From NCBI GenBank assembly GCA_007127165.1, contig SKZV01000202.1, positions 1 through 51,249 of the forward strand: DNA of 51,249 bases, in the 5' to 3' direction. The position numbers were made by a program, and so were the translations under genes. Source of the DNA: Rhodovibrio sp. Lineage in GTDB: Bacteria > Pseudomonadota > Alphaproteobacteria > Kiloniellales > Rhodovibrionaceae. The notes beneath the pieces were generated by a model. The model did not search any database and was not told the origin of the DNA. It saw only the letters and a list, made by a program, of their open reading frames with translations. Shown piece after piece: positions 1 through 51,249 of the stretch (positions are counted from its first letter, which is position 1; each line of letters begins with the position of its first letter).

Positions 1-450
1 CCGATTTTCGGGCAGCCGCTGGAGCATATCTCGCTCGCCCGGCTGCTGGCGCAGCTCTTCAAACTCAGCGAATCGTTTCAGATGGAGGTTCAGCCGCAAC
101 TTCTGCTGCTCCAGAAGAACATGATGATGTCGGAGGGGGTCAGCCGCTCGCTGCGGCCGGAACTGAACATCTGGACTCTGGCGGAACCGCTCACCATACA
201 GTGGATACGCGAAAACAGAGGCCCCGAAGCCCGCATCGCCGATACGGCGCACCATGTCGCCACCTTCGCTAAGCGCCTGCCGAAAACGCTCTCCCGGATC
301 GAGCAAATCGTCGAGGACGTCCACGAGCGCGGCCTTCGGCTGGACGCCGGAGCCGCCGGAGAACGCCGCGACGGTTGGGTGAAGCTGGCGGTCTTCCTGG
401 GGGCTACGGGTTTCGGCCTGGGTCTGGCAGCGCTCGTGCTGGCGCTTTAG
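1..450 (+). CDS. ubiB: UbiB-family ubiquinone biosynthesis protein, C-terminal part (truncated by window edge)
   Basis: The frame is open from base 1, so only the last 149 residues are visible. They match the C-terminal part of the UbiB/ADCK atypical-kinase family: the stretch around LARLLAQLFK, then QPQLLLLQKN followed by a Glu-Gly-Val turn and Leu-Asn-Ile-Trp is characteristic. The protein ends in a hydrophobic helix (about the last 20 residues, GATGFGLGLAALVLAL), the usual membrane anchor of UbiB. The family supports ubiquinone biosynthesis at the inner membrane through an ATPase-type activity. The catalytic kinase core lies upstream of the window. In alphaproteobacteria ubiB commonly precedes coaBC and dut, as it does here. 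Confidence 0.9.
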   Translation, partial: PIFGQPLEHISLARLLAQLFKLSESFQMEVQPQLLLLQKNMMMSEGVSRSLRPELNIWTLAEPLTIQWIRENRGPEARIADTAHHVATFAKRLPKTLSRIEQIVEDVHERGLRLDAGAAGERRDGWVKLAVFLGATGFGLGLAALVLAL

Positions 451-563
451 CGCGCCGGGGCTTTAAAGGGTCACCACTCCCGTCTACAGGTGCGGCTTGC
501 CACGGCGCGTGCGCATCATTACCTTATCTACGTGCGTCACCCGTAAAATAATGTGAATTGCCG

Positions 564-1784
564 ATGCTGACCGGAAAAAGAATCCTCCTGATCGTTACCG
601 GCGGAATCGCCGCGTACAAAAGTCTCGAGGCGATCCGTAGGCTGCGCGAGCGCGGCGCCAGCGTGCGATGCCTCCTGACGCGCTCAGGAGCGCAGTTCGT
701 CACGCCGCTCTCCTTGCAGGCGGTCAGCGAGCAGAAGGTCTACAGTGACCTGTTTTCCCTCACCGACGAATCCGAGATGGGCCACATCCAGTTGAGCCGC
801 GACGCCGACCTGCTGCTGGTCGCGCCCGCAACGGCCGACATCCTGGCCCGGATGACCCACGGATTGGCCGACGATCTTGCGACGACGGCGCTGCTCGCGA
901 CCGACAAGGAAATCATGGTGGCCCCGGCGATGAACGTGCGGATGTGGGAGCACCTGGCCACGCGGGAGAATCTTGCAACACTGCGCAAACGCGGCGTGCA
1001 CGTCGTCGGGCCGAACGCCGGCTCGATGGCCTGTGGCGAGTTCGGCGAGGGCCGGATGGCGGAGCCGGACGAGATCGTTGCGGCAGTGGAACGATATTTT
1101 TCGGCGGACGCGCCGCTGGCCGGACGGCGGGCGCTCGTCACCAGCGGACCGACCCACGAGCCGATCGACCCGGTGCGCTACATCGCCAACCGCTCCAGCG
1201 GACGGCAAGGGCACGCAATCGCGGCGGCGCTGGCGCGGCTGGGCGCGGAAACCACGCTGGTGAGCGGCCCGACCGCCCTTCCCGACCCGGAAGGCGTACA
1301 GGTGGTTCGCGTCGAGTCGGCGGCGCAAATGCTGGCGGCCTGCGAAGCTGCGCTTCCGGTGGAGATCGCGGTCTGCGCGGCGGCTGTCAGCGACTGGCGG
1401 CTTGCTGCCTCGGCGAACCAAAAGATGAAGCGCGAGGGCCGCGACGCCCTGACGCTGGAGCTGTCGCAGAACCCCGATATCCTCGCGACGCTCTCGACGG
1501 CGGGGGCGAGCCGCCCTGCACTGGTCATTGGTTTCGCTGCCGAAACGGAAAAGGTGCTGGAGCACGCGCGGCAAAAACGCGCGCGCAAGGGCTGCGACTG
1601 GATCGTGGCGAACGACGTCTCGGCGGAAACCGGGACCTTCGGCGGAACCGACAACACGGTGCACTTGATCACCACCGACAGCGACAACCCGGAAAACTGG
1701 CCGCGGCTCTCCAAACACGACGTTGCGGAGCGTCTGGCCCGGCGCATCGCCGACTCCTTTTCCGGCGCGGTGGCGGCGGCATGA
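564..1784 (+). CDS. coaBC: Bifunctional phosphopantothenoylcysteine decarboxylase / phosphopantothenate-cysteine ligase
   Basis: This bifunctional enzyme makes 4'-phosphopantetheine for coenzyme A: the CoaB half couples cysteine to phosphopantothenate with CTP and the CoaC half decarboxylates the product with FMN. The N-terminal flavoprotein half shows VTGGIAAYKS, the HIQLSRDAD segment with the conserved His near residue 74, VAPAMN near 120 and the substrate-flap ACGEFGEGRM near 157. The CoaB half shows TSGPTHEPIDPVRYI, NRSSG and the K-M-K-R element. Length, 406 residues, is normal. A TTG lies two codons upstream; I prefer ATG at 564. The stop overlaps the dut start as ATGA, indicating translational coupling. 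Confidence 0.95.
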   Translation: MLTGKRILLIVTGGIAAYKSLEAIRRLRERGASVRCLLTRSGAQFVTPLSLQAVSEQKVYSDLFSLTDESEMGHIQLSRDADLLLVAPATADILARMTHGLADDLATTALLATDKEIMVAPAMNVRMWEHLATRENLATLRKRGVHVVGPNAGSMACGEFGEGRMAEPDEIVAAVERYFSADAPLAGRRALVTSGPTHEPIDPVRYIANRSSGRQGHAIAAALARLGAETTLVSGPTALPDPEGVQVVRVESAAQMLAACEAALPVEIAVCAAAVSDWRLAASANQKMKREGRDALTLELSQNPDILATLSTAGASRPALVIGFAAETEKVLEHARQKRARKGCDWIVANDVSAETGTFGGTDNTVHLITTDSDNPENWPRLSKHDVAERLARRIADSFSGAVAAA

Positions 1785-2314
1785 ACGCGGCGCGCGGCCG
1801 CGAGGCGGGGGAGGATAGGCTGGAGGTGCCGCTGCGGCGTCTGGAGCACGCGCGCGACCTCGACCCGCCGCGCCTCGCCACGGCGGACAGCTCAGGACTT
1901 GACCTGCTGGCGGCCGTCGAGGCGGCGCAGGTGATCGAACCGGGCGGCCGGGCGTTGATCGGCAGTGGCATTGCCATCGCCTTGCCCCGTGGTTACGAGG
2001 CGCAGGTGCGCCCGCGCTCCGGCCTTGCCTTGAAGCACGGCGTGACGGTTTTGAACGCCCCCGGAACGATCGATGCGGACTACCGCGGCGAAATCGGCGT
2101 CATCCTGATCAACCTCGGGGATGCGCCCTTCACCGTGGAGCGCGGCCAACGCATCGCTCAGCTTGTGATCGCCCCGGTCACGCAGGCCCGCCTGATTCCG
2201 GTCGCGGTGCTGCCGGACAGCCTGCGCGGCGAAGGCGGATTCGGCTCCACCGGGGTCGGCGCGATTGCTGAATCCCGCGACGAAACCATCGACGAAGGAA
2301 CGGAACGGAGCTGA
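1781..2314 (+). CDS. dut: dUTP diphosphatase (dUTPase)
   Basis: It hydrolyses dUTP to dUMP and pyrophosphate, which keeps uracil out of DNA and supplies dTMP synthesis. All five trimeric dUTPase motifs are visible in order: SSGLDLLAA, RSGLALKHGV, GTIDADYRGEIGV, RIAQLVI and the C-terminal phosphate-covering arm RGEGGFGSTG. The protein is 177 residues, with an N-terminal extension of about 30 residues and a 15-residue acidic tail beyond the arm. The start ATG overlaps the coaBC stop by four bases, so the two are almost certainly cotranscribed, a common alphaproteobacterial arrangement. The frame stays open far upstream inside coaBC, but that extension is only a shadow. Confidence 0.95.
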   Translation: MNAARGREAGEDRLEVPLRRLEHARDLDPPRLATADSSGLDLLAAVEAAQVIEPGGRALIGSGIAIALPRGYEAQVRPRSGLALKHGVTVLNAPGTIDADYRGEIGVILINLGDAPFTVERGQRIAQLVIAPVTQARLIPVAVLPDSLRGEGGFGSTGVGAIAESRDETIDEGTERS

Positions 2315-2315
2315 T

Positions 2316-2771
2316 ATGCTGCGCCTTTCGAAGAAGCTGCTCTTTGCCATCGAAGCGGTGGTGGATATCGCCTACAACGCTGGGCCGGGCCCCGTGCGCT
2401 CCAGCGAGATTTCCCGCCGCCAAGGCATTCCCCGCCGCTACCTGGAGCAGGTGCTCCAGCAACTGGTGCACCACGGCGTTCTGGCCGGGCAGCGCGGGCC
2501 GCGCGGCGGCTATCGTCTCGCGCGCGAACGAAGGCGGATAACCGTGGGCGAAATCATCCGCGTCGTCCGCCAGTTGGAAGGCGCCTCCGATCCGATCGTG
2601 GAGGAGTCCGGCAGCGAGATTGGCCGCGACGTGGTCCGTCCGATCTGGGCCGGGATTCAAGACGAGATGATGCAACGCTTCGACGCCATGACGATTGAGG
2701 AGCTGTGCGATACTGCGCGGCGCAAGGGCATCAAATCCGAGGCCGTGCAGGTGCCGGACTTTTCGATCTAG
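2316..2771 (+). CDS. Rrf2-family transcriptional regulator, lacking the Fe-S cysteines
   Basis: A 151-residue winged-helix regulator of the Rrf2 family: LSKKLLFAIEAVVDIAY, a recognition helix near residues 38-52 (IPRRYLEQVLQQLVHHG), the wing GPRGGYRLAR and the dimer helix after ITVGEIIRVV are typical. IscR and NsrR bind an iron-sulfur cluster with three cysteines near residues 90-110; here the only cysteine is Cys131 near the C terminus, so a cluster is unlikely. This resembles cysteine-metabolism regulators such as CymR and fits its position one gene upstream of cysK. It begins one base after the dut stop. Regulation of cysK is inferred from position. Confidence 0.9.
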   Translation: MLRLSKKLLFAIEAVVDIAYNAGPGPVRSSEISRRQGIPRRYLEQVLQQLVHHGVLAGQRGPRGGYRLARERRRITVGEIIRVVRQLEGASDPIVEESGSEIGRDVVRPIWAGIQDEMMQRFDAMTIEELCDTARRKGIKSEAVQVPDFSI

Positions 2772-2871
2772 ATGTGACGATCTCGAGCTGCGCGAAACGA
2801 ACCGAGAGCGCCATGGGGTTCTCACGTCCCGGGGAAATCGTTCGCCCAAGACAAACCACTCGTTGTCGCTC

Positions 2872-2954
2872 GTCGGATTTCCGACTAGATCTTGGCGAGC
2901 GCACGGGCCGTTGAAAAACCGTCGACGTCGAGCAAACGTCCCCTCGAGCAAACG
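2872..2954 (+). promoter_or_regulatory. Candidate operator region upstream of cysK
   Basis: The spacer between the Rrf2 regulator and cysK holds a perfect 6-bp inverted repeat with a 2-bp centre (GTCGGA-TT-TCCGAC, 2872-2885) and two exact direct copies of TCGAGCAAACG at 2928-2938 and 2944-2954, sixteen bases apart. The second copy abuts the ribosome-binding site. The repeats are seen directly; that the adjacent Rrf2 protein binds them is inference. Confidence 0.35.
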
Positions 2955-2968
2955 CAAGGAGAGCCGCG

Positions 2969-3958
2969 ATGCCGGAAAGCCCCGATGAAAAGCAGCCGTC
3001 CATAGAGGTCGCGCCGGAGTTCCGCGGGCGCATCTACGACTCCGTGCTCGACACCATCGGCGCGACGCCGTTGATCCGCCTGTCCCGGATCAGGCAGCGC
3101 CATAAGGTGGGCGCCGATATTGTCGGGAAGTGCGAGTTCTATAACCCGCTTTCATCGGTGAAGGATCGTATCGGCTTGGCAATGATCGAGGCGCTGGAGG
3201 CCGAGGGGCGGATCGAAAAGGATACCGTGATCGTCGAGCCGACGTCGGGCAACACCGGGATAGCCCTTGCTTTCGTGTGCGCCGCCAAGGGCTATCGCCT
3301 GATTCTCACCATGCCCGAAACGATGTCGGTGGAACGGCGCAAAATGCTGCGGCTGATGGGCGCGGAGCTAGTGCTGACCGACGGGGCGCACGGGATGCGC
3401 GGCGCGGTTCAAAAGGCCGAGCAGCTTCTGGCCGACCTGCCGAAGGCCGTGATGCCGCAGCAGTTCCGGAATCCCGCCAACCCGGAAATCCACCGCCAGA
3501 CGACGGCTGAGGAGATCTGGCGCGATACTGCCGGACAGGTCGATGTCGTGATCTCCGGCGTCGGCACCGGCGGGACCTTGACAGGCGTGGGTTCCGTGTT
3601 GAAGGCGCGCAAGCCCGGCCTGCAAATGATCGCGGTGGAGCCTGAGGACAGCCCCGTCCTCTCCGGCGGACAGCCGGGGCCGCACAAGATTCAGGGGATC
3701 GGCGCGGGCTTCATTCCGGAAATCCTGGATACCGACCAGATCGACGAGGTGATACGCATCGGCAACGATACCGCCTTCGCCTGCTCGCGGGAGTTGGCGG
3801 CGCTGGAGGGCGTGACGGTCGGCATCTCCTCCGGCGCGGCTGTCGCGGCGGCGGTGGAACTGGGCCAGCGCCCGGAGATGGCCGGAAAGATGATCGTGGC
3901 AATCTTGCCATCCGGTGCGGAACGCTATCTCAGCACGCCGCTGTTCGAGGGAATGTAG
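2969..3958 (+). CDS. cysK: Cysteine synthase A (O-acetylserine sulfhydrylase)
   Basis: A PLP enzyme that joins O-acetylserine and sulfide to give cysteine. The PLP lysine is Lys65 in [11 protein letters not shown]; the substrate loop TSGNTG is at 92-97 and the phosphate-binding loop [10 protein letters not shown] at 197-206. QGIGAGFIP and the serine in ISSGAA that contacts the PLP ring nitrogen are also present. At 329 residues it is slightly long because of an N-terminal extension of about 20 residues. An AGGAG ribosome-binding site (2956-2962) precedes ATG 2969. It follows the Rrf2 regulator after a 197-bp spacer containing candidate operators, and converges on the LOV gene with only 8 bp between stops. 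Confidence 0.95.
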
Positions 3959-3966
3959 ACACCGCC

Positions 3967-4374
3967 TCAGTCCGACGGGCGGTCCCAAAATGGACCGCGC
4001 CGCACCTCGCTCTTCGGAATCGGGTTCTGCACTCCGATAAAGCTGTCCGCCTTCCCATCCTTGAAGGTGGCGCGGATGCGCAGACGGTTCCAGAAGGGCG
4101 TGCCGTCCTTACGGTAGTTCAGGATGTCGATGGTCATGCCACGGCACTCGGTAACGGCCTGGCGGAGCGCGGCGATATCCTCCGGATCGGTCTCCGGCCC
4201 CTGCATGAACCGGCAGTTGCGGCCCAGGATCTCGGATTCCGAATAGCCGGTATAGGTCAGGAAGAACTCCGTGGCGTAGACAATCGGATTGTCGTGCTGC
4301 CCCGGATCCGTCACAAGGCAGCACCGTCGCGCCTCTTGATCGGTAATTCGGTTGATCGCTTTCGATAGTGACAT
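3967..4374 (-). CDS. Short LOV (blue-light photoreceptor) protein
   Basis: A stand-alone PAS/LOV domain of 135 residues. The LOV signature GRNCRFMQ (51-58) contains Cys54, the residue that forms a covalent adduct with FMN under blue light. The other FMN contacts are at the expected spacing: Arg55, Gln58, Asn86 in LNYRKDG, Asn96 in FWN and Gln116 in IGVQNP. No kinase, HTH or cyclase domain follows; only about 19 residues remain, so it is a short LOV protein that would signal through dimerisation or a partner. The frame can be extended to 4500, but that stretch is translated repeat DNA, so I chose ATG at 4374. Partner and output are unknown. Confidence 0.9.
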   Translation of the reverse strand: MSLSKAINRITDQEARRCCLVTDPGQHDNPIVYATEFFLTYTGYSESEILGRNCRFMQGPETDPEDIAALRQAVTECRGMTIDILNYRKDGTPFWNRLRIRATFKDGKADSFIGVQNPIPKSEVRRGPFWDRPSD

Positions 4375-4414
4375 GTCGAGTCTCGAGTCCTTGCAGAAAA
4401 ACCGAACAGCGGCC

Positions 4415-4520
4415 CTAGAGCGCATTTCGTTCCGATTGAATCGGAACGGCGCTCTAGATTCTTGTTTTTGCGCATTTTCTAGCGGCGAACCGGTGTCCAC
4501 TTCGCCGGAAAATGCTCTAG
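4415..4520. repeat. 106-bp composite palindromic repeat, two nested hairpins
   Basis: Two adjacent dyad symmetries make one element. The first (4415-4457) has outer arms CTAGAGCGC/GCGCTCTAG and inner arms GTTCCGAT/ATCGGAAC around TGA. The second (4472-4515) has arms GCATTTTC/GAAAATGC around GGCGAA/TTCGCC. The element ends in CTAG at 4517-4520. It resembles the short intergenic palindromic repeats scattered through many alphaproteobacterial genomes (from memory, not a search). A partial copy lies at 51067-51146. It sits between the LOV gene and cobD and is not protein coding. Confidence 0.85.
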
Positions 4521-4636
4521 CCTTGTCGATTTCAGTCTCACAAGTGGTAACCGCCTATTCAAGGAGATTTAAGCTACCCCTTTATTGTTAGCCCTCACTG
4601 CCGCTCGCAAACGTACCCGCTCCCTGGATTTTGCGG

Positions 4637-5626
4637 CTATACCGCCTGACGCAGCAGCACGATGGCGGCGACTATCCCTGCGTTGATCAGGCAGCCGACG
4701 GCGAATAGGCCCAGCGCGCGTTTCAACTCGCGAGGCCCCGGTGCGGCGACCGGGGAGATCGAGGCGTCGGCGCGGGCCGCCAGCGTCAACGCACCGCCCA
4801 GAGCGGCCACCGACCAGGAACGGCCCGGACGAAGCCGCCGCAGGGCGCGCAACGGCTTCGTCGTGGGAATGAAAACTGCCGCGAAGGTCAGGAGAAGGCC
4901 CGCTATTTTGTCCGGGATCCATTGCAGCGCGGCATCGAGGCGCACTGCCGGAAAGGCGAAGTCACCCTCGCTCGCGGGCGTATAACCGCCACCGCCCGGC
5001 CGGTTGCCGGTGGCGACGACGCTCGCGGTCGAGCGTACCGCCTGTTGCAGGAGAACGCCGGGCAGGCCGAGCAGCACGTACCAGAACACCGGGGCCACCA
5101 CTCCCGCGGTGAACCGCTGCGCCAGTCCCTGCAGTGCCGCCAGGGCCAAACCGCGCGCGTCCAGCGCGTCGAGCCGCTGCGGATCGAGCATCTCCCCGGC
5201 CAGCGGGCGCAGATGTTCGCGCGCGCCGGTCACATCTTCGGCCTTCAGCGACTCGGCCACGCGCGCCGCCTGCCGTCCGCTGCCGCGCTGGCTCACCATT
5301 GCGATCAACAGGAAAACCTCCACAACCCAGACGAAGTGCAGCAAATTGCGCAGCCATGCGATCAGCACCCCAACCACCGCCGCCGCGACGGCAAGCGTCA
5401 GTACCGTCACCGCGCCACGGACGATCAAGTCCTTCCGCGCTCGCTGCGGCCGGTTCAGGCGCAGTTCCAGCGCCCGCGCGGCGCGCGCCATGACTCCGCG
5501 CGGATGCGGCACGCGCGGCAGCCGGGCGATGATGTCTCCGGCATAAGCCTCGATGGCCAGCGCGGCGAGCAACAGAAACAGCGGATCGGTGGCGCCGAAG
5601 GCCCCGACGGATGGAAGGAAATCCAT
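4637..5626 (-). CDS. cobD: CobD/CbiB-family cobalamin biosynthesis membrane protein
   Basis: Homologous to CobD/CbiB, the integral inner-membrane enzyme that attaches aminopropanol (phosphate) to adenosylcobyric acid in vitamin B12 synthesis. The 329-residue protein starts with PLFLLLAALAIEAYAGD, where family members have a conserved L-D-x-x-x-G-D turn, and continues through several hydrophobic segments (about 70-105, 165-195, 230-250 and 305-327). The motifs HFVWVVEVFLLIAM and WIPDKIAGLLLTFAA are in the family style, the latter replacing the usual P-D-R-L-x-A. No other cobalamin genes are present nearby, so it stands apart from any cob operon. A divergent paralogue with an altered role cannot be excluded. 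Confidence 0.75.
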   Translation of the reverse strand: MDFLPSVGAFGATDPLFLLLAALAIEAYAGDIIARLPRVPHPRGVMARAARALELRLNRPQRARKDLIVRGAVTVLTLAVAAAVVGVLIAWLRNLLHFVWVVEVFLLIAMVSQRGSGRQAARVAESLKAEDVTGAREHLRPLAGEMLDPQRLDALDARGLALAALQGLAQRFTAGVVAPVFWYVLLGLPGVLLQQAVRSTASVVATGNRPGGGGYTPASEGDFAFPAVRLDAALQWIPDKIAGLLLTFAAVFIPTTKPLRALRRLRPGRSWSVAALGGALTLAARADASISPVAAPGPRELKRALGLFAVGCLINAGIVAAIVLLRQAV

Positions 5627-5801
5627 GGTCCGGTAGGTTCCTCGATACTTTTTCGGGCGCGGGCAAGGCCCCCGGCTAGGTTTGTCGACTGCTTGTTACA
5701 CGCGCGCGCCGTGTCCTCAAAGAGCCGACTTGCCCCGAAGTGGCGCAAGGATCGCTCGTCGTGGAGGCATAGGAAGCCGAACCGGCTTTGATTACAGTCC
5801 C

Positions 5802-8456
5802 TTAACGCACTCCGCCCCCGCCGCCGCCGTCCCCGCCGCCGTCCCCACCGCCGACGCCGCCTTCGCCCAGTTCGCTTCGCTGCGCCCCGCCGCCCGCGGG
5901 ACGCGGCGTTTCGGCGTAACCGCCGTCCGCCTCGCTGTGGCGCGGAGCCTCCTGGTCCTCGGCGATTCGTTCGCGGCGATCCTCCAGGCCGGAGCGGATG
6001 TGGATGTCCTGTTGCGGGAAAGAGATCGTGATGCCTTCACGCTTGAAGGTCTCCTCGATGGAGAAGTGAAGATCGCTCGACACGATGAGAAAGAGGTCGG
6101 TTTCCCGGATGAAGCAACGCAGTTCGAAGTTCATCCCGGAGTCGCCGAAGCTGCGGAAGAGCGCCAGCGGCGCCGGAAAGCGCACCACGTCCTTGTTCTG
6201 CTCGGCGCACCGCAGCAGCAACTGCGCGACCTTGTTTGGATCGCTGCCATAGGCGGTGCGGACCCGCACGATGATCCGGGCGACGCGGTCCTTGTGGGTC
6301 CAGTTCGTGACCGCCGTGGTGATCAGATCGGAATTCGGGACGATCACGGAGGAGCGGTCGAAGGTTTCGATCTCGGTGGAGCGCACGGATATGTGCTTGA
6401 CGATGCCCTCGTTGCCGCCCACGACGATCCAGTCGCCGACCTTGATCGGCCGCTCGATCAACAGCAGCAGCCCGGCCACGAAGTTTTCCACCACCGCGCG
6501 CAAGCCGAAGCCGATCCCCACCGACAACGCGCCCGCCACCAGTGCGAGGTTGGTGAAGTCCACCCCCAGGGCCGAAATCGACAGCAGAAGGGCTATCCCA
6601 ACACCGAGGTAGCCCACGCCCGACGCAATGGAATTGCGCGCACCCAAATCCAGCTTCGTGTTCGGCAGAACCTTGTTGGAGAGCCAGCGGCGGAAGGCGT
6701 TGGTGACGATAAGCGCGACGGCGAAGACCAGCGCCGCAGCAACAATATCGAGCAGCGAAATCCTCACCCCGGCGATCTCGATGCCGGAGATGATCTGCCG
6801 GGTCCAAAGCTCCAGCGTCGTTGCGGGAACGCCATAGATCAGAAGCAGCAGGTAGACCAGCGGCACAAAGATCAAGGCATCCACAAGAAGGCCGAGCCAG
6901 AAGAACGTCAGCTTCTGGCTCGCTCCCGAACCCTCCGCCTGCACGCCCGCGCCGGATCGACGGGCCGGCTTCAGCCAGCGCAGAAGCAAGCGGTCGATGA
7001 TTTCGTGCGCGGCGAGACGCAGGAGCAGCGCCAAGCCGATCAGGGCGATCGTGATCACGATGCGGGTTTGCGCGAAGTAGGCAAGCCGGCTGTAGCCCAC
7101 CAGCGCGGCTATCGGGGCCAGCAGGACCACAAAGCGTAGGAGCCCCCGTATCCGGTCGAACCAAGGTCCCTCCCGCTGCTCGGACGACGGCTCGCCCTCT
7201 CCCGCTTCCGGAGCGGCGGCGTCGGGCTCGCCCTCCGGTTCCTCCGAATCGGGAGCCGAAGCGGCCCAGTACTCCGGCCGCAACGCCCAGACCAGCAACG
7301 CCGCCAGAAGTAAGGTCTGCACCAGGAAGAACACCGACTCCAGTTCCGGTGTAAGGCGGCCCGAGAAGTAAGCGGTTACCAGCAGGACCCCGCCCAGCGC
7401 CATGACAGCCGCAATCGCTCGAATCGCGTAAAGCAGGCTCCATACGCCGCCTTGTTCGACCGGCAGAATGCGCCACTCGACTTGCCGGGGCGAGAGCGAC
7501 GCGCGCGCGAGCCCCGCCACCACCAGGAACGCCGAGACGCCCACCGCAGTGGCGTAGATCAGCACGGCGAATAGCCCGGTCAGCAGCTCGAAGAAGTAGA
7601 GCCCTCCCACGACGAACGCGATGATGACCGCCGGAACCACCGCGTTCGCCACGCCGTCCGCCATCGCCGCCAATAGCCGCCGCGCATAACTCGGATGATC
7701 CTCGCCGGATATCCGGCCACAGGTGCGCACAATCCACCGGCGCAGTGGCCAACCGATCAAAAGGCCGATGACGGGCAAGGCAAGAAAGACCCAAAGACCG
7801 CGCCAGGGGTGCTCCAACGTCTCCTGACGTTCCTCCCACCACGTCAGCGGCGCCCGAATCGTCAGGGCGAGGACGTCGAGGCCGTCGCGCAGTCCCGAAC
7901 GCCAGACCTCCGCACTCACCGGCGGCGGATTGTACTGCAGGACCAAATCGCGAAAGCGCGCCTGCTCCCAGGCGGCCACCTCTTCCAGCAACTCGGTCGC
8001 CCGCACCCGCGCCAGATTGGCTTGGCGCGCACGCCCCTCGATGGTGCTGGCCTGACTGCGCAGACTCTCGCGCAGCTGAGCGATCGTCTCGTCCTCCTCC
8101 GGCTCGCCCGGCGCCGGCGGCGAACCGAGCGCCTCCAATTGCTGCCGGATAGTCGACAGGCGGGCGTTGGCCGTGACTTGCGCCTGCTCGGCATCGGTTA
8201 CGACCTCCTGCAACGCGCGTCTTGCGTCGTTCACGTCCTCCTCGGCGAAATCGGTCTCCAGCCCGCGCTCCGCCTGCTCGATCGCCTCTTCCCACTGCGC
8301 CGCCCGCTCGTCGAAATCCGGCACGCCGTTCGTCTCGGCTGCGAGCGGCGGCGCGAAGAGGCTCAGAGTCAGCAGGACGAAGAGACCGAGGAACGCGAGC
8401 ACACCCCCACGCCCGGCGAGCTTGTCCGGCAAGATTCGAGGCAGGCGGAAACCCAT
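5802..8456 (-). CDS. Large MscS-family mechanosensitive channel
   Basis: An 884-residue MscS/MscK-type channel. A signal peptide (about 1-40, ending near LAAE) precedes a periplasmic coiled-coil-rich region to about residue 200, followed by many membrane helices. The C-terminal pore is canonical: GALSVGIGFGLRAVVENFVAG, then the beta domain IERPIKVGDWIVVGG and VPNSDLITTAVTNW. The periplasmic part resembles DUF3772-type N termini of alphaproteobacterial MscS proteins (from memory). An acidic, Glu/Pro-rich loop lies between membrane blocks, and the last 20 residues are almost all Gly and Asp. Start is uncertain: ATG 8456 gives a clean signal peptide; ATG 8504 is the alternative. Role: relief of osmotic downshock at the inner membrane. 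Confidence 0.9.
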   Translation of the reverse strand: MGFRLPRILPDKLAGRGGVLAFLGLFVLLTLSLFAPPLAAETNGVPDFDERAAQWEEAIEQAERGLETDFAEEDVNDARRALQEVVTDAEQAQVTANARLSTIRQQLEALGSPPAPGEPEEDETIAQLRESLRSQASTIEGRARQANLARVRATELLEEVAAWEQARFRDLVLQYNPPPVSAEVWRSGLRDGLDVLALTIRAPLTWWEERQETLEHPWRGLWVFLALPVIGLLIGWPLRRWIVRTCGRISGEDHPSYARRLLAAMADGVANAVVPAVIIAFVVGGLYFFELLTGLFAVLIYATAVGVSAFLVVAGLARASLSPRQVEWRILPVEQGGVWSLLYAIRAIAAVMALGGVLLVTAYFSGRLTPELESVFFLVQTLLLAALLVWALRPEYWAASAPDSEEPEGEPDAAAPEAGEGEPSSEQREGPWFDRIRGLLRFVVLLAPIAALVGYSRLAYFAQTRIVITIALIGLALLLRLAAHEIIDRLLLRWLKPARRSGAGVQAEGSGASQKLTFFWLGLLVDALIFVPLVYLLLLIYGVPATTLELWTRQIISGIEIAGVRISLLDIVAAALVFAVALIVTNAFRRWLSNKVLPNTKLDLGARNSIASGVGYLGVGIALLLSISALGVDFTNLALVAGALSVGIGFGLRAVVENFVAGLLLLIERPIKVGDWIVVGGNEGIVKHISVRSTEIETFDRSSVIVPNSDLITTAVTNWTHKDRVARIIVRVRTAYGSDPNKVAQLLLRCAEQNKDVVRFPAPLALFRSFGDSGMNFELRCFIRETDLFLIVSSDLHFSIEETFKREGITISFPQQDIHIRSGLEDRRERIAEDQEAPRHSEADGGYAETPRPAGGGAQRSELGEGGVGGGDGGGDGGGGGGVR

Positions 8457-8708
8457 TTGTTCCGGCGGGAAGTAGCCACAATGGGACGACGCGCTGACAG
8501 GCATGGGCTCGACGTGTCCTTCGCTCGAAAAGGGCGGATAGTGCAGGATTGACGCGCAATAGGAAATAAACATGGCGTCGCCAAGGCGTTCGGATGCGAC
8601 ATCCTGTCAAACGCTCGCTTTTTGTTGCGGCGCTTCACCTCGGGCGCGCCTTGGGCTAGCCTTTGCAGCGTTGCAGGTTGCAGCGTCACAAAAAAAGAAG
8701 GTGCCGAA

Positions 8709-8987
8709 ATGCTGTTCATGATCCACTGCGTCGACAAGGACGGCGCGCAGGACCTGCGCGCCGCCAACCGCGAGGCCCATCTCACCTACCTGAAAGGCTT
8801 CGCCGACAAGATCTTTGCGGCTGGGCCGTTGCTGCGCGAGGATGGAGAGGGCATGGCCGGAAGCCTGCTGTTGATGGAGTTTCCAGACCGCGCGGCGGTC
8901 GAGGCCTTCGCGCGCGAGGACCCCTACGCCAAGAGCGGCGTGTTCCAGAGCGTCGAGATCAAGGCATGGAAGAAGGTGCTGCCCTGA
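8709..8987 (+). CDS. YciI-like protein
   Basis: A 92-residue YciI-family protein with a dimeric ferredoxin-like fold. It begins MLFMIHCVDKDGA, with the family His near residue 6, followed by REAHLTYLKGF, GPLLREDGEGMAG and the C-terminal IKAWKKVLP. Members of the family include proteins with a weak hydrolase or dehydrochlorinase-like activity; most have no defined function. Its stop overlaps the start of the EVE-domain gene as TGATG, so the two are translationally coupled. The pairing of YciI with EVE proteins suggests a shared housekeeping role, which is inference. Confidence 0.88.
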   Translation: MLFMIHCVDKDGAQDLRAANREAHLTYLKGFADKIFAAGPLLREDGEGMAGSLLLMEFPDRAAVEAFAREDPYAKSGVFQSVEIKAWKKVLP

Positions 8988-9400
8988 TGGCCTTCTGGCT
9001 GATGAAGTCGGAGCCGGGCACCTGGTCCTGGGACGATCAGGTCGCGGCGGAGACGGCCGAATGGGACGGCGTGCGGAACTACCAGGCGTCGAACAACCTG
9101 AAGGCGATGCGAGTCGGGGATCTCGCGTTCTTTTACCACTCGGTGAACGAGAAGCGCATCGTCGGCATTGTGGAAGTTGTTGGGGAATACTACCCCGACC
9201 CGAGCGATCCGTCGGGGCGCTTCGGTATGGTCGACGTGAAGGCCGTGCGGCCCTTCGTGAAGCCGGTGACGCTGCAACAGATCAAAAGCGATTCACGCCT
9301 GCAGACGTTACCGCTGATCCGGCAGTCGCGCCTTTCGGTGATGGAAATCGACCCCGACTCCTGGCGCATCATCTGCGAGCTTGGGCAAACCGAACCGTAA
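8987..9400 (+). CDS. EVE-domain protein
   Basis: A 137-residue EVE domain, a PUA-like fold related to YTH readers and thought to bind modified nucleic acid bases. The signature MAFWLMKSEPGTWSWDD at the N terminus, WDGVRNYQASNNLKAM near residue 27, the aromatic FFYHS and the terminal SRLSVMEIDPDSWRIIC are strongly typical of the THUMP/EVE group. Start ATG overlaps the upstream yciI stop by one base (TGATG). Whether it reads modified RNA or DNA is unknown. No restriction or modification genes are nearby, so a general translation- or RNA-related role is likelier than defence. Confidence 0.93.
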   Translation: MAFWLMKSEPGTWSWDDQVAAETAEWDGVRNYQASNNLKAMRVGDLAFFYHSVNEKRIVGIVEVVGEYYPDPSDPSGRFGMVDVKAVRPFVKPVTLQQIKSDSRLQTLPLIRQSRLSVMEIDPDSWRIICELGQTEP

Positions 9401-9417
9401 GGCGTAGGCTTCATCGC

Positions 9418-9446
9418 TTGTCTCGCTAAGCCTTCGATTCAATAAT
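9418..9446 (+). promoter_or_regulatory. Candidate sigma-70 promoter of acsA
   Basis: TTGTCT (9418-9423) and AATAAT (9441-9446) are separated by 17 bp and lie just downstream of the EVE gene stop. They would give a leader of roughly 57 nt before ATG 9510. The match is moderate and unproven. Confidence 0.4.
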
Positions 9447-9509
9447 ATGAGTGAGAGAGAACGCCGTTCGAGACGTTCGTTACGTTCATTTGGGAGGGAG
9501 CGCTTCACC

Positions 9510-11468
9510 ATGTCCGAGGTCGAAACCTATCCGGTTCCGGAAGAGATCGCCAAGAATGCCTGGGTCGACGAGCCTGGTTACAACCGGATGTATCAACACT
9601 CGATCGACGATCCCGAAGGCTTTTGGGCCGAGCACGGGAAGCGCATTCACTGGTTCAAACCGTTCACCAAGGTGAAGGACGTCAGCTTCGGCGCGATGGA
9701 CGTCCACATCCGCTGGTTCTACGACGGCACCACGAACGCCTGCTACAACTGCCTGGACCGGCACTTGCCGCACAAGCAGAACGATACGGCATTCATTTGG
9801 GAAGCCGACGATCCGCGTGAGAGCCCCCGCCACATCAGCTTCGGTCAAGCGCATGAAGAGGTCTGCCGCCTGAGTAACGTGCTGAAGAAGCACGGCATCG
9901 AAAAGGGCGACCGCGTGACGATCTACATGCCGATGATCCCCGAGGCGGCTTACGCCATGTTGGCCTGCGCGCGCATCGGGGCGATCCACTCCATCGTCTT
10001 TGGCGGCTTCGCCCCGGACAGCTTGGCCGCGCGCGTCATCGACGCCGACGCGAAGATGATCATCACGTCGGACGAAGGCCTGCGCGGCGGCCGGAAAGTG
10101 CCGCTGAAGAAAAACACCGACGAGGCGGTTGCGAAGTGTCCAAGCGTGCAGTCGGTGCTGGTGGTCAGGCGCACCGGCGGCGCGGTCAAATGGACCGATG
10201 GCCGAGACCACTGGTACCACGAAGAACTGCAGAAGGCTTCCAGCGACTGCCCGGCAGAAGAGATGGACGCGGAGGACCCGCTGTTTATCCTCTACACATC
10301 CGGTTCGACCGGAAAGCCGAAGGGCGTGGTGCACACGACCGGCGGGTACATGGTCTTCGTTTCGATGACGCATCAATACGTCTTCGATTACCATGACGGC
10401 GATGTCTATTGGTGCACAGCCGACGTGGGCTGGGTGACCGGACACAGCTATATCGTGTACGGGCCGCTGGCCAACGGCGCGACGACGCTGATCTTTGAGG
10501 GCGTGCCGAACTACCCCAACGCCTCGCGCCACTGGGAAGTGATCGACAAGCACAAGGTCAATATCTACTACACCGCGCCCACCGCGATCCGCGCCCTGAT
10601 GCGCGAAGGGCAGGAGCCGGTGAAGAAGACGAGCCGCAAAACCCTGCGCATCCTCGGCACGGTGGGCGAACCGATCAACCCGGAGGCGTGGCGCTGGTAT
10701 CACGAGGTGGTGGGCGAGAAGCGCTGCCCCATCGTGGACACCTGGTGGCAAACCGAAACCGGCGGCATCCTGATCTCGCCGCTGCCGGGCGCGACGCCCC
10801 TGAAGCCGGGCTCGGCGACGAACCCCTTCTTCGGCGTAAAGCCTGTCATCGTGGACAGTGACGGTAACCACCTCGAGGGCGCCACCGACGGCAACCTCTG
10901 CATCGCCGACTCCTGGCCGGGTCAGATGCGTACGCTCTACGGCGACCATGAGCGCTTCGTGCAGACTTATTTCTCGACCTACCCCGGCAAGTATTTCACG
11001 GGTGACGGCTGCCGCCGCGACACGGACGGCTACTACTGGATCACCGGTCGCGTGGACGATGTGCTGAACGTCTCCGGCCACCGCATGGGCACGGCCGAGA
11101 TCGAAAGCGCGCTGGTGATGCACGCCAAGGTCGCCGAGGCCGCTGTCGTCGGCTATCCGCACGAACTGAAGGGCCAGGGCATCTATGCCTATGTCACCTT
11201 GAACTCCGGCGAGGAGCCGAGCGAAGCTCTTCGCAAGGAACTCCTGGATATGTGCCGGAAGGAGATCGGCGCGATTGCCAAGCCGGACCTGATTCAGTTC
11301 GCGCCGGGACTGCCGAAGACCCGCTCCGGCAAGATCATGCGGCGGATCCTGCGTAAGATCGCGGAAGACGACTTCTCCAGCCTGGGCGACACCTCCACAC
11401 TGGCCGATCCGGGCGTCGTCGACGACCTGATCGAGAACCGCCAGAACCGGGGCGAAGCGGCGGAATAG
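9510..11468 (+). CDS. acsA: Acetyl-CoA synthetase (AMP-forming)
   Basis: Activates acetate (or propionate) to the acyl-CoA through an acyl-adenylate. The 652-residue protein has the family N-terminal domain ([12 protein letters not shown]), the P-loop-like [15 protein letters not shown], the acetate-pocket motif WWQTETGG, the hinge region [19 protein letters not shown] and the C-terminal acetylation-sensitive lysine in [14 protein letters not shown]. The pocket motif VGWVTGHSY is that of acetyl/propionyl-CoA synthetases. A GGGAGGG ribosome-binding site precedes ATG 9510; an ATG at 9447 opens a longer frame but lacks one. A strong terminator follows at 11504-11535, so the gene is probably monocistronic. 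Confidence 0.96.
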
Positions 11469-11503
11469 CCAAGGGCTGAGCCTTTTGCTACGGATGACGA
11501 TGG

Positions 11504-11535
11504 GCCGGAGCCGGGCAGGCTCCGGCTCTTCTTTT
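11504..11535 (+). terminator. Rho-independent terminator after acsA
   Basis: A perfect 9-bp stem GCCGGAGCC/GGCTCCGGC (11504-11512 and 11518-11526) with a 5-nt loop is followed directly by TCTTCTTTT. It lies 36 bp past the acsA stop. Confidence 0.9.
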
Positions 11536-11567
11536 AAGGACAACCGCAACCACAAGGAGATCGTGTC

Positions 11568-11903
11568 ATGGGAGAACCGAGGGGCGGCTGGCGGATCACC
11601 GCCCAAGCCGCACGCGCGGCGCAGAACGAGCCGGGCCGCAGCTCCGCCCTTCTCATGGACCACGGTTCGATGAGCGTTCGCTACTACGCGCCGCGCGGCC
11701 ACGATCCGCAGCAACCTCATGAGCAGGACGAACTTTACGTGGTGCTGTCCGGCCACGGCACTTTCCTGCGATGCGGCAACCGCACGCCCTTCGGCCCTGG
11801 CGACGTGCTGTTCGCAGCGGCTGGCGAGGAGCATCGCTTCGAGGAGTTCTCCGACGACTTCGAGACCTGGGTGGTGTTTTACGGCCCAAAGGGCGGCGAA
11901 TGA
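11568..11903 (+). CDS. Small cupin-domain protein
   Basis: A 111-residue single-domain cupin. Cupin motif 1 is seen as PHEQDELYVVLSGHG, with a His-x3-Glu pair that could hold a metal (the usual second His is replaced by Gln or lies at the preceding position), and motif 2 as GPGDVLFAAAGEEHRF, with the final His. Many such proteins bind metals or small ligands, and no reaction can be assigned. It is preceded by AAGGAG and ATG 11568 and follows the acsA terminator, so it has its own promoter or depends on read-through. Downstream lies cheZ, about 100 bp away. Confidence 0.85.
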   Translation: MGEPRGGWRITAQAARAAQNEPGRSSALLMDHGSMSVRYYAPRGHDPQQPHEQDELYVVLSGHGTFLRCGNRTPFGPGDVLFAAAGEEHRFEEFSDDFETWVVFYGPKGGE

Positions 11904-12005
11904 TACGAAATCACGCTTAATGCCAATCGATTTGCCAGCGCTCAATCCTTCGTTAACCGGATTGCAGCCAAGATCGCAAGACTCGGGCGAGTTCAACAAT
12001 GGGCG

Positions 12006-12692
12006 ATGGCGAACAGGATGGCGACAGAGGCAGCGCAGGTGGCGGCGAAGCTCGATGAAATGCAGGAGCGTATGGAGCGCATGGAGCGTTTCATGGCGCA
12101 GCGCTTCGACGAAATTTCCGTTGAAATCAACGCCGCGTCCGAACTGGTCGGGATGAGCGAGAATGGCGTCAAGGAGAGTTTCGGCGAGGTGTTGGAACTC
12201 CTGAGCGCGATCTCCGCCCACGGCAGCGCGCAGTCGCGGGTGCAAGCCGGTGTCGAGCTGGACGCCGTGGTGAAAATCACCGAGGACGCCGCGAACCGTA
12301 TCCTCGACGCCGCCGACCGCATCGGCGGACGCCTGGACGAGCCGGAGCTTTGGAACGACGGCGTGCAGCGCGCCGACGCCATCGCCGGAACGATGGACGA
12401 TGTGCAGGAGATCCTGATGGCCTGCGCCTTTCAGGACATCACCGGCCAGCGCATCGAGCGCACCTTGAAGAACCTGCAACTTATCGAGGCGCGCCTGACC
12501 AGCACGCTGTCGAAGTTCGGCATCAATCCGGCGGATTACCAGGAGGGAGCCCAGGCACGGCTTGCACCCGGAACCAGCCAGAATGAGATCGATGGGCTGT
12601 TCGACGGGTCCAGCGACGGATTTGGCAGCGACGGGGCCGAGGCGGGCGGCGACGCCGATCAGGACAGCATCGACGCGATGTTCGACAAGTAA
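12006..12692 (+). CDS. cheZ: CheZ-like protein phosphatase
   Basis: A 228-residue CheZ homologue that would dephosphorylate CheY-P. The active-site segment CAFQDITGQRIERTL carries Asp144 and Gln148, matching the catalytic Asp/Gln pair of enterobacterial CheZ (Asp143, Gln147). The protein is helical, with a coiled-coil N terminus rich in Met, Glu and Arg (residues 10-40). The C-terminal tail is a flexible Gly/Asp linker with two related acidic peptides, NEIDGLFD (193-200) and DSIDAMFD (220-227); in CheZ the C-terminal peptide binds CheY. No other chemotaxis or flagellar genes are in the window. The gene converges on the cytochrome c gene. Confidence 0.88.
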   Translation: MANRMATEAAQVAAKLDEMQERMERMERFMAQRFDEISVEINAASELVGMSENGVKESFGEVLELLSAISAHGSAQSRVQAGVELDAVVKITEDAANRILDAADRIGGRLDEPELWNDGVQRADAIAGTMDDVQEILMACAFQDITGQRIERTLKNLQLIEARLTSTLSKFGINPADYQEGAQARLAPGTSQNEIDGLFDGSSDGFGSDGAEAGGDADQDSIDAMFDK

Positions 12693-12728
12693 GATACCGC
12701 GCTTAGCCCCGCGCCCGTGGCGTCTGCT

Positions 12729-13205
12729 CTACTCCCGCGCCCGCGCGTTAATCTCGGCCTGCCGCTGGCGCTTGTCTTCGGGCCACTCCGCCTTCAGATA
12801 GGCGAGAACTGCGCGCATCTCCGCCTCCGAAAGGCGGCCGCCAAAGCCTTTCATGTCGCTCCTGTAGCCTTCAGGCGCGAAGGGCTCGATGCCCTGCTCG
12901 ATGATCGCCAACAGTTCATCGTCCGGGTGGTGCCAGGTGTGCCCGCTCCCGTCCAGCGGCGGGGCCGGGAGCTTGCCGTCCTCGCCGCGCTCGCGCCAGT
13001 TCTCCTGCCCCTCGCGGTCGTCACCGTGACACGCCGCGCAGTTCTGGGAATAGACCGCCTCCCCCAGCGCCAGAGTCTCCGGCCCGACCGCCGCGCTCTC
13101 GCGTTCGCCTCCGACAGGCGACCAAGGTGCGGGGGCTCCGATCATCAGCCAGCCGCCAAGGAGGATCATTACCATGACCGTGGAGATTAGGGCCGTCTGC
13201 CGCAT
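12729..13205 (-). CDS. Membrane-anchored c-type cytochrome
   Basis: A 158-residue mono-haem cytochrome c. An N-terminal membrane helix (about residues 5-25) keeps it at the periplasmic face of the inner membrane. The haem motif is CAACH near residue 58, followed by WHHPDDELLAIIEQGI and the distal ligand Met in DMKGFGGRLSEAEM, and it ends in the class I helix MRAVLAYLKAEWP. It resembles the cytochromes annotated as electron carriers or accessory cytochromes. ATG 13205 is chosen because GGAG lies about ten bases upstream; ATG 13220 is also open. It lies next to a lipoprotein gene on the same strand, 80 bp downstream of it. Confidence 0.9.
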   Translation of the reverse strand: MRQTALISTVMVMILLGGWLMIGAPAPWSPVGGERESAAVGPETLALGEAVYSQNCAACHGDDREGQENWRERGEDGKLPAPPLDGSGHTWHHPDDELLAIIEQGIEPFAPEGYRSDMKGFGGRLSEAEMRAVLAYLKAEWPEDKRQRQAEINARARE

Positions 13206-13285
13206 GCCAACGCGCTCCACCTACGAATCGCCAAGGCGTTCCGGATAGACGTTCCTGCTGCTGGAAGGTCAACGCTTGTTTGGCT

Positions 13286-13855
13286 TCAGTTACTTGCTTC
13301 TGCTAATTGTTCCGGTCGCGCAAAAAAGATCGTTACGGTCCCGATACGAAAACCCCAGCGGCTGACGTCCGCCCGATTGATCAGCACGCCGCCCGGCTGC
13401 AGGAACATCCAATCGTCGAAGGTGACGCGCCAGATGCTGTCGCCGACCTTCATGTCCATCTGATACGTCCAGTGCAGCGCATTCCCCGCGACCTCGCCTT
13501 CGGCGACGCCGATCACGTCGTCGGCGGTGCCTTCGTAGCGGCCACCGGGCCGCTTCTGGATGGTCCAGACGCGCCGGTCGGTCTCCCCGTCGGCATAGTA
13601 AAAATCCTCATCGAGCACCAGGGTCTGCGTTTCAGCATCCCAGGACCCGTCGATCTCAACCCTGAATTCCCGGCGGAGCGTGCCGAAACGGTCATGGAAC
13701 ACGCCCCATGCCTCGGTCTCTCCGGCAAAGAACGTTTCGAGTTCCAGTTCAGGCTCACGGTCCTCGAAGTCGGCGATCTGCGCGCCGCCACAGGCCGCCA
13801 GAACGAACGCGGCCAAGCACGAAAAAGCAACGGCACGCCAGGACGCGCAGCGCAT
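13286..13855 (-). CDS. DUF3833-type lipoprotein
   Basis: A 189-residue exported protein with a lipobox: a hydrophobic signal of about 20 residues ends LAACGG, so Cys21 is the probable lipidated residue. The body is a beta-rich domain (PELELETFFAGETEAWGVF, DFYYADGETDRRVW, YQMDMKVGDS, FDDWMFLQPGG) that matches the DUF3833 family in style and length. The family has no established function; members occur in alpha- and gammaproteobacteria. It lies upstream of the cytochrome c gene on the same strand, with an 80-bp gap, so cotranscription is possible. Confidence 0.82.
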   Translation of the reverse strand: MRCASWRAVAFSCLAAFVLAACGGAQIADFEDREPELELETFFAGETEAWGVFHDRFGTLRREFRVEIDGSWDAETQTLVLDEDFYYADGETDRRVWTIQKRPGGRYEGTADDVIGVAEGEVAGNALHWTYQMDMKVGDSIWRVTFDDWMFLQPGGVLINRADVSRWGFRIGTVTIFFARPEQLAEASN

Positions 13856-13924
13856 GATTTCCTCCGGGAGCGTAACGGTTATCTAGCGATACGCCCTCTG
13901 GAGACCGTTGGATCATACCGGCCG

Positions 13925-14443
13925 CTAACCTGAAACCTCGCACCACCCTTCCCGCCGGCCGCCGCCATAGGGCCGAGCGTGACCGGCCCTCAGCAGCGCG
14001 ACGCCGAGATCGCGCCCGTCCTGCGCCGCAACATCCGCAACGACCCGACCCGCGTACTTGCCGTAACGGACACTGCTAAGCTGTACGCGCACGGGCAAGT
14101 CGCCGCTCGCCCCCAGCCATTGCTCGACGAAAGCCCGCGCGGCCAGTGCTTTTTCTCGTTCCTCGGAACAGCGCGCACGCAACTCGGGTGCGTCCACTGC
14201 GGCGAGACGTACATGCGTCGTCACGACTTGACCGACCCAGACCGCGGCGCGCACCTCGATCGTGTCGCCGTCGATCACCCGCAGGACCTGAGCCGCGACC
14301 GGGCCGGGTACGACGGACGCGAAATCTGAAGCAACGGCTGGGCCTCCGCTCCCGAAAAGAACAGCGGCCAAGGCCATCATCCCAGCCCTTCCCGGTCCTC
14401 GCAACCCGCCGCTCCCCCTGTCTCGACGAACAGGAGAATGCAT
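13925..14443 (-). CDS. Exported thermonuclease-like (SNase) protein
   Basis: A staphylococcal-nuclease-type domain behind a signal peptide. The motif VIDGDTIEVRAAVW starts the fold, THVRLAAVDAPELRARC carries the catalytic Arg, and the Tyr-Gly-Lys in SVRYGKYAGRVVAD supplies the second cluster. The expected Asp, Asp and Arg catalytic positions are visible. The domain is short, about 115 residues. The mature protein is secreted or periplasmic and would cut DNA or RNA; many bacterial homologues have unknown targets. Start is uncertain: ATG 14443 gives a longer n-region, ATG 14380 has AAGGG upstream and still leaves a short signal peptide. Confidence 0.85.
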   Translation of the reverse strand: MHSPVRRDRGSGGLRGPGRAGMMALAAVLFGSGGPAVASDFASVVPGPVAAQVLRVIDGDTIEVRAAVWVGQVVTTHVRLAAVDAPELRARCSEEREKALAARAFVEQWLGASGDLPVRVQLSSVRYGKYAGRVVADVAAQDGRDLGVALLRAGHARPYGGGRREGWCEVSG

Positions 14444-14525
14444 CGCTGGGTAGATAATATCAAGCGCCTTTACACGCTTTAGGTTTAGGATGTAGCTACC
14501 GAGGCCGGTTTTCCGGTATTCGGTT

Positions 14526-14750
14526 TTAGAAGTCGAAGCACCGCCCGCCGCGCTCCCAATCGCCGTAGCGGGTAGGCTCCGGGCCTTCCGGGCCGCCGAT
14601 TTCCTTCGGGCGTGCGCCTTCGGCATCCTTACTCGCCGCTGCTAGCTCGGGCGGTGCCGCCTGTGCCGCTGCGGGCGTTTGCGTCTCCGGCTTCGCCTGC
14701 GGCTTGGGCTTCGCAGGCTTCGGAGCGAAACTCTTGAATAGCTTTACCAT
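14526..14750 (-). CDS. Succinate dehydrogenase assembly factor 4 homologue (DUF1674)
   Basis: A 74-residue protein with a Lys/Pro/Ala-rich N terminus and the conserved C-terminal block EIGGPEGPEPTRYGDWERGG ending in Asp-Phe. This tail is the hallmark of DUF1674/SdhAF4 proteins, which in mitochondria bind flavinated SdhA and help its assembly into complex II. The bacterial role is inferred from homology. ATG 14750 has AGAGG upstream. No sdh genes lie nearby. Confidence 0.85.
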   Translation of the reverse strand: MVKLFKSFAPKPAKPKPQAKPETQTPAAAQAAPPELAAASKDAEGARPKEIGGPEGPEPTRYGDWERGGRCFDF

Positions 14751-14890
14751 GATGCCTCTAGAATTAGCGCCGCGCGCCCGGCGGGGCAAGGGGGCGCATC
14801 TTGAAGCCGTTCCACACTTCAACCAGATACTACGTCAACATCTTGCGGGTACGCCCGAGGATAGGCCGGTATGATGGAGGTACACCGTCT

Positions 14891-15784
14891 ATGAACACCT
14901 TGCGCACCTTTGCGCTGCTTGCGGCCATGACCGCAATCTTCCTATTCGCAGGCTTTCTCGTGGCGGGCGAGCTCGGCGTCATCATCGCGTTTGTCCTGGC
15001 CCTCGGGATAAACCTTTTCAGCTACTGGAACTCCGACAAGATCGTGCTGCGCATGCACAGCGCTCGCGAGGTCGATCGACGGGGCGCACCGGAGCTTTAC
15101 GGCATCTGCGAACAATTGGCGCAGAACGCCGGGCTTCCCATGCCGAAGGTCTACATCATCGACCAGGAGCAACCGAACGCTTTCGCCACCGGCCGCAACC
15201 CCGAAAACGCGGCGATCGCGGCGACCAGCGGCCTGCTGCGCCGCCTATCGCACGAGGAGATTGCCGCCGTCATGGCGCACGAGCTGGCGCACGTGAAGAA
15301 CCGCGACACCCTGACGATGACGATCACCGCGACTCTGGCCGGTGCGGTTTCCATGATCGCCAATATGGCGATGTTCGCCGGGATGTTCGGCGGCGGCAAC
15401 CGCAACCCGCTGGGGCTTGTCGGCGTGTTGCTGGTCGCGATTCTTGCGCCGCTGGCGGCGGCGATGGTGCAGATGGCGATCAGCCGGACGCGCGAATACG
15501 AGGCCGACAAGCTGGGCGCGGAGATATGCGGGCAGCCGCTCTGGCTCGCGTCCGCCCTGCAGAAAATTCAGTCGTTCGCGCGGCGCACCGAAAACGAAGC
15601 GGCCGAGAGGAACCCCGCAACCGCCCACATGTTCATCATCAACCCGTTGAGCGGGAAGAACTACGACAACCTGTTTTCCACCCACCCGAAGACCGAGGAA
15701 CGCATTTCACGTCTGCAGGCCTTGGCGCAGGAATGGGGGCGGGGCGGTTCCGTGGGCGCAGGTCGGGCCAGCCCCTGGGGCTAA
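14891..15784 (+). CDS. htpX: Membrane zinc metalloprotease HtpX
   Basis: A 297-residue M48-family membrane protease that degrades misfolded membrane proteins together with FtsH. Two helices at the N terminus (about 5-22 and 28-46) precede the active site [14 protein letters not shown], an HEXXH motif. Two more hydrophobic segments follow (about 150-200), and the third zinc ligand is Glu in [14 protein letters not shown]. The C-terminal [15 protein letters not shown] is typical of HtpX. GGAGG lies nine bases before ATG 14891. It ends 29 bp from a convergent unknown gene. Confidence 0.96.
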
Positions 15785-15813
15785 AAGGCCGCCGACGCAT
15801 CAGGAAAACGGGC

Positions 15814-16344
15814 TCACTCGAAGCGGTGCTCGTCCTGCCAGACGTCGGTGGGATCGTTACTGACGCCCTCGACCTTGACGTGCCCCGCCCGCAGCTCCGC
15901 GAGCAACATGCGAAGACCGGAATCTAGCGCCTCATGGCGCTCGCGCTCGGCTTCCAGCATTTTGATCGCGCCGGAATCCGGAAGGCTATCGCCGTTTCCG
16001 AGATCCAAGGTGGCGGCAATGTAGCGGGCCTTGGACTTGGCTGTCTTGTCGACCAACGCCTGGACTTCCGACGGGGACACGCTCACCAGCGTCTGGCGAA
16101 TCTGCGCCTCGTCGCTGCGCCGAATCATAGTTTCAAGCCCGCGAAGATAATCGCGCAGGCGCATCTCGCCGGTTTCACGCCGGACGCTGGGACGGGAAAG
16201 GCGGGCTTCCGGCACATCCTCGCTCGCGCCGAACCCGTTGAGGACCAGGGACTTCAGCCGCGCACCGGCGCCGCCACCGGAGTCCTTGCCCTGCTTTCCG
16301 CCGCCATTGTTGCGGTCGATCTGGAACAAAGTCGCTACACTCAT
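15814..16344 (-). CDS. Conserved-looking protein of unknown function
   Basis: A 176-residue soluble protein I do not recognise. The N terminus is a low-complexity Gly/Lys stretch (residues 14-28). The remainder is predicted to be mostly helical: RLRDYLRGLETMIRR, SPSEVQALVDKTAKSKARY and KMLEAERERHEALD. No signal peptide or membrane segment is visible. GGGAGGG precedes ATG 16344 by about eleven bases, so translation is credible. It converges on htpX and diverges from the tyrosine phosphatase gene over a 318-bp spacer. Codon use looks like that of the neighbouring genes. Confidence 0.7.
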   Translation of the reverse strand: MSVATLFQIDRNNGGGKQGKDSGGGAGARLKSLVLNGFGASEDVPEARLSRPSVRRETGEMRLRDYLRGLETMIRRSDEAQIRQTLVSVSPSEVQALVDKTAKSKARYIAATLDLGNGDSLPDSGAIKMLEAERERHEALDSGLRMLLAELRAGHVKVEGVSNDPTDVWQDEHRFE

Positions 16345-16662
16345 CGACACAGACCCTCCCTTCACCGAAAAAGACACCGCCCGGCAGGCGGTACTGACTT
16401 CGAAGTTCCAGAAGCAAGCACCGTGCCAACTCACGAACCGCAGTTTTTCTGCAGGTTGGCCGCTGCTCGACTTGGCTCGGCTCGGCAGAGTTCACCGGGC
16501 AGGGCGGCAGGGCCTGCCGGGCGGCACAACCGCAGCGTTTCGACAGGGCGGTTGGCTCGGGCGCTTCAGTTCGTCTAAGCGCCGGCGCCTCGCCCCCTGG
16601 GCATGGGGCTCATGCATCCCTATCTTTAATGAATAGGGGTAGTTCGAACCGGGCGAATCGGC
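16345..16662. other. Divergent intergenic spacer, 318 bp
   Basis: No open frame with a credible start is present. The only structure noted is a short dyad CCCTAT/ATAGGG (16618-16623 and 16633-16638) about 25 bp before the phosphatase start. The spacer must hold the two divergent promoters, but no convincing -35/-10 pair was identified. Confidence 0.5.
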
Positions 16663-17253
16663 ATGCAGGAGACGAACAAGACAAAAAGCGGCGAAATATA
16701 CGCCAGCTATCGCCTCACAATCTGCGGGCTGGACGAGTTGCTGAGCCAGCGCAGCACACGGGTTACCCATGTTCTGTCGATCCTCGATCCGGGAATGCCA
16801 CAGCCGGAGATCGTGCGGCACTACAAGATGCTTCGCGATCACCAGATGCTGCATTTCCACGACATAGCGCAGCCGATGGCGGGAGCGCAGGCACCCTCGC
16901 GCGGGCATGTCGCGCGACTGCTGGCTTATGGCGACGAAATCGTGAGCACGCTCGGGGCGGAGGATCATCTGCTGATCCATTGCCATGCCGGAATTTCGCG
17001 CTCCACGGCGGCGGCCACGATTCTACTGGCGCAGCACCATCCCGGACGTGAGGAGCAGGCGCTGCAACGGGTCGTCCAAAGCCGGCCCGTGGCGATTCCC
17101 AACGTGCGGATGATCGCCTACGCGGATGCGCTGCTGGAACGCGATGGCGCCTTGATCGCCGCACTGGAAAACCTGCGGCGCGGGCGTCTTCGCGGCGATG
17201 AAGCTTCGCCGTCTTGGTTGCAGGTCCTAAGCCGGGGCTTGCGCGGGCGATAG
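16663..17253 (+). CDS. Protein-tyrosine-phosphatase-like protein
   Basis: A 196-residue cysteine-based phosphatase. The catalytic P-loop HCHAGISRS, near residues 107-115, fits C-x5-R exactly (Cys108, Arg114), and the downstream helix STAAATILLAQ is typical. It is in the size class of the short bacterial tyrosine phosphatases. The N-terminal half lacks recognisable regulatory domains, and no signal peptide is seen, so it is probably cytoplasmic. Substrate is unknown. It ends 18 bp from a convergent YihY gene. Confidence 0.88.
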   Translation: MQETNKTKSGEIYASYRLTICGLDELLSQRSTRVTHVLSILDPGMPQPEIVRHYKMLRDHQMLHFHDIAQPMAGAQAPSRGHVARLLAYGDEIVSTLGAEDHLLIHCHAGISRSTAAATILLAQHHPGREEQALQRVVQSRPVAIPNVRMIAYADALLERDGALIAALENLRRGRLRGDEASPSWLQVLSRGLRGR

Positions 17254-17271
17254 AGCGCCGGGACCGTACCG

Positions 17272-18582
17272 CTATTCCGCCGCTTTCGGTTTTTCGCTCT
17301 GTTCGTGCTCGTCCAGCACCTGCGCCACCGGCTTCCCGCGAACCGATTGAGCGGCGGCGTCCAGCCTGCGCACGGCCTCCTCGGCGCTTTGCAGCCATCC
17401 GTCGCCTGGCTTCAGCGAGAGGTGCAGCGCGTCCAGCAATTCATCCAAATCGACGTCTCCGAGATCGCGGCCGATGACCCACTTTCCGTGGTGAGTGCGC
17501 GCCACGAAACCGTTCGCCCGCATGTAATCCAGCGTCTGGTCAATCTCTTCCGGTGTCGCGGGCAGATTGCCCGTCATCTCCTTGCGTCCAAGCTGGCGGC
17601 CTTCATGCATCGCCTGGCGAAGCCGCAACAACACCGACAAGGCCAGAGCAAGACGCTGCCCCGCCGACCAATGGCGGAGGGTGCGCGCTCGAGTCGTCTG
17701 GAACTCCGGCAGCGTCGCGGCCACCTCGGCCCCGAGCAGGACCGCCATCCACGTTAGGAAAAGCCAAAGCAGGAAAATCGGTATACTCGAGAGCGCGCCG
17801 TAGATCGCTTCATAAGCCGGGAAGTTCGCCAGGTAGATGGCGAAGCCCCATTTCAGAATCTCGAACAGCGACGCCGCCACGACACCGCCGATGGCGGCAT
17901 GCGCTAGCTGAACGCGGCGGTTCGGCACGATGAAGAAGGCTAAGGTGAAGGCGCTAGCCGCCAGCACGAACGCGATTAGCTGCGATATTTCGAGCCAGCC
18001 ACTAACATAGTCGAAGCCCATCATCTCCGCCTGCGCGAAGAATATGCTGGAGATCGAAAGCGACGCCCCCACCAAAAGCGGCCCCAGCGTCAACAACGCC
18101 CAATACACCAGCATCCGCATCGCCAGGGAGTGCGGCTCGCTCACCCGCCAGATTTTATTGAATGCGGAATTGATGTTGAACAACAGCAACAACGCGGTGA
18201 CGAGCAAGGCCACGACTCCCGGCCCCGCCACGCGGGTGGCCGCTTGCGCGAACTCCTGCAACCGCTCCGCGATTTCGTCGCCGGTTTCCGGGAGGAAATC
18301 TTGCACCAATCCGCTCAGCAACCGTTCCTGCGCGCCCTCGAACGCGGGAAATAGCGAGAGCATGCCGAATACGATCGTCAGCAACGGCACCAGCGCCAGC
18401 AACGAGGCATAGCTAAGCCCTGCGGCGAGGCGCATGCCGTCATCCGCTTCGAACCGCCGCCAAGTATGGTGCAGAAAACGCCCCAGCGTGACGAGAACCG
18501 CAAGCGCCCGCTGCGCCGGGCCCTCCGGCCGGTCCGCCAGCGCACGTTCGGCCAATCTATGAAACCATTCCGGTCCCTTCAT
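17272..18582 (-). CDS. YihY/virulence factor BrkB family inner-membrane protein
   Basis: A 436-residue membrane protein of the YihY/BrkB family, formerly annotated as RNase BN. The family core starts after an N-terminal amphipathic part at RFEADDGMRLAAGLSYASLL, then LVPLLTIVFGMLS. Six membrane helices lie between residues 55 and 310 (for example VAGPGVVALLVTALLLLFN and YGALSSIPIFLLWLFLTWM). A C-terminal cytoplasmic domain of about 110 residues has a winged-helix-like stretch (LPATPEEIDQTLDYMRANGF) and is unrelated to the membrane core. Function is not established for the family; tRNA processing was refuted for the YihY proteins. Confidence 0.92.
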   Translation of the reverse strand: MKGPEWFHRLAERALADRPEGPAQRALAVLVTLGRFLHHTWRRFEADDGMRLAAGLSYASLLALVPLLTIVFGMLSLFPAFEGAQERLLSGLVQDFLPETGDEIAERLQEFAQAATRVAGPGVVALLVTALLLLFNINSAFNKIWRVSEPHSLAMRMLVYWALLTLGPLLVGASLSISSIFFAQAEMMGFDYVSGWLEISQLIAFVLAASAFTLAFFIVPNRRVQLAHAAIGGVVAASLFEILKWGFAIYLANFPAYEAIYGALSSIPIFLLWLFLTWMAVLLGAEVAATLPEFQTTRARTLRHWSAGQRLALALSVLLRLRQAMHEGRQLGRKEMTGNLPATPEEIDQTLDYMRANGFVARTHHGKWVIGRDLGDVDLDELLDALHLSLKPGDGWLQSAEEAVRRLDAAAQSVRGKPVAQVLDEHEQSEKPKAAE

Positions 18583-18748
18583 GCCTTAGAGTATAAGTGC
18601 ACTGCCCCGGCAATGCGACTTTTCGTGACACAAGATTCTCTCGACACGGCTCGCTTGCGTTTGATCGCCGTAGCCTTTGATGTAGGATGCGGCGACTTCA
18701 GGCGCGTTGGCGCCGGTGGGAAACGGAAATTCAGTGATAGAGGTGGGT

Positions 18749-19594
18749 ATGTCCGACGATATGTCGCTCATGAAGGGCAAGCGAGGCCTTGTCATGGGCG
18801 TGGCCAATGATCGTTCGATCGCGTGGGGAATCGCCAAACAGGTTCACGCGCAAGGGGCCAAGCTCGGATTTACCTATCAGGGCGATGCGCTGTTGAAACG
18901 GGTCCGGCCCTTGTCTGAACAGGTCGGGGCGGACATCCTGGAGCACTGCGACGTCAGCGACGACGCCTCCATCGATTCGCTGTTCAAGAAGGTGGAAGAG
19001 ACCTGGGGCGGGCTCGATTTTTTGGTTCACGCCATCGCCTACGCGGATCGCGAAGAGTTGAAGGACACCTATCTGCGCACCAGCCGCGAGGGTTTCCTGA
19101 AGAGCCTGGACATCTCGTGCTACTCCTTCACCGCCGTGGCACAGCGCGCGGTGCCGCTGATGAAGGACGGCGGCAGCCTGCTGACGCTCACCTACTACGG
19201 CGCTGAACAGGTCATGCCGCACTACAACGTGATGGGCGTCGCCAAGGCCGCGTTGGAATCCTCGGTGCGCTACCTCGCGTCGGATCTGGGTGATGCGGGC
19301 ATTCGGGTGAACGCGATTTCGGCAGGCCCGATCCGCACGCTGGCCGCCAGCGGTATCGGCGATTTCCGCTATATCATGAAGTGGAACGAATTGAACTCTC
19401 CGCTACGGCGCAACGTCACCATCGATCAGGTCGGCGGCTCCGCGCTCTATCTGTTGAGCGACCTGTCCTCGGCAGTGACCGGGGAGGTGCATCACGTGGA
19501 CTCCGGCTATCACACCGTCGGCATGATGGCCGTCGACGCCGCCCCGCAGCTTGCAGAACTGCTGGAAAGCCTCAAGCGAGAGCCGTCGCCCTAA
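18749..19594 (+). CDS. fabI: Enoyl-[acyl-carrier-protein] reductase FabI
   Basis: Reduces trans-2-enoyl-ACP with NADH in the last step of each fatty-acid elongation cycle. The short-chain-dehydrogenase Rossmann start is [19 protein letters not shown]. The FabI catalytic Tyr-x6-Lys is in [17 protein letters not shown], with the first tyrosine in [24 protein letters not shown] and the substrate loop are typical. Its length of 281 residues is slightly longer than the usual 260. ATG 18749 is preceded by a GAGGTGG-like site. It is followed by aroC after 19 bp, so they are likely cotranscribed. Confidence 0.95.
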
Positions 19595-19613
19595 GGCGCG
19601 GGCGGTCACGAAC

Positions 19614-20720
19614 ATGCCAGGAAATTCCTTCGGTCAAACGTTCACCTTCACCACCTGGGGCGAAAGCCACGGGGCCGCTATCGGTTGCGTTGTCGACGGC
19701 GTTCCACCGGGCGTCGCACTGGCGGAGCCGGATATTCAGAAGCATCTGGACCGCCGCAGGCCCGGCCAATCCCGCTATACGACGCAGCGCCAGGAAGCCG
19801 ACACGGTGCGCATCCTCTCCGGCGTGTTCGAAGGCGTGACTACCGGAACGCCGATCGCGCTGATGACCGAGAACGCCGATCAGCGCTCCAAGGACTACGG
19901 CGAAATCGTTCAGACCTTCCGCCCCGGCCACGCGGATTACACCTACTTGGCCAAGTACGGGCTGCGCGACCATCGTGGCGGCGGGCGCTCCTCGGCGCGC
20001 GAGACGGCGATGCGGGTCGCGGCGGGAGCGGTCGCGCGGAAGGTCTTGGATCACATCCTGACCGCCCCGGTGAGCGTGCGCGGCGCGCTGGTGCAGATGG
20101 GTCCGCACGGAATCGACCGGGCGCGCTGGGACTGGGACGAAGTGGACGCCAACCCCTTCTTCTGCCCCGACCGTGAGGCTGCGCGCGAATGGGCGGACTA
20201 TCTCGACGGCGTGCGCAAGCGCGGTTCCTCCGCCGGTGCGGTGGTTGAAGTAGTCGCGGAAGGTGTGCCCGCCGGGCTGGGAGAGCCGGTCTACGACCGG
20301 CTGGACGCCGATCTCGCGAAGGCGCTGATGAGCATCAACGCGGTGAAGGGCGTTGAAATCGGCAACGGCTTCGCAGCCGCCGCCACCTCGGGCGAGGACA
20401 ACGCCGACGAGATGCGCATGGGTGCGGACGGTCCTGAGTTCCTGTCGAACAACAACGGCGGTGTTTTGGGCGGGATTTCCTCCGGTCAGCCAGTGGTTGC
20501 GCGCTTTGCGGTAAAGCCCACCTCGTCGATCCTGATCCCGCGCCGTAGCGTCACGCAGTCCGGCGAAGAGACCGATGTGGTGACCAAGGGCCGCCACGAT
20601 CCTTGCGTGGGCATACGCGCCGTGCCGGTTGGCGAAGCGATGCTTGCCCTGGTCATCGCCGACCACCTGCTACGCCAGCGCGCACAGACCGGAACAGCGG
20701 GACCCGTCCGCACCTTCTGA
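19614..20720 (+). CDS. aroC: Chorismate synthase
   Basis: Catalyses the FMN-dependent conversion of EPSP to chorismate, the last step of the shikimate pathway. Signature segments: [18 protein letters not shown] at the N terminus, [54 protein letters not shown] and the C-terminal [17 protein letters not shown]. The length of 368 residues is normal. The start ATG 19614 is 20 bp after the fabI stop. Confidence 0.97.
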
Positions 20721-20760
20721 AGGACGGCAGAGCCGCCAAGCTACAGCGTGTGAACCCAGC

Positions 20761-20976
20761 TCAGCCGCCGCTTGGGTGACCGGGTCCTGCGGCCGGGTTC
20801 CATTTGCGGATGCGCTTCTTTTCCCTGGGTTTGTCCTCAATCCCAAGCGTCTCCCGCCCCTTTTCGTGAACAAGGCGGGAGAACTCGTCGAAGCGCCGGG
20901 CGAGTTCCTGCTTTTCTTCCTTGGTCAACTCTTCGTCGCGCTTACCGGAAAGATCGCGCTCTTCAAGGTCGTCCAT
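20761..20976 (-). CDS. Small charged protein of unknown function
   Basis: A 71-residue, strongly charged protein (MDDLEERDLSGKRDEELT at the start, ending in a Pro/Gly tail). It has no signal peptide or membrane segment. A single amphipathic helix is predicted for residues 18-40. ATG 20976 is chosen because it removes an unlikely N-terminal extension. Its codon use fits the genome. I do not recognise the family. Confidence 0.55.
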   Translation of the reverse strand: MDDLEERDLSGKRDEELTKEEKQELARRFDEFSRLVHEKGRETLGIEDKPREKKRIRKWNPAAGPGHPSGG

Positions 20977-21139
20977 TGGCTTGTCCTGAACCCTTAATAT
21001 CGGTTTTGACACCGTTTCCATCGAAGGGATCCAGATTGCGGAAATAAAGTTAACAATTCATTGGCGCACCCCCGCGCAACCGGACTGGTCCCGGGCCCGC
21101 GAACGCCACTGGGAGTGCCGCAGCGGGTGCGGGAAGACT

Positions 21140-21316
21140 TCACGACGGCTTCGGCGTCTTATCCGGCTTGCCGGTGCCGGAGTCGCGCTTATTTTTCGGC
21201 TTGTTGGACGCGCCCCCATCGTGGCCCTCAGCCTTCGGCGTCCCGCCCCGCTTGCGCCGCTTATCGCGCTGTTGCATCTTCCGGCGGTAGTCTTGCAGGT
21301 CAATTACGTCGCCCAT
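21140..21316 (-). CDS. Small lysine-rich protein of unknown function
   Basis: A 58-residue basic protein beginning MGDVIDLQDYRRKMQQRD, then a disordered Lys/Gly/Pro-rich tail. The first segment resembles small basic alphaproteobacterial proteins of the type that start with G-D-V-x-x-L. No good ribosome-binding site is visible before ATG 21316. Expression is uncertain. Confidence 0.5.
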   Translation of the reverse strand: MGDVIDLQDYRRKMQQRDKRRKRGGTPKAEGHDGGASNKPKNKRDSGTGKPDKTPKPS

Positions 21317-21504
21317 TGGAGTCGCACCCGCTAAATTTCTCAGGCTGAACCTTCTTAATGAAAGGGCTGCGCCGCGAATCGTTCCTCGCCGGGACCAGCC
21401 CAATTGCCGTCTGCGCCCGCTTTCATTAGCTTACCGCATACGCTGGCGGTCGCAAACGGGAAGCAGGCCCCCAGGTATTTATTTTACCAGTCGAAAGGTT
21501 GCCT

Positions 21505-24500
21505 TTGAAGACGGTTCTCTCAGTCCTTCTCGGGCTTGTCGTGCTGCTCGTGGCGGCGGTCCTGATCGGGCCCGGCCTGATCGATTGGACGGCCCACAAG
21601 GACCGCATCACCGATCAGATCGAGAACGCCACGGGCCGCGAGGTCAGCATCGAGGGCGGCGTGTCGCTATCTCTGCTGCCGCGCCCCAGTTTCGCCGCTG
21701 AAAACGTACGTCTCGCCAACCTGCCGGATGGCAGCCGACCGGAAATGGCGCGGGCGCGCGGCGTCCGCATTGAATTGGACTTCACGCCTCTGCTGCAGGG
21801 CAACATCCAGGTGCGCGAGGTTATCTTGGTGGAGCCGGAAATCCTGCTGGAGGTGCTCCCCGACGGTCGACGCAACTGGGATTTTCGCGAAGATGGAGGG
21901 GCCTCCGAACTGCCGGTCAGTTTGGAGAGCTTCCGGATTGTGCGCGGCCGCGTCACTTATCATGACGCGGGCGCCGGGGTGATCGAGCAGATTACCGAGG
22001 CCGAACTGGACCTCACCGCCGAGTCCCTCAACGGCCCCTTCAGCGCGACCGGCACCCTGAACCTGCGCGGAGTCGGACTGGGCATTGAAGGCGTTCTCGG
22101 CCGCCTCCGACGCGGCAGCGGAACGCCGTTCAACGTGGCCGTAACAATGCCCGGAGACGACGCACAGATGCGCTTTAGCGGGACCTTCGCGCGCGCCGTC
22201 GACGGTGCGGCCGACGCACGCGCCAGCCTACGGCTCGAAGGTGGGAATCTGGCGCGTAGCCTCTCGCTCGCCGGGTTCGAGGGGGTTTCGGCCGCCTTGG
22301 CGCAGGGCTACCGCTTCTCCAGCGATATACGGCTGGACGAGGGCAACGCGCAGGCGACCGATTTCGACTTGCGCCTGGGCGACACATCGGCTTCGGGCGC
22401 ACTCCAGCTCGCGTTTGGCGCACCGATGGAGGGGGCCGCCCGCGTATCGGTGCAGCGCCTCAATCTGGACGATCTCGTTGCGCTATCCGAGGAAGATGGA
22501 AACAGCGGCGGACGTTGGGCCGCCGACGAACTGACCCTGCCGGAGTGGTTGGAGGGAACCTTCGACCTGGACATCGGGGCGTTGATCTATCGCGGGCAAA
22601 TCGTTCGTCAGGGCAGGCTTCGCGCGGAACTGACCGCGGGCACGCTGCACCTGCGCGAGGCCACGGCCTTGCTTCCCGGCGGCGGCTCGCTTGCGCTGTC
22701 GGGGCGTGCGGCGGCCAACGGAAACGACGAGCCCGCCTTCTCCGGCCGGGTCGAGGCCGGCGCGGACAATCTGCGCGGCCTGCTGGACTGGCTCGATGTG
22801 CCCGTGGATGACGTTCCGACCCCGCGGCTGCGGCGTATGAGCCTGTTGAGCGATCTTCACGCCACGCCCGGCCAGATCACCGCGTCCAGCGTGGATCTGA
22901 CCATCGATTCGATGAAGATCACCGGCGGTGTCGTGGTTGCGCTGCGGGCGCGTCCGGCGCTGGGCATCGGCCTTTCGGTGGAGCGGCTGAACCTGGATGG
23001 CTATCTGCCGGAGACGGCCACTGGCGATGGCGGGGAATTCGCGGGGCTGCCAGCGGTTTTCGACAGCTTTGACGCCAACTTCGACCTGCGCGCGGGCTCC
23101 GTCGACTACGGCGGCGAAACCGCCCGCGACGTCGTCGTCGACGCGACGCTTCAGCGCGGCGACCTGAATATTCGTCGCGCCGTCCTGGGCGAACTTGCCG
23201 GGAGCCGCTTCGCCTTCGCCGGAATGCTCGAGGGAGCGACCGGCGGTGTTGGAGAAATTGACGGGACGCTGGAAATCGAGACGCAGGAAGCGCGCGAGTT
23301 GCTGCGCCTGATCGGTCAGGAAGAGCTATTACCGCCCGGCCTCGGGCCGATATCGCTCCAGGGCGCGTTGCAAGGCGATCTGAGGAGCCTGGGCGTCGAT
23401 CTTCGGCTAGAGGGCTTGGACGGCCTTGCCACCGCAAGCGGCGATCTGCGCCTTCTAGCGGGACCGCCGGAAGCCGATCTCGCCGTGACTGTGCGCCACG
23501 ACGACCTCGCCGCCCTGCTGACGCGACTGGACCGGGCCGCGCCGCTAGACGGGGAGGCCGTGGGCGGGCTGGACCTCTCCGCCCAAATCGGGGCCACGGC
23601 GCTGCGGATCGAAGCGGACGGTCTGTCCGGCAACCTGGGCCCCGTCTCGCTCTCCGGCCAGTTTGCCGCCGATTACTCCGAAGAGCGGCCGATGGTGACG
23701 GCCAACTTCGAGGCCGGGGAGATTCCCGTGCCGCTGGTGCTCGGGCTGCTGCGAGGCGACGGCCCCTCACCGAACGCGGAGAGCGGGCCATCGTCCGACG
23801 AAGCGCGGCACTGGTCCGACACGCCAATCGATTTTTCCGCCCTGCAAACGGTCGACGCAAGCCTGACATTGCGGGCGGGGGCCCTGATCCTGAGTTCCGG
23901 CACGCGGGTGGAACAGGCGGCGATCAACATCGGACTGCGCAACGGTGTGCTGGATATCGAGCGCTTCGCCGGAAGGCTGCACGACGGTGAGGTGACGATC
24001 AGCGGCACGCTGGACAGCCGCGACACGCCGACTTTCGGCGGCCGCTTTCGCGTCGATGAGCTTGAGAGCGCCGGGTTGTCGGACCGCGGGCTCCTGGGCC
24101 GGATCAGCGGACCTCTGGATTTGGACGCACAGATCAACGCACGCGGCGCCAGCGAGCGGGCGCTGCTCCGCAACCTCTCCGGGGCTGGTACGGTGTCCGG
24201 CACGCTCACGCTCGCGGGCGAGTTGGCGGGAGAAGAAGACGAGGCGGGGCGAATGCTCGCCGAGTTGATTGGCGAGGGTGCCGATGCGATTGCCGGAGTG
24301 CAGGAGGCCGGGACCACGCTGACCGAGGCTTTCGCAGGCGAAACCGCCGATCTGATGGGGCGGTTCGGCGCCCGCAACGGAGTCTTCACCACCGACGACT
24401 TAACGCTGCGCGGCCCCGAGGTCCGGGCGATATTGACCGGCGAAGCCGACCTTCCGCGCTGGCGGACCGAGACGCGAATCGACTTCTTCCACAAAGACGA

Positions 24501-24771
24501 TTCGGGCGAAGGTCCCTACATGAGCGCACTACTCAACGGCACACTGGACCAGCCCGACCCCACGATCCAGGGCGGCCCGTTCCGTCCCCAGGAACCGGAA
24601 CCTCAGCGCGTCGATGCGCCTGCGATAGACTTCGATCAACTGCGCCGCGAGGCGGAAACGCCGCCGCCCGAGGTCCAGCAACCCGCCGTGCCTGACGAGA
24701 GCTTGCGGCGCCCGAGCGCCGAGGACATCATCCGCGATCTCTTGGAAGATCTCGACGACGAGGGCGGCTGA
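21505..24771 (+). CDS. AsmA-family protein, TTG start
   Basis: A 1088-residue AsmA-family protein. One N-terminal helix (residues 2-23, KTVLSVLLGLVVLLVAAVL) anchors it in the inner membrane; the body lies in the periplasm and consists of repeated beta-strand modules. The AsmA N-terminal domain is clear (GREVSIEGGVSLSLLPRPSF, VRLANLPDG, RIELDFTPLLQGNIQVREV), and the conserved C-terminal AsmA-like portion follows about residues 780-1010. Related proteins move or chaperone phospholipids between membranes. The start is TTG: codons at 21499 and 21505 are both TTG, and AAAGG at 21494-21498 is spaced six bases from the second. No in-frame ATG precedes the membrane helix. The tail is Pro/Glu-rich. 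Confidence 0.9.
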   Translation: MKTVLSVLLGLVVLLVAAVLIGPGLIDWTAHKDRITDQIENATGREVSIEGGVSLSLLPRPSFAAENVRLANLPDGSRPEMARARGVRIELDFTPLLQGNIQVREVILVEPEILLEVLPDGRRNWDFREDGGASELPVSLESFRIVRGRVTYHDAGAGVIEQITEAELDLTAESLNGPFSATGTLNLRGVGLGIEGVLGRLRRGSGTPFNVAVTMPGDDAQMRFSGTFARAVDGAADARASLRLEGGNLARSLSLAGFEGVSAALAQGYRFSSDIRLDEGNAQATDFDLRLGDTSASGALQLAFGAPMEGAARVSVQRLNLDDLVALSEEDGNSGGRWAADELTLPEWLEGTFDLDIGALIYRGQIVRQGRLRAELTAGTLHLREATALLPGGGSLALSGRAAANGNDEPAFSGRVEAGADNLRGLLDWLDVPVDDVPTPRLRRMSLLSDLHATPGQITASSVDLTIDSMKITGGVVVALRARPALGIGLSVERLNLDGYLPETATGDGGEFAGLPAVFDSFDANFDLRAGSVDYGGETARDVVVDATLQRGDLNIRRAVLGELAGSRFAFAGMLEGATGGVGEIDGTLEIETQEARELLRLIGQEELLPPGLGPISLQGALQGDLRSLGVDLRLEGLDGLATASGDLRLLAGPPEADLAVTVRHDDLAALLTRLDRAAPLDGEAVGGLDLSAQIGATALRIEADGLSGNLGPVSLSGQFAADYSEERPMVTANFEAGEIPVPLVLGLLRGDGPSPNAESGPSSDEARHWSDTPIDFSALQTVDASLTLRAGALILSSGTRVEQAAINIGLRNGVLDIERFAGRLHDGEVTISGTLDSRDTPTFGGRFRVDELESAGLSDRGLLGRISGPLDLDAQINARGASERALLRNLSGAGTVSGTLTLAGELAGEEDEAGRMLAELIGEGADAIAGVQEAGTTLTEAFAGETADLMGRFGARNGVFTTDDLTLRGPEVRAILTGEADLPRWRTETRIDFFHKDDSGEGPYMSALLNGTLDQPDPTIQGGPFRPQEPEPQRVDAPAIDFDQLRREAETPPPEVQQPAVPDESLRRPSAEDIIRDLLEDLDDEGG

Positions 24772-24809
24772 GGGCGCTCACGCCAAGCGTGCCCCGCCCC
24801 CGAACCGGT

Positions 24810-25427
24810 TTACTGGGCGAGCAGCGTGTAGGTCAGGTTGCGCCCCGCGCCGACTTCGATCACGTGACCGACAGTGCGGCCGTTATAATCGACCTCCACT
24901 TGGTACCAACCTTCGCGGAGCAGCAGGCTCGGCCGATCGGCAAGGACCTTCGCGATCTCGTCGCCCTTACCCTCGCCCTGCCGGTAGCTGTGGATGCGCC
25001 ATTCCATGGCATCGCGCACCGCGCCCGCATTGCGGGACGGCCGCAGCCTCAGGGCCACATTCCCGGCGCGTAGGTTGATCAGATGCGTCTCCTGCGCCGC
25101 TCCAGTGACCTCGATATCCTGCACGCGCCGCGCCGTGCCGTAGATCGCAACGACCCGGTATGCGCCGGGCTCCAGCGAAATCTGCGTCGGAACCCCTTCC
25201 GCCCGCGCGACTACGGCTTCCGCGCGCGACCCCTGGAGCGACCAGACGATAAGCTTCATCGTCTCCGACAGGCGCGGGCCGCCCTTCGCGACAACCGCCT
25301 CGAACGACACCGGAGACGCAGCCTGTTGCGCCCGGCCGTGGTCCGGCATGGCCGCAACAGTGGCCAGCACGAGTGCCACACAGGCGCAGGCGGCGGCAAG
25401 GCGGCGCAGGACGGTCCTGGCTTTCAC
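24810..25427 (-). CDS. Exported protein of unknown function
   Basis: A 205-residue protein with a clear signal peptide (RRLAAACACVALVLATVAA, cleavage near GRAQQA). The mature part is predicted beta-rich, with two similar-looking strands-and-turn units: SLEPGAYRVVAIYGTARRVQ followed by VTGAAQETHLINLRAG, and LLREGWYQVEVDYNGRTVG followed by IEVGAGRNLTYTLL. This pattern suggests carboxypeptidase-regulatory-like or similar Ig-like folds. No catalytic motif is visible. It converges on the AsmA gene, 38 bp apart. Function unknown. Confidence 0.75.
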   Translation of the reverse strand: MKARTVLRRLAAACACVALVLATVAAMPDHGRAQQAASPVSFEAVVAKGGPRLSETMKLIVWSLQGSRAEAVVARAEGVPTQISLEPGAYRVVAIYGTARRVQDIEVTGAAQETHLINLRAGNVALRLRPSRNAGAVRDAMEWRIHSYRQGEGKGDEIAKVLADRPSLLLREGWYQVEVDYNGRTVGHVIEVGAGRNLTYTLLAQ

Positions 25428-25505
25428 GGTGGTATCCCCCTATCCAAAAAACCTTCGGTGGCAAGTATGATAGCGGCACACATGGTTTACAAAGACTGAA
25501 TCTAA

Positions 25506-25539
25506 TGACGCGCCGACGGGATTTCCCATCGGCGCGTCA
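25506..25539 (-). terminator. Hairpin after fhs, probable terminator
   Basis: TGACGCGCCGATGGG and CCCGTCGGCGCGTCA on the minus strand make a 15-bp stem with a 4-base loop. One position is a G-U wobble on the minus-strand transcript but a C-A mismatch on the plus-strand transcript, which assigns it to the fhs operon. It lies 35 bp past the fhs stop and is followed by TTAGATT rather than a strong T-run. Confidence 0.75.
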
Positions 25540-25573
25540 CCAGCGTCAGATAGCGATAGAGGCTTGTGAAAGG

Positions 25574-27244
25574 CTAGAAAAGCCCTTCCACCAGGCCCTC
25601 GCTGCTCAGGCGGATGGAGTTTGCGGCGGGCACGCGGGGCAGGCCCGGCATGACCATGATCTCGCCGCAGACCACCACCAGGAACTCGGCCCCGGCGGAA
25701 ATCCGCAACTCGCGGATCGGCACCACATGGTTGCTCGGTGCGCCCTTGAGGTTCGGATCGGTCGAGAAGGAGTACTGCGTCTTCGCCATGCAGATCGGGA
25801 AGTGGCCGTAGCCCTGCTCCTGCAACTCGACGAAACGGTCGCGCACTTTCTTGTCCGCGACGATGTCGTCCGCGCCGTAAAGCTGCATGGCGATCTTGCG
25901 CGTCTTCTCCCACAGCGACAGGTCGTCGGAGTAGAGCGGACTGAACTGATCGGTGCCCGACTCAACGAGATCCACAACCTTGTTGGCAAGTTCCTCGGTC
26001 CCGGCGGAACCATCGGCCCAGTGCGAGCAGATCACCGCGTCGACGCCCAGTTCCTTCTTCGCGTAGGCTTGAATGGCCTCAAGCTCGCCGTCGGTGTCCT
26101 TGATGAACTTGTTGATGGCCACGACGACCGGAACACCGAAGCTCTTCACGTTGCGAACGTGACGGGCCAGATTCTCCAGGCCCTTCTTCACCGCCCCGAC
26201 ATTCTCCGTGCCCAGATCGTCCTTGGCGACACCGCCGTGCATCTTCAGCGCTCGCACTGTGGCGACGACGACCGCCGCGTTGGGATGGAAACCGGCCTTG
26301 CGGCACTTGATGTCGAAGAACTTCTCCGCGCCCAGGTCCGCGCCGAAACCGGCCTCGGTCACAACGTAGTCGGAGAGCTTCAACGCGGTCTTCGTCGCCA
26401 TCACCGAGTTGCAGCCGTGCGCGATGTTGGCGAAGGGGCCGCCGTGGATGAAGCAGGGGTTGTGCTCCAGCGTCTGCACGATGTTCGGCATCAGCGCGTC
26501 GCGCAGCAGCACGCTCATCGCGCCGGGGGCCTCCAGCTTGTCGGCCGTAATCGGCTCCTTCTTGCGGGTGTAGCCGACGACGATCTTGCCCAGGCGGCGC
26601 TCCAGATCCTCAAGGTCGTAGGCGAGGCAGAAGATCGCCATGACCTCGGAGGCCACGGTGATGTCGAAGCCGTCCTGACGCGGGAAGCCGTTCGGCACGC
26701 CGCCCTGAGCGATCGTGATGTCGCGCAGCGAGCGGTCGTTCATGTCCATCACCCGCCGCCATGCGATCCGCCGCACGTCGAAGCCGAGGTCGTTGCCCCA
26801 GTGGATGTGGTTGTCGATCAGCGCGGAAAGCATGTTGTGCGCCGAGGTGATCGCGTGGAAGTCGCCGGTGAAGTGAAGGTTGATGTCCTCCATCGGCACG
26901 ACCTGTGCATAGCCGCCGCCGGCCGCGCCGCCCTTCATGCCGAAGCAGGGGCCGAGCGAAGGTTCGCGCAGACACATCGAGGCGCGCTTGCCGATCCGGT
27001 TCAGGCCGTCGCCAAGGCCCACCGTCGTGGTGGTCTTGCCCTCGCCCGCCGGGGTCGGCGTGATCGCCGTCACCAGGATCAGCTTTCCGTCCGGGCGGTT
27101 TTCGACCGACCTGATGTATTCGTACGAAACCTTCCCCTTGTAAGGTCCGTATTCCAGGATCGCATCCGCTGGAATATCAATCTTCGAAGCCACTTCCTTG
27201 ACTGGCTTCAGTGTCGCCGCGCGGGCAATTTCAATATCACTCAT
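25574..27244 (-). CDS. fhs: Formate-tetrahydrofolate ligase
   Basis: Makes 10-formyl-tetrahydrofolate from formate, ATP and THF, or runs in reverse to yield ATP and formate. The 556-residue protein has the P-loop [42 protein letters not shown], the [19 protein letters not shown] segment and the typical end [18 protein letters not shown]. The catalytic site is fully conserved by eye. It is the last gene of the Sox-like operon, 73 bp after soxG, and converts the C1 unit released by the oxidase into folate intermediates. A hairpin follows at 25506. Confidence 0.97.
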
Positions 27245-27317
27245 GCTGGGTCCCCGTGTTATTTATGCGTAGGCAGGTGCTGGACGCGCCGGAGTCCCGG
27301 CGATGTTCGAGCGGACC

Positions 27318-28046
27318 CTACCCCGCGTTTTGCTGGCGCAATATTCTTAGACCGACCGCCTTACCGTCGAATTCCGCCATGGCGTCGATCAGGCAGTCCC
27401 AAAGATAACGCGCCGAGGCGCTGTCGATGAGGAGATGGTAGCCGACAACGTCGGCGGCCAAATCCTCCCGAATAACGATCGCCGAGCTACGGGCGACAGA
27501 GGTCTGCGCCACCGAAAGCGCCGGGAAACGGTGCGGCCGCAAATCCACGGCGCAGAGCTTCGCAAACACCTCCGGCGCGTTGGCCCCGGTCAGCCGGAAC
27601 CACGCATGGCTGTCATCGCGGCGCAGCGCGTAGCCTCGCGCCGCCGACGGGTCATCCATGCGTGCCCGCGCCCAACTGGTATACAGCGCACCACAGCGCT
27701 CGCCGCCGCGCAAGTCCCCCAACACCAGAATTTCGCTAGGTGAAAGCCGGGCGGCCAAAGAACCGTCCTCCTGGCGCAGCGCGGTATTGACAGTCTCGGG
27801 GATCGCCACCCCCTGCCCGGCCAGCCATTCCGGGCCGCCGCGTCCCTTGATCCCGAATCGCGGCAGTGGCGAGAGGTCGGCAAGGCCGCATCCTTCGAGG
27901 GCGGCTTTCTCTTCCGCGCCGTCGTCGCTGAAGGCCATCGCCGCCGCCGCGCCCGCGACCTCTTCAAAGCGGGCGCCCGCCTCGACCAGCCGCTTGGCGA
28001 CGAAGCTGCGGCGCTTGAAGTCATTGGGAGAAACGCTGTTGGCCAT
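27318..28046 (-). CDS. soxG: Sarcosine oxidase-like gamma subunit
   Basis: A 242-residue gamma subunit of the heterotetrameric sarcosine-oxidase family, a GcvT-like fold without catalytic motifs that supports the alpha subunit. Features include LSPSEILVLGDLRGGERC near residue 100, HAWFRLTGANAPEVFAKLCAVDLRP near 145 and the C-terminal SARYLWDCLIDAMAEFDG. It begins three bases after the alpha gene stop and thus belongs to one transcript. Symbol follows the classical operon; substrate is uncertain (see findings). Confidence 0.88.
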   Translation of the reverse strand: MANSVSPNDFKRRSFVAKRLVEAGARFEEVAGAAAAMAFSDDGAEEKAALEGCGLADLSPLPRFGIKGRGGPEWLAGQGVAIPETVNTALRQEDGSLAARLSPSEILVLGDLRGGERCGALYTSWARARMDDPSAARGYALRRDDSHAWFRLTGANAPEVFAKLCAVDLRPHRFPALSVAQTSVARSSAIVIREDLAADVVGYHLLIDSASARYLWDCLIDAMAEFDGKAVGLRILRQQNAG

Positions 28047-28049
28047 CGC

Positions 28050-30962
28050 TTATAGCTCCTGGCGCTTGTTTTCGGGATCGTAAAAGGGGATGGCTGCGGC
28101 GGTCGCCTCGACCATACTGCCGTTGCTCAGCTTGATCTTGAAGGTCGTGCCCGGCTCCGCGTCCTTTGGATGCACATAAGCCAGCCCGATGATCGCCTCG
28201 ACCCCCACGGCCTGCGATGCCGAAGTTACGCGCCCGGCGATCTCGCCGTCGCGGATGACCAGATTGCACTCCTCCGGCAGCGGCGCCCGCATCGGCAGGG
28301 TGAAACCGGTCAGTTTGCGGTCCGTGCCCTCGCGCTCACGCACCAGAATCGCCCGCTGGCCCAGGAAGAACGGCTTCTTCCGCCCCACCGCCCAGGCCAT
28401 CGAGGCTTCGTCCGGCGTGGTCAGGCCGTCGGTGTCCTGGCCGATGATGATGTGTCCCTTCTCCAGGCGCAGCAGGCGTTGCGCCTCCACCCCGAAGGGC
28501 CGGATACCCTGCGCCGCCCCCGCCTTCATCAAAAGGTCCCAGAGCGCTTCGCCCTGGCCCGCCGGACAGTGCAGTTCGAAGCCCAGCTCGCCGACGAAGC
28601 CGACCCGCATCGCCCGCACCGGAATCCCCTCCAGCGTCCCCTCGCGCACCGCAAGATAGGGGAAGCCTTCGGCGGAAAAATCGAGATCGCTCTCCAGCGT
28701 CTCCAGCACCTTACGCGAGTTCGGCCCGGCGATGTTCACACCTGCATAGGCGGCGGTGACGTTGGCGATATCGACGTCGAGGTTCCACTCCGCGTTCCAA
28801 CGCAGCATCGAGCGGTAGACCCCGTCCGCCCCGCCGGTCGTGGCGGTGACGTAGAAATGATCGTCGGCAAAGCAGCAGCCCACGCCGTCGTCGGAGATCG
28901 TCCCCGTCTCCTCGCACAGCAGCAGATAGCGCGACTTGCCGACCGGCTGCTTCAGGTAGTTGAAGGTGTAGAGGCGCTGCATGAACTCCCGCGCATCCGG
29001 GCCGCGCACGTCGATCCCGCCCAGCGTGGAGACGTCGATCAGCCCCACGTTCCGCCGCACCGCCTCGGCTTCCGCGCGGATCGCTTCCGCCCGCTCGCGC
29101 TCGGGACCGTAATACCCCGGACGCCACCACAGCCCCGCCGGCATCATCTGCGCCCCGAGTTCCAGATGGCGCTCGTGCATCGCCGTCAGCCGCTCGGGAT
29201 CGAAGGCCCGCCCCGCGAGATGGCCGAAGGATTCCGGCACGAAGGGCGGGCGCTGCGTGGTGACGGTGTAGCCCGCCGGGGAGCCCCCGTTCGCCCGCGC
29301 GGTGATCCGCACCGCGTTGAGCGCCGAGGTCCGGCCCTGCGACGGACCCATGCCCACGGTGGTGTAGCGCTTCATCAGCTCAAGATGCTCGAAGCCGTCG
29401 GCGATGGCGTTGTGGATGTCCGCGACCGTTTGATCCTCGTCGATGTCCACGAAGTCCTTGCCCTCGGGGTGCGGGAAGATAGGCCAAGGATGATTGACCC
29501 GCTCCGCCGTCTTCTGCGGCTTCCCGGGCGATTTGCGGTCCTTGAAGCCCGCCGCCTGCGCCGCCGCCCAACCGGCATGGCGGCCTTCCGCCAGTACCGT
29601 GTCGAGATCGTAGGCTCCGTTCACCGCACCGGCGACGAAGGCCCCTTCCGGCACATGATCGACCTTCAGCCCGGCCAACGCCTCGTTATAGATCAAGCGC
29701 CCGCCCGCGTGGCACAGCAGTTGCGCCAGCGGCGTGAAGCCGATCGAGACCGCCAGGACATCGCATTCGATCCGCTCTTCGGCCCCGTCCGCTTCACCGG
29801 CCGCGTTCAGGCCCCGCAAGGTCGCGCTGCCGAGCCGGTTCTTGCTGCCGTCGGCCCGTGCTTCCCAGACGGTATGGCCGGGGAGAATGCGTAAGCCGCG
29901 CGCCTGCGCCGCGCGACGCTCGGGGCAATCGTAAGGCTCGGGGTTCAGGTCCACGATCGCCGCGACCTCGGTGCCCGCGTCAGCCAGATCCAACGCGGCG
30001 GCGTAGCCCTGCGCGTTGCAGGTCGCCACGATCGCGCGCCGTCCCGGTTTGACGGCCCAGAGCCGTAGGCAGCGCTGCACCGCCGTCCCGGTCATGATTC
30101 CCGGCAGATCGTTGTTGCGGAAGACCATCGGCTGTTCCAGCGCCCCGGTTGCGAGCACCACCTGCCCCGCCCGCAGCTTATAAAGCCGACGGCCACAAAC
30201 AATCGACAGCCAGTTGTCGGAGAACCAGCCGGTGCAGCGCGCATCGGTCAGGATGGTGACCTTCGGCTGTTCGGCCAGCGCCTTGCGCAGCCGCTCGCCT
30301 TCCGTCACGCGCTTGTCACCGCCACCGGTCTCGCTATCGCGGCCGCTGTTCAGCGAACCGCCGAGAAGCGGCTGATCGTCCACCAGAACGACCTCGCAGC
30401 CCGCTTCCGCCGCTTCCAGAGCCGCCGAAAGCCCCGCCGGGCCGCCGCCGATCACCGTGACGTCCGCGAAGAGGTACGCCTTGTCGTGGTAGCTGTGCGG
30501 CGTGGACTGATCGACCTTGCCCAGCCCGGCCTTGGCGCGGATGATCTTTTCCCAAAAACCCCAGATGCCTTTCGGCTTGTAGAACGCCTTGTAGTAGAAG
30601 CCCACCGGCAGGAACTTGGAGACATGCTGTATCCAGCGGTCGCGGTCGCCCTTCAGGCTGCCGCTGACGTTCTGCGCGTTCGCCACCAGCCCCTCGGCCA
30701 GGAGAATGCGATCCGCCAGGGCGTTCGGCTCCGTGCCGTTTTGGACGTAGGTGTTGGCGTCGAGCCCGGCCATCGTGATCGGACCGCGCGGGCGGTGGTA
30801 CTTGAAGGAGCGCGAGACGAGGTGCTGCCCCGTCGAAAGCAGCGCGCTCATCAGTGTATCTCCGGCGTAGCCCTGTACGCGTACACCCTCGAAGGTGCAG
30901 GACAGCGGACGCGTACGGTCGAGATGCAGCCCATAAGGCTCCGGCAGGCGATGCTCGTTCAC
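28050..30962 (-). CDS. soxA: Sarcosine oxidase-like alpha subunit, GTG start
   Basis: The 970-residue alpha subunit. Order of domains: N-terminal 2Fe-2S-like domain without the cluster cysteines (RPLSCTFEGVRVQGYAGDTL), FAD/NAD-binding Rossmann domain (VIGGGPAGLSAALEAAEAG, near 170), linker, then a GcvT/aminomethyltransferase-like C terminus (NVGLIDVSTLGGIDVRGP, and RLEKGHIIIGQDTDG) that accepts the one-carbon unit onto tetrahydrofolate. The start is GTG at 30962, overlapping the stop of the delta gene as GTGA. Longer ORF to 31088 is rejected. The complex oxidatively demethylates an N-methyl amine, giving 5,10-methylene-THF and, for oxidases, H2O2. Confidence 0.93.
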   Translation of the reverse strand: MNEHRLPEPYGLHLDRTRPLSCTFEGVRVQGYAGDTLMSALLSTGQHLVSRSFKYHRPRGPITMAGLDANTYVQNGTEPNALADRILLAEGLVANAQNVSGSLKGDRDRWIQHVSKFLPVGFYYKAFYKPKGIWGFWEKIIRAKAGLGKVDQSTPHSYHDKAYLFADVTVIGGGPAGLSAALEAAEAGCEVVLVDDQPLLGGSLNSGRDSETGGGDKRVTEGERLRKALAEQPKVTILTDARCTGWFSDNWLSIVCGRRLYKLRAGQVVLATGALEQPMVFRNNDLPGIMTGTAVQRCLRLWAVKPGRRAIVATCNAQGYAAALDLADAGTEVAAIVDLNPEPYDCPERRAAQARGLRILPGHTVWEARADGSKNRLGSATLRGLNAAGEADGAEERIECDVLAVSIGFTPLAQLLCHAGGRLIYNEALAGLKVDHVPEGAFVAGAVNGAYDLDTVLAEGRHAGWAAAQAAGFKDRKSPGKPQKTAERVNHPWPIFPHPEGKDFVDIDEDQTVADIHNAIADGFEHLELMKRYTTVGMGPSQGRTSALNAVRITARANGGSPAGYTVTTQRPPFVPESFGHLAGRAFDPERLTAMHERHLELGAQMMPAGLWWRPGYYGPERERAEAIRAEAEAVRRNVGLIDVSTLGGIDVRGPDAREFMQRLYTFNYLKQPVGKSRYLLLCEETGTISDDGVGCCFADDHFYVTATTGGADGVYRSMLRWNAEWNLDVDIANVTAAYAGVNIAGPNSRKVLETLESDLDFSAEGFPYLAVREGTLEGIPVRAMRVGFVGELGFELHCPAGQGEALWDLLMKAGAAQGIRPFGVEAQRLLRLEKGHIIIGQDTDGLTTPDEASMAWAVGRKKPFFLGQRAILVREREGTDRKLTGFTLPMRAPLPEECNLVIRDGEIAGRVTSASQAVGVEAIIGLAYVHPKDAEPGTTFKIKLSNGSMVEATAAAIPFYDPENKRQEL

Positions 30963-31243
30963 TGGCTGCCTCCGACAGTCTTCTCCGGCGCGAAAAGCTC
31001 GCTGGCCGGATAGGTTTTCAGGATCGCGTCCGTTGCGGTATCGCGCTCGGCGATGAACCAGTAGCTGCTCGGCAAATGGCACCACCATTCGCGTACGAAG
31101 CCGCGCGGGTTCTCGTCAAGGAAGACGTAGTCGGCCCAAGCCGTGTCGGAGTCCTGCGCGCCCGGCATCGCCTTCACCGGGCCGCCGCATTGGAATTCCT
31201 GAATATTGCGCGGGCCGTTCAACGGACAGGTCATGATTTTCAT
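30959..31243 (-). CDS. soxD: Sarcosine oxidase-like delta subunit with degenerate zinc site
   Basis: A 94-residue delta subunit. It aligns with SoxD through CP-x-x-GPRN near the N terminus, EFQCGG, AWADYVFLDENPRG and EWWCHLPSSYWFIAERDT. In the classical delta subunit zinc is held by Cys6, Cys9, His59 and Cys63. Here Cys6 and the His are kept, Cys9 is Asn (CPLNG) and Cys63 is Ser. Cysteines at about positions 19 and 55 could substitute. It is preceded by AGGAG, is 14 bp from soxB, and overlaps the alpha subunit start by four bases. The divergence implies a subfamily different from classical sarcosine oxidase. Confidence 0.85.
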   Translation of the reverse strand: MKIMTCPLNGPRNIQEFQCGGPVKAMPGAQDSDTAWADYVFLDENPRGFVREWWCHLPSSYWFIAERDTATDAILKTYPASELFAPEKTVGGSQ

Positions 31244-31257
31244 CGGGTGTTTTTCTC

Positions 31258-32499
31258 CTAGTGCCCCACCGAGGCCGCGCCCTTTTCACCGAGCTGCTCG
31301 AAACGGTCGAAGCGGTCGAGGGCGAAGGGCTGAAGCAACTCCGGAACCTTTCCGCTCGCCACCGTTTCGGCCATGCGCTTGCCGCAGACCGGCGTGGCCT
31401 TGAACCCCCAGGTGCCCCAGCCTGCGTCGATCCAGTAGTTCTTCACCGGTGTCTCGCCCATGACCGGCGCGAAGTCCGGCGTCATGTCGGCGACGCCGCC
31501 CCACTGGCGCAGCACCTTCATTTGCGAGAGGAACGGGAACAGCTCCAGCAGGTGGCCCATCAGCCCCTCCTTGAAGTCCAGCGTCGAGCGCGCCTGATAG
31601 AGCGTGTAGGGATCGACCGAGCCGCCCATCACCAACTCCCCGCGCGAGGACTGCGAGACATAGACGTGGAGCGAGCCCGACACGACAATCGGATCGAGGA
31701 AGCGCTTCACCGGCTCGGACACGCAGGCTTGCAGCGGGATCGAGCGGATCGGCAGCTTGAACCCGGCCAGCCGCGCGACCTCGCTGGACATGCCGGCGAC
31801 CGCCTGGATCACCTGTCCGCACTTGATGCGGCCGCGATTGGTCTGGACGGCGGAAACCTTGCCGTTGTCGGTTTCGATTCCGGTCACTTCGGTTTGCTGG
31901 TGGATATGCACGCCGCGTTCGAAGGCGCCCCGCGCATAGCCCCAGGCGACCCCGTCGTGACGCGCGATCGCGCCCGGCTCGTGGTAGAGCGCGCCCAGGA
32001 TCGGCAGGCGCACGTCGCGCGACATGTTGAGCTGCGGGCAGATCTCCGCGATCTCGTCCGGGTAGATCAGCCGTGAGCGCACGCCGAGGTGCTTGTTCAC
32101 CTCCGCCCGCCAGCGCGCCGTGCGCAGCGCCGCGTCGGTGTGCGCCAGCGTCAGGTGGCCGCGCTTGGAATAGAGGATGTTGAAGTCGAACTCGTTCGAC
32201 AAATCCTCGAACAGCTTCACCGACTCGTCGTAGAAGTGCACACCCTCCGGCGTCAGGTAGTTGGAGCGCACGATGGCGGTGTTGCGCGCGGTGTTGCCGG
32301 AGGCGAGCCAGCCCTTTTCCAGCACCGCGACGTCGGTTATTCCGTGAACTTTGGCGAGGTAGTAGGCCGCCGCCAGCCCATGCCCGCCGCCGCCGATGAT
32401 GACCACGTCGTAGCGGTCCTTCATCTCGCTGGAGGCAGGGAACTGGCGGCGGGCGGGATACTCCTTGGAGAGGCCGTACTTGAGAAGTCCGAAGGGCAT
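31258..32499 (-). CDS. soxB: Sarcosine oxidase-like beta subunit
   Basis: The 413-residue beta subunit, DAO-type flavoprotein that binds the substrate and carries the covalent FMN. The FAD motif YDVVIIGGGGHGLAAAYYLAK is at residues 30-50 and the conserved TAIVRSNY follows. His181 in GAIARHDGVAWGYARGA is at the position of the FMN-linking His of classical sarcosine oxidase. Downstream, GGVADMTPDFAPVMGETP and GWGTWGFKATPVCG are family features. It starts 9 bp after the upstream hydrolase and has AGGAAA as ribosome-binding site. Confidence 0.92.
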   Translation of the reverse strand: MPFGLLKYGLSKEYPARRQFPASSEMKDRYDVVIIGGGGHGLAAAYYLAKVHGITDVAVLEKGWLASGNTARNTAIVRSNYLTPEGVHFYDESVKLFEDLSNEFDFNILYSKRGHLTLAHTDAALRTARWRAEVNKHLGVRSRLIYPDEIAEICPQLNMSRDVRLPILGALYHEPGAIARHDGVAWGYARGAFERGVHIHQQTEVTGIETDNGKVSAVQTNRGRIKCGQVIQAVAGMSSEVARLAGFKLPIRSIPLQACVSEPVKRFLDPIVVSGSLHVYVSQSSRGELVMGGSVDPYTLYQARSTLDFKEGLMGHLLELFPFLSQMKVLRQWGGVADMTPDFAPVMGETPVKNYWIDAGWGTWGFKATPVCGKRMAETVASGKVPELLQPFALDRFDRFEQLGEKGAASVGH

Positions 32500-32508
32500 G
32501 TGCGTTTC

Positions 32509-33390
32509 CTAAAGCTTTCGACTTTCGGGCGGAATGCCGATTTGCCAGGAGAGCCGGGCGATCTCCCGATGAATCAAATCGAGGTTCGAGTCGCGGACCG
32601 TGGGAAGCTGATAGCGGGCGCGCTTCACCGCCTCGTAGTCAAGCTCGGCGACGATCATCTCTTCGCTCTCGCCGGCCTGCGCCAAGGTCTGCCCGTGCGC
32701 ATCCAGGACGCGGCTGCCGCCCCAGAACTTCAACTCCCCCTCCATCACCGCCAGATTCGCGACGATCAGCGGCATACCGTATATCATGGCATAGAACTCG
32801 GTCGCCAGCCGCCAGCCGTCGGGATTGGAGAACTCGCCGGAGACCGCATCGACCGCCGAAGCGATCGGCACCATCAACAGCGTCGCCCCGTGCAGCGCCG
32901 CCAGATGCACCAGCGCCGGATTCCAGAGGTCGGCGCACACCATGTTGCCGGCGTGCCAAGGCGTATTTTCGAGCGCGAACGTCTCGACGTAGCGGCCCTC
33001 GGCGAAGTGCTTGTCTTCTTCGAGATTGCCGTAGGTCGCGAGGTTGAGCTTGCGGTGGATGAAGGCGATGCGGCCCTGATGCAGCGTGATCGAGGAGTTG
33101 TGGAACTGCGCCGCGACGCCTTCTTCGACGAATCCCAGCGTGGTCCACATCGGCCCGCTCGCCGCCGCCAACTCGTCGAGGATCGCGTGGTGGCGCGGAA
33201 TCGCCAGCTCCACCGCTCGCGGCCCCACCGAGTAGCCGGTCAGCGAAAGTTCCGGAAACACCAGCAGGTCCACCCCCTGCGCCCGCGCTTCCGCAATGTA
33301 CTCGAGGTGCTTTTTCTTGTTCGCTTCGATGTCGCCGAGCGCCGTCTCGATCTGCGCGACGGCGACCTTGAGTTTGCTTCTTTGCGTCAT
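32509..33390 (-). CDS. Carbon-nitrogen hydrolase (nitrilase superfamily)
   Basis: A 293-residue nitrilase-superfamily enzyme that hydrolyses a C-N amide or nitrile bond. The catalytic triad is complete: Glu in VFPELSLTGYS, Lys in IHRKLNLATYG and Cys in NMVCADLWNP. AGGAGG precedes ATG 33390. It is the first gene of the soxB-D-A-G-fhs operon, 9 bp ahead of soxB. It probably produces the oxidase substrate from an amide or carbamoyl precursor, but its substrate cannot be read from the sequence. The closest families by motif style are beta-ureidopropionase-, omega-amidase- and carbamoyl-amino-acid-type hydrolases. Confidence 0.9.
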   Translation of the reverse strand: MTQRSKLKVAVAQIETALGDIEANKKKHLEYIAEARAQGVDLLVFPELSLTGYSVGPRAVELAIPRHHAILDELAAASGPMWTTLGFVEEGVAAQFHNSSITLHQGRIAFIHRKLNLATYGNLEEDKHFAEGRYVETFALENTPWHAGNMVCADLWNPALVHLAALHGATLLMVPIASAVDAVSGEFSNPDGWRLATEFYAMIYGMPLIVANLAVMEGELKFWGGSRVLDAHGQTLAQAGESEEMIVAELDYEAVKRARYQLPTVRDSNLDLIHREIARLSWQIGIPPESRKL

Positions 33391-33783
33391 GCGTATGGCC
33401 TCCTTGGCGGTGCGCGCGGGATTGGACGAGGGCAGTGCGTCCGAATTGGTCGGCCCCTAGTCGATCGTATCAATAAGCGTTGGGCCTCAACCGTTCTAAG
33501 CATGAAGGCGCGGCCCATTTGCGCCGATCCGACATTCAGTGTTCTAAAAGTGTCAGCGCCGAAAACGGAGCACGCTCGCCGGACTATGCGAAGGGGATAT
33601 GCTACATCGCCTCATGGCCGTCAACGCAGGGCCTCAGCCGTCCGCTGGGTCATCCCGGCAAAATCCGGCTATCCGATGTCGAATTTGCGCGCATCCGATG
33701 CTTCAAGCAACGTTACCTCTGAATGGAAACGCGGCGGACCTTGACGCTCGCCGCCCCTCGAAAACCGAAGGAGCACGGATTCC
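33391..33783. other. Divergent intergenic spacer, 393 bp
   Basis: Control region between the minus-strand hydrolase-sox operon and the plus-strand FAD oxidoreductase. No credible gene is present; the plus-strand open frames at 33480 and 33599 have no ribosome-binding site and no recognisable product. Both flanking genes have strong purine-rich ribosome-binding sites. No convincing -35/-10 pair or riboswitch fold was identified. Confidence 0.5.
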
Positions 33784-35127
33784 ATGGCACTCCCCTCTCG
33801 CGCGAAGTACGTCGTTATCGGGGCCGGCGTGCACGGCCTGTCCACCGCCTGGCATCTGGCCGAGATGCTGGAAGCCAAGGGCAAGGGCGGCGGCGCGGAC
33901 ATCGTCGTTCTCGACAAGGGCGGCATCGCCTCCGGGGCCAGCGGCATCGCCTGCGGCGTGGTGCGCAACAACTACTTCCAGCCCGCGATGCGCGAGCTTA
34001 TGGCCCACTCGGTCGAGGTGTGGGAGAGCGATCCGGCGGCCTTCGCCTACAACCCCGTCGGCTATATGCAGATCAGCCCGGAGAGCATGCACGCCGACGT
34101 GGCCGAGATTTACCAACAGCAGCAGGCCATCGGCTACGAAAGCGACTTCATCGAGGGCGAGGCGGACAGCGCCACCTACATGAAGGGCCTCTTCGACGAC
34201 TGGCAGGCCAAGGGCATCACCTCGGTTCTGCACGAAAAGAAGGGCGGCTTCGCGCACAACACGAAGTCGATCTACGGCCTTGCCGGAAAGGCCGAGGCCA
34301 AGGGCGTGCGCGTCCTCACCGGCGTCACCGTCACCGGCTTCCAGACCGGCCACAACTCCGCCGCCGTCACCGCCGTCGAGACCGACCGCGGCGTTATCGA
34401 GTGCGAGCAGATCGTCGTCGGCGTCGGCCCCTGGGTGAAGCAGATTTGGGACATGCTGGAACTGCCGAAGACCGTTTCGATCAAGGGCCGCGACGGCCAG
34501 ATGCACGAGGGCGTCGGCATGTGGCGCTACTGGGCCTTGCAGGAGGGCGTTCTGGGCGTTGATCCGGACTTGCAGAAGACCAACAGCGGCGACGTGCCCC
34601 CGGTGATCCACGTCGACAGCGACGAGCCGCTCTACAGCGACGTCGACGGCTCGCTGATCACCGACAAGATGTGGGGCATCTATTACAAGCCCGACACCCA
34701 CTTCGGCGGCGTCCAGGGCGGCGCGGTCCCGCATCAGGTCGAAACCGACCCGGATCAGGTGCAGGTGGACCCCTACGGCCCGGCCTCGCCCGACTTCGTG
34801 GTGGACGACGAGTTCGCCCACATGTGGTGTTCCGCCCTCGCCTTCTGCCAGAAACGCTTCGAGGGCCAGATCGTGAAGTACCGCAAGGAGCCCTCGGGCG
34901 GCATCGGCTGCTTCACCCCGGACTCCTTCCCGGTCATCGACCGCTTCCGCGAAAACGTCTACGTCATCGCGGACTCGAACCACGGCTACAAGATGATCGG
35001 CGTCGGCAAGCTGGTGGCGCAGGAACTCCTGAACGGCGAAAGCGCCCTCCTAAAACCCTTCCGCTTCGACCGCTATGAGAAGGGCGAACTCCACCCGACG
35101 AGCCACAGCCCCTTCCCCTGGAGCTGA
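33784..35127 (+). CDS. DAO-family FAD-dependent oxidoreductase
   Basis: A 447-residue flavoenzyme. It starts with KYVVIGAGVHGLSTAWHLAE, the FAD dinucleotide-binding motif near residues 8-27, followed by GASGIACGVVRNNYFQPA, where a DAO-family oxidase has its R-N/S-x-x-x motif. Asp/Gly-rich loops and the C-terminal VYVIADSNHGYKMIGVGKLVAQELL complete the fold. The enzyme would oxidise an N-methyl amine or amino acid. It diverges from the sox operon, so it is probably induced by the same substrate. AAGGAG precedes ATG 33784 and a strong terminator follows. It is not a duplicate of soxB; only the general fold is shared. Confidence 0.85.
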   Translation: MALPSRAKYVVIGAGVHGLSTAWHLAEMLEAKGKGGGADIVVLDKGGIASGASGIACGVVRNNYFQPAMRELMAHSVEVWESDPAAFAYNPVGYMQISPESMHADVAEIYQQQQAIGYESDFIEGEADSATYMKGLFDDWQAKGITSVLHEKKGGFAHNTKSIYGLAGKAEAKGVRVLTGVTVTGFQTGHNSAAVTAVETDRGVIECEQIVVGVGPWVKQIWDMLELPKTVSIKGRDGQMHEGVGMWRYWALQEGVLGVDPDLQKTNSGDVPPVIHVDSDEPLYSDVDGSLITDKMWGIYYKPDTHFGGVQGGAVPHQVETDPDQVQVDPYGPASPDFVVDDEFAHMWCSALAFCQKRFEGQIVKYRKEPSGGIGCFTPDSFPVIDRFRENVYVIADSNHGYKMIGVGKLVAQELLNGESALLKPFRFDRYEKGELHPTSHSPFPWS

Positions 35128-35143
35128 GCGGCGCGGAATAGAG

Positions 35144-35179
35144 AACGGCGGCCGGGTCCGAAACGGCCGCCGTTTTTTT
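35144..35179 (+). terminator. Rho-independent terminator
   Basis: AACGGCGGCC (35144-35153) pairs with GGCCGCCGTT (35165-35174) around an 11-nt loop, and the stem runs into seven T (35173-35179). It ends the FAD oxidoreductase transcript. Confidence 0.92.
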
Positions 35180-35210
35180 ACGGCAGCGCTGGCTTCCTCG
35201 CGTCTCATGC

Positions 35211-35240
35211 TTGCGGTGGCTGGACCGAGGCGTATATAGT
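35211..35240 (+). promoter_or_regulatory. Candidate promoter of the Fic locus
   Basis: TTGCGG (35211-35216) is followed by TATATA at 35233-35238 (16-bp spacer) or TATAGT at 35235-35240 (18-bp spacer). It lies about 27 bp before ATG 35267. The two -10 choices cannot be separated. Confidence 0.4.
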
Positions 35241-35266
35241 GGTCTTACCAACCGAGGGCATACATC

Positions 35267-35473
35267 ATGGCTGACCGCAAACAGTTCGCAAAGACAACTG
35301 CGCCGGACCCCGAGCTTGCCGCGCTGCTGGAGGCTGCGCGCGGGCGGGAGGTGACGGAGGAGGAACTGCACGAGCAGCGAGTCAGCTTCGCTTACGGCAA
35401 CGCGCTCAATTCGGACAGCATCACCAAGGAAAGCGTCCGCAGAACCTCGCAAAATATTCGCCTACGCGGTTAA
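35267..35473 (+). CDS. Small Fic-partner protein (VbhA-like antitoxin candidate)
   Basis: A 68-residue acidic protein placed 13 bp before the Fic gene, as antitoxin partners of class I Fic toxins are. The segment VTEEELHEQRVSFAYGNALNSDSITKESV aligns with the orphan paralogue at 36527-36700 at SF-x-YGN and IT-x-E, but the paralogue has E-N where this protein has N-S. VbhA antitoxins use a (S/T)xxxE(G/N) helix to block the toxin. The missing Glu means inhibition by the classical helix is doubtful here. A CGAGGG ribosome-binding site is present. The protein may be an accessory partner rather than the inhibitor. Confidence 0.6.
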   Translation: MADRKQFAKTTAPDPELAALLEAARGREVTEEELHEQRVSFAYGNALNSDSITKESVRRTSQNIRLRG

Positions 35474-35486
35474 TCGGCCAAAAAGC

Positions 35487-36086
35487 ATGTCGGTTCGAGA
35501 AAAGGACAGCCCGGAGCTATTCGCCCGCGTCCAGGAACAAAACCTTCTCCGTCAATACGATCTATTGGCCAACTGCATCGAAATCGGCCTGGAAAAAGGC
35601 ATTGAGGATTTCGATAAGTACACGCTTTGGTCCCTCAATCAAGCAGCGGTTGCCAACATAGCGCAGTTCGGTGGCAGATAGCGCGAAGAACCCATTTACG
35701 TCGCCGATCACATACCGCCTCATTTCAAACATGTACCGCACTTAATGGATCGCTTTCTTTCGGTGATCCATGAAAACTGGACAGTCATCGACCACCCCAC
35801 CTACTTGGCAGCCTACGCGCTGTGGCGGCTGAACTGGATACATCCCTTTGTCGAAGGCAACGGCAGGACGGCGCGGGCGGCTTGCTATTATTTGTTATGC
35901 CTGCGGTACGGCGGCTTGTTGCCGGGAAAGAAGATCGTCCCCGAACGAATCCGGGAAAACCGGAAACCCTACTACGAAGCACTCCGCGCAGCCGACAGAC
36001 GATGGGAAGACGGCCATTTCGACGTTTCCCAACTTGCCGGGTATCTTGAAGGGCTGCTCAAGGATCAATTGAGCGAGACACGGTAA
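35487..36086 (+). pseudogene. Fic-domain protein interrupted by an amber codon
   Basis: Codon 65 (35679-35681) is TAG; the frame is otherwise open through 199 codons. The N-terminal half (NCIEIGLEKGIEDFDKYTLW) and the C-terminal half join as QFGGR-stop-REEPIYVADHI, where Fic homologues usually carry Tyr or Phe, so a Tyr codon TAC/TAT mutated to TAG is the simplest history. The catalytic motif HPFVEGNGRTAR (His119) is intact, matching HPFx[D/E]GNGRxxR, so the AMP-transfer or phosphotransfer core is preserved. An ATG at 35745 could start a truncated protein but has no ribosome-binding site. Broken gene, or a programmed amber readthrough. Confidence 0.85.
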
Positions 36087-36116
36087 GTTGGATTAACGCC
36101 GTGCTCCGAATAAACG

Positions 36117-36346
36117 CTAGGCGGGCTTGGCAAGATCGCGCATCGTACGGCGGTAGCGTTGCGCAAAGGCGCGGCCGATTTCCATCGAACGGGCGTAGTC
36201 ACCGTCGGACTTGACGATCCGCAGGCTTCCGTCCTCAACAAGAACGTCACGGTATCTCCAAGCTCCAGCCCCGCCGCCTGCAAGACATCCTTGCCGAGCG
36301 TCAATCCCGTCGAATTCCCATGCCGAACCAACTTCGCCGTCTGCAT
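36117..36346 (-). pseudogene. AbrB/MazE-type antitoxin gene, frameshifted
   Basis: The N terminus MQTAKLVRHGNSTGLTLGKD (36346 downwards) and the C terminus DVLVEDGSLRIVKSDGDYAR (to 36117) are both convincing for an AbrB-fold antitoxin but lie in different frames. Restoring one base after the GTG codon near 36248 joins them as G-D-T-V-D-V-L-V-E-D, so a single-base deletion is the likely cause. The C-terminal helix (MEIGRAFAQRYRRTMRDL) is like that of antitoxins paired with Doc/Fic toxins, but no toxin gene follows on this strand. Confidence 0.8.
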
Positions 36347-36526
36347 CGCCGGACCCTACTATTAGAACGCGTGTACTCACAAAAGATACGGAGCCGGGCG
36401 GCGGCGGTCAAAGTGTCCGTCTCCCTCAATGGACCTTCGCGCAAGCCCCCCAGCCCCGCCGATTTCCACTACCAGTAGGCGAGCGTCCCCGCTAAACTGC
36501 CCCTGCAACCGAAAGGGGAAACCGCC

Positions 36527-36700
36527 ATGTCACCCGACCTGGAAGCGCTCATCGCCCAAGCGCGCCAACACGTCATGACGCCGGAAGAGGAGCGCGCACA
36601 GCGGCGCAGCTTCGTCTACGGCAACACCCGCATCGAAAACGCCCGCATCACCCGCGAATTGGTCGATGAGGTGGACCGAGAGCTTGAGTGGGGCCGGTAG
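36527..36700 (+). CDS. Orphan 57-residue Fic-antitoxin-like protein
   Basis: Not a long frame but a credible gene: AAAGGGGAAA precedes ATG 36527 by 6-8 bases. The protein reads MSPDLEALIAQARQHVMTP, then EERAQRRSFVYGNTRIEN, ARITRELVDEVDRELEWGR. It is homologous to the Fic partner at 35267 through RRSF-x-YGN and IT-x-E. The sequence NTRIEN contains Glu-Asn, close to the inhibitory (S/T)xxxE(G/N) helix, although the Ser/Thr sits one residue off. No Fic gene follows it; the next gene is an opposing LysR. It is an orphan antitoxin or the remnant of a second module. Confidence 0.7.
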   Translation: MSPDLEALIAQARQHVMTPEEERAQRRSFVYGNTRIENARITRELVDEVDRELEWGR

Positions 36701-36740
36701 GGTGGATTCGGAGCGCGGAGATAATCGACCAACGGCAAGC

Positions 36741-37646
36741 TTACACGGTGCGCGCCGCTTCCGCCTCCGTGCCGATCCACCTACGAAAGGATCGGACGGC
36801 TGGGGTTTCGAGATCTTGGCGCGGCTGGCAGAGATACCAACCCTGAGATCGAGTGACGACGGAAACGTGCGCGGGCACAAGCTCGCCCCGCGCCAACTCG
36901 GCGGCGATGAAGGCGCGATTGGCCATCATGAGTCCCAGGCCATGCACGGCAGCCTGAATCGCCAGGCCGCACGTATCGAAAACCTCCTGCGCGGGCGGTA
37001 GCGGCCTCTGGACACCCACGCTTTGCAGCCATTCCGGCCACACATCCGGCGTTGAGGCCACCTGAATAATGGGTAAGGCAAGCAGGTGTTCGGGCGATTG
37101 CAGCGGCTTGTATCCGGCGAGCAAGCTTGGGCTTGCGACCGGGATCAGTTGTTCGGGAAAAAGAAGCTGCTTTGTGCTCGCGGGCCAGTCCCCTTCTTGC
37201 CCGTACCAGATTCCCGCCTGCGCATGCTCCGTGAACGCGCCCACCTCCGTCGATGTTTGTAGACGCACACGAACATTCGGATAGCGCTGCGCCAAAAGCG
37301 GAAGCCTGGGCAACAACCATCGCTCGGCGAAGGTCGGCATGACGTCAATCACAGCGCTGCGTTGACGCTCGTAGACGTTAAGGTGTTTCGCTCCGTCTAA
37401 AAGCTGCCCAAAAGCGGCGTCCACGAAGGGCCGATAAGTCTCTCCTGCCGCCGTAAGCTGAACGCGGCTGTTCTCCCGAACAAATAAGGGAACGGTTAGG
37501 CTCTCTTCCAGCGCACGAATATGACGGCTGACGGCCCCAGGCGTGACGCCAAGGTCCTCCGCCGCCTTGGTAAAACTCTCCAACCGAGCCGCCGCCTCGA
37601 AAGCGCGGAGCGCATTCAAGGACGGCAGAGTCCGTCCCCTGGTCAT
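36741..37646 (-). CDS. LysR-family regulator, GcvA-like
   Basis: A 301-residue LysR regulator. The N-terminal winged helix is typical of GcvA-like members: LPSLNALRAFEAAARLESF, then TKAAEDLGVTPGAVSRHIRALEE. The effector domain follows (RWLLPRLPLLAQRYPNVRVRLQ). It is divergent from the EamA gene over 185 bp, so EamA is the natural target. The effector is unknown. Together with the second regulator at 48633 the window has two GcvA-like LysR proteins that are paralogous in the helix-turn-helix. Confidence 0.92.
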   Translation of the reverse strand: MTRGRTLPSLNALRAFEAAARLESFTKAAEDLGVTPGAVSRHIRALEESLTVPLFVRENSRVQLTAAGETYRPFVDAAFGQLLDGAKHLNVYERQRSAVIDVMPTFAERWLLPRLPLLAQRYPNVRVRLQTSTEVGAFTEHAQAGIWYGQEGDWPASTKQLLFPEQLIPVASPSLLAGYKPLQSPEHLLALPIIQVASTPDVWPEWLQSVGVQRPLPPAQEVFDTCGLAIQAAVHGLGLMMANRAFIAAELARGELVPAHVSVVTRSQGWYLCQPRQDLETPAVRSFRRWIGTEAEAARTV

Positions 37647-37748
37647 TGCCGTGACAAAAACTCAACAGCCGTTGATTCAAACGGCATTGTACCGCGATTC
37701 ACCGCGTGCAATACCCCATTTGCGCGAAGGAACTCACTTTATGAACCC

Positions 37749-37762
37749 ATGATAACGATCAT
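37749..37762. promoter_or_regulatory. Candidate operator between LysR and EamA genes
   Basis: ATGAT-AACG-ATCAT is a perfect 5-bp inverted repeat in an AT-richer spacer between the two divergent genes, 70 bp before the EamA start. The dyad is seen; binding by the LysR regulator is inference. Confidence 0.35.
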
Positions 37763-37831
37763 TTGAGAGGGCGGCTTGTCTAATGAGTAGAATCTTCCTG
37801 CTTATCTTGAGCATCTAAGGCGCTAATAGAA

Positions 37832-38707
37832 ATGCCGCCAAAGCTGTTGGCTCTACTGGCAGTGGGGTTCTGGTCAACGAACGCCTTTGCCGCGAAGTAC
37901 GCTTTCGTCGATCTGACCGTCATTCAGGTGCTGACCGTTCAGTTTGCGACAGCGTTCCTGGTTTTGTCGCTGCTACGCGCCTTTCAGCACGGCACTGTTA
38001 GCCTTTTCGTCGGTTGGCCGCCCATACGTTTTATTTTCGTTGGTATGGTTGGGCTGACCGGAACGATCTTTCTCCAGTATCTCGCCTTCGACCTCGGTCA
38101 TATCATGGAAGCAAACGTGATCGCCTACGCTTGGCCGCTTTTCGTCGCGGTCTGGGCGGCGGCAGTGTTACGCAATGCGCAGGGATGGACGGGCTTGGCG
38201 CTGGCTTCTGTCGGATTTGCGGGGGTCGCCGTGATCTTCAACGCCCGCTCCGGGCTTGATTTCACAGTGGACGGGACCCTTGGATATGCGATTGCGGTGG
38301 CCTCGGCATTCTGCATGGCGTTTTACACCGTAGCTTCCTCGCGCATCCGGGTTTCAGGAGACCGCCTGCTTATCCCAGCCACCGGACTCGGCGCGATTAT
38401 CGCTTTCGGATTGAGTCTTCACGGCGGTGTCGGCTGGCCGAACCCTTCGAACTGGCTGATCGCGGCATATATCGGTACCGGGCCGATGGCGGCCGGTTTC
38501 GCCCTCTGGACCAAGGCCATGGCTGGCGAAGGTGTCAAGCGCCTTGCGCCCATCGGCTACGCAACTCCCCTGGCCTCCACGGCGCTGCTGCTCGTGTCCG
38601 GCGAGAGTTTCACCATGCAAACCCTTACTGGCGCGCTCATGGTACTGGCGTGCAGCATCGGCGTTCTCGCGATCAAGCCGAAGGCTGAGGAACAAAAAAC
38701 CGCTTAG
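37832..38707 (+). CDS. EamA/DMT-family transporter
   Basis: A 291-residue inner-membrane transporter of the drug/metabolite superfamily, with ten predicted helices in two EamA repeats (first PPKLLALLAVGFWSTNAFAA; second near residue 150, DGTLGYAIAVASAFCMAFYT). The C-terminal positively charged tail faces the cytoplasm. Members export amino acids or other metabolites. The substrate is unknown. Its divergence from a LysR gene suggests substrate-induced control. Confidence 0.92.
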   Translation: MPPKLLALLAVGFWSTNAFAAKYAFVDLTVIQVLTVQFATAFLVLSLLRAFQHGTVSLFVGWPPIRFIFVGMVGLTGTIFLQYLAFDLGHIMEANVIAYAWPLFVAVWAAAVLRNAQGWTGLALASVGFAGVAVIFNARSGLDFTVDGTLGYAIAVASAFCMAFYTVASSRIRVSGDRLLIPATGLGAIIAFGLSLHGGVGWPNPSNWLIAAYIGTGPMAAGFALWTKAMAGEGVKRLAPIGYATPLASTALLLVSGESFTMQTLTGALMVLACSIGVLAIKPKAEEQKTA

Positions 38708-38732
38708 TCGATAAGCCTCTCTTTGGGCGGAG

Positions 38733-39044
38733 ATGCACCGGCGGCTTCACGCGGCTTACCGCGCGCTGCCGCTGCGCCACGACCCGGCCTACCCGCTCGC
38801 CGAGGACGGACTGCGCGAGATCGAAGAGCATCTGGATTTCCTCCGGAACACCCTCGCGGCCACCCCGCCCGGAACGCTGGCCGGAGCGCGGGCGCTGGCG
38901 CGGGCGATCCTCGCCATGGCCGGTGAGAACGGCGCGTGCATCGCCAAGCCGCCGCGCTACGGCTATCCCGACCCCGAGGTGACGCGACGCCTGGCGGAGT
39001 ACGTGTTGCACCTGGAAGAAGACGGCGGAGCGGCGGGCCGCTGA
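38733..39044 (+). CDS. Small protein of unknown function
   Basis: A 103-residue helical protein (EDGLREIEEHLDFLRNTL; GARALARAILAMAGENG) with a C-terminal helix ending in Glu/Asp and Gly. No membrane segment or signal. It lies 25 bp after EamA and 122 bp before asnB on the same strand and could belong to either transcript. I do not recognise it. The frame and codon use look genuine. Confidence 0.6.
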   Translation: MHRRLHAAYRALPLRHDPAYPLAEDGLREIEEHLDFLRNTLAATPPGTLAGARALARAILAMAGENGACIAKPPRYGYPDPEVTRRLAEYVLHLEEDGGAAGR

Positions 39045-39166
39045 AATACCCAAAACCCGACTCATATGTCGTTTTTCGTATATTATCCGTCGAGTCTGTC
39101 CCTTTGAAGACATTCGAATGTCGCTATATTGATAGCCATCGGAAACAACGAGGGACCTTTGACGTT

Positions 39167-40699
39167 ATGTGTGGAATTGCCGCCTTATGGGGCGAGAGCG
39201 ATCGGACGACTGTTGAAGCCATTTTGAACAAGCTGAACCATCGCGGACCGGACGGCGAGGGTCTGCACGTCACCTCGGCGGAGCGCGCCACCGGCGCCTC
39301 GACGCTGGGGCACACGCGGCTCGCGATCATCGACCCCGCGGGCGGACGGCAGCCCATTTTGGGCGGCGCGGCAGATGATGAGCCCGCGCTGATCTGCAAC
39401 GGCATGATCTACAATTACCGCCAACTCCGCGAGCGCCTGCCGGGCGCCAACTTCACCACCGAAAGCGACAGCGAGAGCGTGCTGCACGGCTATCTGGCCT
39501 GGGGCGAGCGCATCGTCGAAGCGCTCGACGGCATGTTCGCCTTCGTGCTGCTCGACGGCGCGGGCCACCTCTTCGCCGCGCGCGATCCGCTGGGCATCAA
39601 GCCGCTGTACTGGGGCAAGGTCGGCGGCCGCCTCGCCTTCGCCAGCGAGATCAAGGCGCTGGCCGGAGTGGCGGAAGAGATTGAGGAGTTCCCCGCCGGG
39701 CACTGCTACGACAGCCGCAAGGGCCTGCGCCGCTACTACAGCGTGCCGCAGCCGCGCGACACCGGCGCGAGCGAGGCCGAGAGCCTGACGGAATTACGCA
39801 TGACGATGGAAAAGGCCGTGGTGAAGCGCCTGCGCAGCGACGTACCGCTGGGCTGCTTCCTCTCCGGCGGGCTGGACAGCTCGATCATCGCCGCCGTCGC
39901 GCGCCAGCACCTCGACACGCTGCACACCTTCGCGGTGGGGCTGGAAGGCTCCTCCGACCTCGCGGCGGCGCGCAAGGTCGCCCGGCACCTGGACACGATC
40001 CACCACGAGTACGTCATCGAGCCTCGCGAGGTCGTGGAGGTGCTGCCGCAGGTGCTGCACCACCTGGAATCCTACGACCGCGATCTGGTGCGCAGCGCCG
40101 TCCCGACCTATTTCGTCGCCCGCCTCGCCGCACAGGACATGAAGGTCGTGCTCACCGGCGAGGGTGCGGACGAGTTGTTCGCGGGCTACAGCTACTACGC
40201 CGATTACGACGATCCGGCGCTATTGCAACGGGAGTTGCGGCGCTCGCTGATGGCGATGCACAACGTGAACCTGCAACGCGTCGACCGCATGACGATGGCG
40301 CACAGCCTGGAAGCGCGCGTGCCCTTCCTCGACAAGACCATGCTGGACCTCGCCATGCGCATCCCGGCGCAGTGGAAGCAGCGCCCGGAAAAGGGCTGCG
40401 ACGGCGAGAAGTGGATTCTCCGCAAGGCCTTCGAGGACATGCTGCCGGAGGAGATCGTCTGGCGCGGCAAGCTCCAGTTCGACGAGGGCAGCGGCTTCAG
40501 CGACTACCTCGCCGACTACGCGGAGCGCGAGCACGCGGCGGGCCGCATCGAAGAGTCGCCGCACGCCCGCAATCCCGAGGAAGCGCTCTACCGCAGCCTG
40601 CTGGGCCGGACCTTCGACGATCCGGACCTGGTGCTGGGCCTGACCGCCCACTGGGAAAGCGGGCGTGAAGACCAGACGGTGAAGAAGAAGGCGGCTTGA
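39167..40699 (+). CDS. asnB: Asparagine synthase (glutamine-hydrolysing)
   Basis: A 510-residue AsnB-type enzyme. The N-terminal class II amidotransferase starts MCGIAALWG, with Cys2 as nucleophile, then NHRGPDGEG and the loop CNGMIYNYRQLR. The synthetase domain has the PP-loop SGGLDSSIIAA near residue 238 and GEGADELFAGYSYY. It uses glutamine nitrogen and ATP to make asparagine, or amidates a related carboxylate. It is shorter than many AsnB homologues (about 550-640), mostly in the C-terminal part. It sits after a small unknown gene; the REP-like pair follows. Confidence 0.93.
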   Translation: MCGIAALWGESDRTTVEAILNKLNHRGPDGEGLHVTSAERATGASTLGHTRLAIIDPAGGRQPILGGAADDEPALICNGMIYNYRQLRERLPGANFTTESDSESVLHGYLAWGERIVEALDGMFAFVLLDGAGHLFAARDPLGIKPLYWGKVGGRLAFASEIKALAGVAEEIEEFPAGHCYDSRKGLRRYYSVPQPRDTGASEAESLTELRMTMEKAVVKRLRSDVPLGCFLSGGLDSSIIAAVARQHLDTLHTFAVGLEGSSDLAAARKVARHLDTIHHEYVIEPREVVEVLPQVLHHLESYDRDLVRSAVPTYFVARLAAQDMKVVLTGEGADELFAGYSYYADYDDPALLQRELRRSLMAMHNVNLQRVDRMTMAHSLEARVPFLDKTMLDLAMRIPAQWKQRPEKGCDGEKWILRKAFEDMLPEEIVWRGKLQFDEGSGFSDYLADYAEREHAAGRIEESPHARNPEEALYRSLLGRTFDDPDLVLGLTAHWESGREDQTVKKKAA

Positions 40700-40734
40700 G
40701 GGAGAGAGCGCGGCCTATTTCCGAAATAAACTGA

Positions 40735-40852
40735 CCTCATCCCGAGTAGGCCCGCTTGGGCCGTATCGAGGGACCCTCCCTGCAAGACTGCGCACGGTGC
40801 TGGTCCCTCGATACGGCGCTGAAGAAGCGCCTACTCGGGATGAGGCGTTTTT
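40735..40852. repeat. Inverted pair of REP-like palindromic units, possible terminator
   Basis: Left unit 40735-40775 and right unit 40802-40845 are inverted copies: CCTCATCCCGAGTAGGC (40735) with GCCTACTCGGGATGAGG (40829), and CCGTATCGAGGGACC (40761) with GGTCCCTCGATACGG (40802). Each unit has a different internal small stem, GGCCC-GCTT-GGGCC and GCGCT-GAAGA-AGCGC. A T-run follows at 40848-40852. The element lies between convergent asnB and accC and could stop both transcripts. Similar motifs recur in alphaproteobacterial genomes (from memory). Confidence 0.85.
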
Positions 40853-40866
40853 CTGGCTCCTGGAGC

Positions 40867-42216
40867 CTAATCCTCCGTCATCGCATCCACATAGCGTTGC
40901 AGCCAGTGGATGTCATAGGCCCCGTCGATGAACTCGGGCTCGGCGATCAGTTTGCGGTGGAGCGGGATCGTCGTTTCGACCCCCTCCACCACGAACTCCT
41001 CCAACGCGCGGCGCAGGCGCATCAGACACTCGTTGCGGGTCTGGCCATGGACGATCAACTTGGCGATCAGGCTGTCGTAGTAGGGCGGAATCCGGTAGCC
41101 CGCGTAAAGACCGCTATCCACCCGTACGGACAGGCCGCCGGGGGCGTGATAATCGGTCACCTTGCCCGGCGAAGGGACGAAGGTGCGGGGATTCTCGGCG
41201 TTGATCCGGCACTCGATGGCGTGGCCCTGAATGACCACATCGCCTTGCGACATGGCCAGCGGCAAACCGGCGGCGGCGCGAATCTGCTCGCGCACCAGAT
41301 CGACGCCGGTGATCGCCTCGGTCACCGGATGTTCGACCTGCAGCCGGGTATTCATCTCGATAAAATAGAACTGGCCGTCTTCGTAAAGAAACTCGAAGGT
41401 GCCGACGCCCTTGTAGCCCATGGCGCGCGTGGCTTCGGCGGCCCTGCGTCCGATTTCCGCGCGCTGATCGGGGTTGAGCGCGGGCGACGGCCCCTCTTCC
41501 AGCATCTTCTGATGGCGGCGCTGCAAGGAGCAGTCGCGGTCGCCCAGATGCACCACGTTCCCGTGGGCGTCCGCCAGCACCTGGATTTCGATATGGCGCG
41601 GATGGCCCAGGTACTTCTCCAGATACACCGCTTCGTAGCCAAAGGCGTTGCGCGCCTCGTTGCGGGCCAGACGCAGCGCGTCACCCATCGCCGCCCGGTT
41701 GACCGCGACCTTCATGCCGCGCCCGCCGCCGCCCGCCGCCGCCTTGATCAGCACCGGATAGCCGATCTTCTCGGCCACGCGCCAGGCTTCCTCGTCGGTA
41801 TCGATGGCCCCTTCAGAGCCGGGAACGACCGGCACGCCCAGTTCGCGCATCGTGCGCTTGGCGGTCACCTTGTCGCCCATCGAGCGCAGATGCACCGGAT
41901 CGGGACCGATGAAGGTCAGCCCGTGCTCCGCCACCATCGTCGCGAAGTCCGCATTCTCGGACAGAAAGCCCACACCGGGATGAATCGCGTCCGCGCCGGT
42001 GATCGTGGCGGCGGAGAGGATCGCAGGCATGTTGAGGTAGCTGTCCTTGCTCGGCGGCGGACCGATACAAACGCTTTCGTCGGCGAGGCGCACGTGCATG
42101 GCATCCTCATCCGCCGTGGAATGGACGGCGACGGTGTGAATGCCCATCTCGCGGCAGGCGCGATGAATACGCAGCGCGATCTCACCCCGGTTGGCGATCA
42201 ATACCTTCTCGAACAT
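40867..42216 (-). CDS. accC: Acetyl-CoA carboxylase biotin carboxylase subunit
   Basis: Carboxylates the biotin on AccB with bicarbonate and ATP. The 449-residue protein begins MFEKVLIANRGEIALRIHRACREMG and has the ATP-grasp glycine-rich loop KAAAGGGGRGMKV, HLGDRDCSLQRRHQKMLEEGP and the catalytic EMNTRLQVEHPVTE. The family length is 445-450. It follows accB in the same operon after 20 bp. The order aroQ-accB-accC is the classical alphaproteobacterial arrangement. Confidence 0.97.
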   Translation of the reverse strand: MFEKVLIANRGEIALRIHRACREMGIHTVAVHSTADEDAMHVRLADESVCIGPPPSKDSYLNMPAILSAATITGADAIHPGVGFLSENADFATMVAEHGLTFIGPDPVHLRSMGDKVTAKRTMRELGVPVVPGSEGAIDTDEEAWRVAEKIGYPVLIKAAAGGGGRGMKVAVNRAAMGDALRLARNEARNAFGYEAVYLEKYLGHPRHIEIQVLADAHGNVVHLGDRDCSLQRRHQKMLEEGPSPALNPDQRAEIGRRAAEATRAMGYKGVGTFEFLYEDGQFYFIEMNTRLQVEHPVTEAITGVDLVREQIRAAAGLPLAMSQGDVVIQGHAIECRINAENPRTFVPSPGKVTDYHAPGGLSVRVDSGLYAGYRIPPYYDSLIAKLIVHGQTRNECLMRLRRALEEFVVEGVETTIPLHRKLIAEPEFIDGAYDIHWLQRYVDAMTED

Positions 42217-42236
42217 GGCGCTGACCCGCCGCCCGA

Positions 42237-42695
42237 CTATTCGACGACCAGCAACGGCTCGCCGAACTCGACCGGCTGACCATCGCTGACGAAGATCCGG
42301 GTGACCGTGCCTGCGCGCGGTGCGGGAAGCGGGTTCATCACCTTCATCGCTTCGACGATCACGAGCGTCTGACCCTCCCGCACGCTGTCGCCGACCTGCA
42401 CAAAGGCGGGCGCGTTCGGCTCCGCCGCCAGATAGATCGTGCCCACCATCGGCGAGGTCACGGCCCCTGCCGGAACCGGCTCGCTGCTCTCCGCCGAGGG
42501 CGCAGGAGCAGCGTTGAGATGCGCGGACGCGACCGGCGCCGCGGCCGGCATCGGCGCGCTGACGGACTGATGAATTTGCCGGGCCACGCGGATTCGCTGT
42601 CCGCCCGCCTCGTACTCTATTTCGCTTAGATCGGCGTCTTTCAGCAATTGCGAAAGCCGCTTGACCAGATCTTCATCCAATTCGAACTCGGCCAA
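42237..42695 (-). CDS. accB: Biotin carboxyl carrier protein of acetyl-CoA carboxylase, TTG start
   Basis: A 152-residue carrier. The C-terminal biotinyl domain contains EAMKVMN with Lys118 as biotin acceptor. Residues 45-75 are an Ala/Pro/Ser linker. The start codon is TTG at 42695, immediately after the aroQ stop TGA; a strong GGAGGAGG lies six bases ahead, and no ATG is available upstream in frame, so the rare start is convincing. This is probably a rate-limiting start in a coupled aroQ-accB-accC operon. Confidence 0.95.
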   Translation of the reverse strand: MAEFELDEDLVKRLSQLLKDADLSEIEYEAGGQRIRVARQIHQSVSAPMPAAAPVASAHLNAAPAPSAESSEPVPAGAVTSPMVGTIYLAAEPNAPAFVQVGDSVREGQTLVIVEAMKVMNPLPAPRAGTVTRIFVSDGQPVEFGEPLLVVE

Positions 42696-43169
42696 TCAGG
42701 CCTCCTCCTTACAGCCAAGGCAGCTGGCCAGCGCGTCGAGCGCATAGGCGTAGCCGTCCTTGCCGAACCCGCAAATCAGACCAATTGCGGCCTGGCTAAT
42801 GTAGGAATGGTGTCTGAACTCTTCTCGCTTGAAAAGATTCGACAGATGCACCTCGACCGCTGGCAACTGCACCGCCAAAAGGGCATCCAGCAAGGCGACC
42901 GAGGTGTGCGTATAGGCCCCGGCATTGACGACGATCCCGGAACAGCGGCCTCGCGCCTCCTGCACCCAGTCCACCAAGTCCCCCTCGCGATTCGATTGCC
43001 GGAAATCGATCAGCAGGCCGTGGTGTTCCGCCCGCGCTTGGCACAGCGCCTCGACATCGGCAAGGGTATCCCGCCCGTACACCTCGGGCTCGCGGGTTCC
43101 CAGCAGATTCAGGTTCGGACCATTTAAGATCAGTATGCAAGGCGACTGCGGCAAGCGAGCCTCCAACAC
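42696..43169 (-). CDS. aroQ: Type II 3-dehydroquinate dehydratase
   Basis: A 157-residue type II dehydroquinase of the shikimate pathway. [18 protein letters not shown] carries the catalytic Tyr near residue 31, [12 protein letters not shown] the active-site Asn and His, and [18 protein letters not shown] the substrate-binding His/Arg. It begins the accB-accC operon; its stop TGA touches the accB TTG start. The second shikimate gene in the window (aroC) is far away. Confidence 0.96.
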
Positions 43170-43262
43170 AACCCGGAACGCGGGCTAGAGCTAGCACAAG
43201 CAGCCCGCGCCGTGCAACGCGCGTTCGACCGGCTTCAATAGGATAAAGGGCCGCCTTAACGA

Positions 43263-43291
43263 TTGACAGGACCTTGGGCTTGTTGTAGGAC
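43263..43291 (+). promoter_or_regulatory. Candidate promoter of the M15 peptidase gene
   Basis: A perfect TTGACA (43263-43268) is followed after 17 bp by TAGGAC (43286-43291), a weak -10 box. It would transcribe the hairpin at 43319-43339 and the gene at 43359. Confidence 0.35.
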
Positions 43292-43318
43292 TTTGCACCT
43301 AGGGGCGGGCGACATCCT

Positions 43319-43339
43319 GCCCCAGGCGCGGCCTGGGGC
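43319..43339 (+). promoter_or_regulatory. Leader hairpin just upstream of the M15 peptidase gene
   Basis: GCCCCAGGC-GCG-GCCTGGGGC is a perfect 9-bp stem with a 3-base loop. It ends five bases before the GGAGG ribosome-binding site (43345-43349) of the gene starting at 43359. It could affect translation or mRNA stability, but no T-run follows it. Confidence 0.5.
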
Positions 43340-43358
43340 GCAATGGAGGCTCACGAGA

Positions 43359-43832
43359 ATGACTCGGTTGTCGCCCAATTTCATACTGGCTGAACTGATA
43401 CGAAGTCGGACCGCCCTGCAACGCGGTCTCGACAACACGCCGGACGACTCGGCCTTGGCCGCTTTGCGGCGGCTGACGGAAAACATCCTGCAGCCGGTGC
43501 GCGAGCGTTTCGGCCTGCCCTTCTCTCCCAGCAGCGCCTACCGCAGCGCTGCCGTGAACCGCGCGGTCGGCGGCTCACCGCACTCACAGCACCTGCGCGG
43601 CGAGGCTGCGGATTTTTCCATTCCCGGCGTCGGGGCGTTGACGGTCGCGCAGTTCATCCGCGACCATTTGAGCTTCGATCAGTTGATTCTCGCAACGGGA
43701 CCCGGCGGCGATCCGCAGCGCGGCTGGCTGCACTGCTCCTACCGCAACGAAAAGGAAAACCGCCGCCAGCTTCTGACCTTCCGGGACGGTCGCTACCTGC
43801 CGGGCTTGCCGGGGGAAACGGTGGCGGTCTGA
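43359..43832 (+). CDS. M15-type D-Ala-D-Ala carboxypeptidase-like protein
   Basis: A 157-residue peptidase M15-type domain. Zinc ligands are His and Asp in SQHLRGEAADFSI and a second His in GWLHCSYR; the catalytic Asp lies between. The motif SSAYRSAAVNRAVGG fits the M15_3 group that resembles L,D- and D,D-carboxypeptidases and phage endolysin-like enzymes. No signal peptide is visible, so it may act in the cytoplasm, be exported in a holin-like or other way, or be phage-derived. No other phage gene is nearby. Confidence 0.85.
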   Translation: MTRLSPNFILAELIRSRTALQRGLDNTPDDSALAALRRLTENILQPVRERFGLPFSPSSAYRSAAVNRAVGGSPHSQHLRGEAADFSIPGVGALTVAQFIRDHLSFDQLILATGPGGDPQRGWLHCSYRNEKENRRQLLTFRDGRYLPGLPGETVAV

Positions 43833-43854
43833 GGAGGACGCCGTGGAGAGACAA

Positions 43855-43880
43855 GGGGCGGGAGTTCGCACTCCCGCCCC
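43855..43880. terminator. Hairpin between convergent genes
   Basis: GGGGCGGGAG-TTCGCA-CTCCCGCCCC is a perfect 10-bp stem with a 6-base loop between the M15 gene (ends 43832) and the DsbA-like gene (ends 43901). Neither side has a strong T-run, so termination is plausible but unproven. Confidence 0.6.
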
Positions 43881-43900
43881 GCCGCGCGGCGGCGCGAAGT

Positions 43901-44710
43901 TTACTCCCCGGCGCGGGCTTCGGCGATCAGGTCTTCCATCTGCTCACGGCTGATCGCGCCGGGCACGACCTGACCTGCGATGACGAAGGCCGGAGTTCCG
44001 CCAATGTCGAGCGCCTCCGCCACCTGAAAGCTGCGGCGCAGTTCCGCGTTGATCTCCGGCGCCTGCATGTCGGCGCGCAGGCGGTCCATGTCGAGACCCA
44101 TGCTGTTGGCCAGCGCAAGGGCGCGCTCGCCGTTCACGCTCGGCACCTCGGTCATCAGCTTCAGGTGGAATTCCTGATAAACGCCCTGCTTCGAAGCGGC
44201 CAAGGCGACCTGTGCGGCCTCCACCGAATCCTGCCCAAGGATCGGGAACTCGCGCATGATCAGCCGGACGTTGCCGTCGTCCTCCACCGCGTCGAGAACG
44301 TCGGCCGCCACCGCCCGGCAGAACCCGCAACGGTAGTCGAAAAACTCCACAAGCGTCACATCCCCCTCGGGATTCCCCAGAACCGGCAGCATTCCGGGAT
44401 CTTCCAGATCCGCCCGCTGCGCCTCCAGCCCCTGTTGGCGGCGTTCGCTCTGCGCCGCCTGCTCGCGTTCCTGGAGGCGCTGGATCGCCTCGTAGACCAC
44501 CTCGGGGTTCTCCAGCAGATAGTCGCGCACGATCTCGCGGATCGCATCTTCTTCTTCCGCATCGAAGGCATCCGCCTGCGCCTTCGACGGATATCCGGCG
44601 AGAGCACCGAGAGCGAGCGTCAAGAGCAGGGCCGCCGCCGCCGCGCGCGCAATCCGCTGCAACGTAGGCCGATCCGTTAGGTGCCAATCCGTCATGCGCC
44701 GAAATGTCAT
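43901..44710 (-). CDS. DsbA-family thiol-disulfide oxidoreductase
   Basis: A 269-residue exported thioredoxin-fold protein. The signal peptide is residues 8-40 or so (IARAAAAALLLTLALGALAG, ending near AQADAF), then an acidic coiled coil of about 60 residues (EREQAAQSERRQQGLEAQRA). The active site CGFC lies in EFFDYRCGFCRA, and the cis-Pro is in IGGTPAFVIAGQVVPG. It would form or shuffle disulfides in the periplasm; DsbA/DsbG-like type. Start is ATG 44710; the frame stays open through the upstream M48 gene end. It lies 45 bp after the M48 protease on the same strand and is probably cotranscribed. Confidence 0.9.
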   Translation of the reverse strand: MTFRRMTDWHLTDRPTLQRIARAAAAALLLTLALGALAGYPSKAQADAFDAEEEDAIREIVRDYLLENPEVVYEAIQRLQEREQAAQSERRQQGLEAQRADLEDPGMLPVLGNPEGDVTLVEFFDYRCGFCRAVAADVLDAVEDDGNVRLIMREFPILGQDSVEAAQVALAASKQGVYQEFHLKLMTEVPSVNGERALALANSMGLDMDRLRADMQAPEINAELRRSFQVAEALDIGGTPAFVIAGQVVPGAISREQMEDLIAEARAGE

Positions 44711-44754
44711 TGTCCGCTGTGTCCTCATTCTTCTATTTACTGACCGGCTTCTGT

Positions 44755-46119
44755 TTATTGACCGGCCCGGCGGGCGACTTCGCGCTCGATATCCTGGGCG
44801 CGCAGCCAAGCGGGCGAGTGCCGATCCAGCAGTTGCTGGGCGCGCGCCGATTGCTGGCGGGCCTGCCCCAGATCGCCGCGCGCGAGCGCCGATTCCGCCA
44901 ACGCCAGCGCCGATTGCCCGATATCGCCCGTTCGCCCGTGCGCAATCGCCTTCAGCCGCCACGCGGTCGCATTGGTAGCCTCTTGCGTCAGCACGGCTTG
45001 CAGATGGTCCAGAGCGGGCTCGTTCAAGTCCTCCCGCTCGGTCTGGACCTGCACCTCCGCCAGCCGCAGGCGTAGCAACGGCGAAGCCGGGCGCAGTTCA
45101 ACCGCGCGGCCATAAGGTTCGAGTGCCTCGGTCACGCGGCCATTTTGAAACAGCATCTGCCCCTTCAACTCATGGAAGTAGGGGTCTTCGGGGTGGTCGT
45201 CAATCAGCCCGTCGATCAGCGGCAGCGCCTTGTCGAGGTCCGGGACGCGGAAATACGCGATGGCGCGGGCATAGCGGGCCTGGATCGTGTCCTGGCCGTC
45301 GTATTTGCGCAGTGTGCTCGCGGGCGCCTCCAGAAAGCCGTCCAGCTTGGCATGCATACGCGCGTGCATCTCCTGAAACGCCTCCGGCGCGGGCTCCCCC
45401 TTGTGAGGAGACTCCTCCACCGCCTGTTCCAGAAATTGCATGCGCTCGCGGGTCAAGGGATGGGTGCGCAGATAGGGTTCCTGATTGCCGCTGAGCAGTG
45501 CCTCCTGGTCTTGCATCGAAGACATGAACTCGAGCAAGCCTTCCGGCGAATAGCCCGCCCGGCGCAAATAGGTGACCCCGGCCTGATCCGCCGCCTGTTC
45601 CTGGCTACGCGAATAGGCCAGCATGTCGCCGATCGACAGAGATTGCCCGGCGGTGATCGCCGCCATCGCCACGTCGGCGCGTCCGGTCGCCAGCGCGGCC
45701 CCGAAACCGATAACATAGCTGGCGATCATCTGCGCCGCCGTGCGGTCCATCTGCTGGCGCCGTCCGGCGATATGGCTGCCCGCGATGTGCCCGGCTTCGT
45801 GCCCGATCACGCCCATGACCTGCAGCGGGTCGTCGGCTTCCTGCAACAACCCGGTGTGGAGGAACATGTTCATTCCCCCGGCGACGAAGGCATTGAGGCT
45901 TTTGTCGTTGATCAGGAAGACATCGACCGCCTGGGCGTCGAGTCCGGCCGCTTCGAACATCGGGTTCGAATAGGTGCGGATGATCTCCTCGATCTCGGCA
46001 TCGCGCACGAAACGCAATTCGCGCCCTTGCGCGTCGGCAAGCGGCGGGGCCAGGACCAGGACGGCCACTGCCAGAATGACGGCCAGAAGGCCGGCGCGGA
46101 GTCTGCTCTTGCGCAACAT
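44755..46119 (-). CDS. M48 metalloprotease with TPR domain (BepA-like)
   Basis: A 454-residue periplasmic zinc protease. Signal peptide residues 1-31 or so (LLAVILAVAVLVLAPPLA, ending ADAQG). HEAGH (residues 107-111) is the HEXXH active site and the third ligand is Glu in SQEQAADQAG. The C-terminal half has TPR-like helices (DPYFHELKGQMLFQNGRVTEALE; GQSALALAESALARGD). The family includes BepA, which degrades or chaperones outer-membrane proteins. Start ATG 46119 has AGGGTT upstream; ATG 46164 would extend it without a benefit. Confidence 0.92.
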   Translation of the reverse strand: MLRKSRLRAGLLAVILAVAVLVLAPPLADAQGRELRFVRDAEIEEIIRTYSNPMFEAAGLDAQAVDVFLINDKSLNAFVAGGMNMFLHTGLLQEADDPLQVMGVIGHEAGHIAGSHIAGRRQQMDRTAAQMIASYVIGFGAALATGRADVAMAAITAGQSLSIGDMLAYSRSQEQAADQAGVTYLRRAGYSPEGLLEFMSSMQDQEALLSGNQEPYLRTHPLTRERMQFLEQAVEESPHKGEPAPEAFQEMHARMHAKLDGFLEAPASTLRKYDGQDTIQARYARAIAYFRVPDLDKALPLIDGLIDDHPEDPYFHELKGQMLFQNGRVTEALEPYGRAVELRPASPLLRLRLAEVQVQTEREDLNEPALDHLQAVLTQEATNATAWRLKAIAHGRTGDIGQSALALAESALARGDLGQARQQSARAQQLLDRHSPAWLRAQDIEREVARRAGQ

Positions 46120-46257
46120 CGTAACCCTATGCTTCACAAGGGAGGGTAGCCGGGAAGTCGCCATTGTAGCAATCGTACCTTAAATGGGAAATACGGCACC
46201 TTTGCGAAACATCTTTGTGAGCACCGCTCCACAACCCTCACCTGCAAGGCAGTTATC

Positions 46258-47409
46258 ATGGCTTTGAAAGTCTCCAAACGCGCCGATGTCTCTCCCTTCA
46301 TCGTCATGGATGTGTTGCGCGCGGCCAATGCGCGCGAAGCGGCGGGCGAGACCATTTTGCATATGGAGGTTGGGCAGCCGGGACACAGCGCACCCGAAGC
46401 GGCGCTGAAGGCCGCCGAGCGCGCGCTGCGGAACGGGCGCATGGGCTACACCGACGCTCGCGGCCTGCCGGAGCTTGGAGCGCGGCTGGCCCGGCATTAC
46501 CAGGAGGCCTATGGCGTCGACCTCGATCCGGCCCGCATCATGACGACCACCGGCTCCTCTGCGGGGTTCCTGCTGAGCTTCCTGAGCGCCTTCGATCCCG
46601 GCGACCGGGTTGCGCTCGCGGCGCCCGGCTATCCGGCCTATCGGAACATCCTGTCGGCGCTGGGCCTGGAGCCGGTATGGTTGGAGACCACGGCGGCCGA
46701 ACGGTTTCAGCCGACCCCGGAGTTGCTGGACCGGGTCGAGGGTCCGCTGCACGGCCTGATCGTGGCTAGCCCCTCCAACCCCGCCGGGACGATGCTGGGC
46801 CGCGCCGAAATGAAGGCGCTGGTGGACGCCTGCGCTGAACGCGGCATCCGGCTGATTTCCGACGAAATCTACCACGGCGTGACCTACGAGGCGCGCGGCG
46901 TTTCGGCGCTGGAGTTCACCGACGCGGCAATCGTGGTGAACTCCTTCTCCAAGTACTATGCGATGACCGGCTGGCGGTTGGGCTGGCTGGTCCTGCCGGA
47001 AGACCTGCTGCGCCCGGTGGAGCGCCTGAGCCAAAATTTGTTCATCTCGCCGCCGACGATTTCCCAACATGCAGGACTGGCGGCCCTGGACTGCGGGGCG
47101 GAACTGGACCGCGTTGTCGAGGGTTACAGGCGCAATCGCGATCTCCTGCTCGAGGCCCTGCCGAAGGCCGGATTCACCGAGCTTGCACCGGCCGACGGCG
47201 CGTTCTACCTCTATGCGGATATCGGGCATCTGAGCCACGACAGCCACGACTTCTGCCGCCGGATGCTGGAGGAAACAGGCGTCGCCACAACGCCCGGATT
47301 GGACTTCGACCCGCGCCGCGGGCACCGCTTCATGCGGTTTTCTTTCGCGGGCAGCGAGGTTGAGGTGGCCGAGGCGGCGCGGCGATTGCAGGCTTGGCTG
47401 CGAGGCTGA
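46258..47409 (+). CDS. Class I/II PLP-dependent aminotransferase
   Basis: A 383-residue fold-type I aminotransferase. PLP-lysine is Lys232 in NSFSKYYAMTGWRLGW; Asn174 in SPSNPAG, Asp202 and Tyr205 in SDEIYHG and Arg240 are the other PLP contacts; Arg366-like residue near the end binds the substrate carboxylate. The start MALKVSKRADVSPFIVMDVL and GYTDARGLPELG are typical of aspartate-aminotransferase-like enzymes of the MalY/PatB-like or AAT-I group. The exact amino donor cannot be read off. It diverges from the M48 gene over 138 bp. Confidence 0.9.
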   Translation: MALKVSKRADVSPFIVMDVLRAANAREAAGETILHMEVGQPGHSAPEAALKAAERALRNGRMGYTDARGLPELGARLARHYQEAYGVDLDPARIMTTTGSSAGFLLSFLSAFDPGDRVALAAPGYPAYRNILSALGLEPVWLETTAAERFQPTPELLDRVEGPLHGLIVASPSNPAGTMLGRAEMKALVDACAERGIRLISDEIYHGVTYEARGVSALEFTDAAIVVNSFSKYYAMTGWRLGWLVLPEDLLRPVERLSQNLFISPPTISQHAGLAALDCGAELDRVVEGYRRNRDLLLEALPKAGFTELAPADGAFYLYADIGHLSHDSHDFCRRMLEETGVATTPGLDFDPRRGHRFMRFSFAGSEVEVAEAARRLQAWLRG

Positions 47410-47507
47410 GCCAGCCCGTGTTGCGCGCTCGCATTTCGGCTGAAGCTGGGCTAACGTTTGGGTTGGAGCGGCAATACCGGATTTAGCGGTAGTAACGACG
47501 GACGAAA

Positions 47508-48140
47508 ATGGAACTGACGGCGGATCTTCTTCTGCGTGCCTATGCCGTGGGGATATTTCCGATGGCGGAAAGCCGGCGCGACCCGGAGATCCACTGGATC
47601 GACCCGGAATTGCGCGGGGTGCTTCCGCTCGAGTCCTTTCATATCCCGCGCCGCCTGCGCCGCCGTATTCGGCGCGGCGATTTTCAGGTCACCGCCGACC
47701 GCGCCTTCGCGGAGGTGATCGCCGCCTGCGCCGAAGCCACCTCGGGACGCCCGGACACCTGGATCAACCCGACGATCGAGCGGCTTTACAAGGACTTGGC
47801 GGAGATGGGCTTCGCCCATTCGGTCGAGGTCTGGCAAGGCCGCGATCTGGTGGGCGGACTTTACGGCGTTGCGCTGGGCGGCGCGTTCTTCGGAGAATCG
47901 ATGTTTTCGCGGACGACTGACGCCAGCAAGGTGGCGCTGGTGCATCTGGTGATGCGGCTGCGCAGCGGCGGGTTCCATCTGCTGGATACGCAGTTCACGA
48001 CACCGCACCTGCGCCAGTTCGGAGCGACCGAGATCCGGCGCGATCAATACCGGCACCTCCTCGCCCGCGCCGTCCCGGCAGCGGCGCGATTCCCCACGAC
48101 GCTGAGCGAGGCGGAGGTCAGCCGCTATCTGGCCGACTGA
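47508..48140 (+). CDS. aat: Leucyl/phenylalanyl-tRNA-protein transferase
   Basis: A 210-residue N-end rule enzyme that transfers Leu or Phe to proteins with basic N termini, marking them for ClpAP degradation. Typical segments: [84 protein letters not shown] and the C-terminal [16 protein letters not shown]. Alphaproteobacteria often encode it beside accC; here the cluster is separated by the M15-DsbA-M48 block. Confidence 0.96.
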
Positions 48141-48213
48141 CCCGCCGCGCGCCAGCCGACAATCGCCGCAACTTCCTAGAGGAATTTCCGTGCGGCACCG
48201 CTCACGGTGAATG

Positions 48214-48495
48214 CTACCGCCTGCCTCCAAACCCGCGCCAGTAGGACTCCGGCCCCAGGAGCCCTGCGGTGAGCAGATCGATCTGCGCCCGTTCGATGCC
48301 CACGTCCTGAAGCTCACGGTCCTCCATGCGGCGAAGCTGGCGCGCGGTATCGCGTGCGATGCGCGACCGTTGGCGCTGGAGGTGCCGGGTTTCAACCCGG
48401 TTCGCCAGCCACCTTAAGCTCCGGGCAATGCGGCTTGGGCGAGCGGCGGGGCCTGCTTGCGCCAAACTCTCTTGGCAATGGGAAAGAGTGCTCAT
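48214..48495 (-). CDS. DUF1127-family small protein
   Basis: A 93-residue protein. The C-terminal Arg-rich DUF1127 domain is clear: RQLRRMEDRELQDVGIERAQID. The N-terminal part (residues 15-55) is Arg-rich. DUF1127 proteins are small, abundant alphaproteobacterial proteins that bind RNA and influence phosphate, growth-phase or sRNA-linked physiology in Rhizobium/Rhodobacter relatives. AAGGAGG precedes ATG 48495; the frame extends to 48528, but that start lacks a ribosome-binding site. Confidence 0.88.
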   Translation of the reverse strand: MSTLSHCQESLAQAGPAARPSRIARSLRWLANRVETRHLQRQRSRIARDTARQLRRMEDRELQDVGIERAQIDLLTAGLLGPESYWRGFGGRR

Positions 48496-48632
48496 CCGAT
48501 CCTCCTTATGCGTGTAAGTTTTCCTCATGTATCTTGACGGTTTCGGCTCCTTTGCCTACAAGGAGTAAGCGCTTTTTTGGTGCTCGACAAACGACGTTTC
48601 CTAGAGGCAGACATTAGGAAAACTAAACGATT

Positions 48633-49583
48633 ATGAAGAACCGCTTGCCGCCGCTGAACGCTCTGCGCGCCTTCGAGTCAGCCGGCCGCCACCTGTCTTT
48701 CAGCAAGGCGGCGGCGGAGCTTTACGTGACGCCGGCTGCGATCAGCCACCACATAAAGGCGCTGGAGGAAGACCTTGGGGTTCAGCTATTCCGGCGCGAA
48801 CCCCGGCGTCTGCTGTTGACGGATGCGGGGCAGCGGGCGTTGCCGGGCCTGCGCGAAGCTTTCGAGCGGATGGAAACGGCGCTGGCCGAGGTGCGCGATC
48901 AGGCGGAAGGGTCGCTGCTCACCGTCAGCGCCGTCCCCTCCCTCACCTCGCGCTGGCTGTTGCCGCGCCTGGAGGGATTCCGGCGCGCGCACCCCGATAT
49001 CGATCCGCGCCTCGACGCCAGCGGGCATCTGGTCGACTTTGGCCGGGAAACCGACGTCGACGTGGCGCTGCGTCATGGCTGCGGCGTATATCCCGGGCTG
49101 CATGTGGAGTTCCTGGCCGAGAGCAATCGTCATCCCGTGTGCAGCCCCAAGCTGCTGGAAGGGCCGAATCGGCTGCGCACACTGGCGGACCTGAGGCATT
49201 TCACCCTTATCCATGTGCCATGGAGTCTCTGCGGCGAGACCGAACCGGACTGGGCGGAATGGCTGAAGACGGCGGGCGTGAGCGGCGTGGACGCCGAGCG
49301 CGGACCGCGCTTCAACCATGCCGCCTATGCTATACAGGCTGCCGTCGAGGGCCATGGCGTCGCCTTGGCGAGCGATGTCCTCGTGGCCGACGACATCGCG
49401 GCGGGGCGGCTGGTGCACCCGTTCGGACGCGGGGTTCCCGGCAGGACGCCGTTCGCGTATTACTTCGTGTGCCCGCCGCACAAGTTGCGATACAAACGCG
49501 TCCAGATCTTTCGGGACTGGTTGATGGCGGAACTGGCTGCGGCACAGACTTCGGAAAAGCAGGGAACGGAGCAGCAGGCATGA
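48633..49583 (+). CDS. LysR-family regulator, GcvA-like
   Basis: A 316-residue LysR regulator, GcvA-type: RLPPLNALRAFESAGRHLSF, SKAAAELYVTPAAISHHIKALEE, then effector domain RWLLPRLEGFRRAHPDIDPR. A gcvTHP operon is not in the window. Its stop overlaps the yciB start by four bases (ATGA), an unusual pairing of a regulator with a membrane protein and evidence of translational coupling. It diverges from the DUF1127 gene over 137 bp. Confidence 0.92.
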   Translation: MKNRLPPLNALRAFESAGRHLSFSKAAAELYVTPAAISHHIKALEEDLGVQLFRREPRRLLLTDAGQRALPGLREAFERMETALAEVRDQAEGSLLTVSAVPSLTSRWLLPRLEGFRRAHPDIDPRLDASGHLVDFGRETDVDVALRHGCGVYPGLHVEFLAESNRHPVCSPKLLEGPNRLRTLADLRHFTLIHVPWSLCGETEPDWAEWLKTAGVSGVDAERGPRFNHAAYAIQAAVEGHGVALASDVLVADDIAAGRLVHPFGRGVPGRTPFAYYFVCPPHKLRYKRVQIFRDWLMAELAAAQTSEKQGTEQQA

Positions 49584-50155
49584 GTGACGTAAGCGAGCGC
49601 CCCCAACCGGCCTGGCTGCGCCCGACGATCGATTACGGGCCGCTGGTCGTGTTCCTGGCCGCCTACGTCCTGGCCGACCTCTTCGTGGCGACAGCCGCGA
49701 TCGTGGTGGCGACGGTCGCGGCGCTGGCGCTGTCGCTGGCTTATACCCGAAAGCTGCCGACCTTGCCGCTGGTGACTGGGATTCTGGTGGTCGTGTTCGG
49801 CGGCATGACACTGTGGCTGAACGATCCGGTCTTCATCAAAATGAAGCCGACCATTGTGCAGCTTCTCTTTGCCGCCGTGCTGTTCGGCGGCCTTGCGGTT
49901 GGGCGTCCGTTGCTGCGCCCGGTGCTGGGCATGGCTATGCCCTGGCCGATGAGCGAGCGCGGCTGGACGCTGCTCACGATGCGCTGGGCGTTTTTCTTCC
50001 TTGCGATGGCCGCGTTGAATGAGTTGGTCTGGCGCACGCAGTCGACCGACCTCTGGGTCACCTTCAAGGTCTTCGGGATCATGGTGTTGACGGTGATATT
50101 CGCGATGGCGCAGTTGCCGCTGCTCCAGCGCTACAAAAGCGGCGAGCCGGAGTAG
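49580..50155 (+). CDS. yciB: YciB-like inner-membrane septation protein
   Basis: A 191-residue polytopic membrane protein of the YciB/IspZ (septation protein A) family: IDYGPLVVFLAAYVLADLF near the N terminus, GGMTLWLNDPVFIKMKPTIV, RPLLRPVLG and the C-terminal WVTFKVFGIMVLTVIFAMAQ. Family members help organise the cell envelope and division. Five or so helices are predicted. ATG 49580 overlaps the LysR stop by four bases. The short plus-strand tail ends seven bases before the convergent DUF2155 gene. Confidence 0.92.
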   Translation: MSDVSERPQPAWLRPTIDYGPLVVFLAAYVLADLFVATAAIVVATVAALALSLAYTRKLPTLPLVTGILVVVFGGMTLWLNDPVFIKMKPTIVQLLFAAVLFGGLAVGRPLLRPVLGMAMPWPMSERGWTLLTMRWAFFFLAMAALNELVWRTQSTDLWVTFKVFGIMVLTVIFAMAQLPLLQRYKSGEPE

Positions 50156-50162
50156 AGAGAAG

Positions 50163-50684
50163 TTACTCCACTTCGGCCTCGTCCTCGGCCTCGTCCTCCG
50201 CCTCGCGAACCCGGCAGTCGAGCACCCAGACGTCGTAGACCGGATGCTCCAGCGCGTTGAGCGCCGGGGAAGACGAGAACATCCATCCGGTGAAGGCCCG
50301 CTCGGCTGGCTGATCCGGGCGGATGTCGTCGATTTCGAGGAACACCTTTCGCTCCGGCGGTTCTTCCGGCGGCGCCTTTTCGCAATAGCGCGGGGTGATT
50401 TCCAGGGAGCCGAAGGTCACCGCCGAATCGACACCCACCTCAAAGGTCGAGGTGCGGGCCGTGATCTTGTCCAGGCCCTGAAGCACGACGACATCGGCTT
50501 CGATAGCCGCCGCGGGACCGCTCCACAGCCCGGCCAACAGCCCTCCGGCCAGGATCGCGAGCACACCTGGGCGCACCACGGCAGCGCGTACCGGACTCGA
50601 CTCCCGCAGACCGCTTGGTTTGCCGCCCGTTGTCGCGGAGAAGCGGGTAACGCTTCCCCCAGTGCGCTTTCGTAGGGTGCTCAC
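50163..50684 (-). CDS. DUF2155 exported protein, GTG start
   Basis: A 173-residue protein. The conserved DUF2155 domain starts VVLQGLDKITARTSTFEV and includes the C-terminal AFTGWMFSSSPALNALEHPVYDVW. It is exported: the hydrophobic segment VLAILAGGLLAGLWSGPAAA is a signal peptide (about residues 40-60). The start is GTG at 50684, overlapping the stop of the upstream gene as GTGA. DUF2155 proteins are found beside accC/aat in alphaproteobacteria; function is unestablished. The last ten residues are an acidic Glu/Ala/Asp stretch. Confidence 0.9.
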   Translation of the reverse strand: MSTLRKRTGGSVTRFSATTGGKPSGLRESSPVRAAVVRPGVLAILAGGLLAGLWSGPAAAIEADVVVLQGLDKITARTSTFEVGVDSAVTFGSLEITPRYCEKAPPEEPPERKVFLEIDDIRPDQPAERAFTGWMFSSSPALNALEHPVYDVWVLDCRVREAEDEAEDEAEVE

Positions 50685-50941
50685 TGGCCGCCCCCACCGG
50701 TCTGGCCGTTCTCAGAGCGATTTTTGTAAGGATTCTCCAGCGACTCGATGAGATCGCGCAGCACGTGCCGCACCTGGGCCTCGTCGCACCCCATCAATAT
50801 CGCGTCCTCCAGAGCATCCTGCGCCATCTCCTGAATCTCCACCAAGTTCTCGTTCAGAACCTGAATCTTTTCGCGGCAGGACACGGGCTGCCCGTCCGGC
50901 TGCCGCCAAGTGGGAAGGTCCGGCTTTCGCTGCGCTGTCAT
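50681..50941 (-). CDS. Small conserved protein of unknown function
   Basis: An 86-residue protein. The body is a predicted helix pair: REKIQVLNENLVEIQEMAQD, then ALEDAILMGCDEAQVRHVLRDLIESLENPY, ending in a Gly-rich tail. I recall similar sequences in Rhodospirillales beside DUF2155 genes but cannot name the family. It is coupled to the DUF2155 gene through a GTGA overlap, which supports a real gene. Confidence 0.75.
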   Translation of the reverse strand: MTAQRKPDLPTWRQPDGQPVSCREKIQVLNENLVEIQEMAQDALEDAILMGCDEAQVRHVLRDLIESLENPYKNRSENGQTGGGGQ

Positions 50942-51249
50942 AATCGTCGAATGTCCTCTTTACCGTCCGCTCCGGGCGCTGGGCCGCGGTCAGTAAAACC
51001 GGGTATCGAGGCGGAAACAAGACGGCTGCAACGTTCGCCGCCTCGCGCCATTGCAAGACTCTTTAGTTTTTGCGCAATTTCGGACGGCGGATACCCTTGG
51101 CGGCCGAAGGCCGCCGAGTCGGGCTGTCCACCGGAAAATGCTCTAGCAGGCTGCGGAAAAACGCGCCTGTGCGCCGCCTTTCCTATGGGCGGGGCTTGAA
51201 AATCGGCCTTGCCGCGAAGGGTTTGGCCGTTCTGGCGGCCGGTTTGCGC
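50942..51249. other. Right-edge intergenic region, 308 bp
   Basis: No convincing gene is seen to the window edge. A plus-strand frame to 51199 overlaps the small gene and has no recognisable product. It holds the partial repeat copy at 51067-51146 and an inverted repeat GGCGGCC-GAA-GGCCGCC (51100-51116). Confidence 0.55.
51067..51146. repeat. Partial copy of the 106-bp palindromic repeat
   Basis: Shared with the element at 4415-4520 are TTTTTGCGCA near 51067 and TGTCCAC followed by CGGAAAATGCTCTAG (51125-51146); in the left copy the last two parts are separated by TTCGC. The centre has been replaced by an unrelated GGCGGCC-GAA-GGCCGCC stem. The first hairpin is absent. Confidence 0.65.

What the first reader, a model, noticed from the sequence alone, without database searches (positions are those of the whole stretch)
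35267..36700. Cluster of toxin-antitoxin remnants, with two paralogous Fic partners
Within 1.4 kb there are four pieces: a Fic partner, an amber-split Fic gene, a frameshifted AbrB/MazE antitoxin on the other strand without toxin, and an orphan 57-residue paralogue of the Fic partner with a good ribosome-binding site. The two partners differ exactly at the inhibitory motif, N-S versus E-N. The orphan with Glu-Asn may have remained as an anti-toxin safeguard (anti-addiction), while the paired one lost the Glu. This is an inference, but the sequence difference is visible.
Basis: partly seen in the sequence, partly recalled or inferred. Interest (0 to 1): 0.6.

Follow-up and report, generated by a model that had tools for sequence, protein, structure and literature searches.

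The report
Toxin–antitoxin graveyard; Glu-less Fic partner
Three broken or incomplete toxin-antitoxin modules lie side by side in a bacterial genome; the small Fic partner that seemed to have lost its key glutamate by decay turns out to belong to a whole family of intact pairs that never carry it at that place, so these must control their toxin in a way not yet described.

Summary
All four pieces are present. They are remnants of three modules: a Fic pair (partner 35267-35473; fic 35487-36086 with an in-frame TAG at 35679), an AbrB-type antidote of the Doc-partner family with a frameshift and no Doc (36346-36117, minus strand), and an orphan FicA-like antitoxin (36527-36700). In 18 relatives of the paired protein (itself included) none has the [S/T/N]xxxE[G/N] motif, and 15 precede an intact Fic gene with a canonical active site. 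All 23 sequences of the orphan's type keep it. The Fic tree splits the same way (each clade 100/98 or better), so 'N-S' versus 'E-N' marks two Fic clades, not decay. The orphan is a leftover of the other clade, whose toxin is gone here. The anti-addiction idea is untested. The new point is the clade itself: an AMPylation-competent Fic motif with a partner lacking the glutamate that VbhA and AntF need for inhibition. A predicted fused model docks this partner like an ordinary one (pLDDT 87, pTM 0.87). Best guess: glutamate-independent inhibition; not shown.

The parts
35267..35473 (+). 68-aa FicA-like partner of clade B, without the inhibitory Glu (loop A46-L-N-S-D at 35402-35416), with the clade-specific N-terminal extension MADRKQF
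35487..36086 (+). clade-B fic gene interrupted by an in-frame TAG at 35679-35681; one lesion in 199 codons
35679..35681 (+). premature TAG; intact relatives have a sense codon here
35841..35876 (+). Fic active-site motif HPFVEGNGRTAR, complete, downstream of the stop
36117..36346 (-). AbrB/MazE-like antidote of the Doc-partner family (TIGR02609), split by a frameshift around 36248-36281; no Doc gene behind it
36527..36700 (+). 57-aa orphan FicA-like antitoxin of clade A, Glu-Asn at 36635-36640, own ribosome-binding site, no Fic gene behind it
33784..35127 (+). left neighbour, FAD-dependent oxidoreductase (DAO family), chromosomal metabolic gene
36741..37646 (-). right neighbour, LysR-type regulator

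Best explanation
The 1.4 kb is a small island of three decayed type II toxin-antitoxin modules. (1) A clade-B FicTA-like pair whose toxin was inactivated recently by a nonsense codon (or by a sequence error in this draft assembly). (2) An AbrB-Doc module from which Doc is gone and whose antidote is frameshifted. (3) A clade-A FicTA module of which only the antitoxin is left. The E-N versus N-S difference is an old difference between two Fic clades. [quoted passage not shown] In clade B the partner is predicted to dock at the same place, but its inhibitory helix ends at the conserved Asn and it carries no Glu at that position. I infer that it restrains its Fic enzyme by another contact (the short loop, or the clade-specific MAxRK extension) rather than by the salt bridge, and that the complex cannot reverse AMPylation as Fic-1-AntF does. 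Shown: anatomy, homology, pairing, clade structure, absence of the motif. Predicted: docking. Inferred: the inhibition mode.
For: Partner motif [STN]xxxE[GN]: 23/23 in clade A, 0/18 in clade B in register (alignment). Fic ML tree: A and B each 100/99, C 100/98, B+C sisters 100/99, labels need the minimum of 2 changes. In 385 genomes of the class, 11 clade-B partners, all directly before a clade-B Fic frame, 8 of them intact. More intact pairs in the order and phylum samples, on a plasmid and on three viral contigs. Near-saturated synonymous change with nonsynonymous change of 0.07-0.40 in partner and toxin. Clade-B motif HPF(I/V/L)EGNGRTAR in 16/16. Fused partner-Fic model pLDDT 87.1, pTM 0.87 with a 3-helix partner; Foldseek aligns it along nearly its whole length with class II Fic proteins, like the clade-A control. 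AbrB relatives: 7 of 9 followed by Doc. The Glu is needed for inhibition and deAMPylation in AntF (PMC13327609) and for inhibition in VbhA (PMC3667792).
Against: No clade-B pair has been tested in any source found, so toxicity and inhibition are unproven. One clade-B partner (L075) has an E-N one residue further on, and the window's own group has an Asp at residue 50, so an acidic residue could in principle reach the arginine. Clade-B Fic proteins carry an S/T-xxx-E-N/G string at the end of the helix after the flap (15 of 16 rows). It is not at the class II or class III position, but a role is not excluded.
Confidence: 0.72

Rival explanations
1. One reading: the paired partner lost its Glu through decay and the Glu-bearing orphan was kept as an anti-addiction safeguard.
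For: The orphan is intact, has a good ribosome-binding site and the full motif. Two other genomes (G372, G402) carry such antitoxins without a Fic gene. Orphan antitoxins with this proposed role were described on pVbh.
Against: Glu absence is clade-wide beside intact toxins. The orphan's own clade partners a different Fic clade. The neighbouring clade-B toxin is dead, and no class I toxin is left in the assembled genome.
Confidence: 0.08
2. Clade-B partners are not inhibitors; they act as chaperone or substrate adaptor for a Fic enzyme that needs no inhibition because its activity is mild or has another target.
For: The Glu needed for inhibition in VbhA and AntF is absent. The partner is nevertheless conserved and always present. 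In sister clade C the catalytic acid is replaced by Asn (HPFINGNGRTAR), so function has shifted in this branch.
Against: Clade B keeps every canonical AMPylation residue. Operon layout and mobile settings (plasmid, integrase-bearing contig) are those of toxin-antitoxin modules.
Confidence: 0.3
3. The amber and the frameshift are errors of a draft assembly and the Fic pair is intact.
For: 353 contigs, 92% complete. Only one lesion in 199 codons, with conservation continuing after it.
Against: The AbrB gene next to it also has a lesion and two toxin genes are missing outright. Two relatives (G141, G318) have broken fic genes too.
Confidence: 0.2

Closest known systems
VbhA/VbhT of Bartonella schoenbuchensis (class I FicTA; 3SHG, 3ZC7)
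   Same: small antitoxin gene directly before fic; three-helix antitoxin; canonical Fic motif
   Different: clade-B partners lack the [S/T]xxxE[G/N] Glu and have an N-terminal extension; sequence similarity to VbhT is confined to the Fic core (E=0.007) and neither partner has a convincing PDB match
Fic-1/AntF of Pseudomonas bijieensis (8WT0; PMC13327609)
   Same: class I layout; Fic motif residues that AMPylate GyrB are all present in clade B
   Different: AntF E28 is required for inhibition and for deAMPylation by the complex; clade B has no counterpart at that position
Clade-A alphaproteobacterial FicTA pairs (L001, L002, L003 and others)
   Same: the orphan is a member by sequence (51-61% identity)
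   Different: the orphan has no toxin gene; the paired partner of the window belongs to another clade
AbrB-Doc addiction modules (TIGR02609 antidote, Doc toxin)
   Same: remnant at 36346-36117 matches the antidote; relatives are followed by Doc
   Different: frameshifted and without Doc

Membership tests
Class I FicTA module (pair at 35267-36086) | Fic domain with HxFx(D/E)GNGRxxR | tested here: met
   HPFVEGNGRTAR, Pfam E=5e-15; the reading frame is interrupted by TAG
Class I FicTA module (pair at 35267-36086) | small antitoxin gene directly upstream | tested here: met
   35267-35473, 13 nt before fic; same layout in relatives
Class I FicTA module (pair at 35267-36086) | antitoxin carries [S/T]xxxE[G/N] with the inhibitory Glu | tested here: not met
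   0 of 18 clade-B partners in register
Class I FicTA module (pair at 35267-36086) | toxicity relieved by the partner | not testable with these tools
   needs growth assays
Class II or class III Fic (inhibitory helix in the same chain) | [S/T]xxxE[G/N] before helix 1 or after helix 7 | tested here: not met
   only occurrence is at residues 92-97, at the end of the helix after the flap
Class I FicA antitoxin (orphan 36527-36700) | motif with Glu followed by Gly/Asn | tested here: met
   N-T-R-I-E-N, with Asn in place of Ser/Thr as throughout clade A
Class I FicA antitoxin (orphan 36527-36700) | fic gene directly downstream | tested here: not met
   LysR gene follows on the other strand; no clade-A Fic in the assembled genome
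AbrB-Doc module (36346-36117) | antidote of TIGR02609 type followed by Doc | tested here: not met
   antidote fragment matches TIGR02609; no Doc behind it, unlike 7 of 9 relatives

The most novel reading that the evidence does not exclude
A widespread alphaproteobacterial clade of Fic toxin-antitoxin pairs whose antitoxin holds an AMPylation-competent Fic enzyme in check without the inhibitory glutamate that defines Fic classes I-III, and whose complex therefore should not be able to reverse AMPylation in the way Fic-1-AntF does.
Probability: 0.45. Interest if true: 0.6.

Novelty: new variant of a known kind. Interest (0 to 1): 0.4.

Why it matters
The inhibitory Glu is held to be the common switch of Fic enzymes, and the canonical Fic proteins left outside the three classes are a minority (about 10%, PMC3667792). 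A defined clade with intact catalytic motif, FicA-like partner and no Glu at that position gives a concrete place to ask how else a Fic enzyme can be controlled. For the window itself, the result turns an apparent decay story into an ordinary one: leftovers of three modules.

Tried and rejected
Empty-site test: the flanking oxidoreductase was found in six relatives at 68-76% identity, but the gene order is not kept, so no empty site could be shown. No long flanking repeats that would mark an insertion; the fic stretch is AT-richer (GC 0.51-0.58 against about 0.65 around it), but so is the EamA gene nearby. An inhibitory helix in cis in clade-B Fic: the only motif-like string lies at the end of the helix after the flap, where clade A has mostly another residue before the Asn. 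Suppressed or reassigned TAG: considered unlikely, because the orphan's own frame ends in TAG. Pfam, NCBIfam and PHROGs have no family for either small partner; the annotated phage collection has no clade-B Fic. The fourth locus (L004) is a chance match inside another protein. dS is saturated in nearly all comparisons, so no dN/dS ratios are given. Model coordinates were not returned, so distances to the second arginine could not be measured.

Full report
WHAT IS THERE. The four pieces are real. On the plus strand a 68-aa gene (35267-35473) is followed after 13 nt by a fic gene (35487-36086) that is open but for one TAG at 35679-35681; the second part keeps the complete active-site motif HPFVEGNGRTAR (Pfam Fic, E=5e-15). 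On the minus strand 36346-36117 encodes, in two frames, an AbrB/MazE-like antidote (first part TIGR02609 'doc_partner', E=1e-5). A 57-aa gene follows on the plus strand (36527-36700), and then a LysR gene on the other strand. The two small plus-strand proteins are homologous (42% identity, E=3e-4) and have no further homologue in the assembled genome. The genome holds one other Fic gene over the cut-off (418-aa open frame, another type) and a weak Doc-like match.

That is essentially what is found (the exact residues at the site vary; the Glu is absent). Searching with the Fic protein (TAG read as X), with both partners and with a relative's proteins in the order and class of the window, the phylum, plasmids and viral contigs gave 18 relatives of the paired protein, itself included. 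None has [S/T/N]xxxE[G/N] in register, and all are one residue shorter than the other type at this place. Fifteen precede an open clade-B Fic frame with canonical motif; three precede a broken one (window; G141, a frameshift; G318, several lesions). In the 385-genome class sample every clade-B partner has its Fic frame (8 intact, 3 broken), and no clade-B orphan was seen.

TWO CLADES, NOT DECAY. The orphan type (23 sequences) always keeps E-N and normally precedes another Fic clade. A maximum-likelihood tree of 38 Fic proteins separates A (partners with Glu), B (partners without) and a small C, each with strong support, B and C being sisters (100/99). The partner labels need only the minimum number of changes. 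Fisher's test on 23/23 against 0/18 gives 5e-12, but the tree shows that this is one event and not 41 independent ones. Clade-B partners also share a 12-residue N-terminal extension beginning MAxRK in most, and a basic C-terminus. Both genes of clade B change little at nonsynonymous sites while synonymous sites are near saturation, so the pairs appear to be kept by selection.

THE ORPHAN. By sequence it is a clade-A antitoxin (51-61% identity to named and unnamed members). In the class sample most such antitoxins have a Fic frame behind them (about nine open, four broken); three have none: the window, G372 and G402. Toxin loss with retained antitoxin therefore recurs, in a minority. Whether the orphan protects against anything is untested; no clade-A toxin is left in the assembled genome. 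The anti-addiction idea for orphan antitoxins has been proposed for pVbh (PMC5675462).

THE AbrB PIECE. Of nine relatives (other genomes), seven are directly followed by a Doc gene. The remnant is thus most likely half of an AbrB-Doc module.

HOW CLADE B MIGHT WORK. In VbhA and AntF the Glu of the inhibitory helix holds the second Arg of the Fic motif; changing it to Gly frees the toxin (PMC3667792, PMC13327609), and in AntF it also abolishes deAMPylation by the complex. Clade B lacks this residue but keeps every catalytic residue. A chain in which the stop between partner and Fic of a viral-contig pair (L082) was read as a residue was folded with 13 aligned rows: pLDDT 87.1, pTM 0.87. The partner forms three helices, the second ending at the conserved Asn, followed by a loop; in the clade-A control (L002; pLDDT 89.3, pTM 0.86) that helix runs two residues further, to just before the Glu. 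Foldseek aligns both models along nearly their whole length with class II Fic proteins, in which the inhibitory segment is in the same chain, so the partner is predicted to sit at the usual place. Inference: restraint by the loop or by the extension instead of the salt bridge. An adaptor role without inhibition is the main rival. A string S/T-xxx-E-N/G does occur in clade-B Fic proteins (15 of 16 rows), at the end of the helix after the flap; clade A mostly has another residue before the Asn there and clade C an Arg. It is not at a class II or III position, and I do not take it for an inhibitory helix, but a role is not excluded.

LIMITS. Draft assembly (353 contigs): the TAG and the frameshift could be sequence errors. 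The relatives sampled are mostly of one class. No coordinates, hence no distances. Papers searched are open-licence only, so an earlier description of Glu-less class I-like pairs may exist elsewhere.

Noticed in passing
L043 1465-2098 (G141), window 35679: The closest relative of the window's fic (78-84% identity) is also broken, by a frameshift only a few codons from the position of the window's TAG; two independent lesions at almost the same spot, unexplained (possibly chance).
   Followed up: partly
L027, L030, L070, L071: Sister clade C (Rhizobium and Phaeobacter plasmids and others) has HPFINGNGRTAR, i.e. Asn for the catalytic Asp/Glu, together with partners that lack the Glu motif: probably a changed enzymatic activity.
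   Followed up: partly
L069 2726-2959 (plasmid pMSC49a): The clade-B partner gene is not listed in the plasmid gene table although its fic gene is; such partners are easily overlooked.
   Followed up: no
L080, L081, L082: Clade-B pairs lie on IMG/VR contigs, one next to a phage-type integrase frame; PHROG family 23170 (unknown function) matches this Fic clade.
   Followed up: partly
L067 (G000:C338:3936-4262): The genome has an uninterrupted Fic gene (418-aa open frame, HPFLDGNGRVAR) of another type, not examined for its inhibitory motif.
   Followed up: no
L036/L049, L039/L050, L031/L048, L051: Clade-A fic genes are also often broken (internal deletion, frameshift, stop, truncation) beside intact antitoxins, as expected for toxin-antitoxin decay.
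   Followed up: partly
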